64,000 nt of DNA from Paramacrobiotus metropolitanus (taxonomy: Eukaryota; Tardigrada; Eutardigrada; Parachela; Macrobiotidae). Below are positions 1 to 64,000 of the stretch, piece after piece; within the stretch, counting starts at the first letter, position 1; each line of letters begins with the position of its first letter. The stretch is from assembly GCF_019649055.1 (NCBI RefSeq), contig NW_026570307.1, forward strand, positions 124,001-188,000, given 5' to 3'. The translations under genes and the position numbers were made by a program. The notes beneath the pieces are model-generated. The model was given only the letters and a program-made list of their open reading frames with translations, searched no databases and had not been told where the DNA came from.

Positions 1-1757
1 ATATCAATCCACACAATATAATAGCCGAAACAATGCAGCCGTGCATAAAAGCAGTAATAAGAAGGCAACATTCTTGTCAGCCACGAATAAAACTCAATCA
101 TTTTTCAAGGAGTTATGGTGAAGTCGGCACCGGCAGACACGAGTTGAGGTACTTCTTAATAAAGCCGGGATAATACAACACTTGGCTGCCGGAAAACGTA
201 TATTGAATTTATGAAATGATTGAGTGTGATTTTCCGAAAAAGCCATCGCGCAACTGGCCAACGAGCTAAGTAATCGGCATGCCTTCTTGACCGTTTCCAA
301 AAGCGCCCACAGGCTCACTTGAACAGACTTTTACCATTTCTTAATCAACGACGACAACTGCTAGTTTTTTGCGCTCTACTGGCGCTGTCAACACTTGTAT
401 TACACTCTTGAGTCGATCAGAATAAGGCAATAAAGAACAATTTCCGCCGACTTAATCGGTTAGTATTCTGGCTGGTCATTCAACAGCAGTCAGTAACTCG
501 GTGGCTAATTACTTAATTTCTCTTGTTTGTTTCGTTATCCCTGTAGCTTGTAGTCATATTATGGCAACAACGAACCGCAGCACACAAAGACAACGAAGGA
601 CAGGTTATAAAAGAATTTTGCGCCAAGCTGAAAAGCTACACCTTTCATTTTCGGCTTTGCTGATGTAATAACCGTAAGCAAAACTGCGAAATAAGCTTAT
701 AACACTGCTATACCAGTAAGCGGTGCCAATTTCGGAAGGATTTTCTGTTTCTGGTGTCGCAGAGTGATTTGTAAAATGTTTTTGCTGAGAAACACGGAAA
801 CAATGCATAAATTTGCACGAATGAAAGAAATAATTAAGAACTTTCGTTTGTGCTGGTTAACCTGTGCAAAGACACACAAAAATCTGAGCATGATTACATA
901 TAAAATATGAATACTGGATCCCTCATAACATTAAAGAAAGATGCGGAAGCAATGGAGTGTCGTATTATCGGTATTCTCATAATTTGTAAATTGAACGGTA
1001 CCCGCTTCGGAATAAAAAAAGCTTCAAGCCAGTTAAGTGTGTTATTCGCTTGACCATTCGAAAGGCAAGTGTACAATACTGGTGCCATCCTGCCCATCCG
1101 ATGCGCCGCTTGGTTAGACTAGTACCCTCAACCGTCAATAATGGATTTTTATCATAAGGCCCAATTTGGATGATCGTTGTTTTCATATTTGATCTGGGCT
1201 GATTGTCGAGCAGGGTCAACCAGCGGTGCGTTTTAGCTACCGTGAATCACGAATTCAAGTAGCGGCTCTTGTACGGCAATAACTTTATTGGCACTTTCTA
1301 TTAAACAACCATTCTGTGCGCAAAATCGGAAAAACGATGTACAGAAAGGCAAAAGTGTGTATTGTTGGCGGCTGGGCAGCCAGCGCGCTTTCGCGCTCTT
1401 TGCTTCGTCGGTACTCCATACCGACCAATCAGCGTGCACACTGAGGACAATGTCTCAAGCACCGCCCGATAGATTTGCCTTCTATTCGTCCATCAGCCGG
1501 AATCAAATTAGATGTCATTTGCTTAGAGCCTTTTAATGTTGTCTAGCTATTTACGTGGCTTCTTGTGAATTGAGAAATTGTGCAGTTGTGTTGAGTCCTG
1601 GCTTTAGATAATCTATCGACTTTTTCTAGCATTTCACAGATTTCTCTAGCCATTTTCGCCAACAGTGCCGCGATAGATTGCCAAACATCGCCGGAAGTCA
1701 CCCAAACCAGACGGTTTACGGATTAGCCACCGACTACCGAACAAAGACACAATAAAA
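1..1757. other. 5' flank of tailless, no gene recognised
   Basis: I see only short open frames without family resemblance on either strand. The longest minus-strand frame (94-318, 74 codons) has no recognisable motif and no convincing splice partner inside the window. The stretch probably holds promoter and enhancer DNA of the downstream tailless gene, but no individual site can be supported from sequence alone. Confidence 0.5.
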
Positions 1758-4700
1758 ATGTCTATTAACAAAGAATGTGGCTCCGTTTCTTCATCCGGTA
1801 AGCAAAAACATATTTTTTTAATATGTGAAAGCTTAATCCCGGCTAATTTTGCGCAAAAGTTAGGTAGTCATAATAGATTGTTAATCAATTCAAAACAGAG
1901 TCAAAATTTTGTTATCGTTGTAACTTTGAAAAAAATTTCTACTTATTAGCCCTAAACGTCGATATTAACTTCATTTATAAGAGAGAAAGTTGAGCTAATT
2001 TAAATGTGTGTTGCTTTGTGCCAATACCATTACAGGCATTACTCGTAAGAAAACTCCTTAGAATTACAGTAAGTACTTTACGGAACTATAAGCGATATAA
2101 ACTCACATGAACAACTTTACTTCTAGTGTTTTGGTTTTGACAGTCGTATTGCGTAGAAATTTTGACAAAACCTTTCTTGCCCCTATAATTAATATAAAAA
2201 CTGACTCACAAGGAATGGAGTTTGAAAGATGTGATTTTTACAGTGTACAGACACGAAGATTATAATGCGTTACCTTTACTTATTACACATTACTTACATT
2301 TAATAATTTGAGTCAAGTAGGTAAAAATTAGTATCCGGAATTTCGTTGTTTTTGGAATTTCTTTTATTAAATTTTCTCTGCATGTTTCAAGCAGTTTTGA
2401 AATGATTGACTTAGACTGGCTTTTTAAGCGCAGACTATGTAATGTTATCAAACTAAGTAATGTTTTCAAGGAACCGTAAGCACTCTGACGATTCTGTGTT
2501 CAATAATACATGATTACCCAGTTTGCAGAGTACGAGGGTATACATATCATACTAACGGTGACCTTACACAAAACTGCTTACTTTGTCTGTTTTAATAATA
2601 ACTGAAACAGTGTACTTCGTGCAGGATCAAGCAAAGAAATATAATTACTCCAGGACCATTCACGAATATTCTCGCAAAATATTAAAAATTCAGGATAATT
2701 CAACAAATTCTTTGAACTTAGTACCGTAATGACGCTGATGCGTATTGAGTTAAAGTTTCAGGTAACATGATTTTTTGTAATTGTAATGCTTTTAAGTTTG
2801 CACAAACGTCGAAACAGTAGCCGAAAAGAGCACGTCAAAAAGCCTAAGAGGTGGGATGGTACGGTAATTGACGTTAATTAAGAAATTATTAATTAAATAT
2901 CCAGTAGCGTATCGCAAGGTGCGATCGCGGTGAATCGCCAGGGTGGTCCCCGCGCCCAGTTAGAAGCCACTTACAAATGACTAAAAGTCTCACTGCAATA
3001 AGCTAAAAGTCAGAGACGGAGCAACAATCTTTCCGTTTTCACCACGGCTGAAGCAAATGCAGTCGACATTTGGGCGATTGACAAAAGACAAAACGCACGA
3101 TGAATGGCATGGCTACCGGGCAAAAATGTAGGATTAGCGCATCCAAGCTAACTTTTGGTTGACTGTGTCAATTGACGGAAAAGCAGCACTGGCGTATAGC
3201 TGTGTTCATAACTTGCACTGATCGTCCAAAGAATGTGGTTGGTTATTGTGTCCACCAGTAATTGAACACACGGGTACCACGAATGATCATAATATACACA
3301 AGTGAAGAAAATGAATTGTTCTAGCTTTCTGCCTTTCCGATGAATCGGGCCCGTCCAAAGAAAAGTCGAGTCGACTCTCCATTGTTTGTCACCTGGTGAA
3401 TACAGCAGCACGCAGTAAAGGTCGATGGTAGGGGTGCTAAGAAAGTCTGTTACCAATTGGTGTCCTTATACACATGCTCCCATCCTCGTGTATAGAGCTT
3501 TGGCCATCAAGTGCCGTTGCGTAGGACGCGGAACAAGGCCGGGATTAACACGGCTACCCCCACCTGCGGATTTGTAACATGGGGTCTCTCCCTTGACCCA
3601 TTCATGTTCCCTTTCATTCTAAGCACATTTTATTCTCCCCTATTTTCTCTAGAACAAATTGCTTTGTTTGTAATTTACCAACTGAAGCATAATACTAATA
3701 TATTCTGTATGTGTGCTTTTTCCTCCTAGGGCGGATACTGTTTGACATTCCATGCAAAGTCTGTTCGGATCATTCTTCCGGAAAACATTATGGCATTTAT
3801 GCGTGCGACGGGTAAGTCTTTCGCCTTATGACCAGTGACCACCGTGCGATAATTAGGCTCCAACATAGCTAAGCTACAAACCCAACAGCGCAATGTACTT
3901 AATCCCATTTATACATGACAGTAGTTGCTTATAAAAAACAAATAAAAAGTACATTTTAATTTTACAGTTTTTATTGATAGTTAACTGCAATATGAATTAT
4001 ATGATGCAGTCATGAATAATTCCATCAAAGCACTCAAATTAATATCATTCTATGTGTCCTCGTAGGCTACTTCTACGTAATCTCGTAAGTTTTCGCAAGT
4101 ATGTACAACTGTTCGTTTCTGCACTGGAAAAATGCAGTCGATTAACTACATGTTACATCTCTAAAATTGAGCTTCATCGGGCAAGTTCTTTAATTATTCT
4201 TTTTACTGGTCTTGAGATTGTGATTTGTGCGTCACTTTCAAAAAGTGCCGGTACATTGTACTGTACAACGCAAAGCGTATTATCCCAGACAGCGATGACT
4301 GAAACTGCAAAAGGCTAGCAAAGTCTTCAGTGCCGCATTATTTTGGAGTCCATCGTATGCAACCTTCTAATGTTTCTCCAACAAGCCAACATATACATGT
4401 ACAAAAACCTTTGTCAGGCGATGTTCCCAGCTAGCTTTCCCATGCATATTGTGGTTGAACTTGAAATCACATTTATCCAACACGACAGAATGATTTTCTC
4501 AAGGGCTGTTTCTCCATAGTCATTTGAAAAAGCAGGATTTCGCTTTCGACCAAGATAAACTTCTCTACCTTAACCAATAATAAAATCGTTTACAATGCAT
4601 TTTGTGTCGCCGCAGTGTATTATGAAAATGGGATGTTTGGTATCAAGCCAATCTTACAGAAACTGCTTATCCGGCATTGATGAACAACAACATCACAATC

Positions 4701-7700
4701 AAGGTCGAATAGTTGTTATTTTTGGATTGAGTCAAGTAGAGCCAACAAGTTAGTCTGTAAGGTTGTGTTGTGAATCAAAAGAATAACGCCATGACCAGTT
4801 TTCGCGATCGGTGTTTTTTAAGAGTTAAGGCTCACTAAACACGCATACGGATTTCTAGCACAGTGACGATATTGAGACATGGGACAGGGACAGTTATTAA
4901 ATGGTCAACGGAGCTAAACATGGCGTCGGCCTTTCGACATTGAATGACTCTCGATAAATAAAGAGGAGTCGCCGTACACAGCTGCAACTGGCGACACCAT
5001 CAGTGCAGCGTGGTACGCGCTGCATCACCATCCGCTATACTTGACGAAGGATGAGAATCATTTAATTATCCGGCCGTTTGTTGTTGCTCATAACAATAAC
5101 AGAGGAAGTTGACAAGGCTGCTGCACGATAAAGCCCCTCGTAACATGTAGTAATCTTTTTATAACTTGTTACTCCTCCTTACAAAAGGCTGGCTTCTTTT
5201 GACCTTTTATCAAACTGGTCTGTAAGTATCGCACACGAAACTCGCGGAACAACTTATCGTGCATAGAAAAGTTGAGAGGATCGTTAAACGCGTCAAAGCT
5301 AATCGAACAAGATTTTCCACACAATAATACTTGTCAAATTCTATGCGCGTACAGATTCACAGAATGCTTCAAAGTAGAAAGTATTATGAAATTTTACTAA
5401 CCAGTTCGCAGATATTTACGAAGTGCAATCCAGATTGTTTTTATCTTGGTAACCTCACCTCAACTTCACAAACAGTACTTAAAAAAATGTAAACCTATGA
5501 TGGTGATAAATAAATTAATAATTTAGTAATGTTTATTTAATCAGTATTATTAATTACTAGCCTCTTGTGAATTCTAGTTCGAAACGTCCGACGGTACAGA
5601 TTGTACATTATTGAAAATTAGCATCTGGTATGTCGATTATTTGCTTGACAGGATGTACATGGTATTGTCCGTGTATGTCTTTTCAGCCTGTAGACTTTTG
5701 GACATGATTTGGCATATGAGCCAACAATGGAATCAATCAAGTGCCATTGTCTTACGAGCATTGACTTGGTCTTTTGGCGAGGGTATTGATGCGCACTGGG
5801 TTCTTGAGAACATACTCTGCGGTAGAAAGAATACGCCTTGTTAATCACATCACAGCGGACGCGTTAATTAATGCCATTAACACCATGCGCAATCAGCATA
5901 ATTACCGCCACTCATTCTCATAGTGACTATCTTTCCTTTTTAAATTCGGTGTCGCATCGTACTTGAAAATCGTTTTAGCACTGACCTTTAAATAAAAAAA
6001 TAAAACTTAAGTTATGTATAATAAACAATTCATTTCTGAACTACACAATTCAAAAACAGAACCAACGAAAAGTGAGTGCCGCAGGCTGCCGGTTAAAGTA
6101 GGCGGAGCATGAAACCTTTAATGGTATTTCAGTTTCATAGTTTAATGTAAACAAATCGGAATGTATAACATTATTATTGTCATGCGTCGGTGCTCACAAA
6201 TGTTAAGGGCCTGATAGACACGAATCTTATTAACCTGCAACGAACCACCGAATCAAGTTAACTAATGAAGCATGTTTTGCCTGGTGCGCATTGTATTATG
6301 GCCATCTATTTGTCGCCGGACAATGGAGCATAATTACGACGACCTTCCCTAATTTGATTGGCGTTCAGCATGGCCCCAATTTGGGCAGGGTGATCGAAAA
6401 GGAGACCAGAGTAGAGTAGAGCGCACTTTGTCACTACAAGCACATGGACACAGAGAGAAAGATCAATGGAGTTAGCATGAATAACAAGGGCGCTTTAAAG
6501 TTGCAGTGCAGTTAGTTAAAGGTGACGTTTGTTATGTCGAACAACAATCAAGCTGAGTCGTTGTCGATTTCCACTCTAACAGACTGTGTGTATATATGCT
6601 GCCGTGGACGTGTCAAAAGCATTTTTCCACCACGACAAGTAACCACTTTTAATCAAGGTCTTTCATGTCACTGCGAAACTTGTAGCAACTTTTTACCTGG
6701 ACAATATCTTTATCAAACGATCAGTCGGCATAAAAGCCTGTACAAATTTGCACATGGAGGAAATAAAACAACAGATTGCTTCCATAGTCATAGGGTAAAC
6801 ATAAGCCACCTGGTAAACGGTTTCTAACCAGCTCAGCGATTTCGATTGGCAACTGTAGCTTTGTAAATTGTGATGTATTACTGAAACCGGGGATGTGCTG
6901 AATTTTTGTTATTGATGCCATGAATACAATTTGCTTATTTTACACAGATGTGCTGGCTTCTTCAAGAGATCCATACGACGCAGCCGGCAGTACGTGTGTA
7001 AAGCCCGGGTCCAAGGCAGTTGTCCCGTAGATAAAGCCCACCGTAACCAATGCCGCGCATGCCGGCTGAAGCGGTGTTCGGACGCTGGAATGAATAAAGA
7101 TGGTATTAAAATTTTTAAAAAATGTGCGATACAAATTTATTTTTGAATTTATAGCACAAAGCCGAGCTGAAAGCTAAAAAAGTCTGTAACTTATCTTACT
7201 CACCAAACACATTACTTTTACGGTTTTATCTGTTCTTCTTAAACATAAATATATGCCATTGAGTAAAAAGCTTTATTCAGTGCAAAAGATTGCATAATAT
7301 GTTCAAAAATTTAAGGTAAAAAAACATCCAGTGCAGTGCATAACATTTAATATACTCCGTGACCTTTACAGCTGTGCAACACGAACGAGGTCCACGCCAT
7401 TCTACCATTCGCCGACAAATGGCTAATTTGTACGCCGGTGATCAATCCAGTCCTGTTGATCTCCAGATAACACGCCCCGGCTGTCTGCCTTTAGCGGCAC
7501 CGATGCCATCGTTCCCAGTGTCACCGCTTAACATGTCCATGAGCACCGCTGTCAGTACGGTATTCCACAACACTAGCAGCTCCTTGGCGCTACGGACGAA
7601 TCCCTTTGCCATGACCTTTCCATCCGCATTGCATCGTAGTGCAGCGGTGTCCAGTATGTGCCAGCCCGTACCCAAATACCCTTTCAACTTCGGTCTCTTG

Positions 7701-9106
7701 GGAACGTCCATGGTGCCTAGTCTGGATTTCATGCGGGAATCAGCGGGAAATATTATTTTTATGAATCTGCACTGGCTGCGACAGTTGGCAGCGTTTTCTG
7801 CCCTTCCCCAGTCCGATCAGGTACAACTCGCTCTGGCGTGCATTTCGTACATTTCAACACTAATTTGTAGGTTTGAGCGGTGCATGTACCCTTTCGTATA
7901 ATTAATGAGAAATTATTGGTTTGCAGCTTATATTAATTGAACGAAGCTGGAAGGAGCTCTTTATTTTAACCGCAACACAGCTATACTTTCCCGGCGACAT
8001 TATGAATCTGGCAGCCGCCACACGTAAGCAAAATTGTGAACTTTTACTCGTTTACTTTGCTGCTTCCCAGTACCTTTGGTTTAATGTCCATGCTACAGTA
8101 TACGTAAACTCTGTGAGATTGAACAACTGCAAATATTGAACGCCCGTGTAGGAACCGGCGCGTCGCGTATACTGCAAAAGCTACTGCGAATATTGAACAG
8201 TTGGTTACATTGAACACTTTTAAAGGAACCGGAGGTGTTCAGATTACACAGGTTTTACTGTATTAACATTTGATAATTAGTTATATTCAACTGAACATGC
8301 AGAAATACCGTAATCGGTAATCTAAGGAACGGAATTATGCGAACATTAATATTACATGCATATGGTATACGCATGTGGAATAAATGTGCGAAAGGGCAGT
8401 TTTGATATCTTGTAGATGATCTCTTATATGATGATCAAATACAAACAAGTGAGCAATCCGTGTTTTGCCGTTGCAGGGTATCAAAATAAATCGGAAGCTG
8501 ATTACCGACTCAGCGGTATGGATCTCAAGGTTGACGCCGAAGAGAAAGCACTGGCCGACGACTTTCGATTGTTCCATGATATCATAACAAAATTCCGGCA
8601 AATGCAAGTCGAGTGCAATGAGCACCTTTTCCTGCGCGCCATTCTTCTTTTCAAGCCTAGTAAGCAACCTTTTACGGGTGTACTTAAAAGATTACGCATT
8701 TACCGGAAGCGACCGCACATTACACAATTGTCATTATACGCACAACTTAATCATACATTATTGGTACATGGTGCATTATTAAGTTGCCCTGTGAACTAAT
8801 CCTCATTCATTGCGTTATTCAACAGGTCCGAGTAATAACGACGACGCGCGTCCCGCTCTAACGGAAGTGCAAATGGTATCCGCTCTGCAGGAGCAGGCTC
8901 AAATGAATCTTAATCGCTACATTCAGGCGACATATCCCACCCAGCCCAACCGGTTCGGCAAGCTCCTCCTCATGCTACCAGAATTAAGCCAAGTGTCAGC
9001 CAAGAGTCTGCAGGAATTATTTTTCAAGAAAACCCTGGGCGATGTACCAATTGACACGTTAATTCTTAATATGCATAAAGGATATGACATGCCCAGAGGA
9101 CTCTGA
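1758..9106 (+). CDS. tll: tailless / TLX (NR2E1) nuclear receptor
   Basis: Orphan nuclear receptor and transcription factor; in other animals tll/TLX patterns the embryonic termini and brain and represses differentiation genes in neural progenitors. Exons: 1758-1797, 3730-3811, 6948-7102, 7372-7820, 7927-8023, 8477-8659, 8826-9106, giving 428 aa. All junctions have GT/AG ends and matching phase (1,2,1,0,1,1). The zinc-finger domain spans about residues 22-88: first-finger cysteines 22, 25, 39 and 42, P-box CDGCAG as in insect Tailless, and a D-box with seven residues between C58 and C66, which is diagnostic of NR2E. It is followed by [13 protein letters not shown], the family's T/A-box. The ligand-binding domain (about residue 220 onward) has the [17 protein letters not shown] helix-10 motif and [11 protein letters not shown] before the C-terminus. 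The start codon is the only ATG in a small exon whose phase fits exon 2, yielding SGRILF before the first cysteine (TLX: SRIL). Introns 1 and 2 (1.9 and 3.1 kb) are long for this locus. Confidence 0.95.
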
Positions 9107-9320
9107 AAATGACTGTGCCCAAATATTTCCTCTCATGGCTGTAATGCTGAATCGATTGTGCTACTATGTGCAATATATGTTTATCTCGAAACAGAAAATT
9201 GTTGTTAATTGATTATACGGTGATGGCGCTGGCGTAAGACATTAGTTATATACAAATCACAATCCTTGCACATTATTATTATGCCATCTCCTGCACAGTG
9301 TTACACTAGTAATAGTAATA
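9107..9320. other. tll 3' flank
   Basis: This stretch lies between the tll stop codon and the left end of the inverted-repeat element. It contains no AATAAA or ATTAAA hexamer, so the tll transcript either uses a variant signal or runs into the element downstream. Confidence 0.5.
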
Positions 9321-10847
9321 CGAGGACATTTGGGTGCTGTGAACTAAATTTATAGCCGTTTGCATTCAGACTGTGATATCAGTAGCGTTGCGAGCTACGG
9401 CTAACCAGCTGTTCATCGCAGCCTAATCGTGCAGGGTATGTTCACAGTAAGTTGGCATCATTCAAACGTTGGAACGGATTGGGAATTAAATGTTCGGGAT
9501 TCCAAAATTTGGAATCAAGATAATTCCATGGATTCCATAATGCTTCCAATCAATAAACAATAAATAAGTGGAATTAGTAATTACCAATTAAATTAACGCA
9601 AAATGTGTTTTTACGCAATTTATTTGACAGTTTTTTCAGTAATTTCTACAATTAATTAACTCTGGCTCATCAAAATGTTCAGATGTATCACAACATACGG
9701 CGTCAGTCATAAGCCAAATAGATTGCTCTTCTACCAGTTAAACTCATAGTATGATGCTGCTGTATGTAGTTGAACTGTAAGTTATTGTTAAACTAAACAA
9801 AATTTTTTCACTTATTTCCTTACTACTGTCCATCATGAAAATTCTAAATCTTGTTCCATTTGAAATTATTCAGTGCCCAGCTGTTAACTAGCTGAATTCA
9901 ATTTAACACTCCAGGAACACAAATTTGCAATTTTCAAATTGAGTCGCTGCTTACTAATGGTGTCCACGTGCATTGAATGAATTCACGCTTTTTCATTCAA
10001 ATTTATCATTCAGCAGCAACAATGCGTAGAAATTATCATGCATTGAATGAATTCAAAGTATGTAATAAGCGAAAATCTGGATGACGATTACGTGATTTTA
10101 ACTCAAGTTGCCGAGTGAGAGCCTTCCTCTTTATTCATAAATAAAACTTTCTGGCCAACCGCTATTGCCTGCCGCAACCGTGGGCGGATGGATTGCCGAT
10201 ATAAAAAAATACAGATACACCGGGCAGGTGCCGTGCCAGTTGTTTCATGGCATGAAGTATGTAGTCGACTATCGCCATTCAAACCGCCAAACAGAGTATT
10301 CATCGGCACGTTTCACTTCAGTTTTAAATCATAACATTTTACTCTACTTCATGAGATTTGCATCAAACGTGCATTACGCCAGTGCATGTGGACACCTTAA
10401 GTCTCACTAGCCTTTGCTCCAGTATAGCGCAACGAGTAGCAGTGATTCACATAGGTGTTTAATATTAAAGTATGAGAATTTACGGGTCCCGACATAAATA
10501 TTTTAAAATTATAAAGCTTCCCTCACCATCACGCCAAAATCGGATTTTAGCAAACCACTGAGCTTTGGACAAACGGAATTTAAGAGCCCAGAGTCAAATT
10601 ATGCAAGGTAAACTTTGTGATTTTTAACGCAAATTAGCTAAGACTAATTGAAAAAAGCCTTTGAAAGCTTAATTTTGGTAATTCCAAGGAGAAAAAGAAT
10701 TCCAAAAATTCCACGTGGAATCCGCGAAATCCGCATTCCATTCCAACTGCCTCTTGGAATATGCGGATTCCGTGGAATCGAATTCCACGTGGAATTGGAT
10801 TGGAATTGGAATGCCCACCCTTAGTTCACAGCACCCAAATGTCCTCG
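9321..10847. mobile_element. Non-autonomous TIR element with TA target site
   Basis: A 29-base sequence at 9319-9347 is repeated exactly, as its reverse complement, at 10821-10849. The outermost two bases read TA at both ends, so the simplest reading is a 1,527-bp element with 27-bp terminal inverted repeats starting CGAGGACATTTGGG, inserted at a TA dinucleotide as Tc1/mariner elements do. No transposase frame is present, so it would be non-autonomous. Both subterminal zones are rich in GGAATT/AATTCC words: about 9480-9545 on the left and 10680-10812 on the right, where the palindrome ATTCCACGTGGAAT occurs twice (10708-10721, 10782-10795). The interior holds a diverged copy of sequence found upstream of the next gene. 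Family assignment rests on the TA flank only. Confidence 0.65.
9825..10111 (+). repeat. Diverged copy (A) of downstream gene 5' region
   Basis: Matches 11286-11610 in the same orientation and order. The two share CTTGTTCCATTTGAAATT, then AATTTAACACTCCAGGAACA, and end in an identical 18-mer, GATTTTAACTCAAGTTGC (10094-10111 and 11593-11610). Spacing between blocks differs by a few tens of bases and the middle has diverged. This copy lies wholly inside the TIR element. Confidence 0.7.
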
Positions 10848-11285
10848 TACTGTACAGCTTTACAGTTAGGCGCACCATCCGTGACCCTGAATTAAATGTT
10901 GCGGAGACAGAGACTACTTGATAATAATAATAATACCATCAATAAACCATACTTCTATACCATCAATAAACAATACCATAAAAAACCATATTAGTACCAC
11001 CAATAAACAGCTTCGTCCAAAATGTACGCTTGTACGCCACTTTTTTGGGGCAAATGTTTTTTAGCCAATTGAGTACAATTAATTATTTGGCGTCATCGGA
11101 AGATCGCCTTATATTTTGGCCACTGCGGTGCCGGTCGGCCGAAACGCACAATCATGGCATGCATATTACTACGCGGATGACTAATTCGGCACCTCGTAAT
11201 TTTTTTGATCCTTTGTGAAGTTGCAACTTGCAAGTTTGCGTGCTTAATGTAAGGTAGATTTGTTTTTCACTATTTCCGATTTCGT

Positions 11286-11610
11286 ACTGTCCATCAGTGA
11301 AAATTTCTCCCGCATCTTGTTCCATTTGAAATTCCCATTCTTGACCCAGCTTTGTTAACGGGAGTGGTGATCGTTCAATTTAACACTCCAGGAACACAAA
11401 TTACTGCGAATTTACAATCTGGTACGATGCCGTACGAGTTGGTCTTTCAAGTCAGACTGACTGTTGATGTTTTTGTTTGAGCCAGTTTACGACATACTGG
11501 CAATCCGGCATTGCCTCTGTTTATCAGCGTTTGTTGTTTAGACTTCAGGGTTTTTTCGTCCTTTTCTCCGTTTGCCTGGGTTACACTACCAAGATTTTAA
11601 CTCAAGTTGC
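11286..11610 (+). repeat. Copy B of the repeat, 5' of orphan gene
   Basis: Second member of the dispersed pair described at 9825-10111. It ends about 30 bases before the proposed ATG at 11643, so it would contain the promoter and 5' untranslated region of that gene. Which copy is ancestral cannot be told from one sequence. Confidence 0.65.
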
Positions 11611-11642
11611 GCGCTGTGAGACGCCTATACGCTCCATCATGG

Positions 11643-13406
11643 ATGCGCCCGTATCCGGCCACGATCAAGGACCTGTTGCTGTGGCTGTTTGCTTGGACAT
11701 TCGCGTTCCTCATACAAACCGGATCGTACGCATTCCTTGTCCTCCGGAAGCTGTGCAGGTACCGGCCGTACTCTGTCAGCAATAATTGTGTTAATTATTG
11801 TTGTTTAAGTCCGCTTTCAGTCTGTACACGCACATTACAAATCGAATTGCTACGTGTAAGTACCTTAAAACTACAGAATGATTTTGAATTGGATCTGTGA
11901 ACGTTTCCATAGCCGATCGACTTATGTACCATACAGTTTTTTAATTTCAGAAATGTTCAACAATTCGAAACGTTCTGGATTTAACGGCCGATGAAAAAGG
12001 TGGACACTCTGCTCTGCAGATAATCACAATTCCGGATTTTGTCAATATTGATGCTCCATCTGTGAGAAAAGTAAGAATTTGACTTTCATTGAGCTGAATT
12101 TAGGCGTGGAAAGATATTTGCGCCAGTTGTTTATCGGCGACCACTCAAAGTCGAACATTTCTTGAAAATTAATTACTCCATCTGTTGTTGAAACGTGAAA
12201 ACAGTTAATTACTGTTTTACTTTCGTATTATCGTAAGCACTGAAGCCTGAACAGTGAACGAAACAAAGGTACATATTTACAGTACAAGCCCAGCACGGAT
12301 GAATAATGTCTTAGGATTTCGAGCATGTAAAAAGGTTAACTGTATATGTATTAAATAATGGCACGATGTCTATTACATTAAGGAGGCACGAACAAAATAA
12401 ACAGGCGTAAGAAGAACCTGTTATTTTGTTTATTCGCAGTTCGCTAATTTCAATGACAATTCGATATAATAAGACATAGTAACAATCTGGGGATTTACAG
12501 TTAGCCCATGTTAAGCTAATGACCACCATGGTAACAAGCTTTTGAGTGACCACTGGACTGTGGGTAGTGGGCTTTCCAGAAAATTGATGATGCAGGAACA
12601 CTCTCGACACTGAGAGGATTCTGTAGCACTTTAGAGCGGGCAGATTGGATGTGTGGAACGGGAGAAAATTGGTTACAACGGCAAAGTGTCGAGGACCCTG
12701 GTTACGTAGTTAGTATTCATATACAGTACTTACTTACTTCCTGCATGGCAATTGACAATAATGTAAAAATAAAATAAGTAAATAAAAAAATAAATATGAA
12801 ATGAACAAATATGAAATGTCACAAACACTGCAAATATTCATAAATCACAGTATATTGAATAAGTCAGCCAAATCACTGTGCTCGTTATCGGAACTGAATA
12901 TTTTGTAATTTCGGATAATCCAGATGTAAATAACTATAAAACGTAATGGTTACATTGGCTCCGCACTCACGGTCGGATATTGATTCGCTTGTTTGCAGGT
13001 CTTCAGTGTTCTGAATTGCCTACACTGCAACGCGATGCCCACAGCGACCAGTGGTGCGTCGGAGTGGATCACTTGGGTACTGCGCTTCGCTCAATTCCCT
13101 ACCCACACTCAGCTGCGGGAATCGGATGTCGAGCAGGGAATACTACGCTTATACCGTGCTTACTGTGCGGCGGATTACCTGGGATGCGAAGAACTGCGGC
13201 GTGTCCTCGAGGGAGCTCTAAACGGCATTTATCTGGTGGTCAAAATGCCCGTCGAAGATTTTCGCCATTTCCTGATGAACAACGCAAAATCGCGCCTCAT
13301 ATTCGACGAGTCGTTATACTGCGGCGTGATGATTGTCCGCAAGAAGTTGGAGAAATTTTTTATGGTCACCTTGCCACGTACGAATGAACTGGTCAAAGTG
13401 CTCTGA
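11643..13406 (+). CDS. Orphan protein with N-terminal membrane anchor
   Basis: Not recognised. Exons 11643-11855, 11951-12070 and 12999-13406 join in phase 0 at both junctions and give 246 aa. Residues about 9-34 (DLLLWLFAWTFAFLIQTGSY) form one hydrophobic segment followed by basic residues, suggesting a signal anchor. The rest reads as a soluble mixed domain with a cysteine-rich stretch (NCVNYCCLSPLSVC) and, near the C-terminus, the motif YLGCEELRRVLEG. The protein on the opposite strand at 14106-15537 has a similar TYSCEELQRMLDC, so the two may be distant paralogs; this rests on one short motif. The first ATG in frame was taken as the start; the frame is open upstream to TTG at 11607. A canonical AATAAA lies at 13701-13706. 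Gene structure is well supported, function is unknown. Confidence 0.7.
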
Positions 13407-13700
13407 AACTTGCAGTTTGGAGGAATCGGAAGTTGAAAAATCAGGATGCACACAAAAGAACCGACGGTTAATTGTTTTGTGTTATGCGCGACTGATCCTT
13501 TAATTATACATATTGCTTTGCACTGGTTTGCAGTTCGCACTTGTTAACCAACTGGAAGCCGTTATACAGACTTTTTACTTTATAGCAAAGGTTTTTTCAT
13601 GAATAACCAGGCAGACTTAAATTTTTTACATCAGTGTGATATCCACAGTCACATCTCTATGCCTGTGAGTCTGCGCTTGGGTTCCAGACCGTTGAGCGAT

Positions 13701-13706
13701 AATAAA
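13701..13706 (+). terminator. Poly(A) signal of orphan gene 11643-13406
   Basis: Canonical AATAAA about 295 bases past the stop codon, the first such hexamer on the plus strand after the coding region. Confidence 0.45.
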
Positions 13707-14105
13707 ACGCTTCAAACTCTTTAATGACCTTTAGGAAATTTTTGTTCGTACAAGTGAACAGATAGAAATACATCATTATTCCAATCTGGATCTACAGGTT
13801 GTAAGGATCATCAGTCTGTATAAGTATCAAAACCGGCGCTTTACAATCAAAAACAACTCTCCGTTTCCGGAGCAAATCACTCCAGCGCACTGTGACTTCC
13901 AATCTGCTCTGCAGAAAAAATAACACCTGTACAGAAGTCTTTAACCTTACAAAAACAGCTTGATAGAATAAAGATTCAAAAGCAACACTGAATATGACAA
14001 ACCGATGGTTTCAGCCTCTAACGGAAATTGGAAAGGAACTAACGAGGGAAATTGGAACATGGCTTTCTGGAGTCCACTGGAAGACAACGTGCCGTACCTA
14101 CAGTA

Positions 14106-15537
14106 TCAGACTGTACAAACATTGTTGAAGCCTTTACACGAATCCAGCAATTCACGAGTTGCTACATCGTCACGGCGAACGAAAACCGTAATGCCCGGTT
14201 CATATGCAGCCGGAATTTTGATGCGTTTACTAGGGTCCAGCAGCGACGTTTCCAGCGGTTCATCTTGGAAGTAGAGCATTCCGGATCGACTTTGCAACTC
14301 ATATAAATTATCTGCGAAATTCAATTACAATCAGCATTTAAAAATAAAATTAATGTTGTGCTGGGAATGAAAATGAGAAAACATGCTACAACAAAGGCGT
14401 TAAATATAAAACGAAGCTTTTTATAAGCACGAATTGTGCCTTTGTACCTTTGCACGAATTGTATTTTTGTACATTCTTGGTCACTGCATATCTCTTCTGT
14501 CGCTTTAATACACAGATAATTTCCATATCCGAAATTATGCAATTATGGTACGGCTTCGCCTTAAGTTGTGAAACTGAGGGGTAATTTCCAAAATCAATAA
14601 GAACGCTTAATGTCCCGAAAATTCCAAATTCAGTATAAGCTCCACTTTCTTTACCATGTAAACATTGCATCAGAATTCAGCGGAAACACTGTTATGCATC
14701 TTTTCAGTAATATTACAAATGCGACCGGAAGTGTGGTGATAGACGATAAGAAAGTATGACATCAAACGATTATTCAATCCAATGTTTACCTATGGTTCCC
14801 ATTGGCGTCCAGCGTTTATCGTTGTGTTTCTTCAGCGTATCCACATCACCAAAATCCCTACGCGCACTGAAAATCACCCCCTTACTGCGCGGACACGTCT
14901 GAAACAGAATATCCTGCTCCTTCACCATCACGGCCGACTCGCAATCCAGCATCCGCTGCAGTTCCTCACACGAGTACGTCACATCGGGGTACATCATGCG
15001 AAAGCCCTGCCCGATGGCCTCGCCCAGCGGATGATGATGCCAGGCATCTGTCAGTTTGTCCGCGGGCGTTGTATCCGTGTCTAGACGCTGCGGATTGAGC
15101 GTCAGCACGATCACACAGCGCAACGGCAGCCACTGACGCAGAAAGCCAGCAATTGCCTTAGCGGGGACGCCACGCGTGGGGAAGAAGCGGGAATAAACGG
15201 CATTGTAGGAGATCTCCTCGGCGGCCTCCGCCAGTGTGGCGGCCGTCATGCCTGCACAGTAGCGGGACGCCAGGTACATCCCTACGCTGCCGCGGTTGGC
15301 GCGATGCGTGATGAATTTCAGGTGGGACGCGGACATTTCGTACGAGACGTCGAGCGCCTCGCACATACAGTAGATCCCTACCAGGCCACATGTGGACGGA
15401 GGTAGATCAGCGGACTTCAGTTTGGCCTCCAGAATCTGGCGGGAACGATCCACTAGTGATGACATTCTGTCTGTAACTGAAAAGCGCCATCGAATGTCAG
15501 AGGAATTCACTGCTGTGTTCTGGTGCTTGAAGAACAT
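14106..15537 (-). CDS. Orphan protein, possible cysteine-protease-like fold
   Basis: Two minus-strand exons, 15537-14790 and 14311-14106, join in phase 1 (donor GTAAAC, acceptor TTCGCAG) and give 317 aa. The apparent stop at 14770-14772 lies in the intron. The start could instead be the ATG at 15465, just after a possible acceptor (TTACAGACAG), which would leave 293 aa. Residues near 50 read PSTCGLVGIYCMCEAL, which recalls the CGLV nucleophile motif of actin-maturation proteases (ACTMAP/C19orf54), and a DAWHHHPLG segment follows about 120 residues later; overall length is similar. The match is weak, the expected order of other motifs is not convincing, and I do not assign a function. A TYSCEELQRML motif resembles one in the neighbouring gene on the other strand. 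The coding part is GC-richer than its surroundings, which supports it as a real gene. Confidence 0.7.
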
Positions 15538-17386
15538 GTGATCGAAAGATACTTGAGTATGCTGGAATACAGTACCTTATTGTATCCTGTGTTAACAATG
15601 TTACCCAAATTTTCATGGAAACCGATTACAGAAACTGGTAGTAAACAATCACATCGGAATATTTATAAGCTGGCTTCCATGCATCTAATTTTATGCATAA
15701 CGATAACAAAAATCCAGGGTTCAGAAGTACAACAAGTGCAAGCAGTAACGTTTCATGTTTTATGGCGTAACCATCTCCATGTAATTTCTGGTAAACACCC
15801 TTGTACAGCCAGATGCCACCCGGTAGGCTCGGCTCGGAACTGTTATCCCTCTGACATCATCGCGATATCGTGTACGATTACGTCAAAGTGTTCGGTTGCA
15901 TGAAAACTGCGGTCGTTATTTGTCCGCGTTTCTGACCGTTCTATGCAGCATTTCCGGTTAACCTGATACGGTCTTAACTGTTATTAAAACAGTAGATGCA
16001 GCAGCTCGGTCGTAGTACAGTAAATAATATTATACCGTTTTATATTCATCTATGATATTTTTACCTACTTATTTTTATTTCATGTAGGTAAGTACGTTAT
16101 CGTCATAATTTATAGAATCCTAATTCCTAATCCCTAAGTTCGTTAAAGTGCACAATCCATGACCAGTTTCAAGAGAAAATTACTGCGCAATCGACAAAAT
16201 GAGGCATTAGAACTATTTATAGGCATACGTACTACCTGAATGCAATAATCATTGCGTAAGTCATTTTATTTTATTTTTATTTCATTTAGAGTAGGTGTTC
16301 TACGCAATAAAATCGTAGGACAGGTCACTAACAAGGTTTGCAAAGCAATTTCAATTTACAGCTAGATACACGTACAAAAGAAAATGCTTTATAATATTCA
16401 GATTGGCGGCACGTACTGGCATTCACAAGTTTTTTATAAAAGGTCAAAGGGAATTTTCACTGATTACACAGCCTCATTGTCAGCCGACAGCGGAAATAGC
16501 CAATGGGCGGCCTAACCACGCGAAACATTTTTCGTCTAAATTAACCCATCACAGAGGCCCCATTCCCCTCGTTGGACTTCGACGCTGATCCGCTGGCGCG
16601 GATACTCCATCGCCCGTATCTCGCCTGTTTCCTGACGTACCGTTCTCCCGAATCCCGACTTGTCATCTTCCCAAAAAAAATTTACATACAATATTAAGCA
16701 GTAGTAACGGTAGACGGCTAATGCGTTGTACGTACGTAGTACTACGTACTAGCCCTTTATTTTTAAACAGCTTTACGGCATTAAAATTGGCGATAGTAAA
16801 TACTGACCAACTGCACACCGACATTTTTTTAAGTTCCTAGCTGATTTAGTTGCTAAAAATTACTAAGCTTTTATGTCGATATTAATAAATTATTTATAGT
16901 TGTGTTTTAATTCTAGAAAATAAACTTTCAATGTAAAATTTTCTGTCAATCTTGTGTGTCATTCCGTTCTTACGTAACAAGCAGGCTGTGCATGATTATT
17001 CACCGCTAAAGCGATTCGCCTGAAAGAGATGGTACCGCCCAGACGCCCAGCAGCCGTGTAACATTTTGTTGGAATTTTAAATTTTTAACTTTTAGAAACC
17101 CAAATTTTCTATCATATTTTTATGACATTGTCTTTCTGTTATTGTACGTGGAGTGAATGTGAGTTTGTATTTGGATTTTAACGCATTTACTCACACAGTC
17201 ATCTGGGATTTCTGTTCCTGTGGCTTTCTATCATCAGCTGAACAGCAGCATAATAATTATCTAGGAACTGGAAGTCTTTCAAAGCACCCTAGTAAAATTC
17301 CCCAGATCTTACTGGTGGTCCTGTTTGTGAAGTTCACACTGTGAACCACTACGGCTAACAGTATTTGGATTTGTCTCCAGTTCAAA
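15538..17386. other. Intergenic DNA between orphan gene and CHMP1
   Basis: No gene recognised. An exact 18-base palindrome at 16732-16749 (GTACGTAGT and its reverse complement) is the only structured feature I could find. Open frames here (for example 16403-16588) lack motifs. The right part includes the CHMP1 promoter region. Confidence 0.45.
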
Positions 17387-19156
17387 ATGCCTCAAATGGA
17401 TGGTAAGCCTTTTTTGGGTTAACGTGTAATCTGTTAACAGTTGCTGTTTTTAACCATTCCATTTTTGATTTGTCTGCAGATGTTCTTTTCCAGCTGAAGG
17501 TGAAGCTACGGTATTTTCACTACTCTAGAGTAGTCTCTAGACGCCATATATGCCTATCATACGATTAATATAGATTACAATAGAATAATAATATACGTCT
17601 TGCTGTTTCATCGCGACAAGCTTAGTCTCTGGATCATTACTTCTACAACTTTGTGAAATTTTCTTATTAGTTCTCATCGAAGCAGCTGGAACGATTCGCA
17701 AAGAAAGCGGAAAAGGATCAAGCAGCGCAACAAGCCAAAGTGAAAAAGGTACTTATTATTGGTTTCAGTTTTGAAATTTGTTGATGGACGCGACTGCGCA
17801 TGGCAATTGCGAGGATTGTGCTCATTTTTCAGTTTGGTTTATAGGCTTTGCAGCAGCAGAACATAGAAGGAGCCCGTATCTACGCTGAGAATGCCATTCG
17901 AAAAAAGAACGAAGGCCTCAATTTTCTGCGTATGGCGGGCAAGATCGACGGTGTGGCTAGTCGAGTGCAGAGTGCTGTGATGATGAAGCAGGTAAACACT
18001 GCAATATCCGTTTCAGATTCGAGTACTGTGCGGAAACAGTTTCTGTAAAGTGTTTGCTTATTTCTGTTGAAAATTTGATTTGATTTTTTTCATTGATTGG
18101 TTTTATTTCCCTCTACTATCTATTTATCTGCTATCTATTTATTTACTTTGCTCTATTTTCATGTGCTGGTTTCTAAAATTCCAGGTCGCCTCGAATATTG
18201 GAATGGTTTCGAAGGCATTGGACAAAGCGATGCAGAGTATGGATCTTGAAAAGGCAGGTTTTTCATGTTTTTGACGGCATTTTGCAGTAGTTGCTCGTAA
18301 GTTGTGACTGACAGATTTTTTTGTTTTGGTCAAGCACTTCACGATTATTTCTTATTAAAATTTAATGCGAAAACGTTTTAATGTGACAGACCCTATTGTG
18401 AATTTTAATACAGTTGAATTTTTGTGGGTGTGCAAGATACGATAGATTTTCTCCATGGAAATGGTTTTGCTATCCGCAGTTACCGGACTGCTGAATTTCC
18501 AGATTACTGACTTACCGGATGTTGATACTGCGTTCTTTCACTAGATTCAGAAAGTAATGGACCAATTTGAGCATCAGTTTGAGGATCTGGATGTGCGATC
18601 TCAAGTGATGGAAGGTGCTATGGGTTCAGCGACCGTCATGTCTACACCCGGAGAGCAGGTGGATCAGCTGATAAAACAAGTGGCCGACGAGAATGGCCTG
18701 GATATCATGGCCGAACTGGCCAAGGCCCAACCCGACACGGCACTTCCGGCCGCATCCACATCGCGAAAAGAAAGGGAAGAGGAAGCACTCAACAAAAGGT
18801 AAACTTATATTTTGATATGTCTGAAACTTCTGGTGCTGACTCGAGTTTGTAAGTTTGTGACAATTGTCTGGCTCAGGTTTGGGGTGATGTTTCACTTTAT
18901 GGAGATTCTACAGATGTTGAGTTTTCTCAATTTTGTTTTAGTATATTATCATTAAGAGATATAGATGTAGTTGCGCGTAGTGCTCTACAACATCTTTCTT
19001 TAATTTATTATCAAATCAATTTTAATACATAAAACAGTTTAAATTTTTTGTCGCTTTTTGTTGGCAACTGTGAACCACTTGTTCGACCGCTCTTTTGTGC
19101 TGTGTCCTACCATAAAGCGTTGTCTTTTCAGGTTGGCTCAACTACGAGAAACATAA
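17387..19156 (+). CDS. Chmp1: Charged multivesicular body protein 1 (ESCRT-III)
   Basis: ESCRT-III accessory subunit that acts on the cytosolic face of endosomes and in abscission, recruiting Vps4, spastin and other MIT-domain proteins to drive membrane scission. Exons 17387-17402, 17480-17499, 17671-17748, 17845-17991, 18185-18253, 18545-18798 and 19132-19156 give 202 aa; animal CHMP1 proteins are about 196-199. The N-terminal helix region ([20 protein letters not shown]) is closest to CHMP1A; the central [20 protein letters not shown] is strongly conserved; the C-terminus RLAQLRET is the MIM1 motif that binds MIT domains. Exon 2 is only 20 bases. Intron 5 must start with GC (AAG|GCAGGT at 18254): using the nearby GT instead would break the frame into exon 6. 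The last exon encodes mostly the MIM1 motif. A likely poly(A) signal is at 19530-19535. Confidence 0.96.
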
Positions 19157-19529
19157 TGCTGTCCTCAGCATTTCGGTTTGGTGAATATTCAGCGGTTGAC
19201 ACAATGTTGGATATTAGGATCTTTATTTTCTTACCGTGCCGAAAATAGTTGCTGCTGCCTCGATTCAAAATTTTTATGCAAAATAGTTACTATTATTTTA
19301 ATTTGTCTAACCGTAAGCCAAAGCAAATTTCGAAGCATGTGTAAGGGACACCATTCCCATTCCTCTTTACTTCACTGCTACTTTATTACGGTGGATGTGT
19401 GCAACTCTGAAGCCTCTGCTGTTGTTAAACGTTGTTCAGAATTGCGACATACCGACATTATGAAGCCTGAATTTTCTTTTAGCAGATTCGTCCTGTTCCT
19501 CTTTTGCTTCGAGTCAGTTTTTATGTTTT

Positions 19530-19535
19530 AATAAA
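19530..19535 (+). terminator. CHMP1 poly(A) signal
   Basis: AATAAA about 375 bases past the CHMP1 stop. The overlapping minus-strand read gives ATTAAA (19527-19532), so the convergent CCZ1 gene might end in the same spot; that second part is only a possibility. Confidence 0.55.
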
Positions 19536-19864
19536 CCGCTTCTACTCCGTTACAACCTGTACGTGAAACCATACATGGGTAACCGATGACCAATCAAGAA
19601 CGTGATTTAACACAGATCAAACAGTAAAATCACATGAAAGGTAGAAGGAAAACGAGACAGTTTGTTCTATTGATTCTTTATGTAGCTAACAATAAAAAAA
19701 TCTTTTTATAAACCTGTATCACATGCTGCATCACAGGAGAATTCTTTGGCATACAGTCTCCGGATTTCCTCTAAAACCAAAGAAAGTCTTAGATTGCTTT
19801 GCTAAAGCGCAGCAGTCCCATACGAAAAAATCTACACTTGCATAGTACAATACTATGTACGTAG

Positions 19865-22800
19865 TTAACATTTTGCACATTCGCGTTTACCTTCCGCCAA
19901 GACAAGATCCGCATTACGCTGCGTTATAACCGCGTATAAACTTCTATCAAATTTCCGCTTCCCATAAATCCAACAATCATGGAGAACTTTGGCAAATATT
20001 TCCACTTCATCCGGTCGGCTACAAAATCCAAATTTGAGAGTCATGTCCAGCCAGGCGTTCGCTTGTATAAATGCACTCATCTTACTTGCGAATATCTTCG
20101 TCAATCGTAGCCAAAGCTTTCAGTAGTTCCACTTGTAGTGTTTGGGTTCGATCAACCAAGGTTTGTTTTTTCGACAAATTGCTGTCATTGAGGTAGACGT
20201 AGTGGACATACGGTGATTCATGAGCCCATACCGGATTCTTTAACTTGGCGAACTGCTCCGCTAAACTGCTCGACAGTGTGGTCAAAGCAGGTCCCAAAAA
20301 AGAGTCGAGTCGACGGAGCAATTCGGCATTTGATCCCACAACATCTGCATGATAAACAAATTGTCACATAAGCTTCCAGTGTATATGGAAAAGGAAAAGA
20401 AAGCGATTTTATTCATTTCTGGCTGCATCGTATACCACTACCAGAAAATTATCCGAACTACTGTAGGTATGCAACATCAACAGGAACTATTAATTTATGT
20501 ACCGATTACGAAAAATTCTCGCATACCGACCGACCTTGCAAAAAAAGGCACAACGTCGTTCCCGATGCGTTATATATGGCCAAATCGTAGCGAACAAGTT
20601 CGTCAGTGTCAGCATCAGTCAAAAACGCAGAAGCAACATGAGTGTCACTGTCGCCGGAATGTAACATTCCCACCGAGCAAAACCTGTGATAGACGACGCT
20701 TGAATTACAGATGTACAAATAACAGTATCCGTACTAATCATTCTTGTATCCGAATACAATAACTGAATATTTCTGGAGAAGGATTATATCTACTTTCCAA
20801 ACCGAGCAGCAGAACCGTTCTACCTTATTCTGAGCAAAACATTTCGTATTTTATATCTACTCATTTACGAAATATTTCTGGAGAAGGATTGTATCTACTT
20901 TCCAAACCGGGCAGCAGAAGCGTTCCATCTTATTGTGAGCAAAACATTTCATATCCCAAAATAAGCTTCGATTTTTATTTTTCGAACAAAATCTATACCT
21001 TCCAAGATGAGCAGCTGACTGTGGTAACTGCGCGGAAACGGAACTGGAATGGATAGCATGGCGCTCTCGGTCTACCTGATCCGGAAAAACGAATCCGCTG
21101 ACATACTGCGCAACAGTCTGAGCTAGCTGTAAGTCCAAATCGTTCCTGAAAAACAGCGAATACTCAATTCAAATAAATTCCTATTCCTATTCGTCAAAAA
21201 GGGAAAAAATCATAACATACCACACAACCAGATCCCAGTATAACAATAAGGCATGTTTCACATTGCTGTTGAAAAAGTTTGAAATCAGAAAGCTAAACAA
21301 AATACTGCAAAAGGACACAAATTCAGACAATATTGTATGTCATACGAGGTACGACTTACGTGAACTGGATGCACAGTGTATTAATCATATTCTGCACATT
21401 GAGAAACACGTTGCGGTCCATCGGAAGATACGACATGGCCTCGAAACGATGCAGCATATCATACTGTCCGAAAGTAAATTTGGAAAAATACTGCAATTGC
21501 ACAAAAAAATTAAATTTCAGCATCCTGGAAAACTAGGCTAAAATCCATGAAAACCCGTACATTTCCGAAGAATCGTGCCAACCGAGGCTTCAGGTTTTTA
21601 ATACCCTGCTCGGACATGTCGGATGATAACTGTCCATGCAGTAACTGGAATAAAGCTAATTAAAAGTCATGACAAAAACATTTTTCAGAACAAAACGAAA
21701 ACCTGCTGTCACATACGTTGTACATTTTATAAAGTCGAGTGAGAATTTTGTAGTATGTATCCTCCTGCGGCTGCTCATCCCGAGTGCGTTCAATGTCGTC
21801 ATTATCATGCTTTCCAGCATCGGGATTTTGTACACCTCGTAATGTCTATAAAGGCAAACGATCTACGTTAACAAAATAATTCATCAGAATCTAGCATCCC
21901 TTATAACTCTCAATGTGGATCAAATACATATCAAAGCAACGAAAGGCCCGAGAAAAATCATAAGTAACCTAGGATAATCAAGAAAACTGCCTTCAGGGTC
22001 GCAAAAGTCATGATGATGAATACTCTCAGTATATAAAACGATTAACATCAATCCAAATACGATGGATACTGAAATACTACACTACTGCAGACCCGACACC
22101 CAAAAGTCAAAATTAAATTAATAAAAATAAAAGATTTTAACACAAAATTTTTGGATAATTCCGTAAACGCAGCGAAAATTACGGGGAAAAAATCAGTAAT
22201 AATAGTATTAATAGTCGATGATTTTACTCACGTTTCAGTACTGATAAGTCATTACCGAGCTTTCGCAGGATGCACAAAAGGAGAATTCTAATTAAAATTT
22301 ACGTCATTTAATTTCCAAACAGACTTTGGCGCCTTACCATGGCAAACCAGAAATCAGGCTCCGGCTGCAGTAGAATATGCAGATTTCTGGCGGTTCGCAT
22401 CGATCGACAGTCGTTATCGCTAAAAGACCTGGGGGAAATAAAAGCATTCAGGAACGCACAGGAAAAAAATAAGAATTTAATCATATAAGAAAGCCATCTT
22501 CAGTTATGTGAGTCTATCTCAGAAATCTTTTCACGGTGAACAGACTATTACAGGTAACAGCAGATTCATCGCCGTAATTATGGTTATTTACGTTTACACT
22601 GTACCTGACAAATTTGGCGACAGCTTCCATGAGGCCAACATGACGAATTTGTTGGTCCATCAGCACTCCAGATGGATGGAAAAACAGTATCTTTTTCTCC
22701 TCCTAAATACATACAGCACGTTCTTCTACAGCCACAAGCCCGAAACACAGTCACACTTTTATGATGGCAAACCTGAGAACCGGACAATCATAACGACTGC

Positions 22801-22915
22801 TCACCTCGCCTTCTTTAGGTCCCAGATTCGAGTTGTAAACGCACAAGGATGACAATTCCAGAAGAATGGGTTTCCCATGATGTGCTACGACGCTGATCTT
22901 CTCCTTGCTTGACAT
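19865..22915 (-). CDS. CCZ1: Vacuolar fusion protein CCZ1 homolog
   Basis: Subunit of the Mon1-Ccz1 complex, the guanine-nucleotide exchange factor that loads Rab7 on late endosomes and autophagosomes. Eleven minus-strand exons: 22915-22805, 22702-22605, 22428-22338, 21845-21717, 21644-21561, 21490-21360, 21265-21221, 21145-20999, 20683-20535, 20344-20086, 20018-19865. Every junction is phase-consistent and the product is 465 aa (human 482). Recognisable blocks in order: LSSLCVYNSNLGPKEGE near the start (human LLSFFIYNPRFGPREGQ), EEKKILFFHPSG, the EPDFWFAM block, NVKHALLLYWDLVVW on a 45-base exon, ELLRRLDSFLGPALTTLSS, YLNDSNLSKK, and a C-terminal WIYGKRKFDRSLYAVITQRN (human WVVGKKSDRRELYVILNQKN). 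These cover the longin domains of the protein. The ATG of MSSKEK was chosen as the first in frame that fits the family's N-terminus. An intronic tandem repeat lies between exons 8 and 9. Confidence 0.95.
20766..20958. repeat. Two-copy 105-bp tandem repeat in CCZ1 intron
   Basis: The segment from 20766 is repeated from 20871 (offset 105). Both copies carry AATATTTCTGGAGAAGGATT-like starts and GAGCAAAACATTTC near the end, with a few substitutions. It lies in the intron between exons 8 and 9 and does not touch splice sites. Confidence 0.85.
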
Positions 22916-23202
22916 GTCTGAATGGAACGCACACAAGTACGTGCGCAACTTCAGAAAACGTAAAAACAAACAGACTCTTCACTCTGTCTAATGTGCAAAC
23001 CTTTCTTTACATCAACAGAAGCAAAACAGATCAATTTTAAAACAAAAATTCAATATAAAACGAAACACTAAAAGTCTTAAACAGATAAAATTACTGTACA
23101 GAGTACTTCTGCTATCAAATATAGAATATTATATACGCGGTGATGCTACAAATGCTGCTACTACAATAACTACATACATACATACACAAATGCCACCCAG
23201 CA
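22916..23202. other. Upstream region of CCZ1
   Basis: Short AT-rich stretch between the CCZ1 start codon and the foldback element, including ACATACATACAT-type simple sequence near 23170-23185. It should contain the CCZ1 promoter; no individual site is clear. Confidence 0.4.
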
Positions 23203-23212
23203 AACTTCGCAC
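23203..23212. repeat. Left target-site duplication (10 bp)
   Basis: AACTTCGCAC directly abuts the left end of the foldback element and recurs exactly at 23785-23794 next to its right end. Confidence 0.9.
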
Positions 23213-23784
23213 ACGCGTTCATCACAAGTGCGGGAACATTGCGATGATTGGTTGTTATGGCGTAACTTAACAACCAATAGAAATTGCGCAACTCAACGTA
23301 GTATTAACACATTAGTGACACCTAATTAGTAGCACCTAGATATTATTGAGTATATGCTATATTAAAACATTAGTGACACCTAATTAGTAGCACCTAGATA
23401 TTATTGAGTATATGCTGTATTAAAATATTAGTGGCACCTAATTAGTAGCACCCAGACATAATTGACTATATACTGTATTAAAACATGGTTTGCTGAATTT
23501 TGCTAAGTTATGCTGCTAATGCTTTAATACAGCATATAGTCAGTAATGTCTAGGTGCTACTAATTAGGTGTCACTAATGTTTTAATGCAGTATATGTGCA
23601 GTTATATCTAGGTGCCACTAATTAGGTGTCACTAATGTTTTAATGCAGCATATATTCAACAATATCTAGGTGCTACTAATTAGGTGCTACTAATGTTTTA
23701 ATACAGTACGTTGAGTTGCGCAATTTCTATTGGTTGTAATCACAGCCAACCATCGCGATGTTCCCGCACTGGTGATGAACGCGT
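23213..23784. mobile_element. Foldback (MULE/FB-like) non-autonomous element
   Basis: A 572-bp element whose two halves are reverse complements over almost their whole length. The ends match exactly for 13 bases (ACGCGTTCATCAC and its complement) and the similarity continues through CAACCAATAGAAATTGCGCA. Each arm then holds three direct copies of a roughly 58-bp unit (left arm starting near 23311, 23369 and 23427) containing CACCTAATTAGTAGCACC. A short unique spacer (about 23481-23522) separates the arms. It is flanked by a perfect 10-bp duplication, AACTTCGCAC. Long inverted arms built from internal direct repeats resemble Drosophila FB elements, and a 9-10 bp duplication fits FB or Mutator-type transposition. 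It carries no transposase gene. It lies about 300 bases upstream of the CCZ1 start codon. Confidence 0.9.
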
Positions 23785-23794
23785 AACTTCGCAC
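23785..23794. repeat. Right target-site duplication (10 bp)
   Basis: Exact copy of the 10 bases at 23203-23212; marks the right insertion boundary of the foldback element. Confidence 0.9.
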
Positions 23795-26700
23795 AGATTG
23801 CGCCCTGCGCAGGTTGGCAGTCACATTATTATCTCGTTTTTTATACCAACTGTTTCTAACAAAAGAAAATTTTTTCGCAATGCAAACGCAGAATGTTAAA
23901 AACTAATCATGAACTGCGTACTGACTGCATAGAGCATGAATTCGGTGGACTTCTTTAGCAAATTTGCAACGTCTAAACTTACAAAGATCATTAGAATTTT
24001 AGCGTGAAGTTTTTGATAAACAAAAAATCTTGAAACTTTATCTCAGCAACAAGAGACTTTAAGTACGGTATTTGCAAAGGAGCTTAAGAAGGGCGTTAAT
24101 TGTTGATCATGAACTCTTGTTAAAAACTTTGTCCCATCGTTTGGGGAAGGCTTGCTGTACACTAGTGCGAAGCTGCAGGTTTTATTAATTACATCTACCA
24201 CATTCTACTTTATATTATAATTAGAAACATAGATTGGATCATCGTACAGATTCGTACTCGAAGAAGATTTATTAGTTCATTCACCGAAAGATTTACTAGT
24301 TGAACGTCCGCCCGCAGTTTTAATTAACATGCACGTACTAAACGTGAACCAGTATATAGATATGTACTCTATATTGGAATTATTTACATGCATTCTGCTT
24401 GATCCTATGTCAGCAACTAATTCCTGTTAGTTCCATGATCAGTTCGCTTGTAGGCGAGTCAATTAAGTACTATAGCTAGTGGTAATAAAAACCTATGTTC
24501 ACTGCTAGTGCTTGATACAACTTTGTATGCGTGCACGTTCACTTTTTATTGAAAACAGTAAAAATTTAACTTAGGATTCCGCTAACATTAAGTGTGGAAA
24601 GAATTCCGCTGTGTTTGCGAAAAGAATTGACAAAAAACTGGGTCATCCAGTCAAATCCATAAGTCATCCCAACCGGAACATCTTTGATCCTTGCTTTAAT
24701 TGACAAGGCAGTACATGCAGGCAATCTACAGATTGCTTTCTTCCCTTCCCACGGTAATCCCACTGTTTCATCTGCGTCAGATGTTGGGATCAAACAGGCA
24801 GTGACTGTCGTATTCCCAGTTCAGCTGCCAATTGCTTTACACCAGAGAATTTTACACAGACAAATAAAAGAAGAAGATTATATAAGAGTGTCCATGGAGT
24901 TTACTCAACATGCATTTTCTGACTTAATTTCATTATAGCCGTTTAGGCGGAACCGAACTCGGCGGCTGTTATATGACCTTTACAACTGGATGGTAAATCG
25001 CAAATCATTTTCTGTTTAAGAGTTTTCGTTATTATTGTGAATGCTGTAACGAATACAACGAATACAAACGAATACAACTATAGAATCTTCTTAACGATAA
25101 AAAGTTTAAACTTTACTATGCAAACAAAAATTACTAACAAAGTCCATAAAGTGTATATAAGTATACATGTTTATATACTTTATGGATGTTCTTAGTTCTT
25201 ACTTTTTTTTAGTGCAAGGATGTTTTTATAGCCTGATTTGAGTAGCGTCAGTTCATATAACAAGAACTTACTACTCAAATATATTTGGTTTATAACTTTA
25301 TACGTACATGCGGCTTCTTATACATAAATAAGAAGTTACATGTACATATAAATCAAACAATTTATTGCGTTTTATTAGCGAATTAGTTGCTGGCGCGCCT
25401 TTATATTCGTACTCGCGAAACACAAAAGTGATGTTAAAGGTTTTACCCTGCACATGATTCCGGCGGTCAACGGATGGCGTGACAGTCACATTAGAAATGG
25501 TTCTCACCGGGATTGTAAATCGTGACCTCCTTCTGTCCAGTATACAGCTCATTCATGACCAGAATGCCTTCTCCAAAGGAAAGGGAGCCCTATTTGACAA
25601 GCCCCTCATCATGACCCTTGGGAGTTTCTTGGCCAAATAACCACATCTTACACGCGGCAATTGCCAGCCACTGGATACCACTAAACGTTTATCCTCAGGG
25701 ATCATCATGATCCCCGTCTTCAAGACATCTTATACGGCCAATAAATCGCTCCCCGCGATATCGGACACTGCGTTACTTTAGCACCACACATGTTTTTTCT
25801 TCCTAGGGTATATGTGTGTAAAATGGGTTGTCAATGGTCCTCATGGCGGGTCGAGCTCATGATCAGTGTCCTCTGTAACCGCTGTTGTGGCGCAACTGAG
25901 TGCCAATCAGCGTAACAAGCATTGCAATGTTATTTTGGATGATAGTATTACGACACACTTAAAGTTTGAAGAGAATCGCTTCATGGTTCGCTCGTCCGAT
26001 AATTTATTAGCAAAGAGAACGCTGTGATTCGCGATCGCAAGCGGGGTCCCTGAAGGTTTGCGATCGGTGACCTTTCTGCCATACACACTTATTTCGGACG
26101 TAAAAAAAAGCCGGTCTGTTATTTGCGTGACATGTATGCCAGTTTTAATTAGTACTACAAAGTTCCTTTGGTAAGCTATATAAGTTAGTATAATATAACG
26201 GAATGAACGCACTGAAATCACAAACTGAAATGATCGTCGCACCGGGCCAGTATATGCGTACAAGCAACATACGAGTATCAGCAAAACACTAACCATTCAA
26301 AAAGTTCATTCAAAAAATACGCTAATGCAACTGCTAGTACACTAACAAAAATTTCTGGCGTTACTACTCATGACAATCTCTTTATGCCCCGTTGTAATTT
26401 CGACCAGGTGCAGGTGGACAATTCTTCCAATTAATCAAAATAATTTTAAGCATTCGGTTTCTACTTTTTGCAAGCATACTTTTATGTAAGATACAAATAA
26501 TTTTCACATCTTATACGATAAACCCAATTATCCCATACATTCCTGGTTTTTCCTGTTGACGCCGAATCGCACGCTTTAGAATGTCCGCAACATGAAACAT
26601 TTTCCTCAGTATCTGAACTGTGGGTTCTGTAATACGTTCTACCGGTGTATTTTCTTACTGCTCTAGATGTGATTACCAGCTTTTGCGCATAACAGTTAAA

Positions 26701-29490
26701 GATGGCCTAATTTTTACGGATTTCAAATTACATCATGCATTACGACTGTTGTCTCCGGCCCGGCGGGTAAATCGATCTGGTCTCTGTCGTGGAATCAACG
26801 ATATAATCACTACGACATCCGCTACTAGTTACGGAACAATTCGCAGCTGCTGATCCCCGAAGAAGCGCTAATGTTGCCAGCTGGATGTAGTACTTCCGGT
26901 CATTAGGGAAAATAGGTCTTTGACAGGCTAACGGTGCATGGCGACCGGATCGTCAAAAGACGGCACACAGAGAAAGACCGGGGCGAGCTGCTGTGGAGTA
27001 ATTATGAAAGACAGCTTGTCACGCACCTGTTGTGTTTCTTACCTTTCACATCATGCCCAAATTAGGACGTCAAAGTCAAATTTCTTAACAAAGAGCGCTA
27101 TATAAGATCAAATGTATTTCGGGTCAGCCAGTGTGCGCTCTCGGCGGGAAACATTAAGAATAATGCGGGTTTTGCACAACATTCGCGGCGTATTTGTTTG
27201 CCCACATGGTGCTGCGTTTTTAGGTCAGTTTTACAATATTCTTAAGGAAAATGCTAATTGACCTACATTACGTTACTATTATTTTTTATATAATAAAATC
27301 ATTCTACATTATATGGACGTAAATGCCAAAGGCGAAAGAGCTCGATGGGGTGTTAAAGTTTAGACCAAATAAGTAAATAACCCTCAACTGTAATTGTACA
27401 GCGTACTGCAGCAAACGTTTTTCCCAGCATAGATCGCTAGGTGGGAATTTTTTATTCTTGATTAATCAAATAATGAAAACTGGATGGTGGAATTTATTAT
27501 GATGTGCAATTTCGGCAGTATAACCAAAAGCGTCAACATTAATTTGAAAAATGTCCAAAAAAACGAGTTGTATTCAGATTGATTTTAGAAATTGGAACTC
27601 TATAGTCTTGTGTCAATTTGGCGACGGTATTAAGAGCCACCTCCGGCTACCACTGATCTGCTGGTCAACCGTTTTCCGATGCAGTCGCGGTTGTGTACCA
27701 GTCAGATAGCACTTTAAATATGGGTCAGAAAGGATCAAACTCGCTGCCGGCATTTATTCACCTACAAATGTTTTGTCAACATCACTTAATAGATCAAATG
27801 TTTCCACACTTCCCCTCCAACCACTGTATTCAGTGTATTGTCATCAAAAGCAAACTGCTGCTCTCGATGTAAAGCCAAAGCACGGATTAGGAAGTTGTAG
27901 GGGTGTAAGGTTTCCCACCAAATTTTATGCGCAGCGAGATGCATTATTGGTTGAACAACCGACAAATAATACCGCAGAGCAATATACTGAGCAATTGTTT
28001 ACGAGAACTCTGGGAAAAGACTTTCGCGGATATTACACAACGTGTATTAACTATGTTCAACAGCTTATTCTGTAACACAGATTTTTGCTGTATTCCAATA
28101 ATTGTTTCAAAGGGCACTGTGCGTTACGCAAAATGTTGCCAGATAAATCTTAAGCATATGCACATAAAATGAAAGAATAATTACTAACCGGCATAGTAAA
28201 TATGCTTTATTGTATTTCTATATTAATTAACACGTTAATAAAAATTTGAAGAAATAAGACATCTTTTCAATTTTACAAGTCTGTAAAGATTTCATGTTCG
28301 CATTTTTTGTAATTTAGAAAAACAATTTACTTTTCAAATGTGCGTTTTAAGAGTATTAATTTCATAAAATATAATTTTGTGTTTGATTAATCATGGAAGG
28401 GTAATAACAATCGTTAAAGCCGCTTTTGAGAAAAGTAAACAACACACAATGCATCGATTGGGAGCGAAATTGATACTGTAGCTGAATAAATCATAGAAAG
28501 TTCGTGATTAACACTCAAGGCTCTCGCAAATTTTGACAGGTCTTTTATTCCACTGTATCATGTATGTAGTGGGCTAAAAGAGTCACGAAATGATGTCATG
28601 CTTGCGTGATTTTTATTTTTAAAATGCCCGATTATTGTGTGGAATCACTGTGGATAGACAAACATGCGACGTGGAACAAAACTTACCAGGTCAAGCTTAG
28701 TAAATCTCGCGAGAGTTATTAAAGTGTGTACACGTCTAGCGACTTTTCTTCCCAACCAGTACGATCCACGTTATCCAGTATTACGCATCCCAAGTGCGCC
28801 TTTCACTGCTGGCGATTGGAGTATATCATTACAGATTCTTACACACTACAGCGGATGCACTTGATTCACACTAGTTTATATTATTCTGAATAAAAATGGA
28901 CGCACGCACAACCATCACCGAGTGCACGACACTTAATCGCTGACTGAAAATGAATAAAATTTTCACGCGCCTACTCATCATAATGTCATGCTGCATAGAT
29001 AGATGCTCCGTTCAGTCGGAAGTTATGGGATAATTAAATAATGTTTAAGCACAACATGCCGACAATGAGCGGGCTGGCATGTCAGATGTGTTTATATATT
29101 GTCGAGCTTGGTTCGCGCGTCTCGAGTGGATCCTGATCTGACTCACTGAAATAAATTGGCACGCAATAAGCAAATAAATATTTGACTCACTCTTTCGATT
29201 TCCTAATGATTTTTGCGTGTACGTGTTTGGAAATAATATTAATTTGTAGTTTAATTTGCATAGCGGTTACAGTTTATGCATTTTGGTCCTCTGGAAAATT
29301 TTTCTTCCAACTGGATTCTGCAACCATAATTTTTAAATCTATCCAGCGGTACATCAATGATCAGATCGTCAAATGCATCCAAATTGGAACATAAATTTCA
29401 GAATGCGATTAGGCTTTTACGCTTATTTCGGTGGGCTTTATTTGCACCAGCTCAGCTCCTACGAGTAGGTTTTTATTAATTTATAGTGCT

Positions 29491-29835
29491 TCATTTTTTG
29501 CTAGGCCTGGCCTGGCCATTCTGCTGCATCAGTGTTACAGTCAAACAGCTACTAAAGTCGTCATTTGGCACTTTAATCTCCAGGATGACTACGATAATAC
29601 CGGTCATTAATCCAGTAATGTGTAAAAAACCGGGCGGACAAGAGTGGATATAATGATGCCTTTCGCCGCGGGCAGATATCATGTAGTTTGTTAGGAGAAG
29701 ACCGGCGATAACGAGCAGCCGGCATCCAGAAGTTTTGCATTGGACATTTTTCTCCAGTTGAAAGGCCAAATGAACTCTCAGTTTACATGGGTCACAAAAG
29801 ATTAAGTTTGTTCTTGAATACAACTCAGAGATCAT
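29491..29835 (-). CDS. Hypothetical small protein with two hydrophobic segments
   Basis: Not recognised. A 114-codon frame from the ATG at 29835 contains two hydrophobic stretches, RLLVIAGLLLTNYMI and HITGLMTGIIVVILEI, and several cysteines. The same frame is open a little upstream of the ATG. There is no clear splice partner. It may be a single-exon orphan gene, one exon of a larger gene, or chance. Confidence 0.2.
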   Translation of the reverse strand: MISELYSRTNLIFCDPCKLRVHLAFQLEKNVQCKTSGCRLLVIAGLLLTNYMISARGERHHYIHSCPPGFLHITGLMTGIIVVILEIKVPNDDFSSCLTVTLMQQNGQARPSKK

Positions 29836-32800
29836 CGGACTTGAATCGTCATCATCGTCCAAGACAAGTCGATTTTTCTAGCAAATCCGATTTGATTTGC
29901 TGACTGCCGCCACCGTCAGTTACTGTTAATAATCTGCAAGATGGTAACGTTAACGGCTCTGTTAATTCTCTCTTAATCAAAAACAAAGCCACGAATTAGA
30001 GATTAAGTTTTTATAACAATTTAAAAACTGCAGTAGAGCTCTAACTGCAATTATGCACAACCGGAAATACAATTTTACGCCCATTTATTACCAAATTTTT
30101 AATATATGTATACCTATAAATATATTCCATTAGTAGTTTAGTCTTAGTTAAAAGCTTAGTCATATATTCATGTTGCATTGGACTTTCTGAGCACGTGCGC
30201 GCATCATTTTTCATAATCGAATGTGGACTTGCTAATGGACATCATTGCATCGTAAAATAACATTATCATCCGCGTCCTCTTTAGCCTAAATTCCCTCTCG
30301 CACACCGTCGAAGCGGATGAATCAGTACATCCTGCTCCATCAAACCCCCACCATGCGTATTATGACAGGCAAATTAAAACCGTACCGATATCATAAAAGT
30401 TTTACGATAAAACCTGTCAGATGGGACAGCACACAATGAAGATGGACTAGCCACATGAGACTGCCGTCCAAAGCCGACTGCCCCCGAAACCGACAGATTA
30501 CCCAAACTTATCCTAATGAATAACTGGTCATAGTGAGTCTGACGAGCTCTTATTATGCATGTGGTCGCGCGTCCATTTCCCGGGAAAAATCAAGTGTTTA
30601 GTTTGCAGGACAGCTAGTGCAGCAGCTGCTGCGGCAATTGTACTTCCTGTCTGTCCCTTTTATGACCGTTTGCTAATGATGCAAGATCATCTCAAGTAGC
30701 CATTGTTCTGACTGGAATGGTCGAGATCAGACGCAGCCGGTGCTCATCACAGAAAAGAGAGAGACAATTAGAGCAACAGGCTGCAGATGGATTTAGGCGT
30801 TGCCCAGCACGCGCGCAACTGGTCAGCTGAGGACAGCCAGCAGGTAAACTGCGTGCTCATGCCAAACGTGTCCTCAAGTGGACCGTACAATGAATGAACA
30901 GATAAGATCAGACATTATCCAGCCCTAAACTGCGGATGCATCATTAGTGGTAATCGTAGGAGAATGCCGTAAAATGAATATCTTTGGATAGAATAACTGA
31001 TCATGAATAAGTGAACACTGCAGTAAAATTTCGATAGTGTAATGGTACAAAAATACAAACTATCAGTTTATTATGTTTAAAGCAAGCTTTTCTAGACTAT
31101 TTAGTCAAGTAAACTGACAGCATGATTCGCTCAAATATGTAATTTATTTTACATGCATTAAAGTTATATTATTGTGACAACTGCACCCGGTTATTTTGCT
31201 GAATTAATATATACAATAAATACTAAGCTAAATTGTTTGTCTCATTTGTGAGCGCATTCGAGGAAATTCGATATGTGTCCCATTAGCAATCGTGTAAACT
31301 CTGGAAATTCACGCTGAAAAAGCTGAAAAGGAATAATCGATTGAAAATTTCCCTTGTACAAATAAAGTGAAAAGAATGAGCGAATCGACAACATCTTCCG
31401 CAGTTCATAATCAACGCTAAAAAAGTTCAGTGTATTTTGTCCATAAAAGCCAGAAATGTTTGCCAGGTACTTACAACATTTCGTAAATCAACAAATGATT
31501 ATCGATTGTGCCGTCTACACAGTGCCGGTCCATAGTGTTTTATGTAATACATCGAGCTCGTTGATAGAGTTTGTCTAATCTTGATTTGAATCCCGGGAAG
31601 AAATACGAGCTGATATCTGTTCAATCGGTAATTTAATTACGCCAACAATATTCCCTATAAAAGATCAGCATGCCTTCCATATTCCTTCCAATGTAATTAC
31701 TTTCTGCACAACGGGTTGTTATGATGAATGTTTACACATGTACGCAGGCACATCGATCATGAATATTATAAGAACGTCTAAAATTGTATCATGCTGCTGA
31801 CAATCTTTGCGGCGCAGAAAATCTATAAATTTATCTACATATTTACGGAGATATGAGCAAAATCAGCAAATTACCGCCAATATTTCACATGCATGCTGTA
31901 TTGCATTTGTATCGAATAAGCCTTTAAAACACCATGCGAAACAATTCTTTCGGCTTTGCATTTATGGTAATATTCCGGTGTGGGATTGTAATGTAGCCAC
32001 TCGCGTTCCAAAATGATTAACAGGTTTCTGCTCGAGAGAAACAAGGCCACCGCTAATCAGCCTAGCAGATGGTCATTGCATTGACATTTCGGACATATAC
32101 ACTGGCATTGTTTGCCTTCGCGCACGTAGACGCACTTTTGGTCAGGAAAATTGCTGGACGCTTTAAATATCGGCGTTCGAGGCACGTGGCACGCTGGAAT
32201 ATAAGCCCACAAATATATATCCTCGGCATCAATGACACCTGTTCATCGTTCCCGTGCATGCACACACACAGGACTGCATATATACGTCAGAATACATTAT
32301 AAGATGCAGCTGACCTCGTTGGCCGGCTTCATTACAATAGTGGAAATTGTTTCTAGCAATTGAACAAGCGCACATTCTAGGTGTGTTCTTGACAAGACCC
32401 CCTTCTTCTGCTCATTTACTGCTTGACTAGGTGTCCGGTTACCGGCAGACTGTATTAGACCGTCTTCCAACTGTCCTGCAGGATCACCCTGTGTCTGGCA
32501 AGGTTACAGAGTTTAAAAACATGTCACGCTGCGGAAAGAAAATGATTTGTCAGGTTTTTACTGCCGAGGTTAATTTATGTTAAATCACCGGGGATTCTTC
32601 GAGAAAATTAGTTTAATTTGAAAACTGCGCTAACGCGATATGTGGTCGATTTGACAATCGAATTTTAATCGAAAAAATCATTTTTCAATATACGTTTATG
32701 AGCGCTGCGGTTAGGGCGTATATATTTTATCGGTAAAAATTATTACCGTACTACGCATGGTTAGCTGGGCATATGATGCATAAAATTAAACGTCTATGTA

Positions 32801-35800
32801 CATTTGTAATTCAATAGCCGTTCTTTAAATGCGGCAACGTCTGCCAGACTAAACCGCGAAATATGGCATATTATTATCCAAGTGTTACATCTGTTGTTTG
32901 GATGGGTACTTGATTTTCCCGTGTTAACTTTACACAATTCCCTTGCAAATATCGGAAAGTTCTCTTTCAGTCGTTTTGGCTTCCTAATAAAAGCCTACTG
33001 ATTTTGTAAATTTATCCAAACCGTACAGCAATTCAATTATACCCATCCACTACGGTGTGCTGGAGCGTATCGGCAGACGCCACTCTTCTACCATCTGTCA
33101 GGGTAATGCCGTGAGGCGGGGCCAGCCAATGGTGCGGCGCTGAAGGTGGAGTGCGCCAATCCGCAGCCGGATCCAGGCGTACGGAGGGATGCCGGCGGCG
33201 TGTATCGATTGGCAGTGGTTTTCTTTTGGGGAGATTGTAATGATGGGAAAAGTTGAGATGCCAGTAGCGTCAATCAGTCTGGTGTAGTCGACGCGCATTT
33301 GCCGCATATGCACACCGGTATCTATGCGCTAAGTGAACGGATTCAATACCACAACAGCCGGCAAAAAAGCGCTCCGGCTTTTCACCGGCGAGACTTTTTT
33401 GCTGTACGATTTTAGTTTTTGCGCATTCTAATATCATCTAAATTGAAGTGTTTACCTGTGTTGATGGTTTTTGCAAAATGTTAAAATCTAAAATATTGCC
33501 GGTATAAGGGGAGCATCGTGAATGCGCGCAAAGGACGATGGCTATTTATGGAATATTCTTGTTATTCTTTGTGGGAATTATTCATTTCCCTCATGCATGG
33601 ACTTCTAGTCAAGGTAAGCGTAAATTATGGCAATATCCGGATTTTCCAAATTTGGCCAGCATTATTGTTTTGCCGAAGTAAACTGCAGATTCGCATTTAT
33701 TGTGTTTACCGGCTTTTATCTGCCGCAGTTGTACTACACTCTGGCGTTATTTGTATTTGATTTTAAGTAACCACATAAATTTTCCGGGCTTTTAGTGGAA
33801 TTCATTTGGTGAACGCAGATAGGCTGATTTATCGGGTATACTGAGATTTAATTTCACGATTTAAAGATTTTTAAAATTGATTTTTGCCTGCAATAGTACA
33901 CTACACAAGAATGTACTTCAAGTATTCTCCTGTGGAAAAGTGCGAACCGGAAGTCAATTTACAAGTTGTAGTGAAGAGCTAGATAAGAACCCCCGAACAT
34001 GGGTGTTATACGAGTAGAATGTAGTAGAATAACATTGGTAATAAAACGCTGTACAAACACAGCGAATAGCGGGACTACCACCATAAAAAACAATCAAAGC
34101 CCCACTAATCCGACACTGGCCGCGCTCAGCATCTTCACATTTCGCAATAAACGTGAATTAGGGCGAAAAGATCAAATGGCTAAAAGTTTCCCCTAAAACG
34201 TCCGTTTTCCAATTGCTTTCCGCATAGTTAAGCCAAACATATGACGGATACGTTATTGTCTTCGCCTCCACTCGCTGATTGTGGCCTGCGTTGGCTCCTT
34301 TTTAATCGGATGAATGATATTTTAAGCCGATAGGGTAGGGCTGGATATTTCTGCCGCCTTTTTCTGCCCTAGTGATCCGAAGAAAAATGTGCTGATGTGA
34401 ATTATCTGACCATTCGTCTAATATGATATTATTGTGTAACACTGCTCCCGTTTATTAAAAGTGAAAATGTCACCGGGTTGGAAAAATCCTCACAATCCTT
34501 CCTCTTCACCAGCGTAATCCGCGCGTCTCCACTCATGTTGATGCCGGGTCCAACTTGACCACGGTTTAACCGCGTTGTTTACTATGTGATGGCATCATGC
34601 ATATATGCGCGGACTGTCCAGTTTGTGTACTTGATAACTGTCAATCAAAATGGATACTTTATCGGTAAACTTGACGTGTACGCACTGCGCATCTCACTTT
34701 TCCGCCGGGCCAAATATTTCTAGATGATCGTGCTAATGCGGTTACAGTGCTAATCCCCGCGATAGGACAATCCGCTTATTAAATCACGTTCTGCCGTTTG
34801 CTTTATTAAATTTGATGGCATCATATCATACACGAAATATGCGCATTTTTCCGAGGTTCTGCTGTATTAGTTTTTTTATTATTAATTTTGACAAGGCGTC
34901 CGGCGTGGTTTGTAAGAGATTGACTGTGGCAAGATTAGGAAATATGACAATCGGTCGGTATTGTATCGATTTGAACATAAAAGAATTTGTATCGGTCATC
35001 TCGTAAAATAACCCAGCCGACGGAAAAGTTGTCAATCAGTGCAAGGCGAACATTTATTGCAATACGTCTGTAATACGATTTATGACAGCGACTTTTGTTC
35101 TTGGTTTATTATCAGCTATATGTTGCAAAAATCCTCCAACACACTTTTTTCAATGAATAAACATTGTCTGAAACCGGAAAAAATATAATTGCAGTATTCC
35201 GTTCGTGACCGTTACTGTTATTAAGATGCCGAGAACTAACAAAAAGGGGCATTAAAAACTACGTATGTATAACAAATTATGTATGTCTTCTTAAAATTTA
35301 AAAATTTTGCAAATAGATTTTACACAGTAAACGCTTGAAAGCGTATTTTGAAAATATGTTTATTCTGAAAATATACGGTAGTCACTAGTCTGCTCCCATT
35401 TTTGCTGTCTTCAGCACATCATTCCACACCGAAACATTAGTCTTTTCTTTATAGTTTGTTATTTTATCCAAATATGTCTGTAATTGCCGCGACGAACATT
35501 ACTGTTGACAGACGGAGCCGGATAAATGAAAAACTGTTAAACGATGACGATTACAACGTTTGCGCGCGCCGGTTAAGCAGTTTTCCTTTCTTCAAACATT
35601 TGGTCTCTTGTATTAAGAGGGGCAGTAGCCTAATATGGTTTCAGCACGGAAGAGAGAGTAAAAAATATAATTTACGCTTGATTGTCGCTGCAGGAGGCAA
35701 CTTGACCATTACTGCACAGGCCAAGAGTTGGGGGCAAATTGTAATGTGATTATTTAGGGATTTATTGGACTGACCCGGTTTTTGGTGCCGGTTCTTGTTG

Positions 35801-38800
35801 CGGAAAAGAATTACCCAGCAAATACCGAAATTGAGTGGCCAGTCTCTTTTTTGACTTGCGCTGCACCATTTGAACCCGTTTACACAGTTTAAAGATTAAT
35901 AGTTTTATGATCTTGTAATGAGCGATTAACTGCGAAATATGGGTGCTCGTATATTCGCAGCAGTAAAACGGAATATAGACTGCTGGTCAGTTAGGGCGGG
36001 ATTGTCAATGGAATCAGTGTAGAAAAATGTACTGGTTGCACAAGTGCGCCAGATGGCTCGAGAGATAAAAAGCAAATCCTTTTGAAGAAACTGGTTCAAC
36101 AGCTTAGTATGTAATTTCTCAAAAAGCTGTTTACATTTTGCTATTGGAAACTTTTTCTTGTTGTATGTAATAATGCGGCAGATGTATAACTGGTAAGGAC
36201 AACGCCTACAGAATATTATATGTGCTAAAAAATTATCGTTCATGTTAAATATTCAGCAGTGGAGAGATTGAGTGACGCCGGAGTCAAGCGGTACTTAAAA
36301 AATTTTTGCACTAGAAAAAACAGCTGCCAACCGCAAATATGCAAACATACTTTTTGCACTTTGAGTGTATGTTGTGACGACTTCCGCACTTTAGCCCGGG
36401 TGGCAAAGGCCGGTTGGTGGGCGATGTGTGAAAACCTGTCAAAAATATCGCTACTCAAGTGAGTGTTTATTTGATCTTTTTAGAGCGCGTGTTAAGAGTT
36501 TTTTCAACGTTCGCTACCGTAATTATCTCCTTGGCGCTCAAGGATCAGAAAAAGTGCTTTAAAAATTGACAAAAACGCGTCTAGCCCATGCCTTTTAACG
36601 TGTACTGGACCGAAAGTTGTTATTAAAAATTACTAAAAATTTCTGGAGCACGAATTTCGTTATAGATTATTTATATATAGACTGTACTATATTTTAGTTT
36701 TTATGTTTATTTGCCACCCGCATTCCCGAAGAATATTGTGTATTACTTCTGGTCGAAATCGTTTTTTATTAAATAAATTTTAAGCTTAATAAAACAAACA
36801 TTGGATTCGTTCCAGTTTTTCTATGGAGGCCTCATTGAAAAATAATTCACTCTAAATAGGTTACACAACTAAATATTTGCAGTTGTTTTTAATCGATGTT
36901 GTCCGAGTCAGTTAGCGAGATAATTTAAATATCCCACTTAGGCGCTGCCTGTGCATCTAGAAAATTAATGGGACACGCAGCATCTTGAGGCTATTTGATA
37001 AAAAGACGTAGACTAATGGCACCGCTCTGTTATACACACACAATTCGTGTGCGCTCATTTAGCCGCGACAAATGATTCGGTGGGAATTTAAAATTCTCGG
37101 ATAACTGTTGGCCACTGTTTGTCCTACATGGTGGCTTATATATGAGATTTGACAGGTTGGCTGGCTTTGATGGAACGTCTTGGCCAAATGAATGAATCCA
37201 TTTACGCAATTTATCTATAGAAACATCAATAGCAATATATAGACAACAACCTGCACGACGTCGCCGGCTTTCGGCTTTGTGAACTTTTTCTCTCTTTTTC
37301 CACTCAAAAAGCCGTTCATTTTTCCCATGGTGATTGATGGCCAGCCTAAAATAATGCCCCGGACGGAACTTTGCGGCAGTTTTCTTTAAGTTTTCCATTT
37401 ACCGGAAAGTTTTCTCAAAGACTTGGTGAATAATTCAAACAAAATATCCTACAATATGGTTATGAAAGCGCCGGTCCATGAACTTGTGAACTGTTATTAC
37501 AAGGCTCGATGGGCCGGTGAAAAGCGGTTTGTGGAGAGTGCATGTATAAGTGAAGCGTTTTGGAGCGCGCCGGTTTTTGTTCCGCTAACATTTCCACTAG
37601 GCAATGGCCGGTGCGGCGGAATATTTATGCGGGTCGGCGAAGAATCCGCCGGCATTTTCCTGTGTAATTTATACAAAACCTTCAATGGATACATTCTCCA
37701 GATGAGAGAGGGGGTGCGCTTTTAAATTTTGTCACAAGGAACATTTTCTCCCGCTTGGTCGCATTGAAATAAAATGACCGTTGACTACTGGTCAAAGCGA
37801 AAAGACATGGGGGTTCCCCTCTATGTTCAAGTGGCCAGTTGTGATGGGCTTTAGAGTATGTCCCAGAACCGGCGTAGACAATTTTATTTAAAAGAGCCGG
37901 GTTGAGCATACAATTTTATTTATCACTATGTACGCGCTGGGTCCTTTTTAATTGCTCTTCGATACGGCGCAGCACACATACACAGTGGATATCGACACGT
38001 GCTGTAACTGCGGGCACTCAGAAGAGTGGCGAAATATGGATTTAATGGATTATTATCATCAATACGCTACATATGCGTGTGTGCTGCGGCTGCATTGAAC
38101 TTGAACAGGAAAAGCAGTGCAGTCGACGCATTAATCAATGCTGTCATCAAGAGTCAAAAGAAATTTCTCACTCTCTGCAAAACACTCGCCATTTTCCGAG
38201 GAAATAGAGTGCAAAACGTGCTTTGGGATATGTCGTGAAGAGATCTTTGTACCCTTTTCACTACCGCAATATTTATTTGCTATTTTGTTAGGCAGTGGTG
38301 ATAATGACCTTTTCGTTGCCCTTATTGATTGAATTTTTGTGCAAAAGTTGTTTAAATTTTTCAAATATGTGTAGGACTACATTTTTTGTGCGAAGTGGCA
38401 TCGCAGTTTTGATTTTTGGAAGATTTTGAAATATTTTCCGCATGAACATTAATAGCTTTTTTTATTTCCCTAGGTTAAGTTTTTTTCTGAAAACTGCAGT
38501 GCTAAAAAATGTGTGGGATACGTTGCACTTGCATAAATGTCTTACGAAGCGGAAGAACAGTACAAGCACTTATCGTATCGATAGAAGTTTTGGAAGTTGT
38601 TATCGGTTTATAATTTCATGCTTACGTACATAATTAAATTTTCATGAGCTTATGCATTGTTATTGACGAGGATGGTTATTATTCTTGCCACTTAGAAAGA
38701 GCCTCAAACTTGTCACTTGACGGTATAAGTGGACACAATAGCCGACCACATAATTGCTGTAACACAGCCGCAGCTGATAAACATCGTTAATAAATGATAC

Positions 38801-41357
38801 CATTAGTGAATATATGCGAATTCGTGCTTATGCCGACAACACTGGGCATTCTTCGGGTGGGCAGAATATGCCGCGGCGCGTAAAGTATAAATGGAACTCC
38901 TCATTCAAAGTAAGTGACATTCTTGGGCTATTTTCCCTTGTAGCCGTGTAAAAGCAGATCGCTGCGCAAACTCCGGACCGGCAATAATTTGATTATTATC
39001 TTAACTAGTAAACACACAAACAGGCCTTTTTGCCCGCGCCCGATCTCAATCAATATACGCGTATGCCCCTCGAGGCATGTGTCAGATAGATTGGGCTGAA
39101 AATTACACGTTTTCCTTTTTGCCTCCATAAAGAGGAAATTGTTCTGAACTAATATACTTTATACTGGGCAATCTCCAGTTGTCCTACTTAAAAACTCCAT
39201 GATCCTGTTTCCTTCCGTTATGTTGAACAGTGGGGGTGCCATTAGCTGACCAAACGTCAGTGATGCACGGACACCTCTCTTACCATTTTCCTTTTTTTAC
39301 TTTTTTCGTTGGCATCGTCCTGTTTTTAGATTTTTACCAAAAACTCTAATTGAAATAGAAGTAGTAAAATAGATGATTGTGAAATAAATAATTATCAGCC
39401 GGAAAAAGTAACAGATACGCTGAAAGGAAGGATCACCGTCCATTGTCCGCGCATCGTTGTAGCCATATCCGGTGAATTGACCAGTGGATATTATGAGCAT
39501 ATCGATAACTCTTGCATTCTATATCGAGTTAACGCAGTGCTTAACCAAACATCAAGCGAGCGCTTGCGGAAATTCCTTGATAATGGCCAGAATGAAACAA
39601 AAGCCTGTGTAAATTGAGCAATATGGAAATTTTGTGTATGCGGCCTGGTGCAACGATATGGCAAGCATGGCGCGGAGGAGAAATGACCATCTGCTGGGAT
39701 CGGACCTCTCTCGTTAAACTCCGTATAACTGGTTAACTGATGGCGTGTCAAAAGTCAAGTCTATTGATAAACTGTATGTTTGCCAACACGTACACTGCCG
39801 GCCACTGTTTCCGTACACTTTTACAAAATCCCATTCAGTTCGTGCGCCATATCCCGGGTAATACAACTCGTTTGTTTAATTAAAATTTTCCACAATGGCG
39901 ACACAGTAGCGAAAGAAGGGAGTACGTTGTATCGGTCAACAGTAGCCATTTCCTGTCAACTGTGGATATAATACGTCTGGTACACATCGGATATGGTTGC
40001 AATACGCAGACAATGTCGAATGTTCTAATTTATTTAAATTTCTTATTAGCGTATATAATGAATGCGCTGCACCTAGTTTACGTTAAACGCAATTAAAACG
40101 GATACGTGCTTCATGTTATAATTATGTGCTTTATTAAACATACAATGAACATAAGTATATAAAATCGTATCCATTACGTTAATTATACGTTTCACATGAA
40201 TGTTGCGCTACAAATATTTGCGTTGCCTACGCCGGAAGTAATTCCCCAGAGTGCTTAATTTATTGTCCATTTTTAAAAATTTGATATTGTCCGAGCGATT
40301 TTAAATCCTGAAAGAAAACAGTGCAGGCATGCATTATTGCCCAGCGATGCGCTATATACACCACCTGCTGAATAATCTCAAATCCCAGCAACTGCACACA
40401 CTCTATAATTAGCACTCCGCCCCGGCTGACTTCCGAAACACACCGCGGGATCTCCAAATGAATTAATGATGAATCTAACGCACATTTTTTGATTGACTTC
40501 AGCACTTTCTCTTTGTGTTGTACCGTATGAAATGTGTTGGTCCGCTGGATGTGTGGCCTGATTACTATCATAGCGCAACTGGACACCCTCCACCATAGTC
40601 CCATAAATCGTACCGTATACACTGTCAAAAGTGGGATATATTTATCACCATTCTTGATCAACATGTGACCGGCAATATATAGATGCTGGCCGGGGACACC
40701 ATCAGTAATTAATCGTTCATTCATTTAGCAGAAAAGGCCATCGAGAGAGCATTAACCTCCTAACTAATTACTTACTGTCACAAAGGCCATAATTGCTGAC
40801 CACTGGGAAATAACAGTGGGTAAAGTCGCTTAGAGTCTGGCGTAAATGTAGCACGACTATCGATAGAATCCGAATGCAATGTGCTTTCATGAATAAAAAT
40901 TAAATAGTAAAATTACTGGTAATTTTTCTGAACCTTTCCACTGGTTTTTTTTAAAACGTACAATACGGATTAATTTATTTTCTATTGCCAAAAAAATACA
41001 TCATTTGTAAAATTTTTTCTCGTCTCTGTTGTTGCTGTAAAGAAACTGTATATTTAATTTTGCTTCAACTTTAATTTGTTCGGATTCTTTCAAACAAATT
41101 TCTGTGTGAAATTACACCGTGTATCTGTAGATTATATTTTTATAGTTATTTGCTTAATGGATTTCTTAAATTTAGTCACACATCATGATTTATGCATGGT
41201 ACTGGAAAGTGCCGGTATGCGTTTGCTTGATTACCATCTGCAAGTTTGAGAGGAAATTCTCCGCATCCTCAAACCCAGAGGGGAACGCTTTTCAAGAACA
41301 ATGAAGTGGAAATATTCTAATCTGCATTAATGTTTGGCATTCCTCTTTGGAGTCCAC

Positions 41358-41636
41358 TTAAAACAATGGCGAGCGTTGTGAGCATTGATTTGTGTCGAGC
41401 GGGGCCAGCCGCATCAGCATGCCGGTCATTGTTCGACTGTCAGTTTCATGCGGTGCCCGTATAAAGCCGGCCAGAATCACCGCGATGACGCAGGTGATGA
41501 TCCGTATAACCCGAAAAATGGCCAATGCTATGCGGCGTATGTCGCAATCAAAATATGGAAATTTATTTATTCTGCGCGTTCTGCTTAGTTTGACATGCAA
41601 GAAAAACTCGTCAGAACTTGTCACAACAAACAACAT
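41358..41636 (-). CDS. Hypothetical small protein with one hydrophobic segment
   Basis: Not recognised. A 92-codon frame with a hydrophobic segment (RIITCVIAVILAGFI) followed by APHETDSRTMTGMLM. The tail faintly resembles the one after the second hydrophobic stretch of the frame at 29491-29835 (VPNDDFSSCLTVTLM). Its GC content is higher than the flanks. No start context or partner exon supports it, so it stays tentative. Confidence 0.18.
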   Translation of the reverse strand: MLFVVTSSDEFFLHVKLSRTRRINKFPYFDCDIRRIALAIFRVIRIITCVIAVILAGFIRAPHETDSRTMTGMLMRLAPLDTNQCSQRSPLF

Positions 41637-42448
41637 TCAAGTGTTGATGCAATGCTGCAGCGACAGCTCGACCGATTATACGGCAAATTATGCGTAAATA
41701 AACAGTTATTATTCCACTAAACGGTAAAATTGATAAATCAACAATCTGTAAACTATTCAGTGTATATTATTAAAAACCGCATCTTTTGCAGCTGCATTAA
41801 TTGAATGTCGGAAACTTGTAATATTTAAAAATTATTTTTCCTTAAACTTGGATGATTAAATTATGATTGACGTAGTTATGCGTAAACGTTTTTTTGGAAA
41901 ATAATATACGATTATTTTAGAAACTGTTTTGTGCAGTTCTTATTTTGGTCTGAACCCGGTTCTACGGCAAGCAATTTTTTGACGTGCTTTAGACATCGTC
42001 GGAGCACAACACGCCGTCTTAAGAACGGCATGTTTCAGTATACTTATGGAGCCCCTTTTTATGTACATTTTCACGTCTAAAATACTTGGTTTACGGAACT
42101 ATATTATGGCTTTTTGAAACTCAAAAAACACCCATCCAAAGGACATCTTTTGGATGAAGAAGACATGGGCGCTTTTTTCATGAATAGAACCGGGGAAATA
42201 ACGGCTAAAGCAAAAACCTTTAATCACCGTTGTGAAACGTATCTGATGTTCATATTATTGCAGACCAAATCGCAGGAGTATAAACTATGAATTACAAATA
42301 GAGTGCTTAATACTGCATCTGCCCGCCAAAGTTATGCCGCCGCTAAATTAAGCGCGACTTTCTTTGTCGGTTACATATTTACACTGCTTAAAGAGTGTGT
42401 AATTTTCGGCGGAAAATGTCAATTTTTTATGTCTGTGTTCGGTTGCAG

Positions 42449-45400
42449 ATCTGAGAACATACTCCACACCACTTCAGACCAGATGGCCATCGCGGAGCGT
42501 ATCGACGAGGAAGAACAGTGCTGGAATGGTGGATGATGCGCATGCACTCGCCTACACACAACAGCTGCTCAATGTAACCACCGTGGCCGAGCAGACCGTC
42601 TTGCTGCACTGTGCATCGATGCCGAATTCCAAGGAAACGGAGAAATTAGAGTGGCGACGAGGTATTGTATTACGCTGTGTGGAATACATAATTTATACAA
42701 TTATTTCCATTTAAATTTTCATCTTCGGCTTGCCGGCAAAATGAATTTAGGGTAAATACTGAGTGACATATAAGCACATACGCAGGACGAAAAAAAGACA
42801 TTTTAAAACGCAACAAATTTATTTTGAATTACAATCTAGCTGCATTAAACGTTCTAACTGGCTGTTGTTTATATTCAAATTATGCAGATAAAAGGGAAAC
42901 TTGTCAAGTGTTTATTCCATTATTAAACGGCACAGCTGATTTTTAATAAGCTAATAATTAAGAAAAACTGTTTGAAAATTCTTAGAAAATATTTGGGCAT
43001 TCGCTGCTTTAAACATGTGCGCTAGTTTAATGGGTTAGAGTAGGACTGTTTGATATTCAAACGAATTATCCCAAAGAAAACACTTATCGCATACTAAAAC
43101 GTTCCCCCTTTCTGCACTGGTAGATAATCATCTCCTTCCGGTCAACCATCGCCAGCTGGTGTATCCCAACGGCACACTGGCCATCGAGAAAGTGGACGCG
43201 CGTCTGGATGCCGGTGTGTATGTGTGTCAGCGTGGTGGCCGCATCCAGCAGGAATACCATTTACGGGTGATTATTCCGCCCCGCATTGATCCGCTGCAGT
43301 TTCCGCTTGACCTTTCGCCGGGTGCCCGGCTGCGTGTCTCCTGTTTGGTCAGTCGGGGCGATCCGCCGATTAGCATCCAGTGGTACAAGGACGGTATGCT
43401 GTTGAGTGCATCCAAGGAGATTGTTGTGCAGGATATCGATGAATATGCCAGTTTCCTCCTTATACCCAGTCTCAGTGTGCAGCATGCCGGAAATTATACT
43501 TGTCTGGCTAGCAATGACGTTGCGCAAGACACCAGAACCGCTGTGCTGACAGTTAATGGTAGGTTGTTGTTTTCCTGTAAAAGTATTTATGTGAATAAAG
43601 CGTAATTTGACATATTCAAGTATTGCGCAATATACCCGTATAATAAAGTAGGAGCTTATAATTATTCGGAATTGCTTATCATTTTCATTTGGAACATATT
43701 GTCTCCATAAGCGTGTAGTGCAGTCTGTACAATACATACAGTAACTCCAGTAATTTGCCAATTGAACAGATTGAAAATCAGTAATACTAACGCGGACTAA
43801 TGTCGCCGTGATGTGGGATTACATACGGTAGTAACAAATGTACACATTGCAGTTCCGGTTTATTGGGTTAACGAACCAACGGACACAGTGGCACTCCACA
43901 GGACCGATTTGCGTCTAACCTGTCAAGCCAACGGGAATCCCCAGCCGGTTATTGAGTGGAAAAAATCAGTTGGTAATACACCGGGGAACTATACACCTGT
44001 TGCCAGTGTACGGCAGCATGTCTTCGACAACGGCACGCTATGGATACAGGATCTGGAGCGGACCGATGAGGGATCATACTTGTGTCAGGCCACCAACGGC
44101 ATCGGTCCCGCCATCAGCAAAGTTATCCATCTTGCTGTCAAAGGTCGGTTAAACGATACATCATGTTCTCTGTTTGTACTTTCTTAATATTTACAACAAA
44201 ATCTTAAATATAAAAATGGTATATTTATATAAAATTATAAATATAAATGTATGTAAGATATTTTGTTATCGCTTATTTATAAGTGCAAATGCAATAATCT
44301 AGATTGCAAAACATTATGATTTTCTTCATTTAACTGATTTTACTATTGACAGAGCACTGATTTGTAATGCTTTGGTATAAATTATGCGTATTACATTTGT
44401 TGAATTGTATATGTATTTTATTGTTAGCTCCGGCATATTTTTTACTGGATCGGGAGACCACCAACGTGCCGCTACGATCAACGGCCTCTCTCACATGCAG
44501 CGCTCTGGGTGACCTCCCGATGACCATAACCTGGCATTACAAGAACGTCGAACTGAAAGACAACCACTTTGCGCGTCTGTCCTTTCACTCACAAGCCACA
44601 CCGGACGGTCAGGAATCCACCATCCTTATCAAACATGCCGAACGCAGCGATTCCGGGGAATACGTGTGCAAAGTGACCAATGAGTATGGCTCGGCGAAGA
44701 AGGTGATAAATCTATTAGTCCAGGAAGTACCGGAGGCGCCGACATCCATCAGCGTATTAGGCACCAATAGTCGCATGGTCAAGATCGGCTGGACGGGCGG
44801 ATATGATGGGAACAGTCCGGTCATCAACTTTATTGTCGAATGGAAACGTCCGCATGAGGGATGGAATGATGATGGAGTGAAACGCGAGTATACTCCTGGG
44901 AACAGCTCCGAGTATACGGTCAAAAGCCTCAAACCCGCACAACGGTATGACATGGTGTTTCGATTATTGGTAGCGGAAGTTTCGATTTTAACCTGATTTT
45001 GGCATATGCCCAATTAAAAAAGTTTCTAAATTATTAATGCAAATACTCATACTCGAATTGAAAATTTGAATTGTCTGCGACTGAATTCATATCCGCACGA
45101 ATTGCGACTTAATAAAATTTTATGCAGGTTTTTTTTGCTGTATGTATCAGTTAAAAAACTGTATTTTCATATGTGCATTACAGAAAATAAATATAAATAT
45201 AGCCCTGTGTTTTACAGATACCCTTTTTTGCATTCGGTATTTTATAGGCAACTTCATATTGACTTAAATATTTAGGTATATAATATGTGTAATTCAATTC
45301 TATTTTACATAATGAATAATTTGTTACGGTGTTTATATGGATTATTAATTTATCTGCTTTTCTTTACAGATACGACATGCGAATCCGAGCGTCAAACATT

Positions 45401-48400
45401 TTGGGTCAGAGTGAACCGAGTCAACTGGTGCAGATTCTGTGTGATGAAGAGGCGCCGTCGGATATCCCCATGGACGTCCAGGCCGTTGCGGCCTCCTCCA
45501 CGGCGGTCAACTTGACCTGGATCCCACCGGTCAGTGACGGGTGGAATGGGCAGTTGATCGGCTACAATGTGGGCTATAAAGTGGAGAATACGAGTGGTGA
45601 TTTTGCTAATATTACCATTAAATCCGATGGGAAGCGCAAGGAGAGTGTCGTGCTCAAGGGTCTGCGCAAGTACACGACGTACGTCATTATTGTCCAGGCC
45701 AGAAATGCCATGGGCCTCGGACCACCGGCCATTGTCACCGGCATAAGGACTTTTGAGGATGGTAAGAGATTCATCAAGAAAATCAATCGAAATTATCGAT
45801 TTCTGTTTAACAACTCAATCCAACACTAATCCGTAAAAATGTGATACATGTTTAGAACTTTACATAATAATGACACAATACGGCATATACGCTGTATATA
45901 ATTATTTTATGCTCTCCATACCTTTACACATCGTGCTACATAATTTTCGATACAAACTGTGCAAAAGTTAAATGCTAAAGTGTTTAAAATACGTTTCTTT
46001 AGCGCATTAAACATTTTCAGTTTAATATATATATCATCGTTGTTCTGCATTTTTTTGTACTAGTACTGTATATAATATTGTGGCTGGACACATATAAAAA
46101 TATATATTTTATATACGTAATTCAGTTTCTGAAAGTTTGCAGTCTTATAGGTGTGTATGTTATAATTATATAGATAGACTTTGAAAATCAACACTTTTCA
46201 CGTTGTGGTAAATTTCAAATTAAATGTTTGTGGTTTGACTTTTACAGTGCCCAGTGAAGCGCCATATGAAATCACCGCATCCGCCACATCATCAACACGA
46301 ATATCGATCACATGGGAACCGTTACCGTCCGAGTACATCAACGGTGTTCTCCTGGGATACAAAGTCCTTTTCAAGCCGTCTACAGGTCAGTGTTACACTG
46401 CTTTATATATATAGTAGTGTACATAAAGTATTGATGAAGTCAAACATGTGCCGTGAAGCGCTGAATGCTGTTGCACTGGGCCAGTTCGACACTTGGCATA
46501 TAATGATGAAATGATCCTCTGCTGCAGAATGGACATCCCAACCGGATGTCAAGATGGTCACGGAGACCAGCTGCTCCGTGGATGATCTCAAGAAGTTTAC
46601 CAATTATACCATTCACGTGCTGGCATTCACTAAGATGGGCGATGGCGTCTCGAGTGCGGCTGTCTATGCGGAGACATTCTCCGATGGTAAGAAAAGTCGC
46701 CAACGAAGAAAAATGCGTGCGAAAACGCCGTGTGTAAAGCGCGTATACTGTCCACACAATTTTTAACAACTGCCAAGCATATTTTTAAATATCCAAATTT
46801 TTTGATATTTACTGTATTCATTAGTACTTGAAAAGAAATTACTGTAAATTCGAAATATAAAATGTGTCGTTTGTGTTTGGCATGTATTCGCAATTCTATA
46901 TTCGCATTTATTATCGTTAATGGTGATAACAGTTTTGTTATATAAGTCCAAGTTTATATTAACTTTTCTGTACATATGCCGCATAGTGCATGTTATATAT
47001 GAACACTATTTACAGTGCCATCTGCGCCAGCGGAAATCAAGGCTATTCTGAAATCACCTAATTCCATCCTGGTTACGTGGATGGATCCCGTGGAGAAGAA
47101 CGGTATTATCATCCGCTACAATGTCTATATGCGTCCGCTGAGCGGAAATGGCGATAACGAAGTGAAAAGGACCGTCTATCCACTGGATGCGCCCAATCAG
47201 TACGAGTTCACGGACTTAACGGGATCAAGTAAATATGAATTCTTCGTTACGGCGGAAACCGACCGAGGTGAAGGTCCGCCAACCATTAAAGTGCAAACTT
47301 CCGTGGGATCGGCTGGACCGGCGCGTATCGCGTCCTTTGGCACGGTTGTCAGTCAGCCAATGGGCACGTCAGCGATTCTGCCGTGTTATGCTGTCGGATT
47401 TCCGCAGCCAACTACCGAATGGTTCAAAGGGTAAAAACGACTGCATAATTTTAATTGTAAAAATAAGGCAAAATTATTAAAATAAAAACATGAAGTAAAT
47501 TCAACACATAAACTAAAATGTATCGATTGTTATTAGAGGGATAAAACTATATTACCAAAGCAATGTTATAATTTAAAAATAATAATTTTCGTTTAATTTT
47601 TAGTAATCGGCAATTAAGTATCCACGGTACGGTTTTAAATCTTTTAAAACAAATTCAAATAAAGCTGATCCATTAAACGAAGGCGTTTAAATTTGTTCTA
47701 GAGTACTAAAGAATTGATGCTATGCTTAAGTTTTGTTTACTGGCTAAATATTTTTCTTTTTATTATTTGTGTGTTTATATAAAAAATACTTTGGCGTCAT
47801 TAGCAAAAGCAAATTCATTTACCGCAACATTTTTTGCTAGGAATAAGCTTATCTCAACGGGAATTTTGTCCAATGGCTCACTAAGCATTAAAGACCTGCA
47901 GCCACAAGATGCCGGCGCTTACACATGCAAAGTCCGTAACTCTTACAACACGGAATTTTTGGATCATTCCATTATCGTGCAACGTAAGTACACTAAAGCA
48001 CAGATCCAGTAAATAATTCTCCAGCACTTAGCCGTATTAGACACAGATGCTACATTTTCACAAACGTTTACGTAAGTTTTTTCCCTCTAACACATTAAGT
48101 GGGGTATTCAATACGTAATACTTGGATAAGTGTATCTTAAGGTGATTTGGTTGCGTGTGTGTTGATGTGTCTATCTTAACGATCACTTCATGGCGAACAA
48201 GCCAGGAGAAAAAAACCAATGGATTGGCTCCATTGTAGATGCACCGGAAGCCCCGCTCGTAACCATTGCCTCATCGACCAGTAACAGCTTGACAGTGGAA
48301 TGGAAAGTCACTAACGACGGAGGAAGTATGATCAAGGCTTTTACATTGTATTATAGACCGGAAACCGGCAGCTGGAAGAGCGTTCGATTGCCGGCTAATT

Positions 48401-50759
48401 ACAATAGCTATTCACTGCCGCATCTGGGCTGCGGACAAATGTACCATGTTTATATGACGGCCTTCAACGATATCGGTACCAGCGATCCATCACTGGAAAC
48501 ATCGGCGCATACCAGCGGACAAGGTATTAAAAAAGATTAAGTACCTACTCTGTATATTAAAATTTTTTCTAAAAAGGTCAAACCTAAGAAAGCGCGCCAT
48601 GTAATTAATGCACGCGCATAATTTTGTAAGAATGCTGATAAACCTCTAAAAAGGCGTCTTATGATCAGCATACTTAGAAAAACACAGTCTAAAACTAATA
48701 ATGGTTACGACATTTCATCATAGTATGACCTGTGTACTATTTGAGAATTACTTACTAACATAAGTTGCACTAGCAACTACATAGATGATAAATTCGCTAG
48801 ATCTGAAACAATATATGTATATTCTTGCTGATATTTATGAATTTAATTGTGTTTTCTTGGTCCTTATAGCACCACTTTCTCCCGATCTCAAAGCGTTTCT
48901 AGTCCCAAATACCACATCCGTACTGTTGCTGCTATCCGCGTGGAAAGATGGTGGTTGTCCCATACGAACTTTTTCTATAAAATATCAGACATACTACGAG
49001 AGTCTTGAATGGAAGACGGTGGGTGGACTGATACCTGGCGGTGCAGATTCGTTTTTCATGAAAGATCTCTTACCGGAAACGGTCTATCGCATGCGCACCA
49101 CCGTACACAACGATGCCGGTGCCACCGAGAAGGAGTATATTTTCTCAACATTGACGGAGAATGGAGGTAACTGAGCAGTCGACAGAATGTTATAATTACA
49201 ATCATATGTACTGCTCTGCAAACGTGTTAATCTGAACATGAAGCAGCTTATTAATGAGACCCAAATACTATTACGTAGTCCATGACCTTAATCATTTTGT
49301 TAATTTCGCGAATTTGCTTTCCAGAAGCGACCTTTCCGGAAGTTGTACTGCAAAAGGATTCCGTCTTGGCATTCCACGAAAACACGACCAATGTCATTTG
49401 GTTATCAATTGTTGCCACATTACTCGGAATTTTTGTTGTGGTGGTGGGCGTTATGACTGTGTGCAGACGAAGAAGACAGCGAAAATTTCGTTCAACAGGT
49501 AAATAACAAAAATACTTTACATAATCGTTGAATGATGTAAATTTATAATGTCTTGGAAAAATTAATAAATTTCCTGTTATTTGGTGCTGATTTGTAGATC
49601 TGGACGATGCAACCAATATCCGTCGGGATCTGACGTCGGAAAACGTGCGCTTTGATCTTGAGCGGACACCACGAAAATCTACCGGCATACCGTCACCCTG
49701 GCGCAATATTGCCCATTATATGGATGCCAACAATCATTCACCGGTGTCCTTGGCCAGCACACCCAAACAATGGCAACCGCCCATATACAACAACGTCACG
49801 GTGAACGAAGCGTCGAATCTGTTTAGTTCACCGAAACGCCAGAACACCGCCGGCCGACAGCGCGAAGCCTTAATACTTTCCGAAACTGCTAGTCATTACC
49901 AGACACCCAGCAATCGCTCCCTTAAGCGCGACGAAAGCACACCGGATTCGGGATTTTCTGGCAGCAACGTCAAGCATAATACCGATTGTACGTGACACTT
50001 AACGTTGAACGAGAATGTTCCAAAATTACATTATTACGTTATCATTATAAGATTTAATGATTTATCTAAGATTATAAAGGTCTGATAAAAATCTGAATTT
50101 CTTTAAGTACATAGAATAGCAAACGACTGTTTTTTCATATTTTCTTTGTATTTTCGGCTATTTTATTTCTTTGTACATATAACTTATAAATTCGGTATAT
50201 CTTTTTGAATGCATATGTATATTGTTTTGTCTTTCCAGGTGACAGCTTTCAGCGGGATTCCATCCCGCGGCTGAGCGATCGCAGCAACAACTCCGACTCG
50301 GATGCCGGCGTGACACACAAACTCAACTGCCACGCGCATAAGACCCGTCCGAAACCGGCACAACGGCGTCGTCTGCCGACGCGGCCCCGCCAGGGCGCCT
50401 CTTCCCTGCCCCGGACCAAAGCGCCGCCCACCTCCTCCAGCAGCCCGAGCAGTACGGAGGACGTGCCGGCCTATGTATATCCGTACTGCACCAACCGGGT
50501 GCAGCGCGGCCATCCACAGGCCACCAGCACGGCGCCGCCACATCTCCACTTCCCCAGTCCGCCGCATTCGGACGGAGATGAGAAGCTGGACACGAGAGCC
50601 GGTAGCCGCAGTGCACGACCAAAGACTACGCCCCTCAGGAAAGAGGCCTTTAAAATGCACTCAATTCAGCGCCGCTCAGCCAATGTGGACACATTGGGCG
50701 AGCTGATGGATGAACTGGTGGATAATATTATGCCGCTGCATCCTAATACTGCTGTGTAG
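42449..50759 (+). CDS. Dscam: Dscam-like cell adhesion receptor
   Basis: Single-pass adhesion receptor of the Dscam family, acting in neurite recognition and axon guidance. Exons: 42449-42661, 43124-43558, 43853-44143, 44428-44944, 45370-45761, 46248-46385, 46528-46686, 47016-47430, 47841-47983, 48239-48523, 48870-49166, 49325-49498, 49598-49987, 50239-50759. All junctions are phase-consistent, mostly phase 1 as is usual for Ig/FN3 genes. From the first ATG (42526) the product is 1,430 aa: four Ig domains, four FN3, one Ig, two FN3, a membrane segment (about residues 1093-1116, IVATLLGIFVVVVGV), then about 314 cytoplasmic residues. This is exactly the C-terminal Ig6-Ig9/FN1-4/Ig10/FN5-6 order of Dscam; Ig1-Ig5 and a signal peptide are not seen. 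Exon 1 has an acceptor and is open upstream of the ATG, so earlier exons may exist. The tail ends NTAV, a class I PDZ ligand like vertebrate DSCAM. No array of alternative exons is present. Confidence 0.92.
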
Positions 50760-50786
50760 AAAGACAAAATGGAAAGTTTTTGTTTT

Positions 50787-50792
50787 AATAAA
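50787..50792 (+). terminator. Dscam-like gene poly(A) signal
   Basis: AATAAA 28 bases past the TAG stop codon, giving a very short 3' untranslated region. Confidence 0.65.
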
Positions 50793-51133
50793 CTTTTTAT
50801 GTTGTACAAAGCTTTTTTTCGTAGATTGTGTTGTTGATCGTTTGTAAATTGTAATAGCGTTCAGGTGGAGGTTAAAGGATGTTCAGTCAGAAAATTGGGT
50901 TTTAAAGTACCGTTCAGAGAATAAAACCAGTATTCGAAGACGGCTTGCAATGTTTATGACCTGCAGAATAAAATCATAGAATCAACGAACCTCACAAGCT
51001 GACCGAGCACAAGCAAGCAATGCAGCATAAACCACCACCACAATAAAATCATATTTGTATAAGCATTTGCTATCATAGAAAAAGACTACGAGTACAGAAA
51101 ATCCGAGTGCATCTCACAACAATTTTTGGTAGT

Positions 51134-51139
51134 TTTATT
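51134..51139 (-). terminator. DTL poly(A) signal
   Basis: TTTATT on the plus strand, read as AATAAA on the minus strand, 23 bases past the DTL stop codon. The transcript ends would face those of the Dscam-like gene about 340 bases away. Confidence 0.6.
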
Positions 51140-51161
51140 GAAAGGTTCCGAAGGAAGAGTT

Positions 51162-54100
51162 TCATGTTTTACTGGAAGGAGACGGCGGTTTCCGGCGCGC
51201 TTTCAGATAGGGCGACAGCGTCAGATTCCTTAATCGCTTTTTCTACGAAGCAGACAGCGCTACATTAACAAAATTCCACACGGAAAAGTGAAATAAATTC
51301 AACCTAAAAATACCAAAATAAATAAACTTCAGCGTTGTTAAATACTTACCCTTCTCAGTGGAACCACTTGACTGTTGGGCGTCTTTAATACCAACGAAGA
51401 ATTTGGCCTGGGTGATAAACCCACTGCACGCGTAGGTGAGCCGTCGTTTTCGCGTGATGAGGGGCGCCGAACCCACGAAGAGACGGTGGGTGTCCGAGGA
51501 TCAGCGGTTCCAGGTGTGCGATCCCGCGATGGTCGTTTTGGTGTGCGCTCTTCTAAACCTATACAATTTCGATCCGTTACAACATCTTTCCAGCTGTTTT
51601 CACCTTTTGTAGTTCATTACAGATTATATCGTATCACTTCACTCAATATAAAGCGGAAATGATCTCACATTTATGTATTTATGCTACAGATTTATGCCTT
51701 TGGAGAACTGCTTAAACATTCATAGAGTAAAGAATACAAGCTGAATTAAGAAGACTACCTCGAGGATCCTTTTCGGCTAGCCCAGCAACAATGTTAGGAC
51801 TTGAGCGGTTGGCATTCACTCCTGCATCCCATACAAGAATACGGGTGGAGGCAGTGACAACTTGATAGGGATCCCAGTGGTTAAATGCCACTTCTGTGAC
51901 TTCATCCTCGGTAGCGCTGTTCAAAACCACCGGTGCTTCTTCTGGCTGTCTAGTCTACAAGAGAAGGGCAAACTGCCACTGAATAAGGACTCTTGTCAGC
52001 CAAACGTGACATCGTTCATAAAACGTTGCTGCTTTATCTCTAATTAGAATATTTAGGTGATAGTTAATTGTTACAGAATGAAAAGCGGGCAATAAAAATA
52101 CTGTACTGCAATTACCCGGAACACATATCCTTTTCCACCAGCTGATCCGCAGCCTAACAACTCTCCATCTTGACTAAGGGTGCACTTTGTATAAAACGAT
52201 GAAATGACCGCGCCGGCGTATTGTGCTGTTGGTTGCTCGTGCATTCTGGGACCCACATCAAAGCGATACACGATTCCGTCTCGACAGGCGGCATACAAAT
52301 TCGTCCGGGAAGCATCAAGGGCTAAGGAAGTAAAAGGCAATCCAGAGTCTGACTTGAGTGTTAATACTGACTGTGGCTTCTCTGAGCTTGGCTTGAGCTT
52401 CCGCAAATCCCACAAACGAATGGAACTAAAAATAAAAGTACTGTGATAGGGAGAATAAAATTATAAATCTCAAAATTAAAGCGCCGTAACAAGCCAAAAA
52501 CGCCAAAAAGAAACGCTTGGAAGCTAAATTATGACGCTAATACGTTATAGATTTAAATATGGGAAAGTATAGTTCAGTAGTATGGGAAAATCATAAGTCG
52601 TGTTTGAGAAAAACACATACGAGTACATTATACGGCACACATATATCGTAATGTGTTTATATGCGTAGAAATTCAAATATCAAACCTGTCGGCCGTGCCA
52701 GACGTGAGGAAAGTGTAGGAAGTTTGAAAGACGATATCGGTAATACTGGCGCGATGGGTTGTAGGGTCATCCGGTAATGCTGTGTATACCGCATTTAACT
52801 TCTCCACATTAACCGAATATTTTCCCGGTGCTTCGCGGAAGAGTCGCCGGTACGGAATCCGCTGCCGTGGCACAAAGTCAGTGTGTGCATTCACCAAATA
52901 CGCCACTGGATAGTGATTTCCATCTACAACAGAATATCAAAGAACATTAAAAAGGAACATCTTCACGAGATGCTTAGGTCTACATACAAAACACTCCAGA
53001 GCGAAGATCCCATAACATGCAGTGACCGTCGCGTCCACCGGAAATGAACACATCTGCAAAACAAACCCATGATCGCAACACAGAATCTCACTACTACAGT
53101 TCCCCGTCGGTTTAAATGCGAACTGCCGGAAACTTTTGTACTAACTACAGCAGTTATTCCACATAATTCAATATGTGCAACTTACACATCCACTAACACT
53201 TCGCATACAATTGTAGCTGCCGTAATACTTGTGTACATTGTGTCAGCTAATAATATTTTCGAGTAACCAGTAACCTCTTTTATAATTTCAAGACCATATT
53301 ATGATATTATCGACGAATTTGCCGCACTATTAATTATTTAGTGCCAAGTTACAGCTTATTAACTCAACCTTACTGTTCTGAGTGTCCTTCTGCCAGCTGA
53401 GACATCTAACATTCTGCAAATGTCCAACAAAACTCGTCACCTTCTGCTGCGTCGAACAATCAACAAGAGCGCAGGTCATATCGCCGGAAGCCGTAATGCA
53501 CTGCAGATTCGAGCATCCCGGGCGAAATTTAGCATCCAAAATCGCATGGTTCGGGTGAACCCTCAGTGCTGAAAACATACAAGATGCAATAAAAGAAGAG
53601 AAACGGCAAAATTTCATAAACTGCCGAAGGAAGATCATTTACAGCCCAGATTCACAGGAGGACCGGATTTGGTGTTGCGAAAATGCAGTACTCCTTCTTC
53701 ATCCGCCACGAGCAGGAAATACGGATGACCATAATCTGATTTGTAAAAAGCAATTTTATTACCAGCAGTTTCCATCTGAGCTGTAAGGCTACGTACCGTT
53801 GGGGTAGGCGATCACAGTCGGATCCTGGAAAAATCAGATTCACAATTAGTTAAATATGTTTATCATTTATACCATACGGTTAATAAAAGCAAATTAATTA
53901 TGATCGTCTTGCTGAAGCGACCCCGCATCAAGACCGTATTATCATATTATGCAAACTTGTTAAACTCCTGTTAAGCATCAGTACAATTCACAATAAAAAT
54001 TAATTACAACAACGGTAAAATTTTAAAGTCGCAGGTAAAGAAAATAATTCACATCGCAAATCGAGCATAAGGGAGCTTGTTTTGTCAATTTTACTGCCAA

Positions 54101-54684
54101 AAGTAAATACCTTTTAAATTTCACCTATTTGAACCATTATTAATTCTGAAGCAAATGCAATTACAAAAAAATAAACAAAATGATTTCTCGAAATTCCACT
54201 TACTATAGGAATGTTGGACTCGAAAGAATAAGTGACAAATGATCGGGCGTCCAATGCGATTGCACTGCTGAGAACATCGTGCAGAGATCGCGAAAACATT
54301 GACGCTCTAGTTCCAAAGGAAGACAACTCCGTGCCCGCACCTACAACCGGATCAAACAAAGGGCAAATTTTTCAACATACTGCTACAGATTCAAATTACT
54401 GAATCAACAAACACAAATCTACAATATAACACCAGTTAAGTTCTAACCAGTAAGAGTAGGTCCGTAAAATCACTTTCTGTTTTCCAGGCAATATATGCAA
54501 GTACAGTATTATTTTTCCACGATACCAAAATTAATTTACAAAACAACTAAGCGGGATGTGATTACGCTACAAGCAGCTTGTCTAGGAGTTCTAAATAACA
54601 AGAACTTTCAAAACTGTTAAAACCAGTAGCTGTACCTCTTCCAGCGTTCTCCAGTTGGGAACTCATTTTGAGCCAGTAATCCAT
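51162..54684 (-). CDS. dtl: Denticleless / Cdt2 homolog (CRL4 substrate receptor)
   Basis: WD40 protein that recruits PCNA-bound substrates (Cdt1, Set8, p21-type inhibitors) to the Cul4-Ddb1 ubiquitin ligase in the nucleus during S phase and after DNA damage. Eleven minus-strand exons: 54684-54636, 54340-54204, 53824-53797, 53735-53643, 53568-53374, 53053-52988, 52923-52686, 52425-52116, 51954-51759, 51558-51350, 51242-51162; 533 aa. WD-repeat signatures include VFISGGRDGHCMLWDLRSG (human VFCTGGRDGNIMVWDTR), SIRLWDLRKLKPSSEK (human IKVWDLRKN) and VVTASTRILVWDAG. The last two exons encode a basic Ser/Thr-Pro-rich tail, shorter than the human one (730 aa total). The C-terminus (RNLTLSPYLKARRKPP) sits where human DTL carries its PIP-box (MRKICTYFHRK) but has no clear QxxhxxYF core. 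One exon is only 28 bases; the exon 7 donor is the weak GTTTGA. Confidence 0.9.
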
Positions 54685-55645
54685 ATCGTCTACGATGCCT
54701 CGTCCAGATGTGCCAAGAGAGAGGCATCAATAAGCAATACAACAAATTCTTCGTAAGAACCCGAGGAACACTTGAATATGCCCTCAACGTTTTAGCAAAG
54801 ACGACTTAAAAGCCACGAAATCAGAATTAAATATGTGATACTGATACAGATACATAATATGATAATAAACTTCATATAAACAATCCCAGAACCTGCGACG
54901 ACGAGTTTAGCTCAATTAGCACAAGTTACATTTTGGCACACCACCTAACGCTCGGCCAAGAAGGTTTTCCTGTGATTATTATTCCAATAAAAAACAAGAG
55001 TGGCAGACAATTACAAATTTAGCGTCTAATATTATATGTCCTATTAAAAATAACTCGAACGGAAAACCGAAGCCAATAACAAAGGAAAAAACAACGAAAA
55101 TTATTCAGCGCGTACTTGGTCGACAAAAGCCAGAATTAACCGCTCGCTCGTGACGTCATCGCGGAACGCAAGTCAGAGGGGAGGTGACCGCCTGCCTAGG
55201 TGGGCGTCTATATTTCCATTATAGCGGCGGAAATCGATTTTTCCGCGCCACGGTAAACGTCAATCGTCGTCGATGATCGATCAGCTGATAATTTTGTGCT
55301 ACTCTGCAAAAACTCATCCGTAAGGTTCCCAGATTTCATTATGTTTTCGTGGTTGCAGTCCATAAAGATTTTTGGATTTGCTCTGTCCGCTGATGCGCCA
55401 AATTGTTGGTAGCACTTTGAAGGCACAGATCTGTTGGTGATACCACGCGCAGTAGAATGGTGAGATTCCGTCTCGTGAGTTCTGTGCGGTGCGATATCGA
55501 ATACGACGCGAAGTGGGGCATCGGAGAGGAATATTGGGATAATGCCATATCGTAAATATTAAGGGTGTATCATTGAAATTAATGTGCACGCTGGGGGATA
55601 TGTGGAATCTGGAATTGCTATAGAGTTTTCATTTAGATTGTTAGC
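54685..55645. other. Shared DTL / receptor A intergenic region
   Basis: About 960 bases separate the divergent start codons of DTL (minus) and the DBD-less receptor A (plus). A perfect CRE palindrome and an inverted GCGGAAA/TTTCCGC pair lie inside it. Open frames here overlap on the minus strand and have no motifs. Confidence 0.5.
55151..55158. promoter_or_regulatory. CRE-like site (TGACGTCA)
   Basis: A perfect 8-base cAMP-response-element palindrome, the binding site of CREB/ATF-type bZIP factors, about 470 bases upstream of the DTL ATG and 490 bases upstream of receptor A. An inverted GCGGAAA...TTTCCGC pair follows at about 55227-55246 and resembles E2F half-sites imperfectly. A single 8-mer can occur by chance. 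Confidence 0.3.
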
Positions 55646-57674
55646 ATGAACGCTGGAGATTCAGAACGTGAATCAAAACGGCTCAAAATAGATTTGACGG
55701 CCACATCCACAAGTTAGTTTAATAGTTTATACTCGTACGTACCTATTTTGATGTTTATTAATTATTATTACCGTCGACTCGAAGTGTTGATGATTTACTT
55801 GATTTATTACCCAACATCTGTTAATCTTGAATTGTTGGGCTGGTTAGGACTGCATGAGAGGTTCAGCATAGTATTGCTGTTGCTTTCTTACTTACCGTAG
55901 TTGACGTTTCACAGCCGTACAGGGATTTATGTTTTTAAGGCGCATCAGATGTGTCTTCCGCATCAGCACCACGGACTGAATGTGCTTCATCCTCCAAAGA
56001 TGTGGACGACATTCTACGGAGGGGATGTTTCTCCGATAATTTTCGACCAACTAAAGCCGTTTTCCCTCCCGGTTTTCGACAAGTTGTCCCTCCATCGGGT
56101 CAGTGATGAAAGTTCTGTGCGATACGAATTAATCGTGAACTATCGATTTGTTAAACTATTTCTCATTTCTGTATATTTATAATTTATCCAAGTTTTTACA
56201 AGTATTCATTTGTACAAGGTTTTATTGTAAAGTTTAGAAAAGCAGCTTTTCTTGTAAGACATACTTAATTGGAAGTTTAATTTTTCGTCGAAACGCTTAC
56301 AAAACAATCTGTTTGGGTGCTGGGTGTGCCGATACGCAACTACATATTACGCACTGATATTTCGGCTTTGCATGACTGTACGTTAACCGTGCAGCTGGCG
56401 CTTGTAAAGTTATTTTTTTTCAAATTAGTTTTATGTTGTGCTTTTGGTGGTTATGTTCACAAGAATTTCTTTAAAAACCTAAGGTACTATCGAAGTAAAT
56501 TGGGTGACGTCTATTGCTGTTTACCATTTACTTGCATATGCTGCAATGCTTTGCAGATCTCTTGGGTTTCAATTCGGATATTGCTCGTACATTTCGTTGT
56601 CCTCCTGTCGCTGCGTCGCATCTTTCTACGAACATTGACAAGTACTGGGATCTCATGAAATCCAGAAGTATCTCGCTGCAGAAAGCTGGTGGCGCCGTTT
56701 GTGCTGCGTATGAAACGGCATACGGAGACCAGATCGCATTGTTTTCAAGTTTTTTAGCAGCAGCAATAAATGATGGGCAAATACCGGTGAGGAGAAATTC
56801 GGATAATTTAATTTGTGTTTTTGTATATGCCAGATTTTCTGATTATTTATTTAATGTAGTATCAACCGCAAACAACGCGCGAGCGGGTGCTTGCATTGAT
56901 TCACGAGAAGACACAAGACAACAGAATACGCTTATCCCAGTTTATGCAGATGCTACCGGGATTTGAAAGCGTTTGCGAAGAGGATCGGCAGATTTTGCTT
57001 TTGGAAAAACACCTTATAGGTGTTTTGGTACGTTTGGTTCGGCCCTTAGGCGTCGTTTTTATTATTATTATTGGTACTTATTATTATACTGTTACTGCAC
57101 AAGAGTAAGTTGCTTAGCCCATTTAGAATCTCGTTTGACAAATGAATCTTTTATACAGCTGCATCATACACGGTATTTTCGCAAAGGGGAGTGCTATTAT
57201 GTTTCCGGTCCAGAGGAAGTGCATGTCGGCACCTACTGGATGGAAGTGATGGGATTGGATCCTGAATTCATCCGCTTTTGGCTGAAATGTGGCCTCGTAT
57301 TCAATGATATTGGGTTGACCTTGACGGAATGCTATTTATTACTGGCCGCAGCGTTTTTCGATCCAGGCAAGTAGCTTGTTACCGGTTTTATCAGTCGTTT
57401 TGGGGATTTTGAACCACTAATCGCTATTGTCGTTGTAGGTGCTACTGCCGCTTCGGATAAGCTGCTGTTGGGATCTCTTCATGCATTTTATTTAGATTCG
57501 TTGTTTTATTTGATTGGCCATCGTTTACAAGGTGCAGAACGCATGTCCACATACACAAGACTGGAGCAAGCAATGAAAATTTTTCCTGTCCTCAGTGATA
57601 TTTCCGTGAAACAATTTCGAAGTTTGGATGCCGGTAGTGTCCCGTTTGTCTCCACATCTCGCGAATCGACATGA
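55646..57674 (+). CDS. Nuclear-receptor ligand-binding-domain protein A, no DBD
   Basis: Six exons, 55646-55712, 55940-56098, 56557-56786, 56860-57027, 57159-57366 and 57439-57674, give 355 aa with all phases matching (1,1,0,0,1). Residues about 153-350 read as a nuclear-receptor ligand-binding domain: the helix 3-5 signature RLSQFMQMLPGFESVCEEDR followed by QILLLEKHL, helix 7-8 IGLTLTECYLLLAAAFFDPG, and helix 9-10 with a TRLEQAMKIFPVLSDIS motif. There is no zinc-finger domain; the N-terminus is a short polar segment with a basic SKRLK patch and a conserved TKAVFPPGFRQVVPP motif. The C-terminus (SVPFVSTSREST) has no recognisable AF-2 helix. The donor of intron 5 is GC (CCAG|GCAAGT at 57367); the same intron in paralog B has GT. 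By analogy with SHP/DAX1 it could act as a dominant-negative partner; this is inference. Confidence 0.85.
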
Positions 57675-59314
57675 AGCTGAGGAATCTCTTCTTTTCCCCC
57701 TCTGCCAGCCTGGAGATGATCGAGTGCTCATCGCTTTATCATTTTCTTGGGTGATATCTATAGTTTTATTTATTGATATTTCGCACTTTGTGATAGTTCA
57801 AGTTGTGAGTGTCGGTTTAATTTTTTTAATTCTTGAGTTAGTGAAATACATCGTTTGTATCTTTACACCGTTTCACAGATTCTTGTCAGCGTTCGGTTGT
57901 TCTGTCCTAAAGTTCGCGCATTTGCTTAACGCGCTATCGTGCATGTGTACAACAACTGTTTTCTTCATTTTCTCCAGAAAGTTGAACACTTACTGTATAT
58001 CCGAGAATCTCATTTTATATCAAGGAACTGCCTGTAGTTCGATAGGTTATAAAAGTTGGTGAGCGGTTTGAGTCCATATCGGGATAAATCAAAGGTTCCG
58101 CATTAAGTTACTTAATAACGGCGCTGTGTAGCAGTTAGCATCTTGGGATTGTAATTATTTAGTAAGTTAGCAGTTTGAGCGGCCATGTGCAGTGAGATTC
58201 TAACAAGTCTCACACGAAACAAGCGAATAAAATCAGAAATTATTTCGAAAGCGCAAATGTGTACGAGTACGTATACTTACATAACATTATTTTGATAATA
58301 AGTAGTAAACACAATATTCCTACCACAGTACTTCGTACTTGGAGTGAACAGTAAATACTGCACTCTGAATCCAACTCTTACAATTCAAACCTCTGCAGTC
58401 TGCACCTGCAGAGTATAAGAAGTGTAGAAAGACAAATTACAACCCATGTGCAGACGTGTGATATAGTCATTGTATTATACAGTAATTCCGGAAACGAGGA
58501 ATTTAATCGTCAACACCGTTGATCAAAAATTTGCGAGATGGAATTGCAGCGGTGTCCTGTGACCTTGTTACCCATCGGATCCATAGATGCGCACGGCGAC
58601 ACGCTTTCATCGTGCAATATTGCACGATGATTGCGACTACGTATTAATAGTCGCATCGGTTAAATTTACGCCATTTCGACTCGATTACTGTACGTCTATG
58701 CCACTTTAACTTTTATACTAACGTCACTTTCTATTATTAATTTTTCTAAATTATAGTAAGTAACTATAATTTGCAAGCGTACAACAGTAAGTACTTATCT
58801 ACTACTACCTAGCGTTAAAATACTTACGTACTACATAATATCGTGCCCGTTTCTGTAGGACAGTAGGAGTACTGTACTGAGTATCAATTGTATAAAATGG
58901 GTTTTTTATCGTATTTTTTCCATGACTTGTTTCGAACTTCCACAGTAAAAAAAACGGAAAAACGGTTAAATTGTTATAGCGATTACTTAATTAATTATCA
59001 ATTACTTTAAATGCAGTGATTTTCTTTTGGAAGCCATTCAAGCCAGAACAATCTGCGGGCCGCATATCTGCGGTACGATCTTTGCATTGGTTGTACTAGT
59101 ACATACAGATACAGTAGAATTGTGCAGTTCTACTGTATGTGCAAGTTGTAGACTTTAACAGCCGCTACAGTCTACGTTTTGTGGTGGATTTGGTCATTTG
59201 GGAATATTGATTACGATAAGCGATTAATATTTCTGCTAATAATTACTGTATGAAACAGTAGTGAAGTGCTGTTTTATTAATCCACAGCTTTCATTAAGAT
59301 CCGTCACTGCCGTA
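57675..59314. other. Intergenic DNA between receptors A and B
   Basis: Contains the 3' region of A (possible AATAAA at 58226-58231) and the promoter of B. The frame at 57628-58062 overlaps the end of A in another frame and has no motifs. Two hairpin-forming sequences sit at 58607-58655. Confidence 0.45.
58607..58655. repeat. Double hairpin: 24-bp palindrome plus adjacent stem-loop
   Basis: Positions 58607-58630 are a perfect 24-base palindrome centred on CAATATTG. It is followed at once by a second inverted repeat, TGCGACTA (58632-58639) and TAGTCGCA (58648-58655). Confidence 0.8.
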
Positions 59315-61523
59315 ATGGAGGTTTCGGAAGAATCACAGCATCCCGCGAAAAGGTTGAAAAAGCATGATTTGCCTGCTTCCTCGGATGAACATCACAAACA
59401 TTTAGGTACAGTAGTTTTGTGAAAGTTTCCGAAGCATGGTCGAGGCTTTGCAGTTTGTACGGTCTTGAAATAACTGTGCTCTTCGGACGTCAGCGAGATC
59501 GAATACCAATTTCTTAATAGCGGAGACCTAACTCACGCTGTGTGGCAATAGTTATGAACTTATGTATGTGATTCATTGTTCTGCTCATAAAACTGAGATT
59601 ACCGTACTCGTAGAAAGTGCAATGAAAATTTCGTAGTCTACTACTGTAATCGTTGGCAAAGACGCCAGCGGCCAGACTCTTTTTTCAAAAGATTGTAAGA
59701 CTGGACCAAAAATTTAAGATCTGCAGCTGCCACAGACTACCAAACACCAGAGGACGAGTCTGCTTCGTTCGTCAGTGCACCCGTTGAAGACGTGGACATT
59801 CTTTCGAAGGGGCATTTCAGTGAAACGAGAAGGCAATATGAAGATTTCCAGCCGACGACAACAACATTTCCTCCCGGGTTTCGCCGCGTCGTACGTCCCT
59901 GTGGTGAGTGCTTAGTTAGATTAGGTAAGTTTATTTCGAACAGACAGCAGCAAACCTCTGAGAGGCACTCACAATTCTAGTCAGTAACATAAACGGTGAA
60001 CAGTATTTACCATGGTTAATAAAAATTTTATAAACATAAGAAAATTCTGCTCTACGTTGGTTACTTTAACTGTTCGTTATTGCGGTTTGTAACGAGTTTT
60101 ATCAGTTCCTTACTTGTAAATGACTACCTCAGCCCTGCGCAGTGAACGCTGTTAAAAAACATTGTTAAACTGAAAATACCAATTTGCGAAGGCAAGTGTT
60201 TTTGAATTCATTAAAAAATTAAATTGCATTTTGTTTGCCTTTTGTTAAAAAAACGGTTTTGTAATTCTTATGCGAGCTGCGGGTTGCTGTGCACAAAATT
60301 TGCCGTTGGTAATTGAACGAGGACAAACAGGTTATGCAGTTAAAACTAGCACTGTAAAACAGTAAAACTGTGTGTTTACTGTTTACATGTTATTCTGTGT
60401 ACTTCAGATCTGAGCGCGTTGGATTTAAATATGGCGAATGCATTTCGGAAACCAGCAAATGGATCGAATAATTATTCCTATTTCAACAAGTACATAGACC
60501 TTACCACAAGCAGAAATACAATGCTGCGGAAAGCTGGTGCTGCTGTTTGTGCCGCTTATGAAATTGCCTATGGAGATCAGATTGCGTTATTTTCCGCGTT
60601 CATGGCATCGGCGCTGGAAAAGGGACAGATACCCGTAGGACTATGGGCTGTTCCCTTTGTGTATAATAATATTATTAATTTTTTTTTGTCAAGTAATAAT
60701 AATAGTTTCCCGGACTGCTGCAATAATTTGCGATTCTGTTACAGTATCAACCGCAGGCATCACCGCAATATGTGCTTCAGCGGGTTCAGGAAAAAAATGA
60801 GGAAAACAAAACTCGCCTGGCACAATTTGCTTACATGCTGCCGGGCTTTGAAAACATTATCGAAGAAGACCGAAAAATTCTGTTTTTGGAGAAGCACCTG
60901 ATGGCTATTATGGTGCGTCTTGCTTTTTGGTGTGCGCCTTGTCTGCTGTGGTTCAGTATGTTTAGTTTTGTAGCTGCACCACATGAAGTACTGCCATCAA
61001 GGAGAGTTTTATTTTGCTTTCCCAGGACCCGAGGATGTTCATTTCAACAATTACTGGATAGACATTTTGGGTGTTGATCCCGATTTCACGAAGTTTCTTT
61101 ATAAATGCACTGCTGTTTTCAATAGTATTGGACTCACACTTACCGAAACATATTTATTGTTGGCCGCAGCATTTTTTGATCCAGGTTTGTAGCCATCGAT
61201 GGATTCGATACTGAGTGATGGATTGGAATAGCGTAAATTATTGAACTGTACCAATCTTTCCGTTTGTCTTTTTAGGCAATACTAGCGCTTCGGATAAAAC
61301 CTTGTTGGGACAACTTAATGCTTTTTATCTGGAAGCCTTACTCTACATGATCGGCTATCGACTGGATGATGCGGAACGCCCTGTTGTGTACAGAAAGCTG
61401 GAGGAAGCGATGAAAATATTTCCAACTGTTTCCCAGGTTTCAGTTTACCGGTACAAAAACATCGATTACAGTAGTCTTCCCGCACTTTCGCGGACATTTA
61501 TGCGAGAATGTCTTCGACGTTGA
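59315..61523 (+). CDS. Nuclear-receptor ligand-binding-domain protein B, no DBD
   Basis: Paralog of A with the same six-exon architecture: 59315-59405, 59727-59903, 60408-60634, 60745-60912, 60974-61184, 61276-61523; 373 aa and identical intron phases. The start gives MEVSEESQHPAKRLKKHDL with a basic patch like A, then TTTFPPGFRRVVRP, then a shared block with AGAAVCAAYEIAYGDQIALF. The ligand-binding domain (about residues 166-360) has RLAQFAYMLPGFENIIEEDR, IGLTLTETYLLLAAAFFDPG and YRKLEEAMKIFPTVSQVS. No DNA-binding zinc fingers are present or could be found upstream, where receptor A ends 1.6 kb away. The C-terminal helix is replaced by SLPALSRTFMRECLRR, which lacks the acidic AF-2 pattern. 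Intron 5 uses a normal GT donor (CCAG|GTTTGT). Subfamily within the receptor superfamily is not clear. Confidence 0.85.
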
Positions 61524-62196
61524 CTTGTCTGCATTGCGCCCTTTTACTTATTTGGATCTGACAAACGTTGTGATATACGTACGCGAGTCTTAGAGCGAGT
61601 TGGTGTATACATTTGTTTTTGAGTTTTAGCGCAGTCTTCGAGAATAATGGTCATGGGCCATTGCGTTTATGTTATTTTTAAGTTTTATTTGGTTCTTAAT
61701 TTTATCTGAACACTATGAAGATAGTTGTACTTTATGCAGTTCTGCATTGTGATGCAAATGCAGTTGTGATTTGTAATGATCATTTAATAATTGTCCGATC
61801 AAGTAACTCTGATAAATCGATGTCAGTAAACTGGAAATCACCGTTAAGCGTAAACTGTAAACCGCTTAATAATGTTGTAACATTCTTGTATGACCATGGC
61901 ACGATACGAATCATACGATTATGTAAGTGTCACATAGGTAATAAGGCACTGCATCGATTGCTTCCTGTGAAGCCCCATTTGCAGTCTGCCGGTGCTGTAG
62001 CTGCCTGATATTCCCGACGCGATCTGGAAACTGCCTCCTGCTTTTTCTTTTCGTAAAATCTGCGTGCGCATATACTGCACGTAAGTGTATCTGCTAATTG
62101 TATGGATTTATTTTCATATCTGCTTCGGTTAAATGTACTTCTGCGGAATTCTCAGAAAACCTTCACAGTAGAATGCATATGCCTTACTGAAAATGC

Positions 62197-63273
62197 AATA
62201 ATTATAATATGTTTCTGTAATACAAGGAGAAAACATTAAGTGTACTAATTTATACTATATTATATTTATACATATTTATACATTCTTATTAAATCAAAAA
62301 AATCTAACTAACTGTGACATAAATAATTTTTCATAAATAATAAATAATAACTAACTGTGACATAAATACTTGTACGGTTCTAGAGCCTACTCGTAGACTA
62401 CCAGAGTGCACGTACTGCACCAGAGATTCATGATCAGAGCCAAATCGATCGAGCACCGAGCATTGGTTTTACAAAAATATACGACTGACTGCAGCTGCAT
62501 GAACGATACAATAATACGTCACTGTGCATGTGAGATTGTAAGTACAGCATAGTGCGCCATGCATGCACTTTCGTTTCCATCTGGCCGATCGTAACAAACC
62601 ACTGCGAGAGATACGAACCTGTACCGAAATTTCAAAGCTTCGGAGGAATTCGTTAGACTTTAGAGACTTCATCGGTACCTTATCGTGATGGATGATTCGT
62701 CAGAACCGGTTGAAAATGTAAAGAGATCAAAGCGGAGTCATCCTGGGAACAGAGGTGAGACTGCAGTTCTGTTATATATATATATATCTACAGAAGTATT
62801 CAGGTAAATTAACAATCCATGTATAATGATTTGTATGTCTTCGGGTAATTTGGCATTACTTGTTGTTTGCAAGGTGCAGATTTCTCATTTCTGCATTAAC
62901 TTTATTGAACTGCTTGCCAGACACAGACTGCAGTTAATATTGTTTGAGTTTCCGCAGATGATCCACCATCGGCAGAAGAAGTGCAGTACGAATCTGTATC
63001 CTCCGTATTCGAAACCCTAAACAAATTGGAAGTGGAACATCTGCTGCGTGGACGGTTTAAGCGGGATTTCCTACCTACTGAGGCGACTTTTCCTTCTGGT
63101 TTCCGCAAAGTTGTGCAGCCTGCCGGTCAGTGTCAGCACCTTATTCGGATAAACAGAAAATATCCATACTTAAGCATATCAGATTAAATTTTTTGATACT
63201 AGTAACTCAGTATAAAATTTATTACAGCATGTTCAAGTTTTTCCTTTTTTAGAAGCATTTTATGTTTTATCTT
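62197..63273. repeat. First unit of a 1,076-bp tandem duplication
   Basis: The sequence from 62197 recurs from 63274 to the window end. The 727 bases that can be compared differ by one A in a poly-A run (62296-62302 against 63372-63377). The unit contains the promoter region and exons 1 and 2 of receptor C. Confidence 0.95.
62688..63125 (+). pseudogene. 5' exons of receptor C (LBD exons absent here)
   Basis: Two exons, 62688-62754 and 62958-63125, match exons 1 and 2 of A and B in length, phase and motifs: a polar start with a basic VKRSKRS patch and, at the end, TEATFPSGFRKVVQPAG. The frames are intact and both donors are good. The ligand-binding exons 3-6 do not follow; instead a second copy of the same unit begins at 63274. 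It may be a truncated gene, or an alternative first-exon cassette of a gene whose remaining exons lie beyond the window. The pseudogene label is therefore provisional. Confidence 0.6.
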
Positions 63274-64000
63274 AATAATTATAATATGTTTCTGTAATAC
63301 AAGGAGAAAACATTAAGTGTACTAATTTATACTATATTATATTTATACATATTTATACATTCTTATTAAATCAAAAAATCTAACTAACTGTGACATAAAT
63401 AATTTTTCATAAATAATAAATAATAACTAACTGTGACATAAATACTTGTACGGTTCTAGAGCCTACTCGTAGACTACCAGAGTGCACGTACTGCACCAGA
63501 GATTCATGATCAGAGCCAAATCGATCGAGCACCGAGCATTGGTTTTACAAAAATATACGACTGACTGCAGCTGCATGAACGATACAATAATACGTCACTG
63601 TGCATGTGAGATTGTAAGTACAGCATAGTGCGCCATGCATGCACTTTCGTTTCCATCTGGCCGATCGTAACAAACCACTGCGAGAGATACGAACCTGTAC
63701 CGAAATTTCAAAGCTTCGGAGGAATTCGTTAGACTTTAGAGACTTCATCGGTACCTTATCGTGATGGATGATTCGTCAGAACCGGTTGAAAATGTAAAGA
63801 GATCAAAGCGGAGTCATCCTGGGAACAGAGGTGAGACTGCAGTTCTGTTATATATATATATATCTACAGAAGTATTCAGGTAAATTAACAATCCATGTAT
63901 AATGATTTGTATGTCTTCGGGTAATTTGGCATTACTTGTTGTTTGCAAGGTGCAGATTTCTCATTTCTGCATTAACTTTATTGAACTGCTTGCCAGACAC
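63274..64000. repeat. Second unit of the tandem duplication (cut by window end)
   Basis: Near-identical to 62197-62924 and in the same orientation; the window ends before its exon 2. More units could follow. Confidence 0.95.
63764..64000 (+). CDS. Receptor D, first exon only (partial at window edge)
   Basis: Exon 1 (63764-63830) is identical to exon 1 of receptor C, with the same ATG and GTGAGA donor. The rest of the gene lies outside the window. If it is complete it should continue with a PSGFRKVV-type exon 2 and four ligand-binding exons, as in A and B. Confidence 0.55.

Follow-up and report, generated by a model that had tools for sequence, protein, structure and literature searches.

The genes at window positions 55646-61523 appear to belong to a lineage-specific family of nuclear receptors that has shed its DNA-binding domain (DBD) while retaining Group 5-like, DBD-bearing kin, and their products would be nuclear ligand-binding domain (LBD) proteins acting in trans, a reading to which we assign a probability of roughly 60%. 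This region of the window (the whole 64,000-nucleotide stretch of DNA analysed here) holds two genes, A and B, arranged head-to-tail on the + strand, each with six exons and each encoding a nuclear-receptor LBD. No DBD was detected by zf-C4, pattern and query scans near any of the 15 modelled members of their clade.

Gene structure of the cluster

The intron phases of genes A and B are identical (1,1,0,0,1), the frames are open throughout and the two share 51% identity; the original prediction of two complete head-to-tail genes with shared intron phases is therefore well founded. All of their introns are GT-AG, with the sole exception of intron 5 of gene A (GC-AG). When each gene in turn served as query for a spliced aligner run on the other, exons 3-5 came out as modelled in both, as did the donor site of exon 2 and the start of exon 6 (Table 1). 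The aligner disagreed with the models on the start of exon 2 in A and B and on the C-terminus of A, and those ends are provisional.

The two 5' fragments that had been predicted downstream are present but do not represent two genes; they are exons 1-2 of one third gene, C/D, and a tandem copy of them. The duplicated unit comprises the promoter/upstream region, exon 1 and exon 2, and its two copies, at 62197-63273 and 63274-64350, are identical at all 1076 aligned bases and differ by 1-bp indels. To judge from this near identity, the 1,076-bp duplication would be either very recent or an assembly artefact. The LBD exons of gene C/D lie beyond the window edge at window-equivalent 65057-66325 (gene D), and exon 6 among them is degraded.

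Table 1. Positions of the modelled exons and of the tandem duplication in the window
Feature	Position	Strand	Remarks
Gene A exon 1	55646..55712	+	ATG; basic patch SKRLK
Gene A exon 2	55940..56098	+	VFPPGFRQVV motif; acceptor provisional
Gene A exon 3	56557..56786	+	family block QKAGGAVCAAYETAYGDQI
Gene A exon 4	56860..57027	+	168 nt; LPGF, helix 3-5 signature
Gene A exon 5	57159..57366	+	208 nt; helix 8 region IGLTLTE
Gene A exon 6	57439..57674	+	C-terminus without AF-2-like motif
Gene B exon 1	59315..59405	+	basic patch AKRLKK; putative start codon
Gene B exon 2	59727..59903	+	TFPPGFRRVV motif; alternative start 59736 (in-phase AG)
Gene B exon 3	60408..60634	+	
Gene B exon 4	60745..60912	+	168 nt; LPGF signature
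Gene B exon 5	60974..61184	+	211 nt
Gene B exon 6	61276..61523	+	AF-2-like FMRECL at end
Duplication, first copy	62197..63273	+	upstream region plus exons 1 and 2 of gene C/D
Gene C/D exon 1, first copy	62688..62754	+	basic patch VKRSKR
Gene C/D exon 2, first copy	62958..63125	+	TFPSGFRKVV
Duplication, second copy	63274..64000	+	cut by window end; extends to window-equivalent 64350
Gene C/D exon 1, second copy	63764..63830	+	end placed by 1,076-bp offset

Identity of the encoded domain

A profile built from nine of the 15 modelled clade members gave 38 matches in the PDB with E<=0.001, every one of them LXR or VDR (best 1e-7), which bears out the claim of a nuclear-receptor LBD and shows the predicted products to be NR1-like. 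Homology to the LBD reached 1.6e-16 with a wider family profile (15 rows, DBD-bearing and DBD-less), and gene A alone retrieved VDR/LXR by phmmer at 7.5e-4. The Pfam Hormone_recep search that had been proposed as a check gave a mixed outcome, with a weak match for gene A (E=0.014, under the curated cut-off) and none for gene B. Among single clade proteins, three of nine matched at E<=0.1, and the genes of the window's cluster are absent from the 18 matches of the genome-wide Hormone_recep search. Membership of the nuclear receptor superfamily is thus supported through LBD homology at the level of the profile, single proteins falling below the Pfam cut-off. Because receptor surveys usually gather their members by the DBD, and single members of this family lie under the Pfam LBD cut-off, such a family is easily missed both ways.

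Absence of the DNA-binding domain

The genome-wide zf-C4 search returned 63 matches (about 45 loci by hand grouping), and as a control of its sensitivity all seven recognised DBD-bearing relatives had at least one match. On the window's contig, C87, the only matches fall at window 3750-7098, a separate receptor 48 kb upstream of the cluster; the same search gave no match on C32 (1.28 Mb), C314, C93, C69, C37, C52, C29, C59 or C424. Scanning the window for zinc-finger patterns turned up only finger 2 of the 3750-7098 receptor and one chance-looking minus-strand match at about 54.1 kb. The zf-C4 search and the pattern scan thus agree with the prediction that paired zinc fingers are lacking. An upstream zinc-finger exon, which had been named as the finding that would overturn it, was sought in the sequence and none was found. 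The window genes therefore stand apart from both the nuclear receptor superfamily and the published Group 5 collection as regards the zf-C4 domain, and share with NR0B receptors the lack of a DBD.

It is very improbable that a DBD is present but lies far upstream or has diverged beyond detection. Pfam overlooked finger 1 in both of the genes that keep only this finger, where a lineage-specific query alone found it, and a diverged finger elsewhere could therefore be overlooked in the same way. However, the lineage-specific query reached at best 85 against the clade members, none exceeding the shuffle maximum of 88, and the large contig C32, like C314, is free of zf-C4 matches, while the C87 matches stem from a separate receptor. 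One scan result rose above its null, that of locus L015 with the C14 DBD query (86; shuffle maximum 79), but it consists of five scattered pieces, two of which lie within the locus's own LBD exons. The DBD-less gene C14_957k has a finger-1 match 14 kb upstream, which was considered as its DBD and rejected because the match is part of a different gene that has DBD and LBD exons itself.

Family size and evolutionary history

The prediction of a lineage-expanded tandem family holds: 22 loci lie in or near the window's clade, with arrays in tandem, and 15 of them were modelled and placed on the tree, none with a detected DBD. Beyond the clade there are eight intact DBD-less relatives, two genes that retain zinc finger 1 alone, together with broken copies. 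Exon 4 measures 168 nt in all 15 clade models and in five of six modelled DBD-bearing relatives. On the tree, the DBD-less genes nest among DBD-bearing receptors of the same LBD exon pattern, with DBD-bearing rows both basal and nested; several deep nodes are weakly supported. A single DBD-less clade was rejected by the AU test (p=5.16e-8), and the DBD has apparently been shed several times in this family. Since this one genome contains genes with a full DBD, others with a variant finger 1, others retaining finger 1 alone and others devoid of a DBD, the steps of domain loss are open to direct testing.

The LBD of the clade is under purifying selection, with a median dN/dS of 0.22 (range 0.16-0.35, 55 pairs), which argues against decay. 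It is accordingly highly improbable that the cluster consists of functionless, decaying pseudogenes. Such decay would be in keeping with the seven of 22 loci that are broken or fragments, with the degraded exon 6 of gene D and with the exon 1-2 duplicate; against it, the LBD frame is open to a plausible end in 14 of the 15 modelled clade members, and some frameshifts may stem from errors of long-read assembly.

A phmmer search with the DBD of the relative C14_951k was unspecific (oestrogen receptor, ERR and Rev-erb best), and no subfamily was assigned to the relatives' DBD. Four strong DBDs were inspected by eye for an RXR-like partner and none is RXR-like. A lipocalin/FABP search returned one ordinary FABP-like gene.

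Sequence motifs

The C-termini had been predicted to lack an AF-2 helix, which is true of gene A but not of gene B, and 12 of the 15 clade members carry an AF-2-like motif; as modelled, it is absent from A, D and L004. The strict AF-2 pattern occurs in 12 of 25 DBD-less rows versus 6.2% of shuffled ends. The helix 3 charge-clamp lysine, usual elsewhere, is absent from the clade, and coactivator binding by AF-2 may therefore be altered or lost. A basic patch in exon 1 was found in nine of 17 genes examined and not in the other eight. The TFPPGFR.VV motif of exon 2 had been regarded as private to the cluster, yet 14 of the 15 clade models fit the pattern [TASF][FI]PxGFR[KRQ] and the fifteenth, gene A, reads VFPPGFRQ; a similar motif is present in two further relatives that lack a DBD (C37 and C29) and is unconvincing in the DBD-bearing ones.

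These motifs bear on two alternative functions. The proteins might be ligand sinks or carriers, LBD proteins of the nucleus or cytoplasm whose task would be to buffer small lipophilic molecules without the need of a partner, as the lack of a DBD, the missing clamp lysine, the loss of the AF-2 motif in A and D, and the resemblance of large tandem arrays to other binding-protein families could suggest. A sink would need neither the AF-2-like end nor the nuclear-type basic patch, however, and the retention of the former makes a plain sink less likely; we consider this alternative unlikely overall. Similarly doubtful, and a shade more so, is that they are strict dominant-negative repressors of the SHP/DAX1 type, in which LxxLL-like motifs occupy the AF-2 surface of partners and recruit corepressors. 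The absent DBD would suit such a role, as would an LxxLL overlapping the C-terminal helix in seven of 15 clade members. The LxxLL motifs of SHP and DAX1 sit in the N-terminal part, where the modelled clade members show none, and the 38 PDB matches, NR1 receptors throughout, include neither SHP nor DAX1.

Proposed function

Loss of the DBD with the sensing part kept suggests a sensor layer obliged to work via partner proteins. Under the favoured reading of LBD proteins acting in trans, each protein would enter the nucleus by its own N-terminal basic patch, where the DBD-less LBD may dimerise with DBD-bearing receptors, either Group 5 siblings or RXR/EcR-type partners, and/or bind cofactors through its AF-2-like last helix. 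A ligand or stress metabolite would then shift the output of the partner, and the copies without AF-2 (A and D) would be the likeliest to serve as dominant-negative partners. Diverse tandem arrays would supply a repertoire of sensors, as has been proposed for the HR96-LBD genes of the spider mite (PMC10435515).

More tentatively, the DBD may have been dropped repeatedly, plausibly by partial tandem duplication in which separate DBD exons stayed behind, and the freed LBDs may have radiated as a large ligand-sensor repertoire, used combinatorially through a few DBD-bearing siblings; we hold this broader scenario to be possible rather than probable. If true, the tardigrade family would independently parallel that of the spider mite, DBD shedding would be a recurrent path to xenobiotic- or stress-sensing repertoires in animals, and such repertoires would be invisible to zf-C4-based receptor surveys. 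As speculation, the genes are candidates for the sensing of desiccation or dietary chemistry.

Comparison with known systems

The original prediction cited vertebrate SHP and DAX1 as the known case of DBD-less receptors, but ctenophores (PMC3038971) and the spider mite (PMC10435515) also possess them. SHP and DAX1 (NR0B) are heterodimeric repressors (PMC3038971). The window genes resemble them in having an LBD without a zinc-finger DBD and differ in that the clade's nearest PDB LBDs are not NR0B, in the lack of N-terminal LxxLL motifs and in the tandem expansion of the family. Ctenophores likewise show an LBD without a DBD in an invertebrate, with two genes in Mnemiopsis, in whose genome no DBD was found elsewhere, and one in Pleurobrachia (PMC3038971); the tardigrade, in contrast, has tens of genes as well as DBD-bearing relatives.

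The tree, the 168-nt exon 4 and motif 4 point to shared ancestry with DBD-bearing receptors of the tardigrade Group 5 type, the likeness to Group 5 being judged by motif scores. More specifically, motif 4 scores 45-62 in the DBDs of four relatives versus 23-34 in five other receptors, and the likeness to Group 5, as characterised in the available part of its description (PMC12941274), extends to LBD motifs 3 and 5 to a varying degree and to tandem duplication. According to the same part, the study picked its proteins via the zf-C4 domain and DBD-less genes are not described (PMC12941274); the window genes, being without zf-C4, would thus not have been collected.

The closest precedent is the HR96-LBD family of the spider mite, and the kind is therefore already known. 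Tetranychus urticae has 47 DBD-less HR96-LBD genes, and RNAi against HR96-LBD-1a/b alters the expression of detoxification genes (PMC10435515). In both systems a DBD-less lineage has expanded alongside DBD-bearing relatives within a single genome, with duplicates in tandem and an LBD of NR1 type. They differ in that the spider mite genes derive from HR96, whereas the DBD-bearing relatives of the tardigrade genes resemble Group 5; in the finger-1-only forms of the tardigrade family, unlike the HR96-LBD genes as reported; and in that function has been shown by RNAi in the mite (PMC10435515), while that of the tardigrade genes is predicted from sequence. A second large DBD-less radiation beside that of the spider mite would suggest a recurrent evolutionary route.

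Tandem Genes and Their Ligand-Binding Domains

Genes A and B lie head to tail in the window and both are clean six-exon genes with identical intron phases and 51% identity, as the original prediction of complete tandem genes had it. Spliced alignment with each gene querying the other confirmed the exon cores but recovered neither the start of exon 2 nor the end of A. The two 5' fragments proposed downstream prove to be duplicates of the start of one gene (C/D), which begins inside the window and has its ligand-binding domain (LBD) exons beyond the edge and a degraded last exon. The duplicate covers the upstream region and exons 1-2, with 0 mismatches over 1076 aligned bases and 1-bp indels.

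Coordinates of the genes and features discussed
Feature	Location	Strand	Remarks
Gene A	window 55646-57674		
Gene B	window 59315-61523		
1,076-bp tandem duplication (C/D)	window 62197-64350 (end outside window)		Very recent or assembly artefact
Separate receptor	window 3750-9034		zf-C4 6916-7098; Hormone_recep 8852-9034; finger 2 resembles the NR2E (tailless/PNR) type
WD40-repeat protein exons	window 52071-53638	minus	Transcribed away from A; weak Pfam WD40-type matches
L022, diverged finger 1	C80:323405-323479		C-x2-C-x15-C-x2-C
L028, diverged finger 1	C69:454586-454660		C-x2-C-x15-C-x2-C
L052, another Group 5-like receptor	C14:962400-972390	minus	Intron splits finger 2, so Pfam saw finger 1 only

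The Pfam Hormone_recep profile, proposed earlier as a check, matched A weakly (E=0.014) and B not at all; E<=0.1 was reached in three of nine clade members, and none of the 18 matches of a genome-wide Pfam LBD search came from window-clade genes. The predicted nuclear-receptor identity is nevertheless supported by a profile from nine of the 15 modelled clade members, which found 38 PDB sequences, every one of them an LXR or a VDR and the strongest at 1e-7, in an alignment spanning helix 3 to close to the C-terminus. A wider profile including relatives with a DNA-binding domain (DBD) reached 1.6e-16. The window-clade proteins are taken to carry an NR1-like LBD.

Extent of the Family and Absence of Zinc Fingers

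Protein B as query gave at least 137 exon matches genome-wide. At least 22 loci, assigned by position and best match, fall in or near the window clade (three on C87, the contig of the window, 15 on C32 at 636-933 kb and four on C314); 15 were modelled and placed in the tree and seven are broken or fragments. The proposed lineage-expanded tandem family is upheld. Elsewhere in the genome, at least eight more relatives are intact and DBD-less (C32_119k, C93, C14_957k, C37, C29, two on C52, C80_328k), two genes keep finger 1 only (C80_319k, C69_457k), and a minimum of four copies are broken or fragments (one on C59, two on C424 and one on C69).

The predicted lack of a DBD is likewise borne out near the clade. 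None of the 63 genome-wide zf-C4 matches lies on C32, C314, C93, C69, C37, C52, C29, C59 or C424, and the sole match on C87 belongs to a different receptor 48 kb upstream. Three DBD queries were run as spliced scans over 40 sequences and scored against shuffles; they set DBD-bearing genes apart from the remaining sequences. The canonical query scored 192-199 in four genes and 95-125 in two (shuffle maximum 84, 76 shuffles); the lineage query scored 124 in C80_319k and 110 in C69_457k (maximum 88, 120 shuffles), which exceed the null because finger 1 alone is kept. No clade member rose above the shuffle null with either query. With the third, the DBD of a C14 receptor, locus L015 scored 86 versus a maximum of 79, which is read as chance because its five pieces are scattered and two lie inside LBD exons. 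L022 and L028 have no recognisable finger 2, and their finger 1 was missed by Pfam zf-C4.

Probable Loss of the DNA-Binding Domain

A canonical DBD is present in C14_951k, C14_864k, C40_51k and C140, and one with an unusual finger 1 in C80_335k and C96_264k; five of these six share a 168-nt exon 4, the exception being C40_51k (modelled at 156). The P-box region of L024 and L036 (CNSCAAFF, CNGCAAFF) differs from CEGCKAFF, and their DNA specificity is likely altered.

In a 34-row tree, several deep nodes of which are weak (85/67, 83/43), canonical-DBD rows are basal and the two variant-finger rows are nested within DBD-less genes. The DBD-less label requires at least three changes; when regain of a DBD is disallowed, our count on this tree comes to about six losses. 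Forcing all 25 DBD-less rows into one clade was rejected (p_AU 5.16e-8); 23 of them as one clade, a subset picked post hoc from the tree, gave p 2.4e-4. In the C14 array, DBD-less 957k is flanked by DBD-bearing 951k and 972k. Partial tandem duplication with the DBD exons left behind is a plausible route of loss, and the second copy of exons 1-2 at the window's end, unless an artefact, indicates that partial duplications do happen.

Possible Function

The clade LBDs are under purifying selection, as revealed by a median dN/dS of 0.22 in the 55 clade pairs, out of 78, that had dS<1.6; the median was also 0.22 in 62 of 276 pairs among 24 rows. Contrary to the original prediction of C-termini lacking an AF-2 helix, which holds for A, an AF-2-like PhiPhiX[DE]PhiPhi motif ends 12 of the 15 clade members, B included, and its strict form was matched by 12 of the 25 DBD-less rows versus 6.2% of shuffled ends. 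LxxLL is present in the C-termini of seven of the 15. At the helix 3 site where VDR has lysine (FAKMIPGF), clade members have A, Q, Y or H, and C40_51k and C14_864k have K. A, B and C/D each have a candidate exon 1 with a basic patch (e.g. KRxKR), and so do six of the 14 loci examined on C32 and C314. The best reading of these sequence features is a nuclear LBD protein that would work in trans, with dimerisation, cofactor choice and ligand as presumed parts of the model. The DBD-less family is real and large, and probably functional.

Comparison with Known Receptors

No DBD-less family in tardigrades was found in the open-access literature searched, and none is described in the consulted portion of the Group 5 study of tardigrade zf-C4 receptors (PMC12941274). 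Compared by scores for motifs 3-6 taken from that portion, likeness to Group 5 is borne by the DBDs of four DBD-bearing relatives, in which motif 4 scored 45-62; it scored 23-34 in five other receptors of the same genome and 17 in the variant C80_335k. Motif 6 scored 56 in C14_864k and 52 in C40_51k, more weakly in the DBD-less clade (13-38) and 11-25 in three other receptors. Motifs 3 and 5 gave no distinction between the family and other receptors. The number of zf-C4 loci in the genome fits that of Paramacrobiotus metropolitanus.

Outside tardigrades, two ctenophore species have DBD-less receptors, according to PMC3038971. Among the open-access papers found by broader searches on DBD-less receptors, the one of direct relevance concerns the spider mite (PMC10435515); it reports 47 genes encoding an HR96-like LBD without a DBD, and RNAi against two of these DBD-less HR96-LBD genes changed detoxification-gene expression. 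The spider mite is already a precedent for DBD-less LBD families.
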